A stretch of 64,000 nt of DNA from Ulva prolifera. Its lineage: Eukaryota; Chlorophyta; Ulvophyceae; Ulvales; Ulvaceae. The DNA is taken from positions 4,671,810 through 4,735,809 of the forward strand of contig CM041197.1 of the NCBI GenBank assembly GCA_023078555.1, given 5' to 3'. The notes beneath the pieces were generated by a model, which saw nothing but the letters and a program-made list of their open reading frames with translations, was not told the DNA's origin and searched no databases. Positions 1 through 64,000 of this stretch are shown piece after piece (position 1 is the stretch's first letter; each line of letters begins with the position of its first letter). The position numbers and the translations under genes are program-made.

Positions 1-3000
1 CGTGCCGCGAGGTCCCGCACTGCGCCGTCGACCTCGTAGTGCTGCACGCCGCCGCGGCCAAACGCGGCGCCGAGCGCGGCATGGAGAGCCGCTCGCGCCT
101 CCGCTGCTGCGAGTCCACGCTCCGCTGCCTCTGCCTGCATGCATGCAGCGGCGGCGGTGGCGGACGCCGTTGGAGCGAACGGTCACCGAGTCGGGCGACC
201 TGGGTGGCGGCACGGTCGTCATTTGATGCACCGAGGCCGCAGCGTATGTGCCGTTGTGGGCGTGTGGGGGAAGCCAGAGCAGTTCTGGTGCGAGCTTGTG
301 TATGCGGAGACGGTGTTGCCCAGCCCCGCGGCTATGTGACGCGTCAAGTCCAGGATGCAGACACGGGCGACATCGTGGCGAGATCTGAGGAACGTAACAA
401 TAAACTGCTGGGCACTGACGTACAGCACCGATGCCAGTCCCTGATGACCCATGTTGCTCAGGGATGCCCGAAGGCGTGTGTTTGACCAGACTGAAGCTTC
501 GATCTCCCCGTACAATGTGCTGTGAACGGGTCAGCCGTCGGGTGCCCAGCTGCCGCGCATAGGCACGCATGGCGCAGTTCTCTCTCCAGTTCGGTACGAC
601 TACATGCGTGCGCTTGTGCGCATCTCAAGTGCGCCGCCTGTAATGCGCATTGTCACGCATACAGTGCATGCATGGCACCTCGCACCTCCTCGTTACGCTC
701 CCGCATCTCGCCAGCCGCCTCACGCGCCACTGCATCTTGATCCCGCAACTGCGCCCCCACCACCTCCTGCCGCCGGCTAGCCGCCTCAGCGTGCGCGTGT
801 GCTGCATGTGCTGCGGCAACCGCAGCATCCACCTCCGCACGGAGTCTCTGTACCTCATGCCCCAACTCCACCCCTGATGCGACAGCCCTCCAGCCCCCGT
901 CTGGTGCACCCCCCGTCCGTTGCCCTGATGTACTTTGCACCGCCGATTCTGCCGCGTGAGGAGCGGCAGGTGCACCTTGGGGCCCCCACCTCCATGCATC
1001 GCGCCCATGCACCGGCCGCGTGTCAGCTGCGCGACCCGCCTCTGCCGCAAACGCGAGGTCCGCGGCTCCCCCGTGCCGTGCTGCGTGCTGTGCGTGCTGC
1101 GGGAAGAGGCCCCTCGCGGCCTCGAGCTTGGCGGAGCACAGCACGAGGTCAGTCGCGGCAGCATGCAGGTGACTGATGTCCGAATCCAGGGCCGCCGTGA
1201 GCGCGCCGCGGCGCGCCTGCTGCGCCTGCGCCGCTGCCTCTCGTGCTGCGCGTGCTGTGCGTGCTGTGTCCGTCAGCTGCAGCCATCGCTCGCGGTGGCG
1301 TGCCTCGTGCTCCGATGCCGCCTGCACACAGAGGAAGTGCATGCCGTGTGCTGTGTGCTGTGCATTGCGCTGCGTGCTGTGCCCCGACAACAGTTTCAGG
1401 GTTTTGTACTCTCTGCAATGGGAATGTATGGTGTGAGCTGCTGCAGGCCCAGCCAAGGGTGGAAGACTATGCAGGCACGGGAATATCATGAGATAACAAG
1501 CCACCACACGACCCCATCTGCTGCTGCTGGCGTCAGCAGTGTTGTGCGCAAGGTTGGGCTGCGGCCGGCAGCGCCCACTATTGCGAGTGTGACGTGACTG
1601 GGGTGAGAGTTTGTTGAGACAAAACTCAGAAAGCGTTGAGAGTGTTTTTATTGAGTAGACTGGACGATTCAGCAGCCCAGTCCTGCTGCTGAGGATATCA
1701 GCACACGCAGAGTTGCATTGAAACGTGTACGCGTTTCGATAAGAAACGTTTCAAATGCGTTTCTTATATTAGCGGTTCATATCAACGTATAAAACGCTGG
1801 CACGCCGGGACTGAACGTGTTCAGGAGGGGTCCAAGCAGATGCGCACTGCGCGGCACCCGCCATTGGATCCATGCATATCCGAATCCTGATGCACCCCTA
1901 GGCCTAGCCACAAGGTGTAGCCAGGCTTGTAACCACAGGCGCTGTGAGAAAGCGGTGCAGCACATGCCGTAGCATCGTTGCACAGTGAACACTCGCTGCA
2001 AATATCACTAGATATTGTAATGAGTGTGTCAACCCGTAGACTGCACAAGTCGCTGCTCAGAGCAGTCTGGGAAAAGTGGCTGGGCGCCTCCGGTGCCCAG
2101 ATGGCAATTTCCCCACACAACGTCTCTTATTGTGCACCAAAACTTAAAGAAACGTTTCAAACGCGTTTCTTCTATTAAATTTTCATATCAAAATGTTTCA
2201 ATGCAACTCTGAGCACATGAGACCTGCAACTGCAACTCAAGCACCCGCACCTGATACCAGATCGAAAACACTGTCACCGTCAAATGCTTCCACATATTCC
2301 CGATGGCAACCCCCCCCTACTTGCCTCAGCTACCGGTAGCAACATCGGTACTGCCAGTGGCTAGCGGCGCCACAAACACTTGCCACGTGCATGCTGCGAC
2401 CGGTTCCAGTCCGGCCCCGATGTCCCGCTGTCCGGAAGAACAAACGGGAAGCGATGGCGGATTGGCCACCATCCTGTGTCAGTAGAGTGGTCCGCACCTG
2501 CTGCTCAGTCTCTAAAACCCTCTGCGCCTCGGCAGCAGCCGCCGCCACCTTCTCCGCAGCCCCCACCGCAGCCTCCGTCTCCTCGCAGCGCCCCTCCGCC
2601 ACCCTCACCTCCCGCTCCAGGTGCCCTCTCGTCACACCCGCCGCCTCGCCGTGCAGCACCTGGCCGCAGAGTTCGCAGTGCTGCTCCTCGGCCTCATGGT
2701 GCGAACTGTGCGCAGCTCCCGCGGCAAACGCGGCCTCTTGCTGCCGGGCCGTGGTAAGCTGCGCCTTTGCCGCGGCAGCCTCTCTGCGCGCCGCTGAGAG
2801 TGCTGCTGCGGCAGCTGATGTCGACTGCTGCTGTGCCTGGACGCGGAGGCCTTGCTTCTGCACCTCCTCCTGTACCTCGCTCATTCTCGAGGCCTCTGCA
2901 TGCATGTCCATCAGTGTTTAAATTTTGTACAGTGCACATGCATCAGAAGAGCGGACGGGCGCGGAAGCACACAGAACACAAGCATCTCTGGCGCATTAGC

Positions 3001-6000
3001 TTCCGCTATCTCGTCAAGATGATGCATGCAGTGTGTGCGTGTAGCGGTCAGCGTTGCGCAATCGATGACACGCAATGGAAGAGGGGGCTCCTCGCAGACT
3101 CCACGCCAATGCACATGCTGCATGGGTATGGCGTACTAGTTCTCACTGATTCAGTGCGCAGGAACTGTGGCACATCGGCGGCGATATGCAGTCCTGAGGT
3201 CACGCACGCCCCTGACCCGTCGTGTTTCAGATTGAGGTCCCAAACAACAAGAGTGGCGCCTACATCACATCTAGGTGAGCGACGGCCAGGTGACATGGAA
3301 CTGCTCAGAGAAGGCGAGACTGGAGACCAGGGTGTCACCGCATACCACCCCAAGGACACACCCATATGTGGGCGAACATGCGCAAACGCTGAAACAGAAC
3401 GCTCGCGACAGGTTTCGCACCCTGAGCAGCCTCCCGTTCCGCCGCGTCGGCATCAGGCAGGGGTTCTCCTGGCGGGGAGCCTCCCCCCGCCGCCTCCTCT
3501 GCTGCATCGCTCCACACCCGCTGCCGCTCCTCCTCTGCGGCGTGTAGCCGAACCCGCACCTCCGCCGCGCCTGCGGCAGTGCGCGCTAGCAGCGCCGGCA
3601 GCGGCGCCGCCGCGGCCGCGGCGGCCGCCGCAGCGGCGGCCGCCGCGTCGTCGGTGGCCTGGGCGTGCTGCGCGGCAGCGCGCAGCGCGGCGGCAGCGGC
3701 GTCGGCCTTGGCGGCCGCGCGGTCGGCGGTGCGGCGGCAGTGCTGCACGTCGGACGCTGCGGCGATGCAGTCGGTCTTAGACTCCTTTGCGAGCACTTTT
3801 ACCTCGTCTTCACATGTCTGCATGCGATCACACAGGCCATGGCACAACATGCGTGTAGTGCAGCACCAAACAACCTTCCGTGCCTGACGGCCCTACACGA
3901 TGGCGGCTCAGTGTCGCTGGCAGCACTGTGAACCACCGATGCCTGCCAGACTCACAATCGGTATGACGATATGCTCGGACGATATGCTCGGTGTACAAGA
4001 AAAACCTCAACACATGACCGGCTAGCCTGCAGGGGCTCGGGTGTTGACACACCGAGGTGACAGGGCTGCACACCTTCCACAGCGTGAGGTCGACCACCGG
4101 TGCCAGCGCCTCCTTGAACTTCGAGTCCGCCGCCTCGAGCAGCCCCATCACCGACGCCTGGCTGAGAAACAGCACGCGTGGCAGGTGCGGCGACAGGCGC
4201 CGGTCCACCGCGGCCTGCGTCTCCCGCAGCGTCGCGCCGGTCTCGTCCGTGCCGCCGATCTCAAACGTGAGCGCCCCTGTAGCCACTCTCACACCTCCGT
4301 TTTGCAGACGCCCGCCGCAGTGTAAATTGCACCCGCTGCCCCGCCCCAAACACAGTGCAGATCCGCTTCACTCCTGAAGACAGATCTGTATGTCGGCTGC
4401 GATTGCATTTGGGATCCGGAGCGAACCTTTATGCTTGGTGGCGGTGCGTTCGACTGTAAACTCCTCCCCGCCGACCGCCCCGCGGAGGCGCACGCACGCG
4501 GCCTTGACGGCGGCACTGTGGTTGATGACGTCCGCCCGTGTCAGCCCGAGGCGGCCGCTGTCTCCGAGCCAGCCGGAGAGGTCGCCCGACAGAGCCCAGA
4601 TGGCGGCGCTCGCGACGGCCGTCTTGCCGGATCCATTGGACAGCGAGCCTGCAGCGCATCGAGACGCGGTGCTGTCCGTGGCCGTTTGACCCCTTCCCGA
4701 AAGGCATTGATACAGTGCGAGGGCCAGCGCCGATCGCGACCAGCAGAAACTGGACAGTTTGCGGGAAAATGAATAGAACAGATCGGGTTCAACCGAGCCA
4801 TTATCGGAGCTGGACCCCTCTCTAATTAACAGTCCATAGCCCACAACCGCGTGCACATGGGCACTAGTGTATAGCTGCCCCCGCCGGAACGCACCGTTGT
4901 CCATTTCGTTCCGCCCGGTCAGCGCCACAACCCCGGCGTGGAAGCGGAACGTCACCGGCTCCGCCCCAAAGCAGCGGAAGCCTTGCACGGTGACGTCATG
5001 AAGCTGCACCGGCGCCGCGTGCGCCCCCGCGCGTGCCGCCGCGGCCGCGGCGTCGCCGTCCGCCGCCGCGCGCCGCTGGCATCCCTGCAGGATCGCGGCC
5101 GCGTGCTCTCGGAGCTGCCGCTGGAGGGCCTCCTGTCCTGCAACACACGCTGCGCTGTCGACGCGCTCATGCATGAGCTGCATGCATACATGATGCACAT
5201 GCATGCGGACGTGAGGGTGTGCTTGGATCGACACACACTGGAGCTGCAGCTTGACAGACAGATTGATGGGCTCAACATGTGTTCTGCGTCGGTGGTGGGC
5301 CCGAGGGATCACCCACTCGAAGCTTGAATCGACTGCAGGTATATAGCTATAGCAGCGGGCGCAGTGGCAGCTACGCCTCGAAGCGGTCTGCACCCCAGGC
5401 CCACCGCGGGGCAGGCGGCGGCGGCCGCCCCGCAGCTGCTCAGATGTACACAGCTACCGAGGTGTACACAGGTGACCGTGCTTTGGCATCTGCAGGCGGG
5501 GCAGTGCTTTGGCATCTGCAGGCGGGGCAGTGGGGAGCGTACCGGCAGGTTCGTCTCCAGCCGAGTCGCCCACGCCCGCCGCAGCCTGCCGCTCGCGGTG
5601 ATCCAGGAACGCGTGCAGCGTGTCTGCTGCAGTGTGAGCCACTGCGGCTACAGGCGGATCTGCCTCGTGGCCGTGGCCTTGAGCGAGCTGGTGGGCGTCG
5701 GGTGCATTCGAGGCTGCAGATGGGGCGGGAGTGGCAGGAGAAGGGGGTGGCTGGAGGCGGGCCAGCAGCGGTTGCTCGAGGATGACCGTCACCCGGGCGC
5801 CTGCGGAGGACAAGGTAGATCAAGACAACATAAAATCCTAGTTTTCTATTTTTATATACAAAAAGCGCGTTTTTTTCTCGAATCAAAACGCCCACAAGAC
5901 GCACACACGACGGGGTGGTCCAGAGGCAAGCAGGCAGGGTGGAACGGCGGCCACACAGCAGCGCGGGGAGCATGGGAGGGATGCTGATGCCCGCAGTGTG

Positions 6001-8545
6001 GGAGATGCGTATGTGACCGTCCAGTTGGACATGTTCAGATCTGAGACCTGGCAAAGGGCGTGCCTGGTGAATACTGCCGTAACCCAAGATTAGATTAAGA
6101 ATACGACCGTAACCCGACGTGACACAAGAGATGACGGCGGCGCGCAGTGCACAAACAGGCGCCCCGAGGAGGTGGATATCCAGTCGTCCGTGCTGCTTAA
6201 GCCTGCCAGATCATATTAAGTCTTCCAGTCAATCGCTGAGCAAAACGCCACGCGGCGACAGCACACAGTTCTTGTTGGATGCCAGTGGTGGATGAATGAA
6301 TTGCATTCGTGACAAAAAAATCAAGCAATGTTATGTTTTCAATATGTTTTCCGATAATTCAAGCAACGTCCATGGCCTGTACGTCTGCCAAAAACATGAA
6401 AAGCAAGCAGTGTTCCTGAAAGAGAGCGCAGATCCAAGGCGGACCTGTGGCGACCAGCTGTTCTCGCGCCTCCGCCACGGCGGCCTGCTCTGCGGCCGGC
6501 GCGGTCAGCCGCAGCACACTGCGGGCATTGAAACGGGAGGCGCACTCTGGCAGCCACTCGTGGCGGCCACTCCATGCCAGGGTGTGGTGTTGGGGGCCAC
6601 AGGAGAGAGGGATCGACTGCAGTGGCTGGAAGTTCTCATCTAGGAGGAGGACCCTCTTAGCCTCGCCCTCTTCGCCAAAGTTGACTGCAGCAGCAGCAGC
6701 TCACATCAACCGCGAATGGTTTGATTATGATTTCATTGTGCAGGCAGTGTGTGCATAGAGAGAGGCCCTGTGAGTTTCGTACAGTCGTCTGAGGGGGTTT
6801 CCAGGTGGTTTACCCCTTCGGCATATGTGGTCCCGTTACTTCGAGTCTGTCAATGTCCTTTTCAGGATATGGCTCAGTGCATCCAGATACACTTTGCTAT
6901 ACATATGGCCTGCCAGGAGGTACGCAGGCGAGTGCTTTGGTGCTACTGTCACCCACAACATCACCTGGCTACATCTGGAACATTTCATTGCAGCTGGCTA
7001 CTGTTATTACACAATGGCATTGCCGGACGTTGTGGATCAGAGTTCATGCCAAACGTGTGTGATTGTGACTGGGCCTTGACTCTTGGTGAAAGCCAAGACC
7101 ACTAACAAGTCGTGTGTCGTTTTCAAACAACCAGTCAATGTGCGGACTGGCCGGGGTCAGGCTGCAGTCCACGTTTTATGATTCCGTGTATCTTGACCTG
7201 CCAAGCTCCTGCACCTGACATGGATAGCTGATGCTAGCTAGCTGACATGACCAAAAAAAAAAAAGCGGATGCCATGAGATGTATCAGCTGTGGCTCAGCC
7301 TGTTGCAGCGAAGGGCATGGCGTACGCACGCTGGAAGGGGGACCCGATGTAGGTGATGTTGGTGTTGGGTACTGTGTGCGGCAGATGGTAGTGGCCGCTG
7401 TATGTTGGGATGTCAACAGGGAACTCCTCCTTCCCGACACCAACGTGGGCTTGCTGGCGGGTGTTGAATCGCGCTCCAGCGACATCCGCATGCACAAAAA
7501 AGGCCAGCGGGGCTTCCGGGAGCGCCCTAGCGGCCGCTAGCAGCTGCTGCAGCTCCTTTCGATCAGCCCTGCAACAGCACAGCCGAGATGAAGCTGAGGT
7601 TGTGCTCTGGTGTGATGTTGAGGTGCCCATGTTGTATGTAGATGCTGATGTTGAGCAGATTGCACCAGCAGCAGTGCCATGGTCACGCGAACTTCACCCC
7701 ATGTCTGTGGCTACAGAGCATATGCTATGTTCAGTCAATATGTGAATGCTGCACGTTTCGGTTTTTGGTGGCGAGCTGCATCTCGGGCAGATGCAGGTTC
7801 AAGATGTCACACGAAATGCTGTAGAGCCCACCTGTACGGGATCCATGCAGCATTGTTGAGCAGCGTAGGAGTAGAGAAAACTCTCCACATAGGGCAGATC
7901 CGTTCAAGGATGCCCATGTTGTGCTCAACCCCCGAGAGGGAAGCCTGATCATGGTTGCCAGTGATACTGATTGTGGGATGTCTCCACTCTCGCAAGTCGC
8001 CTTCCACCTGACGAAGCAGGCGATGAGGCACGTTTTCTCTCGCGTCCCAGAAGTCTCCCTGAAGGTGGCTGTTGCAAATCACCACTGTTTCGGGCTGAGC
8101 GGCGCCTGTACCTCTTCAGGCAGTCTTGATCGTGAACAGCTCGATACCAACGAAACAGGCCATAAATCGTGACCACTACAGCCTAAAATACATAAATATG
8201 TGATCTGCGTACCAGGAATATACATCCTGCGTTGTGCGCAGAGGCAATTTTGCTCACGGAGTTCAAGCTGGAGCGCCAGTGCGGATGGAATCGCTGGTGC
8301 ACATGCAAATCCGAGAACACAATCCACCGCTTGACTGACGAGAACAATTCAGATGAGTCTGGCGAGGCTTCAACAAAAAGTGCTTTGGCATCAGGAGCGT
8401 CGGACGTCTGGGTCGCGCATGTCGTGCTGGCGCGGACACGCCTGCTCCGGTGCGTGTGCCCGTGCTTCAGACGAAATGAAGAGCCCAACATACGCGCAGA
8501 GGACGAAATTGGGTCAGCCACAGATGAATGATACGCGATGTGCAT
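1..8545 (-). CDS. Fused SbcD/Mre11-like phosphoesterase and SbcC/Rad50-like ATPase (3' end off window)
   Basis: Predicted DNA end-processing nuclease and ATPase in one chain. Twelve phase-consistent exons: 8545 (or 8491)-8213, 8058-7832, 7568-7330, 6684-6445, 5800-5543, 5137-4895, 4648-4427, 4276-4074, 3817-3421, 2895-2498, 1321-686, and 134 off the left edge; about 1,158 residues from the ATG at 8491. Phosphoesterase motifs in order: FSDLHVH, GDFWD, GNHD, FFVHAD, SGHYHLPH, then GSPFQ. The ATPase part begins near residue 414 with GFRCFG, and its Walker A is GRNEMDNGSLSNGSGKTA near residue 495. A Q-loop-like FLSQASVMGLLEA follows. Long Ala/Glu/Arg coiled coils flank CELCG near residue 843, the expected zinc-hook position. 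The last visible exon reads LGAAFGRGGVQHYEV, entering the C-terminal ATPase half, which lies outside the window. The N-terminus is Arg/Ser-rich and could be an organelle presequence. Separate neighbouring genes are disfavoured because splice phases match through every junction. Confidence 0.82.
5478..5529. repeat. 26-bp tandem repeat, two copies
   Basis: Two perfect 26-base units, each starting GTGCTTTGGCATC, at 5478-5503 and 5504-5529. They lie in the intron between the fifth and sixth exons of the SbcCD-like gene. Confidence 0.9.
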
Positions 8546-9092
8546 AAGATTACGCTGAAAATCTGCGCGCATAGCGCTGCAAGCAGCACTGACGCACCAA
8601 TGCCCGCGATTCAGTGGTCGAACCGATGCACAAATGGGCAACGCACTCGCGCTACTAGTGCAATGTAATGTTGCTGTCTTGACTTGCGCTGGGTACCAGG
8701 TAAAGTCTCGTTCGGCGCACGCGCGAGCACAGTCATACCAGCTCAGCCTGTCCATGGCCCCAAAGGCCACCCGAGCTACTTGCAGACACGCAATCGACAC
8801 AGCGGCAGCCGTGTTGCCAGCGATATTCGGGCCTGGGCCGCTATCGATGCATGTGATGCCTGCGAATGACTGCGCCAGTGAGCGACCTGTTCGTGCTCTG
8901 GTGCTACATCGGGATCACATCTGAGGAATCAACTGGAGCTGGACAAGCGTGCAGACAGCGCCTTTCGTAAATCATGCTACAGTATATTTGTAAACACTTA
9001 GGATCTAGCTGTAGCAGCACCTGACTAACGCCTTACAGGCGGGATCGTAGCATGAAATAAGTTGGGAGCAGACCGCGTAGCCAGTGGAAGTC

Positions 9093-12000
9093 ATGATGGA
9101 AGCACCGCCGGAAATAGATGTAATACGTCGCATTGGTAGCGGTGGTTCGCATCCTGACAGCGCTGCCGCGTCGGAGGGCATGTCCGATGGCCACGCTGCA
9201 TCCGTAACATCGAGCAGCTCGGTTACCGCGGCCACGCAGTGCCTCCGCTTCGAGACCATCACAGACAGAGAAAGCCGTGTATGTACCATTGTTTGCTTGT
9301 CTGTGCGTACTCTTGGTTTTGCCCAGGTTACATCTGCTCGACCGCTCCCATCTCAAAGATGCAGAGGGTCTGGCGTCCTGGATCCATGGCTCATGGCTAT
9401 AGACTGATGCATGTTTGACATGTATGTACGATGCATTCTGCCCTCGAGAGATGCGTCCAGTCTTCTGCAGACGGCAATTCTGGTGATGAAGCTGGTGGTC
9501 ATAGTCGGAGACGCAGGCACCGGGGTCATGGTCAGCGTCCGGAGACTGCGCAACGCCAGTGACATGTTTGTCATGAACCGCAGGTTCATGGCCGTGCAAG
9601 TGGCACTCAATTCAGTGTTCCTGCTGTCGCTAGTTGCTGGCTTCGCACTGTGGGGTCGGAGGGCGTTGGTGTCGCGCAGGCACGGCATGAAGTGGACGAA
9701 GAGGCGCCTCGGTGTCGCCCAGGTCTGCCCCAGTAGCGTACATCCATGCATGGGGTTCTCATAAATCCTGATTCGGGTCGTACTGCGCCATGTCTTGAGT
9801 GGACAGATCACCACAGTACGCTTGTGCCGCAATCTGCCTAGCCGCCCGTTCATTGACCCCCTAGCACTCTGAGCCGCTGCGTGTTTTAGACTCTCCCATC
9901 TGCCACCCGCGCATGCGCCACATACCTCAGCGTCACAGCAGCCAGCGTCACAGCGTAGCCATGCATGCGGGGGCGAACCCATCAGGCCAGAGGCTGCCAA
10001 GGAATCTCGCCCCTGCTCCTGGCCAGGGTGCCTCTTGCGAGCACAGTGTACGTACATACATGAACCGCATCATGTGAAATTGCATCATGCCACCGCTACA
10101 CCATTCCCACCTCTCACGCTCCTTCATACACCATACGGAACCCTGTGCGCAGCCGCCGCCTCACGCCCCCTGCGCCACCTGCAGATCACACTGTTCCGCG
10201 GCGCCCTCGTGCTCACGATCGTTGCCGGGCAGCTCGCACTCAGCAGCTACAGCCTCGCGGTGCCAGATGCCTTCTGCCGCAGCCGTTTCGTGATGCCCCT
10301 GATCGACCTTGTCATCTGGCTGTGCTGGGGGACTGTGCTGCTGGCACTGCTCATCGAGGCGCACGGCACCAACCTCGTGCCGTCGAACCTCGGGCCCGCG
10401 CCGGACACACGGGCGGCGCAGGAGACGGCCGCGGAGGATGTAGAGTCAGAGGGGGGTGGGAAGGTCCAGGGGGGGGCTGCGGCGGGCTCGGCGTCACCGC
10501 GGGCGGGGGCGGCGGGGGCGTCCGCAAAGCGGCGATCCGCGTCGCCGGCGCGGCGGGACGGCGTCGTGTTTGACCTGCCGCTGTACGTGCATTGGCCCAA
10601 GCTGCTCGTGTGGATTCCGTTCACAGGTGCTTGTGCTTCGCCCCCTATGCACCCTGCCCCCTGCCCGTTCCGGAACAGGCTTTGCGCGTGAGCATCGTCA
10701 CTCCCCTGCCGACCCTATTGCAGCTGCCGACACTCCACTGCGGAAGCGCTGTGCATTCTCTCGCACCTTCTCACGGCCGCATGGTGTTCCCGGACTCACG
10801 CCAATGCATGGCGGACTGCCGATGCTCCGGCGTCCACAGCAGCGGCGCGACTCTGAGCTGCCGCCAACATCACGTGTCATTGCGCTGAGTCAGCGCCGCT
10901 GACACCGCAGGCCGCGCCGTGCAGTCACCGTCGTGTGGGGCACCGCGCTGGCGATGGACGACGGCGAGCTCTTGGACATCAAGGTGGAGGGTGGGGGGCC
11001 ATGCACCTGGGGCTCGAAGCTGCACTGCTCCCTGAGCCCGCTGCTGTACCGCGTGTCGATGGCCACGTACGCCTGCGTCGTGGCGTACTTTGTGGCGTAT
11101 GCGGTGTACCTCCGGCGCGGCAGCGTGCTGCTGCGGCGGGTGGCGTACCAGAAGTACCGCATGGCAAACCTCGTGCTGCGGCTACAGGTGAACCCCACAT
11201 ACAGTGTCTGTTTCCCCGGGCACCATGTTCTGTCTGCTGTCCCCCTTCCCCCGCCCGATGTTCGTGTTGCTCTTTGATTGCTTGGACGTTGCTCTCAGCA
11301 TTCCTGACACAGCTTCGTGGCTGAGCTGTACAGCCTCATGTGATGTCATCGCAAATACGACGTCTGGACCCTCTCGGGGCACCCTACGCACCTATAGCGA
11401 ATCCACAGAAACGACTTTGTTTGTGTGGATTCGCGATACGTGCGAATTCGACACAGGCAGCCGCGCAGCCGCGCAAATCTGTACCATTTCAGGTACCTTT
11501 CAGGTTCTGCCTTTCAGGTTCTACCTTTCAGGTTCAATCTTTGTTCCTACATGTGGCTATGTCAACCTTTCTCCGTTTTCTTTGTGTGTCGCCAGGCCCT
11601 GGAACTCCAAGACAGGGTCCGGGCGGCCTGCAGATTCGATTCAGTGCTGTCATGATGGGCGGCCTCTTCATCAGTCTGACACTCACGGCCTTTGCCGTGA
11701 AGGACATCTGTGTCGGCTACAACACCACGCTCCTCGGAAGCCCGCCCATCTCGCTCATCTTCGTTGCGCTACAGGTGCGCCCCCCCACCGCGGCCCGCGG
11801 CCACAGCTCCTCACAGACCGCACTGTCGCCCTATCATGCATGCACCAGCCCACCTCTCGCCGTGGTACGCGTACCTGTTCCGGCAGTTCGTGGCCCAGGA
11901 CACCGGGCGGAAGTTCGTGCGGCCGTTGTGCGCGGGAAGCGCTCCCCCCGAGGGCACACATCGTGGCGTGCATACAATCTCTGCTACCCGCTGAGCCTCC

Positions 12001-14777
12001 GCCTGTGAGCGTACGAGACAGATGCCTGAGTTGCCCAGCACGGGCTCCTGCGAGAGCACGATTCGAGCATGAATGATTCAAGCAGCTCAGTTGCAAATGC
12101 GGCGCGCACGCCACAGCCACTGCTCCCGGCAGTCAGTCATGTCAGGTGCGGTGGACAGACAGCGCATGCCGCTCCACCGCACCTTCGACCACACACGCAT
12201 CAGTGTGGGTACGCTGGGTTCGACTTGGGTTCGACAAGCACACCTTGCTTCGCATGGTGGTGGGGCTGGGCGGTTGCTTGTTCAGCGAAGACCGCTGGCT
12301 GTGGCCACAGGTGTCCACCGACCGTTCCTGGGGTGCTCGCTGGTACCCCGGCGCTAGCTGCCCCCTCGCCTTTGGCCCTGTGTAACATGCGTGTCCCCAC
12401 TGCACAAGCCACACGCGCTCGTTGCTGCTGCAGCTGGTGTCGTTCTACCTCGCCTTCCCCCGCCCCCCGGACTTCCTCGAATCACGCCGCCTGCCAACCA
12501 TACTGCTGCAGCAGTTTGCGTGGACAGAGGCCGACCTCCCGCGCCGCTGCGCGGCCCGCGCTGCCGCATTCAGCACCACCCCCGCCGCACCCCTACGACC
12601 GGACGCCAACGGTTCGTGTGCGCCTGCGCCACCCCCGTCCGCGCTGCCGCTCTTCTGCTTCGAGACGGCGATCAAACTGTTCTTCTGGAGCGTGCTCGTG
12701 TACGCGTATACGGAGGAGGAGGTGGAGGTCGGGGGGGGGTGGTGAGGAGGGCGCCGCGGTGAGCCTCGCGGCGATGCCGGCGCCGATCCGGGAGATGCTC
12801 GGCGAGATGGACGCCGCGATGCGGCTGCTAGGGTTGCGCAAGCGGCAGCTGTTCTACGACCGCGAGCACGGCACCAAGGTGCTGCTGGCGTGGAGCGGCT
12901 CCGTCATCCTGCTGTCCTTCCGCGGCTCCGCAGAGCGCGCCAACTTTGTGCAGGATGCGAAGGTCCGTGCAGACACTCATTCGTAGTACGCACTTTTGTA
13001 CGCACCTAGCGGAGATGCGGAGTTTGCAAAGAAATGCTTGTTTTTGATGTGTATCTACCTGTCAACTGGTACATCGGTCCACAGCTAATACTGCTAAAGT
13101 AATGACCTGCTTGAATCGGAGAACACCGCAGAGTGGCAGGGACTGGTCATCGCAAACGCGACATGATGCTGATGCCACCTAACACTGGGCACACGTGCCG
13201 CGCCTCTGTGGACGGTGTGCGGGCACAACCATTGCATGCAGCGAGGCTGCATGTGCTGGATGTGGCGTATCTGGTATTGCAGCTGATCCTGAGGGGCTCG
13301 CGCCGCAGATGTTTCAGACAGCGCACCCTCCGCGGCGCAAGTTCCAGGGCCGCGTGCCCTGTGTCCACCAGGGCTTTCTCGGGACCTGGCACGCGCCCGC
13401 CATGCGCGCCCGCGTCCTGCCGCTCGTCCAGGAGCTGCTCGCGGCCGCGCCGCACCCTGAGCGCGTCAGGGTTCTGTGCACCGGCCACTCCCTGGGCGGC
13501 GCGGTCGCGCAGCTCGCGTCGTTTGACATCGTGCGCGACCTCGGGGTGACCCCTGACCGCATCTCGTGCTACACGTTTGGATGCCCGAGGATTGGCAACC
13601 GCGCACTCGCGGCGGAGTTCGACGAGGTGGTGCCGGACACGTGGCATGTCATCAATGACCAGGATGTCGTCACCCGTGGCATGAAGGTGTGCAGCCGCCA
13701 GAGCCCTGGGCTGCATGGATGTGCTGTGTTCGGGACACCATCCTCGACGATACTAGTCTCGTCCATGCGATCTCGTTCACATTCTCTCTGCCTTGCGGCC
13801 AAAAGTGCCTGCATTGTGCTGAGTCGCTTAGCCCGTCGATGGCGTTTTCGTTTCCCAATGGAGGTTACAAGGATTTTACCCTACACCGAACATCCCACCT
13901 GTGGGGCGCAAGCCGGCAGGTGGCGTGGCGTCCATGCCCTTGCTCCCGCACATGTGCCGGCTAGCCGACGCACATGCGTGACCTTCATGCATGACCCTCA
14001 TGCATGCAGATGTACGGCTTCTACAAGCGCGCCGGCCAGCGCGTGAAAATCAACAGCAGCGGCGACCTCATCGTGCGGCCCGTGCACTTCGAGGTGTCGC
14101 TGCTGCAGACGCGGTGGTTCCGCGCCACCGGCGCCCCGCACCACGCGACCGTCGGCTACCAGCGCGCGCTCGTCGCCGTCGTCACCGCGCAGCTCCGGGA
14201 CTCCTCCCGCCACGCCGACGGCCTGCACGGCCTGCTCGGCCTGCTCAAGCAGCTGCCGCAGGTGCGCCAGGCGCTCGAGTCGCACGCCGCGGCCCTCGGC
14301 ACCGCCCTCCCGGACCTCCTCCGCGGCATCGTCACCACCGCGGTGCCGCTGCGCAGCCTGTCGGCCGCGGACGGCCTGGACCTCGCAACCGCAAGCCAGT
14401 GCTTCACTGCGTCGCGGCGGGAGAGCCTGCTCCGCGCGGCCGTCGCCGCGGCGGAGCAGCCGCAGGCACCACGGTCGGGCTCGCTCGACAGTGACGAGGT
14501 TGTGGCTGTTGCTGTGGCTGGAAGCGGCGCCAGCGCCAGCGACGCGGAGCGGCCCGCAGCCGATGCGGTGCGCTTCAGGGATCCCGTGCTGCGTGCATTT
14601 GTGTCCACGCCTCACAGCGGAGCGGAGCCCCGTTTGGGCGCGCTGTCAAGTTGTCGCGGACCTAAGCGCCGATGCATGGCGCGAGAGCTCAGGAGCTTGC
14701 AGATACGTGGGAAAGCCGCCTGGTGTGCGTGTCATAGAGGGAGGGTGATGGCGACGAAGCGCCGCTGTCCAGAGTGA
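9093..14777 (+). CDS. Multi-pass membrane class 3 lipase, DAG-lipase-like, copy 1
   Basis: Exons by splice phase and comparison with the paralogue: 9093-9278, 9471-9722, 10185-10626, 10925-11187, 11634-11774, 12239-12310 (least certain), 12434-12962, 13309-13686, 14010-14777; about 1,009 residues. Exons 2-6 encode several hydrophobic segments, for example LVLTIVAGQLAL and LIDLVIWLCWGTVLLALL. The C-terminal half is a lipase_3 fold with ILLSFRGSAE, the nucleophile elbow GHSLGG (Ser near 689), TFGCPRIGN, an Asp in NDQDVV, and HHATVGYQ as the probable catalytic His region. An N-terminal membrane block followed by a lipase_3 domain matches sn-1 diacylglycerol lipases, so membrane acylglycerol hydrolysis is the likely role. 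Exon 7 is one base too long: a run of nine G at 12730-12738 breaks the frame, and eight G would restore it. This is either an assembly error or a disabling mutation. Exons are strongly GC-rich. Confidence 0.78.
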
Positions 14778-15137
14778 CTGCGGGGCGATGGTTGACCTAC
14801 TTTTGCATGCCTACGTGAAACGTGGACTGTTCTGACCCTCAGGTCTGGATTCCCCCCATCGACATGCCGGAGTGTGCACGGACGTGCAGCAATGTCCAAG
14901 GGTAATGTGTGTAGCTCCCCAAAGAACAGGGCACAGTGCCAGGCATGTTTGCGCCGCAGTGTTGAAACAACTTGCGGAGCGGTGCAGGCAGTGGCGATCG
15001 AGGTGCTGCCACCCGCCGCGCGGACTCCGGCGGAAACGAGCACGGCACACGCACACCCAGGCCCGACAGCCACGCCGTGCTGACACGATTGCCGCCGAGA
15101 GGGTGATGAGAGCGTCACGAGGACGACCGCGGCAAGG

Positions 15138-15239
15138 CAGGTATCGCAGGATCACATCCACAGCGCAGCGCACCCACGCCACAGGCAGCAGGTATCGCAG
15201 GATCACATCCACAGCGCAGCGCACCCACGCCACAGCCAG
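15138..15239. repeat. 51-bp tandem repeat, two copies
   Basis: Two nearly identical 51-base units (15138-15188 and 15189-15239), each beginning CAGGTATCGCAGGATC, in the non-coding stretch between the first lipase and the NADAR gene. I see no gene in 14778-16223. Confidence 0.9.
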
Positions 15240-16223
15240 CGCAAGCAGAAGCCACCGGCGTGAGAGTGTCGCCGAGTCATCGCTGCATGCAGCACCCACA
15301 CACTGAGCAGTGCACTCTCTTTTTTTTAATTCAAGTGTGATGCAGTGCACTGTCACACTGGTGTCGCCACCACGGCCACTAGAACTGCACTGCGCCCAAG
15401 GTGGGCTGTACGCGGGCAGTCGGATCCCCAGTAGCGCAGTGTAATGCTCATGCCACACAATCTGGTGGCACCGTCAGCCGGGGCCGCCGGCAGGCGTCCG
15501 CCGCTGCCGTGTGACGCGCTGCACGCGTAGTTTTTCTGGCGTCGTAGCAGCGGCCGTGACTGTGTGCTGGGGTGGCGCGGGTGTCGTTCCTGACGACCGG
15601 CGGCGGCCTGTGCCGCTTGAACCCAAACGCAGGAAGTTTTTCCAGCTTCTTAGCTGTTTGTATCTCAAGGCATGAACCATTGTTGTGTTGCAGCACTGCT
15701 GGTGCTGCAGCACTGCTCAACAGCATTGACCATCATGGGCGCCATCGTCTGTGTTTCCGACAGGCCAGCATCTTTTCCAGTTGGATCTTGTTCACACCTC
15801 CACACTTGGGCGGAAGCTGCGCTTGCTGGAGGCCCAGTCGAATGACGGAAACCATGCACTTTCTGGCGGCTGAGTTGGATCAGCTTTCGCATGTACAGAT
15901 TACCTTCATGGCTGCCGAATCTCAGTGCATTGGGACGACAGCGCTGACCATGCGGATTGCAGTGCTCAACGTGACTTCGATCCACAGCCAATCCGGCCAG
16001 GCCTATGCATGCTCGAATGTACGCGGAAGGTGCCACGCTGTGATGTGCTACGCTGTGCGATATACATTTGCTTGCTGAGCGGCAGAGAAGAGCACAGGAG
16101 TACGTTGCAAGGATGGTGAAAGGCAGGTGTCAGCGCTTTTGTCAAAACGAATGCCGACGTGCATCTTGCAGCAGTCGTCAACACCGAACAGCACCCGTTT
16201 TTTTTACGAGTTCGATCTTCAGC

Positions 16224-16826
16224 ATGATGTCCGGCATGACCAGAGCTTCTCTCACGAAGCGCTGCGAAGCCGGTGAAGACTTCAAATATGTCGTTTTCTG
16301 GAATAATGAATGGAAATGCTTGTCGCAATTCTACGAAGCCGCGTTCACGATCGACGGCATTCGCTACCGCACGGCTGAGCACTTCTACATGGCCGAGAAG
16401 GCGAGGATGTTCAACGACGAAGACTCTCTTGCTCGTATCTTGGCGTCCGATACGCCGAAGAAAGCGAAGCGCATCGGTAGCAAGGTGAAGGCCTTCGACA
16501 GAGACCGCTGGCTCGCAAACGACCACGCCCGGAATGTCGCCGTCAGAGGCAACATGGCCAAGTTTTCTGACCCAGAGAATGCAGATATTCGAGAGTTGCT
16601 GTTATCGACGGGCGATGCGGTCCTCGCCGAAGGCTCGCCAAACGACACCACCTGGGGCATCGGCATGTATCCTGACGATGACAGGGCCAAAATCCCTCAA
16701 GAGTGGAAGGGTGAAAATTTGCTGGGCTTCGCGTTGATGGACGCTCGGCAGAGTTTACGCGATGACATGACTCGCGGAGTTGCGGATGCGGAACCTGGTG
16801 GTGGTTGTGTCGACGGGGTCACTTGA
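16224..16826 (+). CDS. NADAR-family (YbiA-like) protein, single exon
   Basis: Intronless frame of 200 residues from the ATG at 16224 (ATGs at 16227 and 16236 also fit). NADAR features: FWNNEWKCLSQFYEAAF, then YRTAEHFYMAEKARMF (the lSNfy and EH-Q-K block), then DHARNVAVRGNMAKFSDPE, LLLSTGDAVLAEGSPND and WGIG. Characterised NADAR proteins are N-glycosidases acting on riboflavin-pathway intermediates or on ADP-ribosylated nucleic acid bases; the substrate here cannot be told. The gene lies between two multi-exon, very GC-rich lipase genes, and has lower GC, no intron and less biased codon use. This suggests acquisition from bacteria or a virus, or a retrocopy. The length matches the compact family form. 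Confidence 0.85.
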   Translation: MMSGMTRASLTKRCEAGEDFKYVVFWNNEWKCLSQFYEAAFTIDGIRYRTAEHFYMAEKARMFNDEDSLARILASDTPKKAKRIGSKVKAFDRDRWLANDHARNVAVRGNMAKFSDPENADIRELLLSTGDAVLAEGSPNDTTWGIGMYPDDDRAKIPQEWKGENLLGFALMDARQSLRDDMTRGVADAEPGGGCVDGVT

Positions 16827-17399
16827 ATCGCCTGTATGTCTGAAGTAGAGATCTGGAGGGGTGCTTAGTGTTCTGATTGCTTTTCGCGGTAGCACATACT
16901 GTAATAATTGAGAAGGATTGTGGTGAGTTCGTGCCTTCAGCAGGTGCCATGCTACCAGCTGCAAAGCCAGAGTGCCATTCCACCACAGAAACCAAACAAC
17001 AGGCTGGTAAAGCCCCACCTGTCACCCATATTGTGCTGCCTGCCTGGAGCCAGTATATTGGGCCGCAGGCATTGCGTAGTGCTCATCTTTTCGTCAAGGT
17101 GACGCGGAAGAAGTTAGTTGACACGGCTGCACACCCCCAGGCCACTCGTGATCGTGATGCGGAATGCCACCTCGCGAGGTGCCGATCACAATAGTTGAGG
17201 ACCTAGCATCGCATACGTGGCTTTTACGTCCCATGTACATTGTTGTGCTGGCCGTCGCTCATCTCTGGATAGCCCGTCCATTGAAAGCTCCGAAGCGGTG
17301 CGGTCGTGGAGACTACACGGATTCAACTCCCATCATGCTTGAGTAGATAATGCCCCGGGATCAATTTGATGTAGCCGTGTCTCAAGTCATAGCTGATAC

Positions 17400-20160
17400 A
17401 TGGCCGAGTCTGCGTGCCACGCTCCCACAGCAAACACTCCCAGCCCACAAACCGGTCATGCAGACTCCACAGACGTCCAGGGAAACACACAGGAAACACC
17501 TCCATGCGGAGATGTGTCTCCGTCGGAGGCGTCCAGACCCAGAGAACAAACTTCAGCGACACATCAGCTCGTGCTGACAGACCGCACCCAGTGCCTGCGA
17601 TTGGAGACCATCAGGGACAGCGAAAGCCGCGTGCGCCACTGCATGTCCCGGATTTGTTACAAACAAAAGTGTGTTGGAGTTCATCTATGACGCAACTCCA
17701 TCGCTTGCAGAGAGCGATACTTATCCTCAAACTGTCGATCATGGTGGGGGTGCTCAGCTTGATCGCGCTCACCGTCATAAAGGAGCGGCCACAAGGAGAA
17801 GAATGGATCGTTTTGAATCAGAACTTCGTTATCGTTCAAGTCGCGGTGAATGGGGCCCTCTTGGCAGCGCTGCTCGGTGTTTACTCCGCATGGGGATACA
17901 GAATCGCGCAGTCCTACCGACACGGGATGACCTGGACCAACAGGCGAGCTGCAGTTGTACGGGTGCGGCAATCTGTATGCTCGTGCTGCCTCGCTCCGCA
18001 ATTCAGTGCTGTGTACGTCGCCAGCGAACGTGGTCCTCCGAGGTGGACCGGAATTTTGTCTCGACATCGGCATGCTGACGTACGCGTCCCTGTTATCATG
18101 TTTGAGTGCGCGCCGATGCTGCTATGTTTGGTGTTAGATAGGGGCATGGCTGATCACAGTTCCCAGGTGACCAGCTGGCGCGAGGAAGCAGCACAGGAGC
18201 GAGATGCATGCAGAGCTGCCGGGCGGTCCTGACGTCAACGAGATGCATGCAGAACTCGAGCTGCCGAGCGTTCCTGACGTCTATCATCATCTCCGGCCAG
18301 CTCGCCATGAACCTCTTCCTCCTCGCCGACCCCTCCACATTCTGCAGAAGCCACCTTGCACAGCCACTAATCGACGCGCTGATGTGGCTCTCCTGGAACA
18401 CCCTCCTGCTGATTTTGGTAGTGGAGTCGCACGGGATGAACCTGATGCGCCGCCCAGAGCGGCCGGACGGAGCAGTCTGGGACGAGCCTGTGACGGTGCA
18501 CTGGCCGAAGCTCTTCGTCTGGGTACCGTTCACGGGCACGTCCCCCCTGCCCCCCCCCCCCTGGCTGCTGCTTCCCCTTGGCCACCCGGCCGTCCATCGC
18601 TCCTTGCTGCACACACGCCACAAACAGCATTCAACGGACCAGTGTTGGGTCGCTCCGCAGCATTTCCAGGGCTGCCACCCTGAAATTAGACCTGTATACT
18701 CTGATTTGTTGCATGTGATCGCGCCCGACGACCCAACACCGCAACGGACATGTCTGTTTCAGGTCCCACCTTCGGGTGCCCCCCACGCCAGGGTCGACCG
18801 CATACCCCCGGCACTACTCATAACCTCATGCATGCACGCATGCATACTCCAGTGGTGTGTTTGTGACGATTGCTTTGCGCCGGTTGAGTGTGGCGTTGTG
18901 CAAAGGGAATGCTGATGTGCCCCGGGTGGGGCTTCAATCTCTGGCAGGTATTGCCGGTAGGGCCATGGTGCAAGTCCGTGCCCGGCCCTGTGCCATGAAT
19001 GAATGAGTGGCTTTGCGATTGGAACCCGAGAACCGGATGCGTGCCCTGCCTCTGTTTGTAACTACCTACAGCGCCGTGCCGCAGGGTCTGTGGTGTGGAT
19101 AGCTGTCATTGGAGTGCAGAGGGGCCATGTCATCGACGTGCACCCGCAGCCGGGCAGCGCGTGCGGCTGGGGTGGTCGGCTTCACTGCTCTGCTGGCGCT
19201 GACTTGCGCACCGCGTCCTTCGTCGCGTTCGCGTGCACAGCTGCGTACTTCCTACTCTACGCGGCATACCTCGCGCGAGCCTGGCGGCAGCTCTCGCGCG
19301 AGCTCTACCAGAAGTACCGCCTCTTCCATATGATTGTGCGGTTACAGGTGCGCCCCCCCTGGCGTGCGGTGGCGGTGCATCGGCTGAGCGCCGAGGCTGC
19401 CGGCGTTGTGCGCTGGCCCATGCATCTCGCAAATCGCACAGCACTAGGGATGGCACAGAGCCGAGGTGGGTGTCCATCTCGTCTCGTGCCGAGGTCTAGG
19501 TGGTACGAGATCAACCGAGGTGACCTAGGAATCGTACGAGTTGACCTAGGACTCGTACGATTCACCTCGGATTGCACTATCTCACCTCGGATCGGGTATG
19601 CAGGCATGTACAAAGCAGCATTACGCTTGTTCAATCAATACATAGCATTGAAATGCAATACAGTAGATGTACAAACCTTATAATAGTCATTCAATTGATT
19701 CCACCTCCCTCTGTGCATCCTCATGTGCAAGTGCCTCCATGTCCGCTACTAAAACCTGCTCACCACAGGCCTAGGCTTCCACCACAGGTGCATTTCTGTA
19801 CTGTGCAACAAACACCATCCATGCCGGGCAATTGTTTAATTCAATTGTAGGCGCGAAAGTGGTAATCAATGTGAGTAATTTAATGATAGTTTGTTCATGC
19901 CCTGGGCTTGTGCACCTGTCTCCGCAATATGTGGTCTCCAATCAGTGTCTAGTAGTGCGTCTGAGACTTTAAGCAGTGTTCGACATAACGGGACCTAGAC
20001 CCCATCCGAGGTGGGCCATTTTTTCACCTCGGCCTCGGTACGAGACTCGTACCGAATTCATTGACCTCGGACTAGAACGAGGTCCTCGACCTCGCCTTTG
20101 TGCCATCCCTACACAGCACCTGCACTGCAAGCACATCCCTCCAGTGGAGTTTTATACCCA

Positions 20161-20200
<40 letters not shown>

Positions 20201-23010
20201 CCCTGGTAAGCTTCACCCACATCCCAGCCGCCGCCACTGCTTGGATCAGCTATTAAGCCACTCTCCTGAACAGCGCATATACATGTGTGTTGCGTGCGAC
20301 CTCCAGCTGGGCGACGCGGCGGCGGCGTGTGCAGGTGCGCGTGAACAGTGGCATCGTGCTGCTGCTGCTGATTGCGATCACGCTGACATGGTACATCGGC
20401 TCAAACACCTGCGTCAACTGCGCGGTCACCTGGTACGGCAACCCCTGCGTCTCCTTCACCGTCGTCTGCCTCCAGGTATGCCCCCCCCCAATATGCCGCA
20501 TGCATGTACAGCCCCGCACTCACTAACAACCGACGCACCGGCCTGTCTGCCCCTGTCACCACCACAGCGACCGCAAAGTTTGAGCAAACAACAAATGTTG
20601 CATTGGTGCCTGGTGGGACTCATCGTGCCGCTGGGCGTGTTCTACGGTGCCCCCGTCTCCGCCGTGTCACACGCGCGTTTCCAGTGGATTGCACATGCAT
20701 GCCACGCATGCATGCAGATGGTGTCCTTCAACTTGACCTGGCCGCGCTCCCGCACCTTCCTCGCGGCGGAGCGCACCCTGCCCCTGGGGCTGCTGCAGCA
20801 GTTCGCATGGACCGAGGCCGACATGCCGCGGCGGCGCGCGTCCCGCCGCGCAGCCGCCGCCCCCGACAGCGCAGCGCACGCCGCTCTCCGCTCCGAGCCC
20901 ATCTTCTGCTTTGAGACGGCGATCAAGCTGTTCTTCTGGAGCGTGCTGGTGTACGCGTACGCGGAGGGGGGGGGTGGGGAGGCCGCGGTGAGCCTCGCGG
21001 CGATGCCGGCGCCGATCCGGGAGCTGCTTGGCGAGATGGACGCGGCAATGCTGCTGCTGGGGCTGCGCAAGCGGCGGCTGTTCTACGACCGCGTACACGG
21101 CACCAAGGTGCTGCTGGCGTGGAGCGACACCGTCATCCTGCTGTCCTTCCGCGGCACCGCGGAGCGTGCCAATCTCATCCAGGACGCCAACGTGCGCCCC
21201 CCTTCATGGCCTCGCCGGAGCGCGTGCTGCCCTGCATTCAACGAGTGCCTCTGCATGCCACACCTGCAGGTGCATACGTTTTGGATTCAGCAGGTGTTGG
21301 TTCGATGGCAGTGCGCGTACTTTCATGAGATCACTCAAACCACCCATGACCACACACACACACACACACACAACTTCAACGCCGACGAGCGAACCGCGGT
21401 ACCGCACAGATCGATGTTTGACGTGGGCTGGCATCTGCTGTCATGCATGCACTGGTGGCGTTGGCAACGAACAAGCACGCCAACAAGCACGCCCGTTGCC
21501 CTGGCGGTGCTACCGGCCTCTCAGGATTTGTCCATGTAACACAGCAAGAGGAAACACATCAAACACATCCCCACGCAGATGAAGTGCAGTTTCTTCTGAC
21601 GGCGCACCCGCCACAGCGCACATTCAAGGGCCGCGCGCCGCGTGTCCACCAGGGCTTCCTCGCCACCTGGCATGCGCACGGCGTGCACGACGCGGTGCTG
21701 GGCCTCGTTCGCGACCTCCTCGCCGCGGCGCCTCACCCTGACGGCGTCAGGGTTCTATGCACGGGCCACTCCCTCGGCGGCGCGGTCGCGCAGCTCGCCT
21801 CATTCGACATCGTGCGCAATCTCGGGGTGAGCCCTGACCGCATCTCGTGCTACACGTTTGGATGCCCGAGGCTCGGCAATCATGCGCTGGCGGAGGAATT
21901 CGAAGAGGTGGTGCCGGACACGTGGCACATCATCAATGACCAGGATGTCGTCACCCGTGGCATGAAGGTGAGAAAAGCCCCTGCAGCCGTTCCTGTGTCA
22001 GTCTATCCGTTGCACGGTTGCAAACCACAACAGCCGCGGTCCCGCCCGTGCCCTGTCGTGTACCGCCGCGGTGTGCATGCAGCTCATGGGTGTGTACAAG
22101 CGCGCCGGGCACCGCGTGATCATCAACACCAGCGGCCACCTCATCGTGCGCCCCGGCCACTTCGAGCTCTCGATGCTGCAACACTTCATGCATGGCGGCG
22201 ACCCGGCGGACCACAAGACCGTCGCATACCAGCGCGCGCTGTTCGCCGTCGTCACCGCGCAGCTGCGGGACTCCTCCCGCCACGATGACGGCCTGCACGG
22301 CCTGCTCGGCCTGCTCAAGCAGGTGCCGCAGGTGCGCCGACGTCCCTCTTGCGGCCCGGCGGGGGGCCCTGCCTCGGAACCCGTGCCGCCACTGCATGCA
22401 GTCGACCGTCTGCTGCAGTACCTGAGCGTATTGCACCAGGCCGATTGTGCCCTTGGCTCATGCATGCATTGCACACGCAGCACAGTACATCTTCCACGTT
22501 TTGGGCTCCATGCACACAGCCCGGGTGCAACTCATATCGTCCCCCTTTGGAATTTGTCGACCGCGTTTATACCAATTTATCGTATTTTTACTTTACGGCA
22601 GGTCGTCACACTCACGTGCGGGGGTGTGGCTACAGGTGCGCACTGCGCTCGAAGAGCATGCACGTCGCGACGGCACCTCCTTCGCCAACATCGTGCGCAG
22701 CCTCGCCTCCAACGTGCGGCACGCCACCACAGCGGCGCAGCCCGCAGCGTCGACGGCCGGCGCCGCCGCGATCGGAGGCGCCGCGTTCTCCAGTCAGCGC
22801 TTCACCCCGTCGCGCCACGCGAGCCTGTTGCGTGCTGCGGGCGCGGAGCGCGGCTGGTCCGCCACGGCCGCGTCAGGCGGCCTGCCTTCGCCGCCATGCT
22901 CCCCGGCATCCACAGTGGTGTCGGTGGCGACTGAGTCGGCTCTCGTTGTGATTGACGAGGATGCTGACGGCGGGTTGACGGCATCTGCGCCGCACACAGC
23001 GCATGCATGA
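17400..23010 (+). CDS. Multi-pass membrane class 3 lipase, DAG-lipase-like, copy 2
   Basis: Paralogue of the lipase ending at 14777 and apparently intact. Exons: 17400-17630, 17711-17962, 18253-18535, 19085-19347, 20335-20475, 20568-21191 (open throughout; a small intron ending at 20717 is possible), 21590-21967, 22083-22331, 22636-23010; about 931 residues. Exon 2 (252), exon 4 (263), exon 5 (141) and exon 8 (378) have exactly the lengths seen in copy 1. Hydrophobic segments such as LILVVESHGMNL and VNSGIVLLLLIAITLTWYIG precede the lipase domain: ILLSFRGTAE, GHSLGG (Ser near 659), TFGCPRLGN, NDQDVV and DHKTVAYQ. The exon 3 donor appears to be GC rather than GT. The last intron is absent from copy 1. 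Intron 4 holds a hAT-type element and intron 3 a dispersed repeat. The C-terminal 120 residues are low-complexity and not conserved with copy 1. Confidence 0.83.
18860..19069 (+). repeat. Dispersed 205-bp repeat, copy 1
   Basis: Lies in intron 3 of lipase copy 2. It contains TTTGCGCCGGTTGAGTGTGG and TGCCGGTAGGGCCATGG and ends near CTCTGTTTGTAACTAC. Diverged copies lie at 30940-31157 and 46437-46622, in the same orientation. No coding capacity is seen. Confidence 0.8.
19445..20111. mobile_element. Non-autonomous hAT-type element inside a lipase intron
   Basis: A 667-bp element with terminal inverted repeats. The left end reads TAGGGATGGCACAGAG and the right end, reverse-complemented, reads TAGGGATGGCACAAAG. 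It is flanked by the perfect 8-bp duplication CACAGCAC at 19437-19444 and 20112-20119. Eight-bp duplications and this end type are typical of hAT transposons. The interior carries many CCGAGGT/ACCTCGG motifs in both orientations and no transposase frame, so it is a MITE-like, non-autonomous copy. It sits entirely within intron 4 of lipase copy 2. Confidence 0.88.
20164..20198. repeat. Poly-C tract, 35 bases
   Basis: An uninterrupted run of C just downstream of the hAT-type element, still within intron 4 of lipase copy 2. Confidence 0.95.
22332..22635 (+). other. Copy-specific intron flanked by a 9-bp direct repeat
   Basis: This 304-base intron interrupts lipase copy 2 between CCGCAG and GTGCGCACT. 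The homologous codons of copy 1, around 14263, are continuous. CAGGTGCGC occurs at the donor (22329-22337) and again at the acceptor (22633-22641), so the intron looks inserted with a target duplication that supplies both splice sites. Confidence 0.75.
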
Positions 23011-24692
23011 TCGCAGCGCCCATGGTGCTTGTAGCACCATGTTGCAGGGGTGCCGTTATCAGTGGTAGCCGCTGGCGCTGCTGAGGCCCTTGTAGCCACA
23101 CGCAGATGTTGCTCCTTGCGCAACATGCTGTAACGGCGATGTGTGCAGCCGTCGTGTAGGTCTCGAGACATGTCCAGGCGGACGCAATGAGTGTTGGAGC
23201 GTGGTCAGTCAACAATGAGGCAATGAGACCAAATACAAAGAATGAGAAAAGCATTTTGATGAAGTAGATGGGGATGGTTGTGTCGTGGGGCCGTGGGAGG
23301 AGGTGTTGCAGTTTTGGTGCGGTAGCTTCGAAGGCAGGCGTGTCTCACCAGCTGGTGCAGCCTATGCATGTGGTGAATGCATGCACTGTGCGGACTGTGC
23401 TCTTATGTCGCGGACGCACAGCCGGCCTTCAAGCCGTGCACTGTGGATGTAAGCGGCACTGTGGCGGGGCGGCCGTGTTGTGAAAAGGCGTCAGGTGATG
23501 CAACAACCTGGAGGGTATGTCGATACTTCATCGGTGGCGCCATGTGTCAGATGCACGGTGCACAGCGCCGGCCGCTCCCACCCCCCCTTCCATGCAAGCT
23601 CCCCGCATTGCTCCTCTTGGTTTGTGAAAAAGCAGGAGTATGTGAGTACCACAGATGACGTGAAAATGGATCCCCCCTGCAAGGTGGCAGATGCATCTCT
23701 AATGACTAAATCAATGTTTTGTGAGTTTCCAAGTAGCACCTGGTGATTCACAGGTGTACGATTGAGGCAGCAGCTCGGAGTGTTTGCCCAGAGCTGGTTC
23801 CTTGGAGATCTCCGTTCTGTAATGGGCTTGGTGTAACTCGCTCGTGGTGTTCCCGATTGCGATTCTACCTTCCAGCCACCAACATTGTCACACAGAATCC
23901 GGCGCATGGCTGCTACGAAGCAGAGCAGGCTGCATGATACCCTCGACACAGCAGGGAACTACAGCAGTTGCATCACCATGGCAGCGCCCGCAGTGGGGGT
24001 TGCCTCTTTCCGCAATCTACTGCAACCTAACGTTGTGGGTGTTCTGGCACATATGCGTCGACTGACAGACTGGATGTCGGCTCACTGTGGACGCGGCAGC
24101 GAACCGCATGCCCCACCATGATACTACCCTGAAGCAGAAGCCTGGGCCCCTTGCGGCAAGAGTGCGGGCCTGAGGCCGCGGGCGTGGCCCGGCAGGCACT
24201 GCACGGTACGCGGCAGGCTGGAGGCCGCGCGGTGCATGCATGCATATTAGTTACACAGCATGCATCGGCGGTCACAGTGCTGTCCAGGTCTCTGGGCAGT
24301 GAGACGTCTAAGGGCACCGGCCGATCCACCACAGGGGGCGCCTTCCTACATGCCAGCCACACATGCATGGCTGCACAACCGTCATAGTGCGCTGTGCTGG
24401 TGCACTTGGTGCAGCCGTGGCTTTGAGGCCATCGGACGGTCCTGTCTCAACAGCGCCACACGCTGTTACGCAATGAAACCACTAAGAAAGGAGCTATTGG
24501 AAATCATGGTACTGACCGTAATCACACAGCCGCGCGCTGTGCTGTGATGTGATCTAAAAAGCTTCTGCGGACCAAATGCCTGCCCACGCGGGCCTTCACA
24601 CGAGCTTCCGCCTGCTCTCAGCAACCCTGATGCCCCTTCATGTTCCGCAACCTCGGTCCGTCGACCCGCATGCGCGTCCACACCCACGCAGC
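23011..24692. other. Non-coding stretch between lipase copy 2 and the Cys-rich gene
   Basis: I see no supportable gene, RNA or repeat here beyond short frames without recognisable motifs. TGCATGCA-type palindromes are frequent, for example at 24233-24244. Confidence 0.5.
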
Positions 24693-26098
24693 TCAGAACA
24701 CCAGCGCCGTGGCTACAAGGCCTGCGGCGGCGGCAGCTAGGAGTGCGGTAGCGGCGGCCGGCACCGCCGGGGGGGCCCCACTGCGAGCCGCAGCAGCGGC
24801 GGCCGCCTCCTCCGGCGCGAGCACCCCCGGAACCTGTGCGACGCTCCACAGGTCGTCCTCTAGGGTTTCGTCATCAAACTGAAAACCCCCCAGCATGCCA
24901 AAGTCCCCCGGGTCGCCCACGCCCCCACCGCCGAGTGCCGTGGCTGCGGCGGCACAGAGAGCCTCGTCCGCGGCGGCGTAGCACTCAGTCGCCACGCCAC
25001 GAGATGCCTCATGCATGCGCGCGCAGTCCTCGCAGCCTAGCGCGGTGTACAGCCGCTGCCGCACCTACACCACACACTGACGTGGGGCCAACCACAAATC
25101 GTGGCCTTGCAACGCGGGGAACATTGGCCTGGCGACAGTGAATTACATACGCGTTCCTTGGGTATACGCCTTATCAGGGTCTCGACTGAATGCTCCGAAT
25201 GATGACTGCCAAGTGTGGGTGTTCGAGGTCACCTGGTTGGATCAAAACACATCACCCCCACCTCGCTGGAGGGCTGTCGAACAATGAGAACTTAACACAC
25301 CGCAGCCAGACACACTCAGAGTGAATAGGAGGGTCCACACAAATTGATCCTGGTGAGCATGCACAATGCAGAGGCCGCAGAAGGCAGGCACGACGCAAGA
25401 GAGTGCGGACGGGGGGGGGGGGGGGGGGGGGGGGGGCTTGTAACGCGCCTCGAGGCAGGTGGTGGTGTTGCAGCCGACGCAGGTCTCAAAGCGCTCAAAG
25501 GCCCGGAAGAACTGATGCGCGGTGCCGAACGCCGCGTCCGTTGGCTGGCACATCACGAGGCCGGACTCCGTGAAGTTGACGCTTCGGCATACCGGCACTT
25601 CTGCATTCACAGCACACCACGTGAGGCCATGTTCATGCCGGGATGACACCCCCCCACCTTTGTTGTACCGTTCAGCTGATCCGCCATGCAACGGCCCCAG
25701 CGCATGTAGCGGTGCATGGACAATGATCGGAAACTCCCCCGCCTGGCTTGTCGCGGCAACTGCGAAAGGTCGGTAGCATGCGCTGGGTACCTGCGGCGAT
25801 TTGTCAGAGCAGCAATTCTAACCACCAGATACGAAAGGGTGGGGGAGATATGTACATCAAGACGCAGAACGCAGACGACTGCGCGTCTGGCGCGGGCGGC
25901 CCTGGGATACGCATGCTGCGCGGAAGACGCAGGGGTGCGCACCATGCGTGCAGCCCCGCATGCCGGACTCGTCGGAGTTGGCGAGGCACGCGGCCGCCGC
26001 GGCGTTCACGGCGATGTAGCGGCGGCCCCCCGTCCCCTTGACCGCCGCCGTGCAGAAGTTGAGCTGCTCCACCCACACGCATGTCGGCACGTCCGCCG
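24693..26098 (-). CDS. Cysteine-rich protein with C-terminal hydrophobic anchor (5' end unresolved)
   Basis: Three exons are recognisable on the minus strand. The first, 26098-25911, encodes VPTCVWVEQLNFCTAAVK and CTHGAHPCVFRAAC. The second, about 25605-25450, encodes VPVCRSVNFTESGLVMCQ and FETCVGCNTTTCLEARYK. The last starts near 25064 with RLYTALGCEDCARMHEAS and ends at 24693 with a hydrophobic Ala/Leu/Val tail (AATALLAAAAAGLVATALVF). Paired cysteines, NFT and NTT glycosylation sequons and a hydrophobic tail suggest a cell-surface protein held by a membrane helix or GPI signal. The junction between the first two exons is not phase-resolved, so another small exon may lie between them, and no signal peptide exon was identified. 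A 26-base poly-G/poly-C run lies beside the second exon. I do not recognise the family. Confidence 0.55.
25411..25436. repeat. Poly-G tract, 26 bases
   Basis: An uninterrupted G run on the plus strand, immediately after the second recognisable exon of the minus-strand Cys-rich gene. Confidence 0.95.
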
Positions 26099-26325
26099 CT
26101 GCATGCATGTGGCGATGTCAGATGTGATGCGGTAGGATCCGTGCCTCGAGGCGCCAGCCAAAGGCACAGCTCCGACGGAGCCGATGCTGCAGTCAAAGAG
26201 TTGGGACGGGGGCTATTATAGGGTTGAGTTTCCCGAGTTCTGTAAATGCATGTGTACTTGTATGTATGGCGCCGCTCGGCCGTATATATGCATGGCAACA
26301 GCATCTTGGGTGACTGAGTTGTGGG

Positions 26326-27194
26326 CAGTGCTCTACAGACCGATCGGTTTCCCGACATAAATTGAAAAAAAGGCGAAAAAACCGATGGCGCGCGAAGCGA
26401 GCCATCGGTTTTCCCGTCAAGCCACGGGGGGGCTGGCGGGCGAAGCCCGCCGGCCGCCACCGAAGCATGGCGGGAACCCCGGCAGATTTCCGACAGCTCG
26501 GCGGGCCTGGTCAAGACTCGGGAGTCCCGACAGCTTGCCGGGCCTGGTCCGGCCAGAAGAACACTAAACGGAATGAGATATTGCTGACATCGGTGTTGCC
26601 TGTTGCTTGAGTGTTGCGAGAATGACCTTGCATAACTTCGGGTTTACCGGCCGAGTGCCCAAGCGCACAGTTGATAATGCTGCATCATCAGCTGACAAAG
26701 ACAGCAACGAAGCCAGTTGTTCGAAAAGAGTAGCTGCGGATGGCTCTGTCGTTCGGTCAAAGTGGTCTGATAGCAAAGTGCACGCACGCCAGCTTGAGTT
26801 TCCATGGGTCGAATACGAAGGCGATCATAAAATAGTGAACGGGAGAAGACAAAAACGAATGCGTGGTCAACAATTCTCACCAGTGGCACTGTACGATATG
26901 TGACTCTTGTAAGAACAGCGACGTTACGAAGTACAACTTCAAAGATGCGCACAAAGATGCGCACAGAGTTGTGCCACGCCCATTCTTTTATTGATTTGAC
27001 TTTGTGCAATGATCAGTTTGCAAATGCTGTAATGCAAATGACCCCGAAATTTGGTATGAACACCCCCGACAGATTGCCACAACGTTGGCGGGAAAACCCG
27101 ACATCTACCGACGGTCTTGGAGGGGGCAGCCCGACCAAGATAAGGGTTCGGCATCGGTTTTCCCGCCAAGAAAACACCCAACTGTAGAGCACTG
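26326..27194 (+). mobile_element. hAT-type DNA transposon, decayed, 8-bp target duplication
   Basis: An 869-bp element with 13-bp perfect terminal inverted repeats, CAGTGCTCTACAG at 26326-26338 and its complement at 27182-27194. It is flanked by the exact 8-bp duplication GTTGTGGG (26318-26325 and 27195-27202). CAGTG ends and 8-bp duplications are hallmarks of hAT elements. Subterminal motifs near CGGTTTTCCCG recur in both orientations (around 26343, 26405, 27087 and 27154), a plausible transposase-binding array. Base composition differs from the flanks. Confidence 0.92.
26622..26993 (+). pseudogene. Fragment of a hAT transposase N-terminus, frame-broken
   Basis: The frame from the ATG at 26622 encodes MTLHNFGFTG, a basic/serine stretch, then RQLEFPWVEYEGDHKI. 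The reading continues in another frame from about 26878 with HQWHCTICDSCKNSD. A pattern of FPW(L/V), a short spacer and CxxC resembles the N-terminal zinc finger of hAT transposases. The frame change and the lack of a catalytic or dimerisation domain indicate a dead remnant inside the element at 26326-27194. Confidence 0.5.
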
Positions 27195-27202
27195 GTTGTG
27201 GG

Positions 27203-30200
27203 CCGTCCCGCACAATTGATTGAAGTTCAGCATGAGGTGTGACAGCTCGAGGCCGCTTATTGGCGGCCTAGAACGTTGAACGGCGCCGCTGTGAGACGCC
27301 TGCCGGCCGGAGCGAGGTTCGAGCGCACGCAGGAGAGCGCGTGGCCGTGCGCCCGAGACTCATGCAGCCTTCCGGCGAAGCTTCGGCGCTTCACAGCGTG
27401 CGCAAGGACGGTCGTGTCGACGTGCACATAGGGCGCGGTATATGGGCCTACGCTGCAATTGTTGCACCACGACGGCGGCCCATCTCGCGGCATCACAGTA
27501 TGCGGCAGCAGCGCATTTATCAATTTATCGTCCACGTGGACAGACATGCATTTTTCTGAGACCCACTATTTTCAAGATTCCGGAAATCCAGGCGAAGATT
27601 CGCGCGCATTCGTAGCTGAGCGCAGTGCTCTCAACAGTCACACTTGGCGATTCGACACCGGTACCCCGGTGGACGCATGCAGCAGCTGCATGCAGGGCGC
27701 GCAGATCCAGCCGCGAGGCGCGGCAGCTGGTTGCACCGAAGGCATGCGGGCCACGGGCTGCCACATGCAACTTCGACGCGCATAGCTAGCGCTGCCGAGG
27801 CCGTCCAACGATACGCGCGTGCACGATGAGTAGTAGCTTCGGTGTAGGCCTAGGTGTGTGGAGACACATCAATATGACATCGGTCCGTGGTGTTGCACTA
27901 AGCTCAAAGCGATTAAAGTGCGCGAGCAGCTGTCCATGCATGTGTTGACGCAGCAGGTGCTGTCGTGACGGGCGTCAATTGATACAAGGGCAATTTCGGG
28001 GAGGCAGGTACCTCTACTGCAGCGTTGTCTCAAGAGATACAGCCAGGACCACGCACAACGCAAGAACAGGGACACCCTTGATTGGCGCCAAGGGTGGCAC
28101 ATGTGCGTGCAGGTCAGCGCATTGGCCAATGCAAGCGAACCTGTGACGTCGACGGAAGCATTGTCTTGTAGGAGAGGTATGACCGCTGCAGCGCTGTACC
28201 ACCGCACGCTTACAAGTCTCGTGTAATTACATGTAAGAGTCCAGTGGCATACTACGTGGCAACCCCCCCGGGATCATGGGGTGGCCGTAACACTGCCTGA
28301 CCATGGCACAGCGGACATATCACTGGAGACCAACGTATGCAACCATAGTATGGTTACCACACTCAGTGCCATGACTACAAGACACAACTGACGCGCTGGG
28401 GCTGCCCATGTGGTTGGCAGAGGATGTCACATCGTTAATTGAACAGGCTGTCCACGCACTGATGTCACTGCGATACAGCGGCTACATACTCTTTGAAGCT
28501 GTTTGATTATGAGTCTCACTACTCTGTAGCACACTTATTGCGACAGCGTGTACACGAGCTGCAAAGTGTGTCAGTGAATGCGATCGACACGAGGAACGCC
28601 TCGCAGATGTCTCAGGAGATACAAGATCGGTACAAATAGACGTTTAATTATCTCATAATCCCAGTCAGTCCGAGGCAGCCTTCCGACGTTGACCGCATGA
28701 GCAGATGTACAGCCAAGGGGCAACTCATCTACACTTGACATAAGACTCCATGTTTCCTTGGAGTCGTGCAGCACTTTCGCGCGGAACGTTCGATGCAACA
28801 CAAAAGCAAAAACGCTGCTCATGCACGCGCTGCCAGCGGCAGATGCACGCGCCGTGCGGCGCTCGGATCCGCAGATGCCGTGTGCGGCATAGACACAGTC
28901 GAGGGCGCTAGCAACGCATTCTTAACCGTAAGCGCACGTGCAAGGCACTACAAGGGTTACGCATGCGGTCGTAAAACCAAGGTCAACGCGAGATTGGCAG
29001 GTTGCCTCGCGACACATCAGTACGGTGCAATGAAGCAACATGCCGGTGTGTACTCCAGCTCCGCTCGGGGCCGAAAGCCAGCACGGTCTTCTGCAACGAC
29101 AGCGGTCACGTGCGTGAGATTGACGGCCGCAAAATTGCTGCAGATGTTCCTCAGATGTGAGTCTGGCACGCATGAACATTGAAAAAATATGTGAAGACCT
29201 TACATATGTGTACGCGCTGCTGGTACGGCGTCGGCTTTGCGCAGCAACAGCAGACGTGTATCGAATTGGGATCGTACGCAAGCGCCACGTATTTCAGCTG
29301 AACCAGCCTGGTACCAGCAGCTGGAGCATTGCATGTAAGCAAGAGATGTCGCGGGCTCGACCAGCTGCCATGGTGCTCCCGCGCGCTCTCCCGCGCATTC
29401 GAAGCGGTAACACCGGTACCAGCTGCAGCGAGACGGCATGACTGGCAATAGCTCGCACCTGCAGTGACCTGCGCCAGCAGCGCCAGTGCAGAGATGATTG
29501 CAGTCTTCCAGAAAATTGCTGCCACGCTTGGCCGGAACTGCAACATGAGCCTTGCTTTCGGGCCCTTACCGTGAGTGCAGATGAGAGCACTGCTGGTTCA
29601 CGAATCGCTGACCAAAGGACTTGAACCAGGCCTTTTCAGCGGCCTGTTATTTGAAGCAGCTGCATCTATCACCTTGTGCTCCGATGGACCATTGTAGCGG
29701 TGATCTCAGGACACAGGGGCTTGCACCATGCTCGGGCGCGCAGACTTGGACAGATAAATTGCTCCCGATTTATTGTGCTACAGCATGACTACACTGCTAT
29801 GCCTCTTACTACACTCCAGTGAATGAATGTCCAGCTCAAATTGCATGGTCAAGCCGGATGTCATGGCTCGCCCATGCCCACTGACCAGTACGGCACACGG
29901 CCGCGGGCGTGCCGTTGCAAGTGGCTAAGCGCAAAACACGATTCCACGAGCCAGTGCGATTGTTTGGAGCTGCAAGCGGCAGTTGTGTAAACTGCCGCCA
30001 TGTTCGTCGTCGCACGCACCAACATGTAGCTACAATTCTCTGCAGAGCCTCACCTGAGCGCAGTGGCTGAGCTGAGAACAATATGGCTGCAGTTGGTAAG
30101 GCCTGCTTACACCACCTTTCCGTGATGCTAAAACAGCCATTCATTACTGCTCAGCGGCCTCCTCCAAATTGCAGGCCAGAATTGTCATGACCACAATGCA

Positions 30201-30939
30201 GACATGTCGGGCACGCCACAGCAGTCCTGGTGTTACTCCACAGCTCCACCACATGGCTGATGCCTCTCTACATGCCCTTATCCTTGTGACACATGGCTGA
30301 TGCCTCACTACATTATGGAGCTACACAATGGACAGCACGCTTCACATGCATGGAACATCGCGCCGTGACCCACACCGGCGACGTGGCTATGCTTGTGCGT
30401 TTCCCCGGCGGTGCAACCACTCTCTGCGACGTTTTCCTTAAGTTGAGAGGTCTGTACACAATTGTAGCACACACCCACCGCCAGGGCCATTGCGCCAATG
30501 TGCGGGGGGGGCCTTGTGCTCGGAATGTCTTCGTCAGTACCTCAGCCCAGCGCCCGTCCGGTGACGCCTCTGGCGTTACGTCGACCAGTATAATCATTGC
30601 AGCAATTGTACACTCTTCATGAGTGATCAAGGTTTTGGTGGTGACTCCGGGGGGGGGGGGGGGGGGGGGGGGGGTGGGCTGCGGTCCGCAGGCCCCCTTT
30701 CATACATGTATGCATGTGGCTCTCAGTGGCGCCAGCCAGAGCCTGCCGAATTATGTGCATCAAGCCAATCGGACTTTATGGTTCATTCTCAATCCCAGTA
30801 ATCAGTGTCCCAGTGGATAAGGCAATGCATGCACACATACTCGCATCTTCGCTTGGGACAGCCTGCTATGTCTCACTTGAATCGGCTGGCGGAGGTTGCG
30901 TCTCAACTCGGTGGGTTGTACCAGTGGTGAATTGTGGTT
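27203..30939. other. Gene-poor stretch
   Basis: No frame here carries motifs I recognise and no tRNA box pair was found. The only distinct feature is a 26-base poly-G tract at 30649-30674. The longest open frames lack conserved-looking sequence. Confidence 0.5.
30649..30674. repeat. Poly-G tract, 26 bases
   Basis: An uninterrupted G run in intergenic DNA. Confidence 0.95.
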
Positions 30940-31157
30940 GGTTTGTGACGAATGCTCTTCGCCGGTTGAGTGTGGCCTTGTGCAAAGGGAATTCTTATGC
31001 ACTCCGTGCGGGGCTTCAGTCCTCGGCTGGAATTACCGGCAGGGCGATGGTACGCGCGCTCGCGGCCTAGTGCCATGACTGAGTGCACCATGGATTTGCG
31101 AGTGGATTCCTTCCGAAACAGCAACGGCTTGATGCCCGGCCTCTGTCCTTCGTAACT
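30940..31157 (+). repeat. Dispersed 205-bp repeat, copy 2
   Basis: Matches the copies at 18860-19069 and 46437-46622: CGCCGGTTGAGTGTGGCCTT, then GGCTGGAATTACCGGCAGGG, ending CCTCTGTCCTTCGTAACTAC. Confidence 0.8.
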
Positions 31158-31696
31158 ACACGCATCTTCCCTGGGGAACTAGACAGATCTGTCACAGGTG
31201 CCTATAGTTAGCTAATTATAACGGCACACCAGCGTCCAGAGCTGCGCCACGAGTACTCCAACGCTGCCAGCCAAGCCAGACCTGGACCTGGGCTGCACGT
31301 GTGTGAAGGCCCCAGTGGCCACAATTACCGCATGCATGAACACACATTTCTCCAGCCTGCCGTACAAGCTTGCGTCCGCTGTACGCATGCAGCATGAAGA
31401 TGCCCACATTTGCTCTCATCAGTGGGCCACCACAGCTCGGCCACCACTGCTGCAGATATCTATATAGCTCACTATATAGCTTGCCATTGCCAGGCACCAG
31501 GTCCGCATGCATGAGGAGGCGGCCTCAGCGGCGGCTCGTTCGGGCACGGCAACAGGGGGGCCTGTACATTGCATGCAGTGCGCACTGCAGCAAAGCCGTC
31601 ATGGCATATGCATGTGCTTGGCAAAGTCTCCTGTAGCCAGCCCCCCCGCCCCTCCGGGTCCCAAATGGAATCTCGCCATATGAGCTCTGTGGTGTG

Positions 31697-32356
31697 CAGT
31701 GTTACAAGGACAAAGGCAGCAAGGCGGGCAGCACTGCGAAAGAAGCAAACAGACGAAGCAAACACACAGACACCCATGCACGCGACACCCACCACGCCCC
31801 AAAAAAAAAACCCAGCACCGGCGCAGAAGACACAGATCCGTAGACCGCCAAGCACACACCCACATGTACACACCCACAAATCCCAACCCACACACTCACG
31901 CACAAACCCCACGGCCGACACACAACATCACAACCACCAGCACCACAACGCCCGCCGCCGTACGACAGGGCCAAACCCAACACACTGCCGCCTGAGGCCG
32001 CCCATCATGGCCGCCCGATTGCCGGGGGCCGCCCTGGCCCCAAGACCCACCCCCACCCCACCGAGCCACAGCACACCACGCCAGCCCGGCACACCGCCGC
32101 GCTGCCTCGCCGGCCCACACCGCACCGCACCCAGGACATTGCATCGCCCAAGCCGTCTCCGCAGGCCCTGCACATGCCAACGAAGGCATCCCGCACACCC
32201 ACCGGACCCGGCCTAGCTGGAGTCAGAGGCCACAGGTCGGTGGCGTCAAGCGGACGGGGCGCCGAAGGGGCACCCCACCGCTCAGGCCGGATGGCCTGTA
32301 AGCGGCGAGAGGTCATCAGACGGGACTGTGAGTACGGGACTGTGAGTACGGGACTG
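31697..32356 (+). mobile_element. SINE-like strand-skewed retroelement, copy A
   Basis: A 660-bp insertion flanked by the 16-bp duplication TGAGCTCTGTGGTGTG (31681-31696 and 32357-32372). It starts with TTACAAGGACAAAGGCAGC after the left duplication. About 31740-31980 is strikingly rich in C and A and poor in G. It ends with GGCCGGATGGCCTGTAAGCG followed by a tandem GGGACTGTGAGTAC tail. Copy B (57376-58040, opposite orientation) shares both ends, length and skew. Long duplications and a repeated tail suggest target-primed reverse transcription. No reverse transcriptase is encoded. Confidence 0.8.
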
Positions 32357-32637
32357 TGAGCTCTGTGGTGTGTATATACATACTCACAGGGGCACTGCAC
32401 TGGCATCGGCACCGGACGCATGGTCATGGCGCCATGCATGTATGCAGGCTGCAGGTGCACGCGGCCGGCGGCTGCATCACCATGCAACGGCGAGGCCTGC
32501 CCGGACAGCCTGAGGCGTGGAGGATGAGCTCTGTGGCCACCTCCGGTAGCTGCAGTGGCTGTGAGTGTGTGGCGCTGGCTGACCGTGGCACTCTTCCGAT
32601 GGCCGTCCCAGGACGTGGCCATGGGATGGGGCGCGTA

Positions 32638-32705
32638 CGTCGGCATATGTGGTCCCATTCGAATGATCATCCGGAGTCGTCAGTGTCCTCTTCAGGATAT
32701 GTGGC
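32638..32705 (+). repeat. Dispersed ~70-bp repeat
   Basis: CGGCATATGTGGTCCCATT and GTCCTCTTCAGGATATG here are shared with 6816-6885 (an intron of the SbcCD-like gene, on the opposite strand to that gene) and, more diverged, with 46118-46185. Function unknown. Confidence 0.6.
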
Positions 32706-32928
32706 AATCCAGTGGCACAGCGGTCATAGCGGTCATACCACTGATTTGCTACAGGATGCGACTAAGTGAATACAGATTTTCTGCAGTTTACTTTATGTAT
32801 GATCGCCCCTTTACATCATGATGTGCGAATAATTGACTGGGGGCCTCGGGCAAGGGCGCCTGCCTCGCGCAGCATGACTGCATTCCCTGTAGACCTGGTA
32901 CAACCTTGGGTCTGACGTCAGACTCTGT

Positions 32929-32978
32929 GGGCCATAAGGCATATGGGGATCCATAAGGGCCATAAGGCATATGGGGAT
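32929..32978. repeat. 28-bp tandem repeat, nearly two copies
   Basis: The unit GGGCCATAAGGCATATGGGG plus eight more bases is repeated with a 28-base period. Confidence 0.9.
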
Positions 32979-33474
32979 CAGGGCGGTCAGTGGCAGCGCT
33001 CAGAATAGTGGTCCACTCTGCACTGGAGGTAGTCGTATATACATGTGGGTAGTCGATTCGGGCAGGCTACCTCGAGTTGCCCATTGGACTCGGTGTTGTG
33101 GTGAATTCATTCATACGTGCATTGATGAGTGGATGAACCGTTGCAGCGTTAATTGCTTTGATACGATGCGTGATAGTCTGTTGTGGTGTGATGCAAAACT
33201 ATGGCGCTAGCCCTTGTGATCTATTCAGGAATGTGCCGGAGGCAGTGTGAGCTACTGCATACAAATGCCACATATGCCACACCCTGGTCGTTCAGGCCAC
33301 CCTCCCCCGGGGGGAAGCATACGTCTCGTAAGATACTGTGTGCTGTGCCGTAGACCTTCACCTTGTGTGTGTGGAACGCTTCTTTCTGCGTCATGGCTGT
33401 GCACGCATGCTCGTCACCTGCGTTGACGAAACGCCTGTGCCGCTGCTTCTGTCCTTGCAATTGGTGTTGAGACT

Positions 33475-33529
33475 GGGCAGCACCACGTGTTACAAGGACA
33501 AAGGCAGCAAGTCGGGCAGCACCACGTGT
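33475..33529. mobile_element. Minimal fragment of the SINE-like element between 16-bp direct repeats
   Basis: GGGCAGCACCACGTGT occurs at 33475-33490 and again at 33514-33529. Between them are only 23 bases starting TACAAGGACAAAGGCAGC, identical to the start of the full elements. It looks like an insertion in which only the extreme end of the element was copied. Confidence 0.65.
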
Positions 33530-33744
33530 GCGCTCATGGCTACAGGGACTTCCGTCGGTACTTGCAGCCCTCCTTCGCGCCTCGATGGTAGCCAACGCTA
33601 TCAGATGTGCGCAGACGTAAGAGAGGTGTGAGCTACTACGTCTTCGCGGCTATCAAGAGGAACGGCACGCACATTTTGCTTAGACCTCCGGTATGACATA
33701 CATCGCCACGCGTGAAGTATAAAGCGAATGCGATCACTAGTTCG

Positions 33745-34814
33745 ATGACTACTGCTGCATTCTTTGGATATCTGTTTCTGTCATGTGGGCCTCCTCTGGC
33801 AGCGGGGCTGCCTTTCTTTTTTCATCGGTCGATGTTGTCGCTCACCACTATCACGTCGATGTTTGCGTGGTTAGCGATCATAATTTTTGTTTCAGCCATA
33901 TTTAGAGCCTTTGTCCCCCTTGATCGGGACGCCTTGAGCTATCTGCCGCTTCTGCTGGTGACGGTGACAGTCGAGGAGGTAGCACGCATAGGCTTCTGGT
34001 TCCTGCACAAATCTGCAGGGATCAAGCTGAAACAACTAGCCGCGAATGCTTCAGTTCGATATTCGCCTCTAGATGAGCTGGCTTTGGCTTATGCAATCGG
34101 TTGGGGCCATGGCTTCACTCACCTGCTGTTTCAGTTCGGCCCTTTCCTTCCACTCACGTGGTACACGGCCACAGCATACAGCTCAAAGTGCCCCAATCTC
34201 AGCGTCTTCCTGGTTTCATGCCTCACACAGCTCGGCATGTTCGCCATCCTGGCAGGTATGACCTGCTCTGCCTCAACCATGCACAGTTCGCCCACAGCGA
34301 GAGAACCTCGTCTTGGTGGTGCCCACTCTATGCACCTGTGGTTTAGTGCCTCTACAGGATGACCTGGCTATGGTCTATGACGTGAATCAACTGCATTGTT
34401 CACCAGTGTACCGAGTCACTGAGGGCCGGGGCGCACCCTTCCTGGTCACCTTCACAGAGTCAGTTGCTCTCCTGCACTGCAGGTGGACACGTCCTTTTCA
34501 TATCCAGTGTTAGCCACAAACGGCCATTTCTCGCCTGTGTTCCAGCAGTCGCGCACCTAGCGGCCGCCTTGGCCACTCTGGGAAACTTCGCTCAAGGCGG
34601 ATGCTACACGTCCATACTGGTCGTCCTTTGCATAGGCTGCATCGTGGCGGCCACTGCCGCGGCGGTGGTCTGGCGTGTTGCATCCCCACGCCAGCTGCCT
34701 CATGGGGTCCCATCAAGGAGTGACAACACCCCGGTGGCTGCAAGTGACAACGGCTCGATGTCCAGGCTACACACGGCGTGGCTACAAGCGACGGCAAGCA
34801 GTAGGTCGCAATAA
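33745..34814 (+). CDS. APH1: APH-1, gamma-secretase subunit
   Basis: Two exons, 33745-34255 and 34483-34814, joined CAG|GTATGA...CTGCAG|GTGG in matching phase; 280 residues, the usual APH-1 length. APH-1 is the multi-pass scaffold of the presenilin intramembrane protease. The start MTTAAFFG with GPPLAAG soon after matches the conserved APH-1 N-terminus (family MxxAVFFGC...GP). Further landmarks are VTVEEVARIGF (family QE..R helix), YAIGWGHGFTHLLFQFGPF, and a His-bearing helix formed across the splice junction (ILAGGHVLFI). Then come VPAVAHLAAALATLGN and a last hydrophobic helix. The two membrane histidines sit where the functionally important APH-1 histidines are expected. The exons are less GC-rich than the lipase genes. 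No other gamma-secretase subunit is seen in the window. Confidence 0.85.
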
Positions 34815-35500
34815 CACACCTCACAGCGAGTAGAGCGCAGCATTCTGGGTAAGGCCTCACACAGCCGCAGGCGCCACGGTCATGCCACAGGCAAGAAGCC
34901 AAAAGCCTCTGCAGCTCCCTCTAACTGTGGAGAGTCAAAGTCGTTTAGAAGCTTTGCGGCTGCGGCTTAGCGCGTGGGGAATGCCATTTGCTGCTTGATG
35001 TGGATCCCTTCTGTGTCTTGATGCCGCTGTGGAGGGTTCCTACATGTCCATCTGTCATTGGATGCACAATCACACTCAGCCACCGCCTTCGAGAGAGGAG
35101 GGATGTGCTATCGCGCCACCGTAATTGGTCACGGGCTGTGCGTGAGGAGGTCTTCTGCACTGCTTGCGATACTTACCTGTCCCGGGTGCTTTCTGTGTAG
35201 AGGTGTCAAAGGTGATGCCCACAGCTGATGTAGATCTGGCAACGTCTGCGTAGCATGCGCATGTAACTGCATCTGCTGTGCCACATGCGACAGGTCACGT
35301 AGGTAACAATGTTCTCTTCCCATCTCGTGTGGTTATGACCGCTGTGGGCTTGAAGCGGCTCGTGCTGCAACATCATCACCGTTCATAAAGACTCACTCGC
35401 CAGACCCCAACTAGACATCGTGTGTGCTCAAGTGGTCCTGCCTTGATGGAATGCGATTGGTTATCAAACAGTAGACAGCGTTGAAGGGACGAACACCGTG

Positions 35501-35532
<32 letters not shown>

Positions 35533-36720
35533 CAAAAAAATGGGGCTGACCAGGCAGCTCCAGCTCTTGGCAGGTAGCAGCATGCAGTTGCAATCGCTGC
35601 CTCACCTCACGAACACCGCCTACACTCTGTTCACGTGTCCGTGTTCGCAAGTACGTCACATGACACATGATGTGACGGTTGCATGGACCTAAGCTTGCCT
35701 GAGCCGCTTCTCCTGGTGGGGGGCGATATCTGTTGATTGGCACTGGTGGACGCATGCAGCCCAATGCACCTTTTCCTGCGGCCTCTATCTCTGAATCCAC
35801 GCGGGTTGTCTTACATATCCGTTTTCCTTCCATTTCTCTCTGAGAGGCTAATTTTTTGAAGGACGCAATCTGCCGCCAGTGCGCACCTTCCATCACAGAG
35901 GCTAACATTCAGAACATGTTTGGTTCTATGGACTGTAGCCTTCATGTCTTTGAAGGTGGAAGTACTGGCACGCAGACTACTTTGTCGCCCAGGCTACTGA
36001 TACCAGCTGCTTTGAGCTAGGGGAACCGGCACGCTTGTCCACTGCTGCCTCTTGAGGCTAACAAAACGCCCGACTGTAGTTTGTACTGGTGCTCTGCCAT
36101 GCAACGGCCGGAGCTCTTGTGGTGGTCCCTCTTGCTGTCACGTCCGTGCTGTACCACGCGACTGTGCTGTACTCCACGGCCTCAGGTAAAACCTTGCCGT
36201 TTCATGGTCATCGCGATCATTGGTTGGTCTTCGTCCTCCAGCATTTGCGCATGCATGTAGCCGTGCCGTGTCGGAACCTTCAGATATGGATGTGGCCATG
36301 CTGTGCGAGAGCCTCTCTGATCATCGTGTAAGGCAGTGTGTGCGGCCCGATAGCGCAGTCTAGGCTCAAGACACGCCCTGCACAACCAAATAACCTCAGG
36401 TCAGCCTGTGCATCCAGCCATCATTCCACTTATTGCTGCAGGCAGCATCGCTGCACGTCTCAGCTTTCACATTGCGAATAAAACTCACACCCTCGTACGC
36501 GGGCACGATCACACATGCCTCGTGCAAATCACACCCAAATTGTGGCGCCTGCACCACCTTGCGGCAGCTGCCAAGAGACATGCTAAACAAAACTTGGAAA
36601 GGAAGGGGCGTCATTTGTTGCCGGCAAGGGCATCGGCCTCAGTGCCCCGGGGCAGGCACATCACACAGGCACTCTCCACATGCCACATACCATACTCAAC
36701 TGCAGAGGCGACCGCCGCGC
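34815..36720. other. Gap between APH1 and the nucleotidyltransferase gene
   Basis: Contains a 27-base poly-G tract at 35506-35532. A minus-strand frame at 35411-35908 has no recognisable motif. I cannot support a gene. Confidence 0.5.
35506..35532. repeat. Poly-G tract, 27 bases
   Basis: An uninterrupted G run in intergenic DNA, followed by CAAAAAAA. Confidence 0.95.
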
Positions 36721-39700
36721 TCAGGTTCCCTCGGCATGCATGTGGATGCATGGGCACCACCGGTCGCAGCGCACACGACCAGCAGAACAACCAGAGTGGT
36801 TGCTGTCAATGCACCACACTACGGCACCCCGTAGCGCGCACAGCACGCACAGCGCGGGGAGCGCCGCACCGAGCATCAGGGTCAGCGCCGGCGGCGGCAT
36901 CTCGCCGAAGCTCAGCAGCCGGCGGCGGCGCTCGGGCGGGGGCAGGTGGGCTTCGGTGGCCTCGGCAGCCGCGGCGGCGGCGTCGCGCAGCCACGCGTCC
37001 GACACGGGGTCGAGCGCGCACGTGTTCCACTGCACCATCGCGTCCGCGAGGGCGAGGGAGGCGCGGCCAAAGGCGGCGGCGACGGCGGCGATGTTGTACG
37101 AGCTCGCGCCGATGATCAGCCCCGGCTCCTGCACCGCAAGCCTGCCAAGCCTGAAGACTGCCTGTGAGTCGTGACAAAGCCAAGCATGACACACAGTATC
37201 GGTACATGGATTGATGAGAAACAGTCAGCTTTACTCACGCCAAGTTGCAGTGACGGTTGTCATGCCTGATCGATAGTAGAGGCTGCGTACCAGCTATTCC
37301 TGCGTGACCCAATCCCTTGAGTCTGTAAGCATGAGTACGTAACTGCGGTTGGCTGAGGGGCAACCAAGATTCCTGGAGCTGTACCATACAATTACTGTGT
37401 AGACATGTAGACTGAGAAGGCGCATCCGTTTTCTTTCGTTACTAATGCGACATCGCACACTGCTGTGGCACAGACAGAGCGGCCGCCCAGGCTGCCCGGA
37501 GGAGCGGCAGGAACTGTACGGTGCGCCGATCCACTATGATCTCCCACGCATGGGACAGCACGCACAGCACGCACAGCACGCACAGCGACCACGCACGCGC
37601 ATCGGCATGCCTGAGCAGTGGCGCGCATGCGCGCCTTTGGATGCTCAACTCATATGCCGGGCTGTGCAAACGGCGGCCATGTGTACCGAAATGCGGTGAT
37701 GCATGCAGAGGGCAGGGGGCGCACCTGGGGGTCCTCGATCGCGATGCGGGGGCCCTTTCCGGCGCCGCCGGGGCCGCGGGCGTGCGCGGCCGCGCCGATG
37801 GCGTCCGCGGGCACGACGCCGCCGCTACGCACGCTCACCGCGCACTCGCTGTAGTCAAAGGCGTGGCCGAAGCGGTGGAGGAAGCTCGTGGCGAGAGCGC
37901 CGAGATCGATGCCGGGGGTGTCCGGCATGTCCTCCTGCACCACCGCACACCCTCACTCACGTGTTGCAACAGTCTCTCAAGGGCACTGGCTGGAGCGACG
38001 CCTTCGGGTTTGAGCAGGAAGCGGCCCCAAACACGCGCACGCACACGCACACATCAGCGCCGCGTCGTCTTGCAGCGGCCCAATGGCTGCCATTGGGAAC
38101 GCAGACCTCGGGTTCGGGATTGTCATTACTATGAGGTTGAATCCGGCGACCCAACAATGGCACGCATGCGGCGCACATCGGAGGGATCAGAGAGGGGCAC
38201 ACCACGGGGACGGTGGCTGCGGCGGCGAGGGAGCGCGCAAACTCGAGCTGCTTCTGCACGTCATACTGGATGTCGTGGTGCTCCTCGGGCTGCAGCGGCT
38301 GCGCCAGGCGCTCCTCCTGAAGGTGCGCTATCACCTGCGGCACACTGTCCTCCTGAAAGACCGCGGGCCGCCATGTGGGGCACCACCCTGGCCAGGAGTG
38401 TGCAGCGCAGTTTGGGGAATGGCCGCAACCTGTCACACCTACACCTGGGCGCACCTTGCTGCTACAATGCATCAGTGGAGTGCTGACAGCTGGGTATCAG
38501 CATTCCACTCAGAATGGGCCATTGCGACGCAAACGATCGAACCAGGGACCGGCATTGACCAGGGTGTAGTCAAGGAAGCCGCGGCCAACTGCAGGTGCAG
38601 AACAAAGGCACCAAAGATACCAGGAGCGCGCACCATGTTGAGGAGGGAGAAGGAGGAGAGGCCGCCGCGGTGCACGACGTTTAGGCCCTGCTGCTTCAAG
38701 AACGCCTTCAGCAGCAGCAGCAGTGGCCGCAGTGGCGCCAGCTGCTTCACCTGCGCATGCGGGCGTGCAGCCTCAGCGCTTACAGTTACACGTACAGTCA
38801 CCTGGCACGGCTAGCGGAACACGATCTGCAGGAAGTGGCTGCCGGTGTGATGCCTGTGCGTGACCACTGCCGCGCCTGATGAGCAAGGCCACACACTCAT
38901 GAGTGCTTCATAGTTGTACCTCTACACGTAGCTGCATGTAGTGACACAGCTATGAAGGACCCGCAAGCACAGGGCTGTGTGTGCACACGGCCTTCGTGAG
39001 ATGGCGGGACGGGGCGGTCAGTGTGTGGCCGTGGCGATTCCACCGGCTCCCGAGGACCATGCTGCACGCTACATGATGCAAGAAGTATATACGTAGATGT
39101 GCTTTGTACGTAAGTAATTATCTGGTCACACACTACATATTCATCAATACTTCTGTTGAACTATGTGTGCACGGCGATGGTCGCGGCAGCATCCGGCAGC
39201 CCCAGCGTGCAACGGTGACACACGTGCCCTAGGCTAATCGAACTCGCTATGGCAACACAGCAGGCACGGCACGCGCAGGGCCTCAGGAAAGAAGGGGTGA
39301 GCAGGGGGACCTGGTCACGGGCAAACGCGACGGCGCGGGGCCCGTGGGTGACCCCGAGGCAGATGTCGGCAGCGACACGGCGGCGGCCGCCGCTTCCGGG
39401 CACGGCGAGCTCGGTCTTGAGCAGCGGCACGCGCGCCATGCCGAGGAGCTTCGCGGACGCCGGGGCCAGCAGGCCGGCGGCCTCGAGGGCGCGCATGACC
39501 TGCACATGCACGTCGGAAACTGTGCACATGCATGCCCGAAGCAGCTCGCGTGATGGAGCAGGACCTCTGCGTTGAAGCGCAGCTGTTCCCTCGAGATGCG
39601 CAGAGAGGCACCGCGATCGCTTTGGTGGACAGGCGCAGCTATGCTCCGACTACTCGTTGTACAATAATAGAAACACCAAAGTCTATGCCATCTTGGGATG

Positions 39701-40348
39701 GGTTTCGTGATACGGTGTTGGGGCTCATCAATACAGGTGACCCTCAAGAAGAGCCAACTCAGGTACTGGACTACAACATCGGTTCTTGAACTCCAGGAGG
39801 AGAGCGGGGCGAGAGGGGCGAGGGGAGGGGAAGGAGCACCTTGCCGAGCTGTGCGGCCACGGCGGCGCGGTCAGACTGAGAGAAGCCCGAGGTGCTCGGC
39901 AGCGGCGTCGTCGGCGTGTCCTCCACCAGCACGACGTCTATGTCCGACTCCAGCAGCGCGAGGCCCGCGGGCAGCGAGCCAAACAGCACAGCGTGCCCGC
40001 CGCCCAGCACGGGCGCCACGGCCTTGTTGATCTGTAGCACCACCTGCGCCGTCAGTAGGGGCTGCACCACAGCCCTGGCACAGCGAGCCGACACGGGTTA
40101 GGGGTTGGGGGAGCCACAGCAAAACTGGAAACAAACATCGCGGCAATGGTAGCTACGGCACGACACCAACGGAAGCTGGGCCGCTGTGCAGCCTCGTGTC
40201 GTATGACTCGTGAGTACTCATGATATGAGTGATACGATATGCATACATATATCAATCAGGACTCATACGACATGCATCGATAAGGACTCCAATCAACTGG
40301 GGAACTGGCGACATATAGATCTAAAGAAAGAATCGGAGGGGAGAGATT

Positions 40349-40386
<38 letters not shown>

Positions 40387-40740
40387 CAGAGAGGCGCGGC
40401 GTACGGCGTCGAGGACTCGGCCAACGTCATCGAGGGCCGCCTCGCTCGGCGTCGTGTGGCGCATGAACTCCAGCATCTCGTAGTGCAGCGGCGTGCGGCG
40501 CGCCGCGGCGGCAAGAGGCGCGAGGTCGTCCGGGGTCGCAAATGCGTCCACCGACGGCGCTCGTGAAAGCGGCCGCCCCCGCAGCCTCCCCGCCCTCCTC
40601 GGGTTCAGGCCACTGCACGAGCTGAGGCAGCGACGGCGATGGCTGCGCGGCAGCTTCGGATTTGGGCGTATCCTACAGCGTCAGTGGCCATGTAAGAACT
40701 GAAGGAGCACCCTTCCTGGAAATGGCCCCATGGCGCGATA

Positions 40741-40773
<33 letters not shown>

Positions 40774-42867
40774 CTCGTTGGCGCGATATGCCCCCCCCGG
40801 CCCCCCCCCCCCGCTCGTGGGCGCGCTCGATGCATGCTGCACTCGAAGCTGGAAGTCATGCACGCTGATTACCAGAGCGCTGTTCTCGTCATCTCTCTAC
40901 AACAGTCCAAGGTACAGCGTGACACATGAGCGTCGGGTCGACTCCCAGTTGCCGCACATCACGTACATGCATGAATCTCAGGCATAAACGCGCATCGTGC
41001 CCGATTTCTCGAGTATCATACAGCCACTACCGACAACCGCCATCGGCATGCGTGTCATCACAGCAAGCATGCCATATGCATTTGCATGCAGCCACTAGCA
41101 CCACACCTGGTCAGACTCACCCTCGACGGGGACCACTGCTCCGGGCACCGCATCGCTCACCGCCACCACATCCACGGCGGCGGGCGAGGGCGCGGGCGCT
41201 TCCGCCGGCTCTGGTTTATACAGCACGTCCTCACTCGGCTGCAGCTCCATCCCAGCCTGCAGGTCCGCGAGTACGCGGCCCATCGACTGCACCGTCTTCT
41301 GGAACCGCCGCAGCGCGGCCATCGCCGCCGCACGGTGCTCAGCCGCCGTCATCTTTGCCTCCGTCTCGGCCACCTTCAGCTGCGCCGTGTGCGCCGCGTA
41401 CGCGCTCTCGAGCTGTGCCGCGAACGCCCCGAGGCCACTGTCGTATCCGGCCTCAGGCTTGGGCGCCGCGCGCGCCCGGTACTCAGCCGCCGGGGTGGCA
41501 GGAGGCGCCGGCTGCTGCTCCAACGGTGGGGCCGCGCCCTCACTCGCACCCCCGGCCCCCGCGGCTCCCGCCGAGAACTCCGCCATCGCCTGCTCCAGCA
41601 GCCCGTCCACATCTGCCGCGGCACCCGCGTCACCCCCCCCCGCAGCGCCAGCTGGCGTGTCCGGCACAGGAGAGGCGTCGCTACCTGCCGCAGCTGGCAC
41701 GGCCATGGCTGCTTCGGCCTCAGCCGAGCCAGACGCAATTCTGGCGGCAGCGGACACCGGCGAGCCCGAGGGGACGGCCGCCGTCGGGCTGACCAGGTCG
41801 ACCACCGGAGCCCTCCCCGCGGTGGTGTCCTCTGTGGGTGCGCCAGAGGAGCGCGCTGCGGCCGGGGCGGCCGGGATCCCCGGAATGTCGCCGGCCGCGG
41901 CACCGCCGTCACGTGTGGGACTGACGGCTTGCGCCGGGGCTTCGCTGACGCTGCGGGGGCGCGCCGGCGCAGCGTCGCGGCTGTCACGCAGCACATGCCA
42001 CATGAGCCGCCCCGTTGCGGCAGGCTTCTCTGCGGGTGCTGGGGAGGAGGCCTTCTGGCGCTTCTGTGGGGGCTGCAGGCTGTCCGAGCCCTGCTCGGGC
42101 TCCCCGCTGGGTGTCGCGGCAGGAGTTATACGGGGAGCTTCGGCTGCTGTAGGATCTCTCTGCTGCACCTCAGCAGCTCGGACAGGTCGGGCATCGCTAC
42201 CTGAAGCCGGGGGGGTGGGCCAGTCAGGTATGCGCCGAAGCCTCGGATGAACCCAGTTCGTGCTCCTGCCCCCCAGGCGAGGCTGTTCCGTGACAGCCTT
42301 TTCAGAAGCGTCAGTTCTGGCAGCAGCTGGTGCGGCATTCCTCCGAGAACCGAAAATGTTGGGAATAGCTGGTGCTGGCTGGGGATTCCCCTCGGGTTTC
42401 GGGGCAATTGCAAGCCCTCTTGCTTTCTGCCTTGCTTGGTGTGGCATGCCTGAGGCAGGCTGGATCCGCTGGCGAGTTGGTGCAGCACCACGATCCGGTG
42501 ATGGGTGGGTGGCCGGTGATGCGGAGATCGAGGCCTTGGCAAGTTCTGCTCTCACTTGAGCCTCGGGGGTGTCTGGGGCACGGGCCCGTTTTCCTCTATT
42601 TCTCCTCGACGGGCGATTTGTGGATACGTCTGCTCCACGGGAAAACAACGGTGCAGTGGCAGATGTCCCGCCTCTGCTGCTGCCCGATCTCCCACGGGAT
42701 GCTACACGATGGGGACGGTGAGATGCATCTTGTTCACCCTCTACATCGCGTGCTCCTGCACCTGATGAGGCAGCTGCAGTCGATGCATCCCTGCGCCTGT
42801 CCTCATGGAGCGTGTGGTGTGTGTTGCCCTGGTTTCTGCCATTGCGCCTCCCCCCTCTCTTTGGCAT
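36721..42867 (-). CDS. TRF4-like non-canonical poly(A) polymerase / terminal nucleotidyltransferase
   Basis: Eight exons: 42867-41107, about 40612-40405, 40043-39840, 39499-39311, 38750-38634, 38334-38212, 37934-37725, 37128-36721. Those from 40043 on all join in phase 0. The catalytic core reads LHYEMLEFMRHTTPSE, then LFGSLPAGL with SDIDVVLVED (first two Asp), then ARVPLLKTEL and ADICLG (third Asp). The central and PAP-associated regions follow: LRPLLLLLKAFL, GGLSSFSLLNMVIAHLQ, LGALATSFLHRFGHAFDYS, IAIEDPQ and SSYNIAAVAAAFGRASLAL. This order is diagnostic for the TRF4/5 and Cid1 group, which adds 3' nucleotides to RNA. The 587-residue first exon is Ala/Pro/Ser-rich and probably disordered, with a short coiled coil near its end. 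The C-terminus carries a hydrophobic stretch (LGAALPALCVLCALRGAVVW), unusual for the family. The second exon needs a one-base shift near 40550 to join in frame. Confidence 0.83.
40350..40385. repeat. Poly-G tract, 36 bases, in an intron
   Basis: The longest homopolymer in the window. It is poly-C on the coding strand, just downstream of the second exon of the nucleotidyltransferase gene. Confidence 0.95.
40730..40820. repeat. Poly-C tract and imperfect duplicate
   Basis: GGCGCGATAT followed by 31 C (40742-40772) and CGCTCGTTGG is followed at once by a second, shorter C-rich copy with the same flanks, ending CGCTCGTGGGCG. It lies in an intron of the nucleotidyltransferase gene. Confidence 0.85.
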
Positions 42868-43225
42868 TCCTGAAGCGCAAGGCTGCTGAATCTTGAAGCA
42901 TGGCACCCAGGCACAGGGGAGTCATGGCTCAGTTAATTTGTCGTCACTGACGAATTTCACATTTTCATTCTGACAAGGCGCCAAAATGATACTGAAGCGG
43001 TGCCAACGCTGGCTGAAGCGGTTGTGGATCGGAAAATTGCTGTTTTAAGCCAAACGAGTGGCACCCACAAGGCCGTCATGCCTTCAGATGTATGAGCCAG
43101 CTCATTCCTGTTCAGCCTTTGCACCTTTCGTCTCAGAAATTTGCCGTGACAGGCGTCGATGCAAGGGCAGGCGAAGATGCCATCGAAGACGATGGGCTCG
43201 GGCCTCCCCGAAAAGCATCAAAGTC

Positions 43226-44043
43226 TCAGCCCTGAACAAACATAATCAAATCATGCGCACCGATGGATGAGATGCCACTTTCGACGCTGTGCGCCGTTTC
43301 TCCCCGCAATTGTGTCTCTGCACAGCGTTTACACTCAGATGTGTTCCAGGTGACGTGCAGCAGCAGAAACAACAGCTTCGACCCAATAGAGGATTCCAGA
43401 TGAGTAAGTGCACATGAGGTACGAATAGCCTGCTTATTGACGACGTAGCACTGGCGCAGCAGGTTTTCCAGAAACACTCCCAGGGCCCATAAGAGTCTTT
43501 GCAAGGTCCCCTAGAACACGAAGAACGCCAAAGCCTAGACTTTTACAATCACAGTAAATAAGGCTCAGAGTATGCATACCAGAGGGAAATCGTGGTAGCT
43601 CCTGCCGCGTTCACGGACGAACCGACCTTGCATGCATGTCAGGCATGGTTGCGACTCACGAGGCCTTGCCTCGTGGGACTCCGACGGTTGCCGAAGCTTG
43701 GTCCATGCCAGGGTGCAAATATGTGTCTGAACAGAGGCACTCGATGGACTACGGCCCCGACGGTGGTGGTTTGCCAATTTATCCTTGGGGCATTTGCTTT
43801 CTGCAGGAGCCTTTCAAACACCTTCACACAAGCTCTGTGGTCTCGACAGCTCGGCACAAGGAGTTCAGTGTACACGTGTAGCATGTACCACACACTGTGT
43901 ATAGCACACTGCTGGTGCCGCACCAGTGGTACATCATGTTCCTGCAGCAACTTTGACGAAACAGTGCATGCGGTCCAATTGACTTCTGTTTGAAGCAGCT
44001 GGACCTCAATGGTGAGTTCATCGCCATCCATTCCAACACACAA
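43226..44043 (-). pseudogene. Possible decayed relative of the LRR gene
   Basis: Minus-strand reading gives DELTIEVQLLQTE and VKVFERLLQKANA, comparable with LTIEVSERFSAVHAA in the LRR gene near 47400. Further down is QRLLWALGVFLENLL, comparable with LQRLVGALGNFLQHV on the minus strand near 53400. The pieces are in different frames and no full gene can be built, so this is a tentative call. Confidence 0.25.
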
Positions 44044-44340
44044 GAGGAATCAAATTTTGGCCATAACCTTGCAAGACAGATTTCTACAATCTCGTAACAC
44101 ATCGTCAATCATCATGATGATAATCCGCATAGTCCCCATTTTCTACTGCAGCTGCGCCCAAGTAAACACAAGCAAGCACAACCATTCCCCGACCAGTCCG
44201 TCGATCTGGCAAACATCTTTTCCAAACCATAGCAGCATTATTCCGACGCATAGCCTCACACGCAGACTGCTTCACACACGCACCCCCGCACAACTCACGC
44301 AAAAGCCTCTGATGCCATGCCCAAGCACGCTTCCATACAG

Positions 44341-47300
44341 TCAGGCAGTCGCATATAGGTCCCCCCCGAGCCAGCGGCTCAGCACCTCCTTGCCAACGAA
44401 GCCCTTCCCCCAGTCACAGCTCCACTTCGCCATCGGGTTACCGTCGAGCTTCACCCGCCGGAGCTCCGGAAGCCGCATCACGCTCTGCGCAACCACAGCC
44501 GCTGCGGCATCGACCAAGCCGTTGTCTGCCAGGCCCAGCGCCACAAGGTCACCGAGGCCGGCGAGCGCGGGCCCCAGGGTGCGCGCGCCCGCCTCGCGGA
44601 CGTCGTTGCCGCTGAGCTCGAGGCACGTCAGCCGGGGGAGCTGCGCGATGGCAGCCGCGATGGCGCGTGCGCCGGTCGCGCCCATGCCCTGCTTGCTGAG
44701 GTCCAGGTGCTCCAGAGCAGAGAGAGTCGCCAGATACGGCCGCGATCGCTTGCACACCTTCAGCACAGATCGCCTGTCATGGCCGTCTGATGCTCAAAAG
44801 AGGTTACAAATAGATACCTGAGAGCATCACCCCCCCCCTCCGTATGTAGACGTGAATAGAAATGCAGATATCTCTATGTAGCAGGTCATGTAAGGACATC
44901 AACTGCTCTGTTCGCCACAGAGATTCGAGTGTTCTCGTCATGTGCTTTTTGGGGTCCTTAAATGACACACATTGACGAGCACGTCTGCCCGGGCCACGCA
45001 CCGTCAGAGCTAAACCTTGATACATCACACAAGGATAGAGTCCACCGCGTGCCAGAAAACATGCTGCAACAAGACTTGTTTCATGTAGATAGATCGTAGA
45101 TGTCAGGTAGATTGCACACAGGATCGGCAAGCACCGCACCGTCCGGGCCAAAGTTGAAGAGCACATGGCCAGAGGCGTTGAGATACTCCAGGCCGGGCAT
45201 CGCCGCAAACGCGACGCCGAGCGGCGCGGCCGCACGCTGCGTGATGCGGTTTCCGCGAGGCTGAGCCAACGCATGCGCGGCATGCAAGCAAGCACGGCCG
45301 AGAGGTGTACCGCGCTCTCCGCGCGCAGCGTTGTGTCGCTCACGTCGAGCCGCGTCAGCCGCGTGTGCACTCCAGGAAGCCGTGCAGCGCACCGCAGAGC
45401 TCGTTTTTCGCGATGTTGAGGCTCTCGAGGCGGGGGGAGGCTGTGTGCCTCAACCCACCGCCGTCACCCACTCGTCGGTCATGTCGCCATTCGCGCCAGC
45501 GGGGCCGTATGCCGTGTTGGAGGTAATGACGGGCGGCTGCAGGAGGTGGATGAGGTCGGCGACACTGAGCTGGTTGTCGCTGAGGTCGAGGTGGACGAGG
45601 TTGGGCATGCGGTTGATGGCGAGCATGAGGTCGCGGTTCCACGCAGGGTACTGCGACGACAGGCACGGCACCATCGCCGTGCCGAGGTTGTTGGTCGAAA
45701 GATCGAGCTCCTGCAGGCGCTCCGGGCAGTGAGGGGCAGTGACGGGAGAGGCAGGGAGGGTTAGCGAGGGGTAGAGAGGGCAGGGAGGGGAGGGCAGTTA
45801 GGGGTAGAGAGGGCAGGGAGAGGTAGTGATGGGCAGGGGCACGGACACTGAGCATTGAGCTCATGATGCATCATGTGCGTGTGCATATTTATGTCACCGT
45901 GTCAATACCTGGTATGCCTGTGGACATCGACACTGCCGGACAATGGTGTCAAAGGTGGGCAGCGGGCGAGGGGGCAGGGATCAGCATGAGCAGCGTGGCC
46001 CAGGTGCCAGGCGACTGCTGTACTGCAAGGACTACGGCAACGAGGCAGGTGGAGGCAGGAAGAACAGCGTGGAGGACAAGAACGGGAACGATTGGAAGGC
46101 TCCAGGCGACTGCTTCGGCATGTTGTCCCATGCATTTGGAGTTGTCAACGTCCTCTTCAGGATTCGGCTAAGTCCAGACCTACTGCACTACACTGCTGTG
46201 CGGCCCTGGGCGAGCCTGAGCAGCGCTGCCACGGACGGCTGCTACCAGCGGGAGGTTGAAGATGACATCAGCACGTGAAGATGCCTCGAGGGGCCTTGGC
46301 GCCGCATCAGATCACCCGCAACAATGACACACAATACAGCGGGTATCGGTCTTCGTTGTTCGTAAAGCCCCAGCACAAAAGCCACGTGACAATACATACA
46401 TACATACATACCTCGGTGTGGTGTGGTGGAACATGGTGTGTATGTGGCGAATGCTTTGCGCCGGTTGTGCACAGGGAATGCTTGTGTGCTCGTGCGGGGC
46501 TACAATCTTTGGCTGGAATTACCGGCAGGGCTGCGGTGTGCGCTCGTGCCCGGCCTAGTGCCATGAATGAGTGACTGGGTCCGAGAACCGGCTTCATGCC
46601 CGGCCTCTGTCCTTTGTAAATACATACATGCAGCAACTCTTCAGACATAGGCGCTGCATAGCACATGCATTCCCAACTCGAAGTATAGCACGGGTGTAGT
46701 GGAAGCACATAGTGCCTTTGTGGAGTCTCAAGCAGCAATGTGTACAGCTGTGTGGCTTGCATGCTCATGCCAGACTAGTCACCGCTGCTGCACTGGTCTG
46801 ACATGAAGAGCTGACAGTCTCTCATATGTTCAACGCAGTTGCCTGCTGAGAAGTACTTCAGAGCCTTTACAAGAATGCATGATTGCTGTGCGATTGCAGT
46901 TATGCATACTCTGTACAGCGCACACCTGTATGGTCGTGTTATAGGGCAGCTTGCTTACGTCAGTAGTCACCAGCCGGCGAACAAAAACTATCTAGCAGCG
47001 GCTTCTTCTGCTCTGCTTGGGCAAAGCCTACGGTGCCGATGTCGTTCTCTCGAAGGTGGAGCGTTGCAACTGAGGCGAGTGGTAGTGACGAAGCTGCAGC
47101 TGCATTGAGGCTACAGCTGATGCAGAACAGATGGCGTAGGTGAGGCATTCCTGCCAGCGACTCTGCAACTGCTGTGACAGCCGCGAGCCAACGCTCTGCA
47201 CTCACGAAAGGAGTTCCCCATGCCGCGGAGGCATGGGTGCTAAGAGAAGGGTGTAGCCTCGGAGAGCCTGGTGGGAAGGCATGCCAGCTCGGTTCGCACA

Positions 47301-48084
47301 GTGACAGACACATGCTGATCAGCAGTGGGGAAGCTGTTGAGCGCAGCAATCAGAGCTGCTGCATGTACGGCAGAGAACCTTTCAGACACTTCTATGGTGA
47401 GGTGTGGGCCATTGTCGTCATTGTGAGTGCGTAGTTGAATGGCCCTGGCGTGGCTTTCGCGACTGAAGTGGGCCAGGATGCAGTCAAGAGGAGCTGCACT
47501 GAGTAGTTTTGCAGTGACATCACTTCCAAGGCTTTCTACTACATCAACCACATGTGCCGGAGTTCCAGACGCCCTGGAAATTGATGCCAGGCAGCTGAAC
47601 AGCAGTGTTCCCGCTACCTGGGCCCATACATCTTGCCTGTCATCGCCAAGGAAGATGGCCACCTGCAAGCCAGAGCCCGTCAAAATACAACAGTATAAAG
47701 CACCATAGCCAATATATCTCTGACATAAACATTCTGTAGCGCGAATGTGCGCTGCTGATCTCGCATGTGAGCAACCACGCCGTGAAGCTGGCAGCGTTGT
47801 TTCTAGCACAAAGTGAAGCACCTGCAACGCTCCTAAGGCTGTTGAAATGCAGCATGGCCATCGTAATCTCCTCGGATCCACAATCTAAAGCTCTGTGGGT
47901 CAACTTGAGGTAATGGTGCCTCGCCAAGAACGTGCTTCAAATCTCGCAGCACCGAGCAGCGATTGACTAAATCCTCCCCGATCTGCAGTTCAACTGCACT
48001 CGAATACTTCGCATATTCAAATATTCTCGTCACAGTTTCACCAGTCGCAGCTTCCTCACAACGAACGACCAGGCTGGTTGTCAT
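44341..48084 (-). CDS. Leucine-rich-repeat protein, possible N-terminal POZ-like region
   Basis: Probably starts at the ATG at 48084. The first exon (VELQIGEDLVNRCSVLRDL, LPQVDPQSFRLWI) and the next block (LQVAIFLGDD) resemble Skp1/BTB-POZ-like regions; this is inference only. Then come a helical block (47630-47400) and RNI-type leucine-rich repeats with the LxxLxLxxN pattern: HLRHLFCISCSLN, VATLHLRENDIG, LVHLDLSDNQLS, LESLNIAKNELC, RLTRLDVSDTTLR, LEHLDLSKQGMGATGARAI and LTCLELSGNDVREAGA. It ends with a capping segment (VKLDGNPMAKW) at 44341. Two one-base frame breaks lie inside the repeats, near 45255 and 45365. The large intron 45870-46990 carries two dispersed repeats. LRR proteins of this kind usually mediate protein-protein contacts; no partner is evident. 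Confidence 0.65.
46118..46185 (+). repeat. Dispersed ~70-bp repeat, diverged copy
   Basis: Contains GTCAACGTCCTCTTCAGGAT, like the copies at 6816-6885 and 32638-32705. Within an intron of the LRR gene, on the opposite strand. Confidence 0.5.
46437..46622 (+). repeat. Dispersed 205-bp repeat, copy 3
   Basis: Matches 18860-19069 and 30940-31157: GCGAATGCTTTGCGCCGGTT, TTGGCTGGAATTACCGGCAG and CCTCTGTCCTTTGTAAATAC. It is preceded by an ACAT simple repeat (about 46393-46412). Confidence 0.8.
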
Positions 48085-48521
48085 GGTAACACGATCCACC
48101 TGTCACACGCAGATGTCGGGTCACGAGAACTGAGCTGTGGCCGCTCGCAATCATACGTCACAGATGGGCATTCAGGGGCAAGCTGTGTCTTCGCAGTGAG
48201 TGACTCGCCTGCTTTGCGCATGGTAGTGCAAATCGCGCATTGATCCAGCACGCAACGCCCGTGCTGACTTGTCGCGAATGCGATGGTCCCCCATGGGGCT
48301 CAGGCCTTGATCACACTGATGTGCACAGCGGACAGTGCTATCTCGAGGCAAAACTGTAGCGTGACGATATGTCCGGAGCGCACCCTCTGAATTCGGGCCT
48401 TGACGACAGCAACTGCCCTGCACATTGTGCCGGTGCTTACACAAGAGCAGTCAGAGCACACGCTGTTGCCAAGCCTGATTTACGTATCCCAAATCTTCGA
48501 ATGTTCCAAATTCTAGATTGC

Positions 48522-48559
48522 AACACCTACTCTCTAACCCGTATTAGAGAGTAGGTGTT
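48522..48559. repeat. Perfect 16-bp inverted repeat (hairpin)
   Basis: AACACCTACTCTCTAA (48522-48537), a six-base spacer, then its exact complement (48544-48559). It is isolated in the AT-richer gap between the LRR gene and the AP2-like gene. Could be a transcript terminator, a small RNA precursor or a fold-back remnant. Confidence 0.85.
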
Positions 48560-49441
48560 ACTTTGTTGTTGTTCCAGGTTTTGCATCAATTGGTGTGCAG
48601 TGCAACCGAGCACCGTTGTCTAGCACCTGGCTGCAAGCGAAAAGCGCTTGCAACCCTTACATCGATTCAAGAGGTGAAGCAGTAGTGGCCGTACGCCCCT
48701 GAACCTCGCTGTGGCATTATAGTGAAGGCATACGCCCGATGGAATTACCGCCAAGTGTGCCGGGCTGTGCAGGCACGACAGGACATTCCTCAGCGCCCAG
48801 AGGCTCGAATCTTTCCTGGAACTCGGTAATTGGCTGACTTAATCCGTCCATATATAGATAATTGAGGGCAGTTTGCTGGTATCGCTGTATCACGCTTTCC
48901 TCATAAGCACGTACAAGCTGAAGCCATCCGCTATGCATAGTCCCAAGGACCAACAGAATAGACGTCACCAATGTGTTACGCAATACTTTGCTAATAACGA
49001 CAGCATGGAACGCGGAGAGCCTCTGTCGAAGAAGTCGAAGAACGTTGCACGTGAAGGCGAGATTGTCATGAATGCAGCTGTACGCCGCAAGTCACGAAGG
49101 CGAGTTCCTGTCAAACCTTCGCATGATATTTTGATACGTGCTTAGCTGCTTGAGTGGTTACGCATGTGTTCCCTGGGTCACAGGACAGCAATGAGCTTCA
49201 TCTCGTAGCATCAGCAAGTCACATGTCCGCATTGCTGGCATCATTCAACACCGCTGAAAATGTGTTGTAGCTGCGTCCATCACATGTGCTGATCGCGATC
49301 TTGTGCAGGTCAGCATGGCCAGCCACAAAGCATTAACACTTCGATCATTCCAGCTGTCGAAATGTCCCCCCACACCCAACCCGCAGGAACTACTGCACAA
49401 GCACAAATCTGCACTAGCTAGCCATAAGCAGGCTTCTCGGG

Positions 49442-52206
49442 ATGCCCGTCCGAGGTACTGTTTCAGCTGACGAGAGTCACTTTCTGCGATCCCAAAGCGT
49501 ACCTGATGCAGCCTCAGGCAAGCCCAGCCGCAGCCCCGACCTCTGCTCCAGCCCAAGCCAGAAACCAACCCGGAACTCGGTGTCATCTCAGCGTTACCAG
49601 TCCTCGAAGACGGCTTCCCGCTCCGATGTATACCACAGCGTTCCCGCTCGCAGCCCTTCCATAGTGCCTCGTTCACCTCAGGGTGCCCCTGACCACCCGG
49701 AATCTGCTAGCAATATTTCTCAAGACATCAAACCCGAGCCTGAGTCGCACATCAACATGAGTCCAGCAAAGGCGAGTGGTGCCGAGGCAGCTGCGGACGC
49801 CGTCAATGGCGCAGCTGCTGCTGTCAACATCACAGAAGCCGGACGCTCATCCGCAGCACCACGCCACGCCGCTGCCCCTGAAGCCGCCGCGACACAGAAG
49901 CAGGCACCGGCATGGGAGGCCGCTGATACGGAGGGTGCCAAGGCATCAGCATCCAATGATGTACGTACAGCTGGCGGGGAGCGCGGGCGCCATGGCCGGC
50001 GACGATGACTCAGCGACGGTGAGCGATGCGACGAGGACGCGAGCGACTCGGATGCGGCCGGCCGCAGGCGGCGCAGGTTCAAGGGCGTGCACCGGCCGCT
50101 GTGGTCGGCGTGGTGTGACGCCTACGCGGAGCTGCCAGACCTGCAGGGCGACGGCCGAAAGGTGCGCTGCGCCGGCGACAGGCACTCACTGACACTGGTG
50201 TCCTTGGAAGAACGCACACAAAACAATCTGATCAGGTCCATCCTCACATCCACCCCCCATCCCTCCTGTAATGCTCTGTGGTTTGCTATGGTGTGCTATG
50301 GTGTGCTCAGCCATGCGATAACTCAAGCTCGTGTGGCTTCTCCCTCTGCCCCACCCGGTTTCTTTGGAAGTCCCTGCAGTGGGGTTGTAGCTGACGGCCT
50401 GACGACGGTGTGCAGCCGGTGCTGGAGTTTCTCGGGCAGCTTCACGTCGCCGCTGCTGCGCGGCGCGCGCGCACGACGTCGCCGTGCTGCTCTGCGACGG
50501 AGACCCTAAAGAGCTCAACTTCCCGGCTGCGCAGTACCGCGAGGTGGCCTTCCTGCTGCGGCGGTGGCCGGACAAGCGCCTGCTGCGCAAGGCCGTGTGC
50601 TCTGCCACCGGCGACCACCTGCGCTCGCGGTGCGGCGCCCGGGCTCCGGCTTGCATCTGCCATGGAGACATGGGCAGCACCAGCGCGATGCATGAATCCG
50701 TCCCGGACTCCCGCAGCTGTCGATGTCCCTACGGATGGGACTACGGCTGCATGCATGCATGAATTTTTGGAGATGCAGTTATGTCTGTATGCGTGTGGAA
50801 CACAAGGTTACGATGGCGTTGTTGGAGGTGTGTTGCCGGTCGCATTGAGCGCCGTGCGATGCATGCGTCTTCATAAACGTTGGAGTGCTGCATGCATGGG
50901 CACACAGGGGTCGGGCGGTTGTAGGGACAAGACGAAGCGCAGCATGGGTGTGCAGCCGGCCGTGAATGGTACGTTCGAGGTGCGCGTGCCGGCCAAGGTC
51001 TTTGCGATGCTGCCCGCGTCCGCGCGCGCCGGCGCGACGGCGGCAGCGGGCGCGACCGCGGCACTGGCCGTCGCCAAAGACGAAGCCGCGGCACGCTCGC
51101 TCACGGCCTCCGCCGTTGCTGCGGCGCGCAGCTACGGCTCGTACGGGCGCGTTGCCGGGATCCCCGCCGGCGCGCTTCGCGGCGCAGTGCCGGCAGATGT
51201 GGGAGCTGCTGCGGATGCCGATGATGCGAGCAGCGACGCCACACAGACACTGTCTGACTCCATGGATGCGGGCGGCCGGGCAAGGCATCCTGGCAGCAAG
51301 GGGAGGCGTGGCGAAGCTCCCCCGCGACCCACGCGCAGTGGAGGTATGCACCCATGGCTCCAAATGCTGCGCATCTGACCGCCGCACATCATCAATGCCA
51401 CAGTGATGCGGTGGTCTGCCGCCCCACACCAGCGACTCAGATGTGATCTGCACACGTGCATGTCACACAAGCATCGTTTGTGTCATGAACGCTGGGGTAC
51501 CGTGCAAACGCACCGTGCCGGTGCAGGGCCGCCCGCCGCTCTGACCAAGATCAAGACCGCGCCGGCGGCTGCGGGGCCTGCGGAGTGGCTGAATGTGCCA
51601 GAGCATAAGGCACTGTGGGCGCGGCGCCAGACATTCGAGGACCACGCAGACGCCCTGCAGGGCGTTCCGTGGACTGCGCCGGCTCGGCTGGCACATGGGC
51701 GGTCAGATGGAGCGGCCGGGGGGGGAGCACAGCACAAAGCAGCCCAGCACACGACCACCGCAGAGGGCCACGCGCAGCCGCCTCCGGCCTTCTTCCCCAG
51801 CGCGCATGCATACATGCCAAATTCGAACGGTCTCGCCCCGCAGTGGCAGATGCTGCATGAGGTGCAGCTGCTGCTGAGCCACGGCGTGAGCCCGACGCAC
51901 GTCGCGGCGATGATGGCCCAGGGGCACTTCAGCCCGGCGCTGGCCGCCGCGGACGCAGCTGCGGCCGCGGCTGGCGGCGGCGCCGCGGATTCCTGCGCGC
52001 GCATCATGGCCGACCTCCGTGCCGGGCCGGCCGCGCCGGCGAGCGGCGGCGCCGAGGCCGGCGCACAGGCCGACATCGGTGACGGCGCCGACCGCAAGCC
52101 GCTCCTCGGCAGCATGAAGAGAGGGCGTGCGGTGACGGCAATGGAAGATTGCAGGCGTGAGGCGGCGGAGGCGGATTGCAGCCGGGCTGCCGGTGCCGCT
52201 GCGTGA
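49442..52206 (+). CDS. AP2-domain-like protein, probable transcription factor
   Basis: The first exon, 49442-49960 (173 codons, donor GTACGT), is Ser/Pro/Ala-rich and probably disordered. The second, about 50012-50161, has a basic run then RRFKGVHRPLWSAWCDAYAE. The third starts at 50416 with PVLEFLGQLHVAA and continues as AARAHDVAVLLCDGD and KELNFPAAQY. FKGVxxxxW, then LGxF-like, AARAHDxA, then LNFPxxxY is the AP2/ERF DNA-binding pattern. Reaching AARAHD in frame needs a one-base shift in the GCGCGGCGCGCGCGC run near 50465. Later exons (about 50950-51345 and 51480-52206) encode Ala-rich sequence ending at the stop at 52206, including WQMLHEVQLLLSHGVSPTHV. Without the shift the protein would be truncated in the DNA-binding domain. 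Confidence 0.6.
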
Positions 52207-54249
52207 CGGCGCGGCGGCATCGGAGGCGGGAGGCGGCCAGGGTGGTGGCGAGGAGTGGCGCGAGCTGCATGTGCCGACCGCCTTGAGCGGTGATGCCGCC
52301 GCCGCGGGCACGCTGCGGGGGCTGCGCTCTGAGCCGCGGTGCGAATTACGCCATGTTTCCCGGCCCTGAGCGCATTGGCAACCGTGTACATGCGAGCGTC
52401 CGCCGTGCGTGCGTTTGGTGCTTGTGTCTCACTTGTGTTGCACGCCAGGTCACGGCAGTTGTTGTCTGCATGGCGGAGGGGGGACATCAGCCGTTGCGCA
52501 TCTTGGCATGGTGCGCTTTGGTGTTCCGCGGAGCTGTAGCACACCGATCCGCGTGTGCTCGAGCGCCCCACTGATGCACAGTCTGCTGAACATGCGGGTA
52601 GTCAGTCCTTAGGCTTGTGGTAGGCCTGAGGGACCCCGCTCTGGCGTCAAGATCCCCCCCCCCCCCCCCAAGTCTACCATTTAGAACAGCACATGGGCAA
52701 CCGTTTGGAACGGACCCTTCAGAATGGTCCATCTCAAGTATCCGTCTCGAGTATCGATGCCTGGCATGGGCGTTCGCGCGCACCAACATCTCTGCGCTGG
52801 CTGCAAAGTCGCCTTGATAGCATTCGAGTGTGTTGTGGATGAACGGTCTGAAGCTGCTGGATGCTGTTGGCTGATGGTTTCCGCTACCTGTCCGGGCGCA
52901 GGACAAAGGTTGGTAGTACTGGCGGTGCGGGACGATCGGACACCGCTGTTCACGTGGTGCGTGCCTGCAGGGGTATCTCGGTCGCGGCGCTGCATGCAGT
53001 GCGCGATCGCGCAAGGAAGGTTGCACACGACTGCTCACTTGTGTGATGGCCGCGGGGGTGCTGGAACAGGCAAGGGACTGTGGAGCACAGCACATCGTGG
53101 CTCGCAGGTGGGAGATGCAGGGACGGGCCTGGGCGAAGTGAAAGCTGATAATTGCATTGTTGTACACGGCCGGCTCTGTGGACATCCCGTGGAGAGGTAC
53201 TTGGTCACTGAACAACGTGTGGGGGATATGGATGTGACAGGTGGGCCCGTTGACGGAGCGTATGCGCCGCTGGAGTGGACGTGCTCCTTGGGATCGGGGT
53301 TTTCTGTGTTCCCGGGGAGCGGATGCTGGATGAGACGTGCGCTCACAGCAAACGGAGCTGCTGCAACGTGTTGTAGGAAGTTGCCGAGCGCTCCAACCAA
53401 TCGCTGTAGAATGGCTTGTTCACAATCGTTTTGGAATGGCTGGTGCAAGGCTGTCAACAGCTGGTCGCTGTGCTTCGAGCCTTACGCATCTCAGCACCAA
53501 TGATCGAGCAGAATGTGTCGCGTCTGGAGTTGGGATTGCACCAAGTGATCATACTAGACTTGCGTTTGTCTATGGGGATATCGTTGTGCTGCAATTTGGC
53601 TTCGTGACGTACAGTTGTATTTCATCATTTGGTTTTAGCAGCAGCCACGAAAGTCCCAGGCAGTTCGGCTAATTAGGAATTCAAAGCTGCCGCGACATGG
53701 CCGCTACCCCCCTGGGATCAAAGGTGAGACCATGCGAAAGTGGATGTGGCTGAAAAAGATGTCTGCTTGTGCCATCAGAGACACAGAGGCGGGCAAGAGA
53801 CTTTGCCACCTCGTAGACTATGGAGCATGCGAAGCGGATGAGTGCCTGTGCTTGGACCCTCTGTGCATGAGAGAGCGCCTACTTTTCTGCACACAGGCTC
53901 ACAAGGAACAACTAAATTGATTTTGCTGTGTGGCCGCGGTGGTACCTGTCTTTCCAGCTCTTCTCTTGCATGTGTGAGATGAAACAGCAATTGCAGCGTT
54001 GACCTATGATATTCTCAAAGGTCAGTATGCTGAGTCCGTCAATAGAAAAGCACAGCAAGTATACATATGGAGACGCCGTTGCTTTTGATCACGTTTGTTG
54101 CCTCCGCGCTGCTTTAAAGAATAAAATATATATTTCACAGACGACGTGACGTATCGCACCGTCACCACTGCCTCAAGTTGAGTTGCAAAGTTGGCCTCAA
54201 GATGTAACGAAGGATCGCCTTCGACAATAGCTTGTACAGATGTCGTTCC
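52207..54249. other. Gap between the AP2-like gene and the tandem duplication
   Basis: Contains a 16-base poly-C tract (52654-52669) and several long frames without recognisable motifs, including one on the minus strand at 52487-53215. The minus strand near 53400 resembles a fragment of the LRR-related family (LQRLVGALGNFLQHV). Confidence 0.4.
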
Positions 54250-54478
54250 CTTCTCATCAAGACAACCATTATGCAACCGGAGGTCGCCAATGGATGCAGA
54301 CCGTTCCGGTCGCAGCCAGGCGTTGGATTCACCAGGACTGGTGAACCATTCGATTTGATGATAGTTCCTAGAGATTTGCAACGCCAGCTGTGAGCTTCGT
54401 GTTGCCGTGTGGTCTCGTCTGCAAGTGGAAACGTATCTGACCTCCGTAGCGTTGTATTTTTGGGATACAGTTTCTGGC

Positions 54479-56815
54479 ATGCGGGCCTCGTCTGTTGCCT
54501 GCGGTAACGGCGGCAACGCTCAGTGCATTCCATCGCCAGAAGCAAAGAAAGACTCAACAACATCTGAAGTAGTTTCAGTGGTGGCGACCGTTGTGCCATG
54601 GGTTTGCAAGCGGATGGGGTACGACGAGAAAGTCTTGTGTCAGAGGGTCGCAGCAAGCTGGTTCGTTCTACTTGTGGCGTTCCCGCTTCACTGGGTCACA
54701 ATCATCCTATTGGTGTGGCATTTTCCATAACATACTCGCCATTGCCCCCCCGTTTTGTAGGACTGGTTCTGTCGTCTCTTGCCTCGGCATCCTGCCGCTG
54801 CTATCATGCCAGATTATCGCCTCTTAGACATACATAGACATACATAGATATAGGCATAGACTTCACGGCTAAAACGAAATGACGGGCATGTGCCTCACAC
54901 TGGTGTTGCAGGTTACATTTTCGGTCACGGAACCAGATGGGACCCTTGGTTCCTCCTGGTCATCATTCCACACAGCTTGAACATGCTCGTCCACTCCCCG
55001 CTGAGCCTGCGTTATGGCATCAAGCAGTTAAGTTCAAGCTGGATCGAGACGATATGGGGCGTGATGTTCGCACATGGCGCAGGGTACTGCTTGCTCGGTT
55101 TATGTCTGATTGGCTTCCTGTCCAATGCAGTCAACCTCCCATTTGACAGCATGACCTGGACATCGTTAGGCTTATTCGTGGTGGTGAGCTACGCTGCGCT
55201 GCTACATATCATAGGGCTTCTCTATGAAGGATGCAGCTGTGATGGCATACATTACCTCACAGGTCAAGGCTGGCACATCATTGCAGGCATGGCAGTAGCC
55301 AGATGCACCAGGCAGCTGCAAGACACACAATACTGCACAATTACATGCACATCGGCATGCATTTCACCGTTTCCGACCATGAGCGGTTCAACTGCAGGCT
55401 CCACTGTTGGTCATCGTGGACCGCGTCACCAACTATGGCCCAACAGCGGTTCGAGCAGGGAACACTCCAATCTCCATCCTTGTGGTCAGTGTCAGTAATG
55501 GTGTGCATCTAGTCGACCCTGTGGCTGACTTCGCCTTGGGATTCCAAGTGCTGCAACAAGCCCAGACTGGCGTTTGCCCATGGCACCAAGGGGAGCAGCT
55601 GACACAGCCGCCAGAAGGCACGCAATCGGACTGCAGGGCGCATCGTGTGATAGCCTGGACTGTCATGACTGCATCAGTCCTGGATCTCCTGATGGTTGCA
55701 GCTTACATACATGTTCTGAAGCCTGCATTCAAGGTGGGCATGCAGGCCCCAATGTGTTTGGCACTATGTTGTGTCTCGACATAATGGTGGCACTTCCTGC
55801 AAACAACAACGCCCTGTTCCTGCAACAATTTATCTGTTGACGCACCCCTCTTGACCTTCCGGACGTCGTCCGCAGAAAATACCAGACACAACGAAGCAGG
55901 CTCTTGCAGAGGTTGCCATGCTGTTATGTGAAGTCTGCATCATGATATCTGTTCTAATCGTCTCCCACTACAGTATGTTGGAGCCAAGCACTGACACTTT
56001 GGGCAGAGATACTGGAAGGTATGTACCCAGCTTGTACTTGCATTGGACTACATGCATGCAATCCAAGGAATCACACCCGATATACCGCGATCCTGGAGGA
56101 GACCAGTATTATCTGCGACTGTGCCTGGCTCTGTGGTTGCCAATCTTGGTTCTGCCGAGGTTTGACAGCCTTTGAAGAGTGCTGCACATGCACATCATGC
56201 CACACGGCATGTTGTGGCACATTTTCTGTTTCAAAAACCCCTTTGGAAGCCCACTTTGCAATGTGTGGACCAGGTCATGCATTCATGTCACGACCTCTAT
56301 CGTATTCCCATGTACAATGGCGAGGTGACCAGTGCTGTTCGGGTACCATCTGTACATGGTTCTGCGCCGCTGCAGGGACTTGGAACGCTACACGATCGTT
56401 TGCAGCATCTCCACCTTTACATGCCTCATCACCACGATCATTAATGCTCGTCGTGCCTGCATCGTTATGGCAGCGGCTGGAGGGCTGAGGGTGCCAGGTC
56501 AGCGGTGGAGCAGGTGTTACTGGGCATCAGCATCTACGCCCAGGCAGCTGTGAAGGTGGGAGCCACTTCATGGGCATCGCATGCAGATGAGAATCCGAGC
56601 AGTCCGACAGTCTCCAAAGCGACACCGCCTTGATCACCCTCCTGGCGTTAACGCTGCAAGCGGTTGTAGCACTGATGCCACTGGCGGCATTGATGCGTCT
56701 GGGTGTGGCTGCAACAATGAAGGGCGGCACAGTCTCAAGTGGATAGCTGCACCTTTGTCGCTGTGCCAGAGACGGGGGCCGCATGGCCGTGGATCATGGG
56801 AGGCTAGACCCTGAC
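54479..56815 (+). pseudogene. Multi-pass membrane protein, copy 1, frame-broken
   Basis: Homologous exon by exon to the intact copy at 58913-61181: 54479-54712, 54912-55183, 55398-55733 (exactly 336 bases in both copies), 55876-56018 and about 56381 onward. Conserved pieces include WVCKRMGYDEKVLCQRVAAS, HSPLSLRY and DRVTNYGP. Compared with the intact copy it lacks one base at the start of exon 2 and has one extra base at two places in exon 5, around 56443 and 56484. With three breaks in one gene, a pseudogene is more likely than sequencing error alone, but resequencing would decide. Confidence 0.65.
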
Positions 56816-57375
56816 GGTGGGAAACATTAGACTCATATGGTCTAGCCGCACTGGGCATCGATGGCGGCGTCTGGTGCAGCCACATTGTTGACGCACCTGA
56901 CTGTTGACGACACATGTACAGTAGCGATCTACGCATCAAGTCCAGACAAGATCACGAGTTTGGACTGAGTCAAAATACGTAGCTACTCGGTGACAGTAGG
57001 GTGATTGACCTGTTGTGTTCAGGGTGCACTATGCAGTGCAGAACGTTCGACATATCAAGGGACCAGGGCAGGTGCAGTGAATCGCATCAGGGCCGGGGGT
57101 CCGAATACTGCGCGGGCTTGGGGCCGAGTGAATCAGTGTTCAACAGGCTGTAAAACGTTTGCACAACCCACGTATGATGACGTCAACACTGACTGTATCA
57201 GTGGGGCCGCAAGGCATGTCAGACCTGACAAGTGTGTACGTATCAAGGAAAAGCCGCCCCTTGATACGGCCCTCGATAAACACAAGCTTGTACGTGCCAG
57301 CCTCGGCTTCGCCAGCCCTTGCTCAACACAGCGCCTTGGCACATGAGTCATGTGACATGATGCACAAAACAGAAG

Positions 57376-58040
57376 CGCTGCCCCGCTGATGGCACGCCAT
57401 GCGGGCAAGGCAGTTTTGACGGGGCTGGCCAGCCGGCAGTCCCGTACAATGAACCTCACGCCGCTCACAGGCCACCCGGCCTAAGCGGCGCTGCGCGCCC
57501 GCCCGGGCTGCCTGATGGGCGACCGTCGCTTCGTGCGCTCACCGTGACGCCTGGTCCGCTTCATCGTAGGGGCGGCCCTGGCGTGCCGCGCTTCGCCGAT
57601 GTCCTCACCGTGCGTCTACGTGTGGTCCGGGGCACCAGCCGGGTGGTGTGGGCAGGCTGGGCTGGACTTTGGGGGGTTGCGGGTGTGGGTTTGCGGGTGG
57701 CGGGGTGGTGTGCAGGGGCTGGGCGGGGTGGGTTGTGCTGGGGGAGGCGGGGCCTCCCGAGGCGGGGGTTGTTGTAGGGGTTTCTTTGCTCGGCTGCCTT
57801 GGCTGCGTGTGCTTCTTTCGGGGCTCTGCGCCTGGCTGGTGGGCGGGGTGCGGGTGGGTTGAGTGTGTGGTGTGCTTGTGGGTTTGTGTGGTCTTGTGTG
57901 TGGCTGTGTGGCTTGTGGCCGGCGCGAGTGCTGGCGGTGCGTGGGTGTGTTGGGTGTGTGGTACGTGTGGCTTGTTGCGTGGTGTGCGGTTCCCCTGGTT
58001 GCTGCTCGAGGTGCTACCTGCCTTGCTGCTTTGTCCATGT
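57376..58040 (-). mobile_element. SINE-like strand-skewed retroelement, copy B
   Basis: A 665-bp insertion flanked by CACAAAACAGAAG (57363-57375 and 58041-58053). On the minus strand it begins TTACATGGACAAAGCAGC and ends with GGCCGGGTGGCCTGTGAGCG and CGGGACTGCCGG, matching both ends of copy A (31697-32356). The plus strand at 57640-57970 is almost pure G and T. It lies inside unit 1 of the tandem duplication and is missing from unit 2. Confidence 0.8.
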
Positions 58041-58711
58041 AACACAAAACAGAAGTCCTGCTGCTCTTTCCTGCCACATATGCGACTGCGCGCTACTACC
58101 TTACATGCGAGATGACACCGCATTCTTGCCATTCTCGCTCATGCTCCACGCACAGACATACCACTGCAGCCGCATCGGCAGCCTACACTGCCGTCCATCA
58201 AGCCGACCATGCCTGCAGACGCCCATACCTGACAGGCATACCACTGCAGCCCATATGGATATCTCATTGCAAACCATGCACCGCAACTACACCCGCACAC
58301 CGCCCGTGTCCCCGCTTCCACAACCATCACAGGAACGGCGAGCACATCCGAAGCTTTTGCGAAGCGCGCCCGGTGGGAGAAGCCAAGACCTCACTACTAG
58401 TCTCAGCACACGGATCCCTAAATTTTGTGCAGCTGCAGCTGTAGACCACACCCTGTGATGCCTCAAGGCGCAACAGGGCTCAAAGCTTTGCCACACGTGC
58501 ATCAGCACGCCACCGCCTGAGCATCACCACAGCCATCGGGGAGCCGGCTGACGGAGGCACGGCGACGTGGAGACCACACGGGGACGCCGCGGTGGCGCCT
58601 CAGCCATCCGAGTGGCCATTCGAGCAGAGCGCACATTCTGGCCGCAGCTCAAAACCGGCTGCGGCAGTGCCGACAGGGCCGGCTGCTCTCTGTCTACCTC
58701 AATCTCTTTCC

Positions 58712-61700
58712 ATCAAGCCAGTCATGATATAACCGGAGGTCGCCGATAGACATGGACCGTTCCGGTCTCAGCCCGGTGTTGGCATGCATCAGAATTGCTG
58801 AACCATTCGCTTTGACGGCAGTTCTTAGAAATTTTAAGGCTGGCTGTGAGCTACGTGCATGCGTATGGTCTAGTCTGTAGGGGAAGCTCCGTGGTATCGT
58901 GCAGTCTCTAGCATGCGAGCCTCGTCCGTTGCAACAATTGCCTGCGTTGACGGCGGAGACGCAAAATGCATTCCATTGCCAGAAGCAAACGAATGTCCTA
59001 AAACATCCGAAGAAAATGCATTGGCGGCGACCGTTGTGGCATGGGTTTGCAAGCGGATGGGGTACGAAGAGAGCGTGTTGTGCCAGAGGGTCGCAGCAAG
59101 CTGGTTCGTTCTGTTTGTGGCATTCCCGGTTCACTGGATCACAGTCATCCTGATGGTGCGAATGAATCCGTAATGTGCCGGCCGTCCCCCCCCCCCCCCC
59201 CCCCTGCTTCGTCGGTTCTGCGGTTGTCTCGTGCCTTGGCATCTTGTTCTGTTGTCGTACCAGAATATTGCTGCTGCTCAGATGTACAATAAACACCTGG
59301 ACTGCCAAACCCAACAGCAGCATGTGGCTCACACCGGTGTTGCAGATTTACATTCTCGGACACGGAACCGGATGGGAGCCTTGGTTCCTCCTGGTCATCA
59401 TGCCAAACAGCCTGCATATGCTTGTCCATTCCCCGCTGAGCCTGCGTTATGACATCAAGCAGCTGAATCTGAGCTGGATTGAATTCATATGGGGCGCGTT
59501 CGTACATGGTGCTGGGTACTGCACGCTCGTGCTGACTCTAGTTGGCTTCCTGTCAAATGCAGTCAACATCCCATTCAACAGCTTGACCTGGACATCAGTT
59601 GGATTATTCGTGCTGGTGAGTCGCTCTGCACTGCTTTATGGCAGTAAGACTTTACGATTGAGGATGCGGCTGTGATGGCATACATTATCTATCAGGTCAA
59701 GGCCGACACGTGTGCACATCGTTGCAGTAATGGCAGCGTCTAAACAATGCACCAGGCAGTTGCACGACACACAACACAAGGGGAACAAAGCTCTACTGTG
59801 TCCCACCATGCCTTTGACTGCAGGCTCCACTCTTGGTCATCGTGGACCGTGTCACCAATTACGGCCCAACAGCAGCTCGAGCAGGAAATACTCCAATTTC
59901 CATCCTTGTGGTCAGCGCCAGCAATGGTGTGCGTCTAGTCGACCCTGTGGCTGACTTCGCCTTGGGGTTCCAAGTGCTGCAACAAGCCCAGACTGGTGTT
60001 TGCCCGTGGCACCGTGGAGATAATCATACACAGTTGCTGGAAGGCCCGCGAACAGACTGCAGGGCGCATCGTGTGATAGCCTGGACAGTCATGACGGCAT
60101 CAGTCCTGGATCTCCTGATTGTTGCAGCTTATATACACGTGCTGAAACATGCCTTGAAGGTGGGCACGTCCCTCAATGTGCTTGTCACAATATCTGTCTG
60201 GGCACAGTAGTGGTACCTTGTGCCGCCTCGAACATCCCGCAACAGCTCCCTGTTTGAACCCCCTGAACTTTCCGGACGTTCTACGCAGAGCATTCCAGAC
60301 ACGGCGAAGCAGACTCTTGCCGAGGTTGCCATGCTGTTTTGTGAGGCGTCCATCATGATATCTGTTTTGCTCACGTCCCGCTACAATTTGTTGCAGCCAA
60401 GCACTGACGGGGGCAGAGGTACTGGAAGGTATGCCCTGCGCTGCACACTCATAACAGTCCATGCACAGCCCCATAGTGTCAAGGCCTGGAACCGCAGGAG
60501 TCAAGTATAATCTGTGGATATTCATGGATCTGCTGGAGCCGAAGCTTTCGCTGAAGTTTGACAGCAGACAAACAGGGCTGCACGTGCATCCCATGCCACA
60601 TGGCATAATGGCAAGCATCCGCTATGCATCAGCCAATTCTTACAATGAGTGACATCAAGTCTTGCAAGCATACCACTACAACTATGGTGTATCGATGTAC
60701 GGCGGCGGGACTACTAGCACTGCTCGGGTGTCACATGCACAAAGTAGGTTGCCGCTGCAGGGACTTACAAGGCTACGCGGTCATGTGCAGCATCTCCACG
60801 TTTTGCTGCCTCGTCATCACAACCATTATGCTCATCGTGCCTGCGTCGTTCTGGCAGCGGCTGGAGGCTGAGGGTGCCAGGTCGGCGGTGGAGCAGGTGT
60901 TACTCAGCATCAGCATCTACGCCCAGGCAGCTGTCAAGGTCGGTGGCACTCAATTGCAGCGCATGCAGAGTCGCAGATCGCAGATGAGGGCTTTCAACTC
61001 CGTCGCTCTGCAAAGTGGCGCTGACCTCACTCTTCCTCCTGGCAGTAATGCTGCAATGACTGGTAGCACTGACGCCTCTGATGGAGGGCAGCATCATGTC
61101 AATGTGGACGGCCGCGCCTCTGCCGCTGCGCCAGAGGCGGGGGCCCCATGGCCGGATGATCACGGGAGGCTGGACCCTTAGATTGCATAACATCAGCTTT
61201 ACATGGTTCAGCCCCAGTGGGGTTCAGCCCCAGGGATCGATGTTGGCAGCTACTGCAAACACAGCTGACTGTGGATGACTGCATAAGCGATCTGTGCATC
61301 AAGTCTAGACAAGATAACGAGGTCTGATTTGAGTCAAAATCCGTAGCTACTCGGTGACAATAGGGTGATTGACATCTCGTGTTCAGCAAGGACTGTGCAG
61401 TACCAACGCGGGTACTCTGCAGTGCAGGACGTTTTCGAGGCACTAGTGTTGCTGCAGCGAATAACATCAGTTCTAGGGAACATGGTCTGAATTCCTTGCG
61501 GGCTTGGGTGTGAGTGGGTAGGTGTTCATCAGCCTGTGAACTTTCGCACAATCCACCTGCAAGACCCCTGACTGAATCAGTGAGTGACAAGGCCTGTCAC
61601 ACCTGACATGCATGTATGGACCATTGCTCCTTGAAACGCGCCTGGCTGAACACCCAACTATGCGAGCCAGTCATGCTCTGCCAGCCCTCGCTCAGCACAG

Positions 61701-62313
61701 CAGCCACATACGACTGCCCGACACTACATTACACGAGAAACGACAACGCCATTCTGGCTCTTGCTCCACGCATGGACATCCCACTGTAGCCGCATCAGCA
61801 GCCTACACTGCCATCTATCAATCCGACCAGTCACCGATACCTGAGCGCAGCCTATCTCATTGCATATGAATTCATATGGGTGGTTTGAACCGCCGCCTCT
61901 GCACCCGCGCACCGGCCGTGTCCCCGCTTCTACAATCATCACAACTCTTGTGAACAGCGAACACATCTGACGCTTTTGCGAAACGCACCCGTGGGAAAAC
62001 CAAACTCCACTAATCAACGTCGCAGCACATGCATCCCTGAATCCTGTGCAGCTGCAGAGCGAACCCTGCGGTGCCTCAACGCGGAACAGGACTCGAGGCG
62101 TTCCCACACTGGCATCACCACACCACCGCCTGAGCATCATCGCAGCCATTGCAGCAACCAGGAGGCGGCTGACGGAGGTGCGGCGGCGCGGAGGCCACAC
62201 GGGCGCGCCGTCGTCGCCCCTCAGCCATCCGAGTGGTCTGTTCGAGCAGATCGCACGTTCCGCCCGCGGCTCACAGCCGGTTGCAGCAGAACCAGCTGCT
62301 CTCTGTCTACACA
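58712..62313. repeat. Tandem segmental duplication, unit 2
   Basis: Second unit of the duplication that starts at 54250, about 3.6 kb. Similarity runs through the gene and about 1.1 kb of downstream DNA (61182-62313), which holds no other gene I can see. It stops just before the RAP-domain gene. Confidence 0.8.
58913..61181 (+). CDS. Multi-pass membrane protein of unknown family, copy 2 (intact)
   Basis: Five exons in perfect phase: 58913-59155, 59346-59615, 59824-60159, 60289-60428, 60761-61181; 469 residues. About seven hydrophobic segments: WFVLFVAFPVHWITVILM, FLLVIMPNSLHMLV, YCTLVLTLVGFLSN, SVGLFVLV, VMTASVLDLLIVAAYIHVL, AMLFCEASIMISVLL and FCCLVITTIMLIVP. A conserved loop reads DRVTNYGPTAARAGNTPIS. 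The C-terminal 90 residues are polar, Gly/Asp/Ala-rich and probably cytosolic. Donors are typical (GTGCGA, GTGAGT, GTGGGC, GTATGC) and exon boundaries are conserved in copy 1. I do not recognise the family; a receptor-like or transporter-like role is possible, but no motif decides it. Confidence 0.8.
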
Positions 62314-62370
62314 TCAGCACTGTGCGGGGGTCAGGCCTCACAGAACGCCCCCTAAGCCACAAGGCCGCCG

Positions 62371-63823
62371 TCAGACGGAGGGCACCCCGGCGGCGCGGAG
62401 CTTGGCTTCCAGGTACGCGACGCGCGCCGGCGTGCTGCCGATGACCTGGCGCCACTCACGCCACGGCACCGGCACGAGCAGCACGGAGCGCGCGGCGGCG
62501 AGGCGGCGGCGGATGGTGGCCTTCGCGAGAGCTCGGCGACAGTTCTCCGCGACGTGCTCCGGGCCCCACACCTCCAGCGCCACGTACTTCATGCCTGATG
62601 CATGACCCCTGCAGCAGTGATCGCAGCCACGTCAGGCGGTGCGTCTGCATGATGTCAAGTAGCATGTAAGAATGTGCAACGAGGGACTGCAGACCCACGC
62701 ACACAGATAACCACACAAGCGATAAATGAGCACCACCGCCAATGAGCCACGGAAGAGTGAGGTCTCTTGGCTGTAGCAGCCCTGAACGGCAGGCGGTGGG
62801 GACTGCCTCACAGGTCTGGAGGAGCGGGGGCGCACTCGAGGGAGTTGTGGAGGAGGAAGTCGAGGTGCAGCAGGCCGTCGGGCGTGCGCACATTCATCGA
62901 GTACATGCATTGCATGCACTTGAGCGTGCTCGCGACCGTGCCCTCCAGCATGCCGGCTGACACCGGCGCGCTCTCGCTGCTCGGCGTGCACTTGCGGTCA
63001 ACCTCCTCTGCACGCACCCCCCCACACGTCAAGCGTCTCTGCGCATGGCTGCTTCATAGAGGGCCACTCCCAGGGCCATGTGGCACCGCCCAGCACAGGT
63101 CAGGGGGCGGGGCGCCCACGTGAGGCTGTTGCGCAACGGCATCACGCGATGCGCGCAGCGATCTGCAGTGGCCGCATGACACTGCGGCGGCGGTGTCGAT
63201 GCACACGCATGTGCCATGGCCACAAGCGGCGATACCACCCTGACGCCGAGCAGGCCGGGGGGGGCGCAACTGACAAGAGCTCAGGCTATTGCATGGCAGA
63301 GCACTGCAGCACACTCCAACAGGAGAGGAGGGCGAGGCTGCGCACCGCGCCAGGCGGCGCCGCAGCTGCGGCGCAGGTGCTCTGGCAGGAGGGCCACGAG
63401 GTCCGCCTCCCCGGCCGCCGACGCCAGCAGCACACACTGCGCAAGCTGCAGCAGAGCAAAGCGCGGCAGGGCGGTCGCCGGCCGGAGGCGGTCCCGGCCC
63501 GTCGCGCCCCGGAATGCCGGAGCCTCCTCGACCCCAGCACTGCCGTCGGCTGTCACGACCGCGCCCCCCTCAATTGGCAGCGCCGTCGCTGCGGTTGCCG
63601 CGTCGACAATGACCCTTGAGTCCCAGGGCAGGGTCTCAAGGTCGTCAGCGGCCATCGGGGGCATGCCGGGGGCGTCATCGAGCGGCACAGCGTCGGCGGC
63701 GGCGGCCGCGGAGCGTGGCGGGCGGGCCGCAGAGAGGCAGGACAGGACCTGCCGCAGCAGGGGGTGCTCCCACTCGCGCAGCACGATGAGGCTCCAGGCG
63801 ACGCGGACGAGGTGGCACTGCAC
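62371..63823 (-). CDS. RAP-domain RNA-binding protein, probably organellar (5' end off window)
   Basis: Three phase-matched exons: 63823-63346, 63007-62812 and 62608-62371 with a TGA stop. The upstream exon encodes helical sequence (HLVRVAWSLIVLREWEHPL, FALLQLAQCVLLAS) typical of the repeats preceding RAP domains. Next come LEGTVASTLKCMQCMYSMNV and LLHLDFLLHN. The C-terminal RAP domain reads YVALEVWGPEHVAENC, RRRLAAARSVLLVPVPWREW and ARVAYLEAKL; EVxGPxH, the RxxLL step and the W before the final helix are the family landmarks. RAP proteins with helical repeats usually bind chloroplast or mitochondrial RNAs and control their stability or translation. The start and any transit peptide are beyond the right edge or unresolved. 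Confidence 0.8.
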
Positions 63824-64000
63824 CTGCAGCCACATGAGGCCCCGTCACATGCATTGCAGCAGGGCTCCGAGGGGGTGAAGGAGGTGGCACCGGCAACAGG
63901 CGGTGCCTGCTTCACAACAATCGCCAGATCGGTGCGAGAACTGGAGGATGGGCATGCATTGTGGCTGACATTGGGAGCATGGCGCCTAGGAGGACTACTT

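Follow-up and report, generated by a model that had tools for sequence, protein, structure and literature searches.

A spliced gene for a predicted single-chain, phage-like SbcD-SbcC protein in the green alga Ulva prolifera

Described fusions and related enzymes

Thirteen Mre11/Rad50 fusions were described by Yoshida, Claverie and Ogata in 2011 (PMC3175470). According to that account, the carriers are Mimivirus (R555), five bacteria, one phage and a set of eukaryotes (a moss, a diatom, two Micromonas and two slime moulds), among them a moss-diatom-prasinophyte group (Physcomitrella, Phaeodactylum and Micromonas). The eukaryotic fusions in that paper are UniProt A9RK34, B7FXD6, C1N0B1, C1FJU6, Q8T663 and D3AVR3. 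The fusions are reported there to coexist with canonical MRE11 and RAD50 in all cellular carriers except Deferribacter, and a viral source is favoured by the authors.

The gene analyzed here lies on the minus strand at the start of a 64,000-nucleotide stretch of U. prolifera DNA (GCA_023078555.1, contig CM041197.1, positions 4,671,810 to 4,735,809), referred to below as the window. Judged from its predicted product, it is a further member of the fusion type known since 2011 (PMC3175470). The original prediction took the fusion itself as a pointer to a distinct DNA end-processing system; since 13 such fusions were already described in that paper, fusion alone is no sign of a new system. The Ulva gene shares with the fusions in that description, above all those of the moss-diatom-prasinophyte group, the domain order, which is known here from sequence alone (nuclease first, then the ATPase with its coiled coil), a nuclease half outside the canonical clades, and a photosynthetic eukaryotic carrier with separate canonical MRE11 and RAD50 genes. 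The Ulva genome encodes chlorophyll a/b light-harvesting proteins. In contrast, a long Ala/Pro-rich linker, 13 introns and a glutamine in the H-loop are described only for the Ulva fusion, the eukaryotic fusions being compared by their published description.

Three other systems are closely related. The phage-type gp47/gp46-like recombination exonucleases of Herelleviridae (for example, Bacillus phages Bobb and 015DV002) share with the fusion their nuclease motifs, a CxxC hook and a Walker A insert (G-N-x7-SNGSGK), but in the scanned loci each of the two proteins has its own gene, the coiled coil is much shorter (proteins of 631–641 residues) and identity to the fusion is only 21–27%. Canonical E. 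coli SbcCD has similar motifs, the same type of zinc hook and, if operon order is translated into chain order, the same domain order. However, canonical bacterial SbcC and SbcD are separate subunits, the Walker A insert occurs in 0/8 canonical SbcC sequences, and the fusion scores far under the corresponding NCBIfam cut-offs. The nuclear MRE11 and RAD50 of U. prolifera itself belong to the same superfamilies and share the general mechanism, but they are separate genes, MRE11 carrying an Mre11_DNA_bind domain and RAD50 the Walker A sequence VGQNGAGKT.

Gene model and domains

The gene was modeled as 14 exons that, once spliced, encode 1333 residues in a single open frame (Table 1), spanning window position 8572 to 842 bases past the first base of the window. 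Exon borders were placed by eye, guided by phage motifs. All 13 introns are GT-AG, no inner stop occurs across any junction, and the junctions re-form conserved motifs (GCIFL/GDFWDAR, GSPFQ-L-NFGEEGE and DN-G-SLSNGSGKT). The joining of the two halves through splice-compatible exons had been predicted, and the exon ends named then (6445, 5800 and 5137) are those of the present model. The extent of the gene, originally given as 1..8545, has to be revised at both ends: the first exon starts at 8572 or farther upstream, its start codon being uncertain, and the gene runs out of the window, as the tail of exon 12 and the whole of exons 13 and 14, with the signature, Walker B and stop codon, fall at -1 to -842. 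The GC fractions at the three codon positions are 0.767, 0.534 and 0.755, compared to 0.551 in the introns. As the motifs, the splice sites and the GC content by codon position all agree, we rejected the reading of the gene as an artefact.

Table 1. Features of the modeled fusion gene (window coordinates; negative numbers count bases before the first base of the window)
Feature	Position	Strand	Content	Basis
Exon 1	8213..8572	-	Basic Ser/Arg-rich N-terminal extension, possible targeting peptide; motif I FSDLH	Model, composition
Exon 2	7832..8058	-	GDFWDAR and GNHD	Model; columns invariant in viral/phage alignments
Exon 3	7330..7568	-	FVHADV, SGHYH, YIGSPFQ	Model; viral/phage alignments
Exon 4	6445..6684	-	End of phosphoesterase domain, start of capping region	Model; alignments
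Exon 5	5543..5800	-	Capping region and first part of linker	Model; weak alignment
Inter-half intron	5138..5542	-	405 bases, GTACGC...TTGCAG, phase 1	Decides one chain versus two
Exon 6	4895..5137	-	Remaining linker, first ATPase strands, TGRNEMDN (start of Walker A region)	Model; alignment
Exon 7	4427..4648	-	Walker A SNGSGKT	Model; Pfam AAA_23 on exon 7 frame, 2.1e-8
Exon 8	4074..4276	-	End of N-lobe, Q-loop region FLSQ	Model; phage SbcC alignment
Exon 9	3421..3817	-	Ascending coiled coil, Ala-rich	Model
Exon 10	2498..2895	-	Coiled coil and zinc hook CELC	Model; both Cys invariant versus phage SbcC
Exon 11	686..1321	-	Descending coiled coil	Model
Exon 12	1..134 in window, running on to -60	-		Model
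Exon 13	-278 to -343, outside window	-		Model
Exon 14	-525 to -842, outside window	-	Signature SLSTGE, Walker B TLVLDE, D-loop NLD, stop	Model

In the predicted product, an SbcD/Mre11-type phosphoesterase is joined by a linker to a complete ATPase of the SbcC/Rad50 type, whose CELC hook (residues 870–873) lies between coiled-coil arms of roughly 180 and 300 residues. Its N-terminal 50 residues contain eight Arg, one Lys, two Asp, no Glu and nine Ser. The phosphoesterase motifs that had been claimed (DLH, GDFWDAR, GNHD, FVHADV and GHYH) were all found in exons 1–3 on the minus strand, and the claimed SMC/Rad50-type half was borne out by the Walker A SNGSGKT in exons 6–7 and the CELC in exon 10. 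Two alignments, with 4 phage proteins and with 11 viral or phage proteins, have DLH, GDFWD, GNHD, H145 and GHYH in common with the fusion. Overall identity is 22–27% with phage SbcD and 15–22% with phage SbcC, with motif residues kept: phage SbcD shares the metal-binding and catalytic residues, and phage SbcC the Walker A, signature and Walker B motifs and the hook cysteines. The SMC-type ATPase set (Walker A, signature, Walker B, D-loop and coiled coil) is present, the C-lobe being located outside the window.

The profile searches gave a divided result. Pfam SMC_N (4e-12) and AAA_23 (1.8e-10) exceeded their cut-offs in the spliced product, whereas SbcC_Walker_B remained below, both in the product (21 bits versus a cut-off of 27) and in the genome (C2:4671093-4671260, 7e-4). 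The NCBIfam models sbcd (TIGR00619; 1.1e-4, 22.1 bits versus 77.65) and sbcc (TIGR00618; 27.9 bits versus 478.5) also did not reach their cut-offs. Pfam Metallophos did not report the nuclease half, either in the spliced product or in any of the 17 matches from a six-frame search of the genome, and Mre11_DNA_bind (PF04152) is not among the three Pfam families matched by the product. A PDB search returned one weak match, SbcD 7dog (E 0.084). The nuclease half is identified mainly by the phage alignments. The H-loop residue is a glutamine (VVVVGQ), compared to a histidine in 7/7 other rows of the printed alignment, and ATP hydrolysis could therefore be altered in the predicted protein.

The junction between the halves

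The best reading of the gene model places both halves in one polypeptide, for which the gene would be transcribed as one mRNA. This link depends on a single intron with compatible splice sites. Alternatively, separate SbcD and SbcC proteins, acting as an ordinary two-subunit complex, could come from neighboring genes or from one dicistronic mRNA. SbcD would then end by read-through of exon 5 at a stop near 5454, and SbcC would start upstream of exon 6 from an ATG of its own. The frames permit such an arrangement, as that of exon 5 is open to 5454 and that of exon 6 is open upstream and has in-frame ATG codons (MHVHHVCMQLMHERVD); the order of SbcD then SbcC is also that of the operon in E. coli (minus strand) and in phages. 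Polycistronic nuclear mRNAs have been reported in green algae, which counts for the same arrangement. Nevertheless, we consider two separate proteins unlikely, as the donor and acceptor at the junction are good and compatible in phase, the 405-base stretch is bracketed in length by the remaining introns (150–1176 bases), and fusions in green algae and moss appear in the published account (PMC3175470).

TGTAA and AATAAA are both absent from the coding strand of the 405-base intron, although the absence of TGTAA says little, since it is not established as the poly(A) signal of this genome (0.55 per kb in the window). Scored with an HMM of viral SbcD tails, the fusion reached -5.8 bits, no better than shuffles (best -2.0 and below); thus, the helix pair that would straddle exons 5 and 6 is a feature of the MAFFT alignment only. 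If the single chain is correct, a 1:1 stoichiometry of nuclease and ATPase would be fixed.

Affinities and predicted role

Separate MRE11 and RAD50 genes, which the original prediction proposed to seek elsewhere in the genome, are present, and their absence was rejected. Canonical MRE11 is on C6 (1.2e-21, motifs present), as is the sole Mre11_DNA_bind (PF04152) match of the genome; canonical RAD50 is on C5, with five matches within 11.4 kb (best 1.8e-28). A second copy of the fusion was not found in the genome, with 8/8 matches of one search and the single match of another falling in the fusion gene itself. For the trees, the sequences of host MRE11 and RAD50 were assembled by eye out of pieces in open frames.

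In the SbcD tree (31 sequences), host MRE11 groups with the eight canonical bacterial proteins in one clade (bootstrap 98). The fusion is left out of this clade and is placed among viral sequences (bootstrap 90). By these sequence criteria, the nuclease half belongs with phage-type SbcD, outside the canonical clade. The suggestion that the motifs are closer to SbcCD than to nuclear Mre11/Rad50 thus held in that the nuclease half is separated from host MRE11, but the clade that it avoids also contains canonical bacterial SbcD. Phylogeny of the ATPase half, based on 29 sequences including eight canonical bacterial SbcC (E. coli and seven plasmid-borne), was less consistent, as its neighbor differs by tree: a viral sequence for the N-lobe (53), canonical bacteria for the C-lobe (62), and host RAD50 for the joint alignment (70). 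The last placement would suit a paralogue of nuclear MRE11 and RAD50 that became fused within this lineage. We give this origin almost no credence, as the branches of both the fusion and RAD50 are very long in the joint tree, the N-lobe tree places RAD50 with canonical bacteria (74) and the fusion elsewhere, and the SbcD tree parts the fusion from host MRE11. In addition, the Walker A insert of the fusion is common in the phage-type SbcC compared and absent from host RAD50 (VGQNGAGKT) and from 8/8 canonical bacterial SbcC.

The nearest relatives among the matches listed are viral (22–30% identity), exons 9–11 are Ala-rich and of low complexity, and a viral origin of such fusions is preferred in the published account (PMC3175470). 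These observations would also fit DNA inserted from a large virus that has decayed or is not expressed, the spliced frame then being in part a result of by-eye modeling. Such a defunct insertion is highly improbable given that every motif is intact across 1333 residues with no inner stops, that 13 spliceosomal introns would be unexpected in a recent insertion, and that the codon-position GC pattern is that of a coding gene. Moreover, a fused frame was found in 0/112 viral, phage and bacterial loci scanned, an absence that holds for these loci only (80 viral contig loci were kept from at least 264 confirmed). Other searches gave no match to plasmids at 1e-3 (tblastn), no confirmed stretch among three in a single-protein scan of viral contigs or among 125 in a first scan of GTDB genomes, and three loci, none fused, in a second GTDB scan.

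We conclude that this locus is probably a spliced nuclear gene, present in one copy, whose product is a non-canonical, phage-like SbcDC in a single chain, additional to host MRE11 and RAD50. By its predicted architecture, the protein would act as a dimer, two chains most likely pairing through their phosphoesterase domains, ATP-bound heads and CELC zinc hooks. Binding of ATP would close the heads over a DNA end or hairpin, which the metal-dependent nuclease would be able to cut upon ATP hydrolysis. The protein may act on plastid or mitochondrial DNA and not in the nucleus. A bolder scenario, which we consider less likely than not, is that the green lineage took up a phage-type single-chain SbcDC, which then acquired introns and a targeting peptide and became an organelle hairpin- and end-processing nuclease with an ATPase switch modified by the H-loop glutamine, operating in parallel to nuclear MRE11-RAD50.

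The Ulva gene adds an intron-rich, green-lineage carrier to a sporadically distributed fusion family, and again places a fusion alongside canonical MRE11 and RAD50. A plastid or mitochondrial role, if true, would open a way to study how palindromes and broken ends are processed in the organelle DNA of algae, and how phage-type repair enzymes came into eukaryotes.

Gene model of the probable nuclease-ATPase fusion

The fusion gene lies on the minus strand at the start of the window (C2:4671810-4735809; assembly of 88.9 Mb, 44 contigs), and its last exons fall outside it, on the extension L010. The spliced model joins 14 exons into a single frame of 1333 residues plus a stop codon, with GT...AG borders in 13 of 13 introns (150 to 1176 bases). 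The exon borders were picked by eye to join known motifs, so that the motif fit at the junctions is partly by construction; the agreement of phase across all junctions without a stop is not. GC content at codon positions 1/2/3 is 0.767/0.534/0.755, compared to 0.551 in the introns. The start codon is uncertain, since the frame stays open upstream as far as 8914. Most donors are GTGCG or GTRCGY-like instead of GTRAGT, and most acceptors have TGCAG at their end.

Exons of the fusion gene in the spliced model (negative positions precede the first base of the window)
Feature	Position	Strand	Remark
Exon 1	8572-8213	-	
Exon 2	8058-7832	-	
Exon 3	7568-7330	-	
Exon 4	6684-6445	-	
Exon 5	5800-5543	-	
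Exon 6	5137-4895	-	
Exon 7	4648-4427	-	
Exon 8	4276-4074	-	
Exon 9	3817-3421	-	
Exon 10	2895-2498	-	
Exon 11	1321-686	-	
Exon 12	134 to -60	-	crosses window start
Exon 13	-278 to -343	-	outside window
Exon 14	-525 to -842	-	outside window

A 405-base intron separates exon 5 from exon 6 where the two halves meet; its donor and acceptor match the consensus and are in phase. Without splicing, the exon 5 frame would run into a stop near 5454, and ATG codons precede exon 6 in its own frame, which leaves two genes or a dicistronic mRNA as a less likely alternative to a single chain. In a MAFFT alignment, the last SbcD helices span the exon 5/6 junction. An HMM built from 102 SbcD tails, viral and other, gave the fusion a score no higher than those of 200 shuffles. 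TGTAA, which is not established as a poly(A) signal here and is of mixed occurrence 3′ of host light-harvesting genes, does not occur on the coding strand from 7011 to -1400. The motifs and the single open frame make the fused gene of the original prediction the most probable reading.

A six-frame genome search with 492 fusion residues gave eight matches, all to this gene, and the only Pfam SbcC_Walker_B match in the genome is the gene itself. We conclude that it is a real, well conserved, single-copy gene. An ordinary neighbour on the plus strand encodes a lipase (Lipase_3, PF01764, 2e-25; 21422-22285); nine other frames in the same Pfam search matched no family.

Nuclease and ATPase halves

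The phosphoesterase (residues ∼80-300) carries the motifs DLH, GDFWD, GNHD, FVHADV and GHYH, and is 22-27% identical to phage SbcD and 18-26% to a wider viral set in alignments. This region was not reported in a Pfam search of the spliced product, which NCBIfam sbcd matches weakly. In a tree of 31 SbcD sequences, eight canonical bacterial sequences form a clade (support 99) that host MRE11 joins (98). The fusion falls among viral sequences, in a group excluding the canonical ones (support 90), with only 39-79 for its immediate neighbours. Thus, the predicted greater closeness to SbcCD than to nuclear Mre11/Rad50 holds for this half in its separation from host MRE11, but the fusion also lies outside canonical bacterial SbcD.

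An SMC-type ATPase (Pfam SMC_N 4e-12, AAA_23 1.8e-10) occupies residues ∼485-690 and 1165-1333, one lobe in each; its motifs are Walker A SNGSGKT, signature SLSTGE, Walker B TLVLDE and D-loop NLD. The intervening coiled coil bears the zinc hook CELC (residues 870-873). The H-loop, in exon 14, has a glutamine (VVVVGQ) compared to histidine in the seven other rows printed of the ATPase alignment. Among 29 ATPase sequences, the fusion adjoins a viral locus (L062, support 53) in the N-lobe tree, canonical bacteria (62) in the C-lobe tree and host RAD50 (70, long branches for both) in the joint tree; as the neighbours differ, this half has no fixed position. A Walker A insert pattern (G-N, at most 18 residues, SNG-GK) fits the fusion (TGRNEMDNGSLSNGSGKT) and 29 of 39 SbcC frames, a share biased by fetching with insert-bearing queries and by near-identical phages. 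The insert is absent from T4, E. coli, seven other canonical bacterial SbcC and host RAD50.

Relatives and canonical host genes

Phage relatives comprise 35 records, annotated, where at all, as recombination exonucleases or similar. Viral contigs yielded at least 264 confirmed loci for the SbcD half (80 kept) and 22 for the SbcC half; among GTDB genomes, 3 of 50 stretches were confirmed for SbcD and 0 of 125 for SbcC. Plasmids gave no match to the first 681 residues at 1e-3. Frames were scanned in 112 loci: 108 phage or viral (106 contigs, including two overlapping T4 loci), three GTDB and one E. coli. Of these, 111 contained SbcD and 39 SbcC; no single frame in them covered both. In two isolate-type IMG/VR contigs (L119, L134), the two frames touch or are adjacent, and the Walker A insert is present. 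A single TAG (5643-5645) breaks an otherwise open SbcD-like frame (4986-6026) in L111, a yak cecum contig of a Paludibacteraceae MAG; this may be a gut phage decoding TAG as an amino acid.

A search for separate canonical genes located both: MRE11 on C6 (Mre11_DNA_bind, 1.2e-21; nearby DNHL, GGDLFHDNKPS, GNHDDPSG and GHEHE) and RAD50 on C5 (five TIGR00606 matches inside 11.4 kb; VGQNGAGKTT, LDEPTTNLD). Chlorophyll a/b-binding proteins account for 38 matches in the host genome. One of these matched 628 PDB sequences, with PSI and LHCII chlorophyll a/b proteins as the best listed; many of these entries come from green algae and plants. On these proteins the host was taken to belong to the green lineage, although a secondary green plastid would also fit them.

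Published fusions and proposed role

Yoshida et al. 2011 (PMC3175470) report Mre11/Rad50 fusions in Mimivirus (R555) and twelve more, place them outside the canonical clades and propose a viral source. Moss, diatom and prasinophyte fusions form a eukaryotic group (support 91%), and cellular carriers, Deferribacter excepted, also have separate canonical genes (PMC3175470). Searches of later literature on such fusions in plastids, algae or moss, covering listings and passages of PMC12906663 and few subscription journals, turned up no functional work on a eukaryotic fusion. The Ulva gene is one more case of this already described kind.

In the dimers of SbcCD and Mre11-Rad50, the two nuclease sites sit at the base of the ATPase heads; ATP shuts the heads onto DNA, hydrolysis opens the nuclease, and zinc hooks link the coils. 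By homology, the fusion would dimerize with its pair of nuclease sites at the head root, close its heads on DNA with ATP, expose the nuclease upon hydrolysis, and join its coils through zinc hooks. A single chain would set a 1:1 ratio of nuclease and ATPase parts and would tie the C-terminus of the Mre11 part to the N-terminus of the Rad50 part, a connection described as compatible with the T. maritima structure (PMC3175470). As the N-terminus is basic and Ser/Arg-rich, and a nuclear MRE11-RAD50 is already present, it is plausible that the fusion acts in an organelle.
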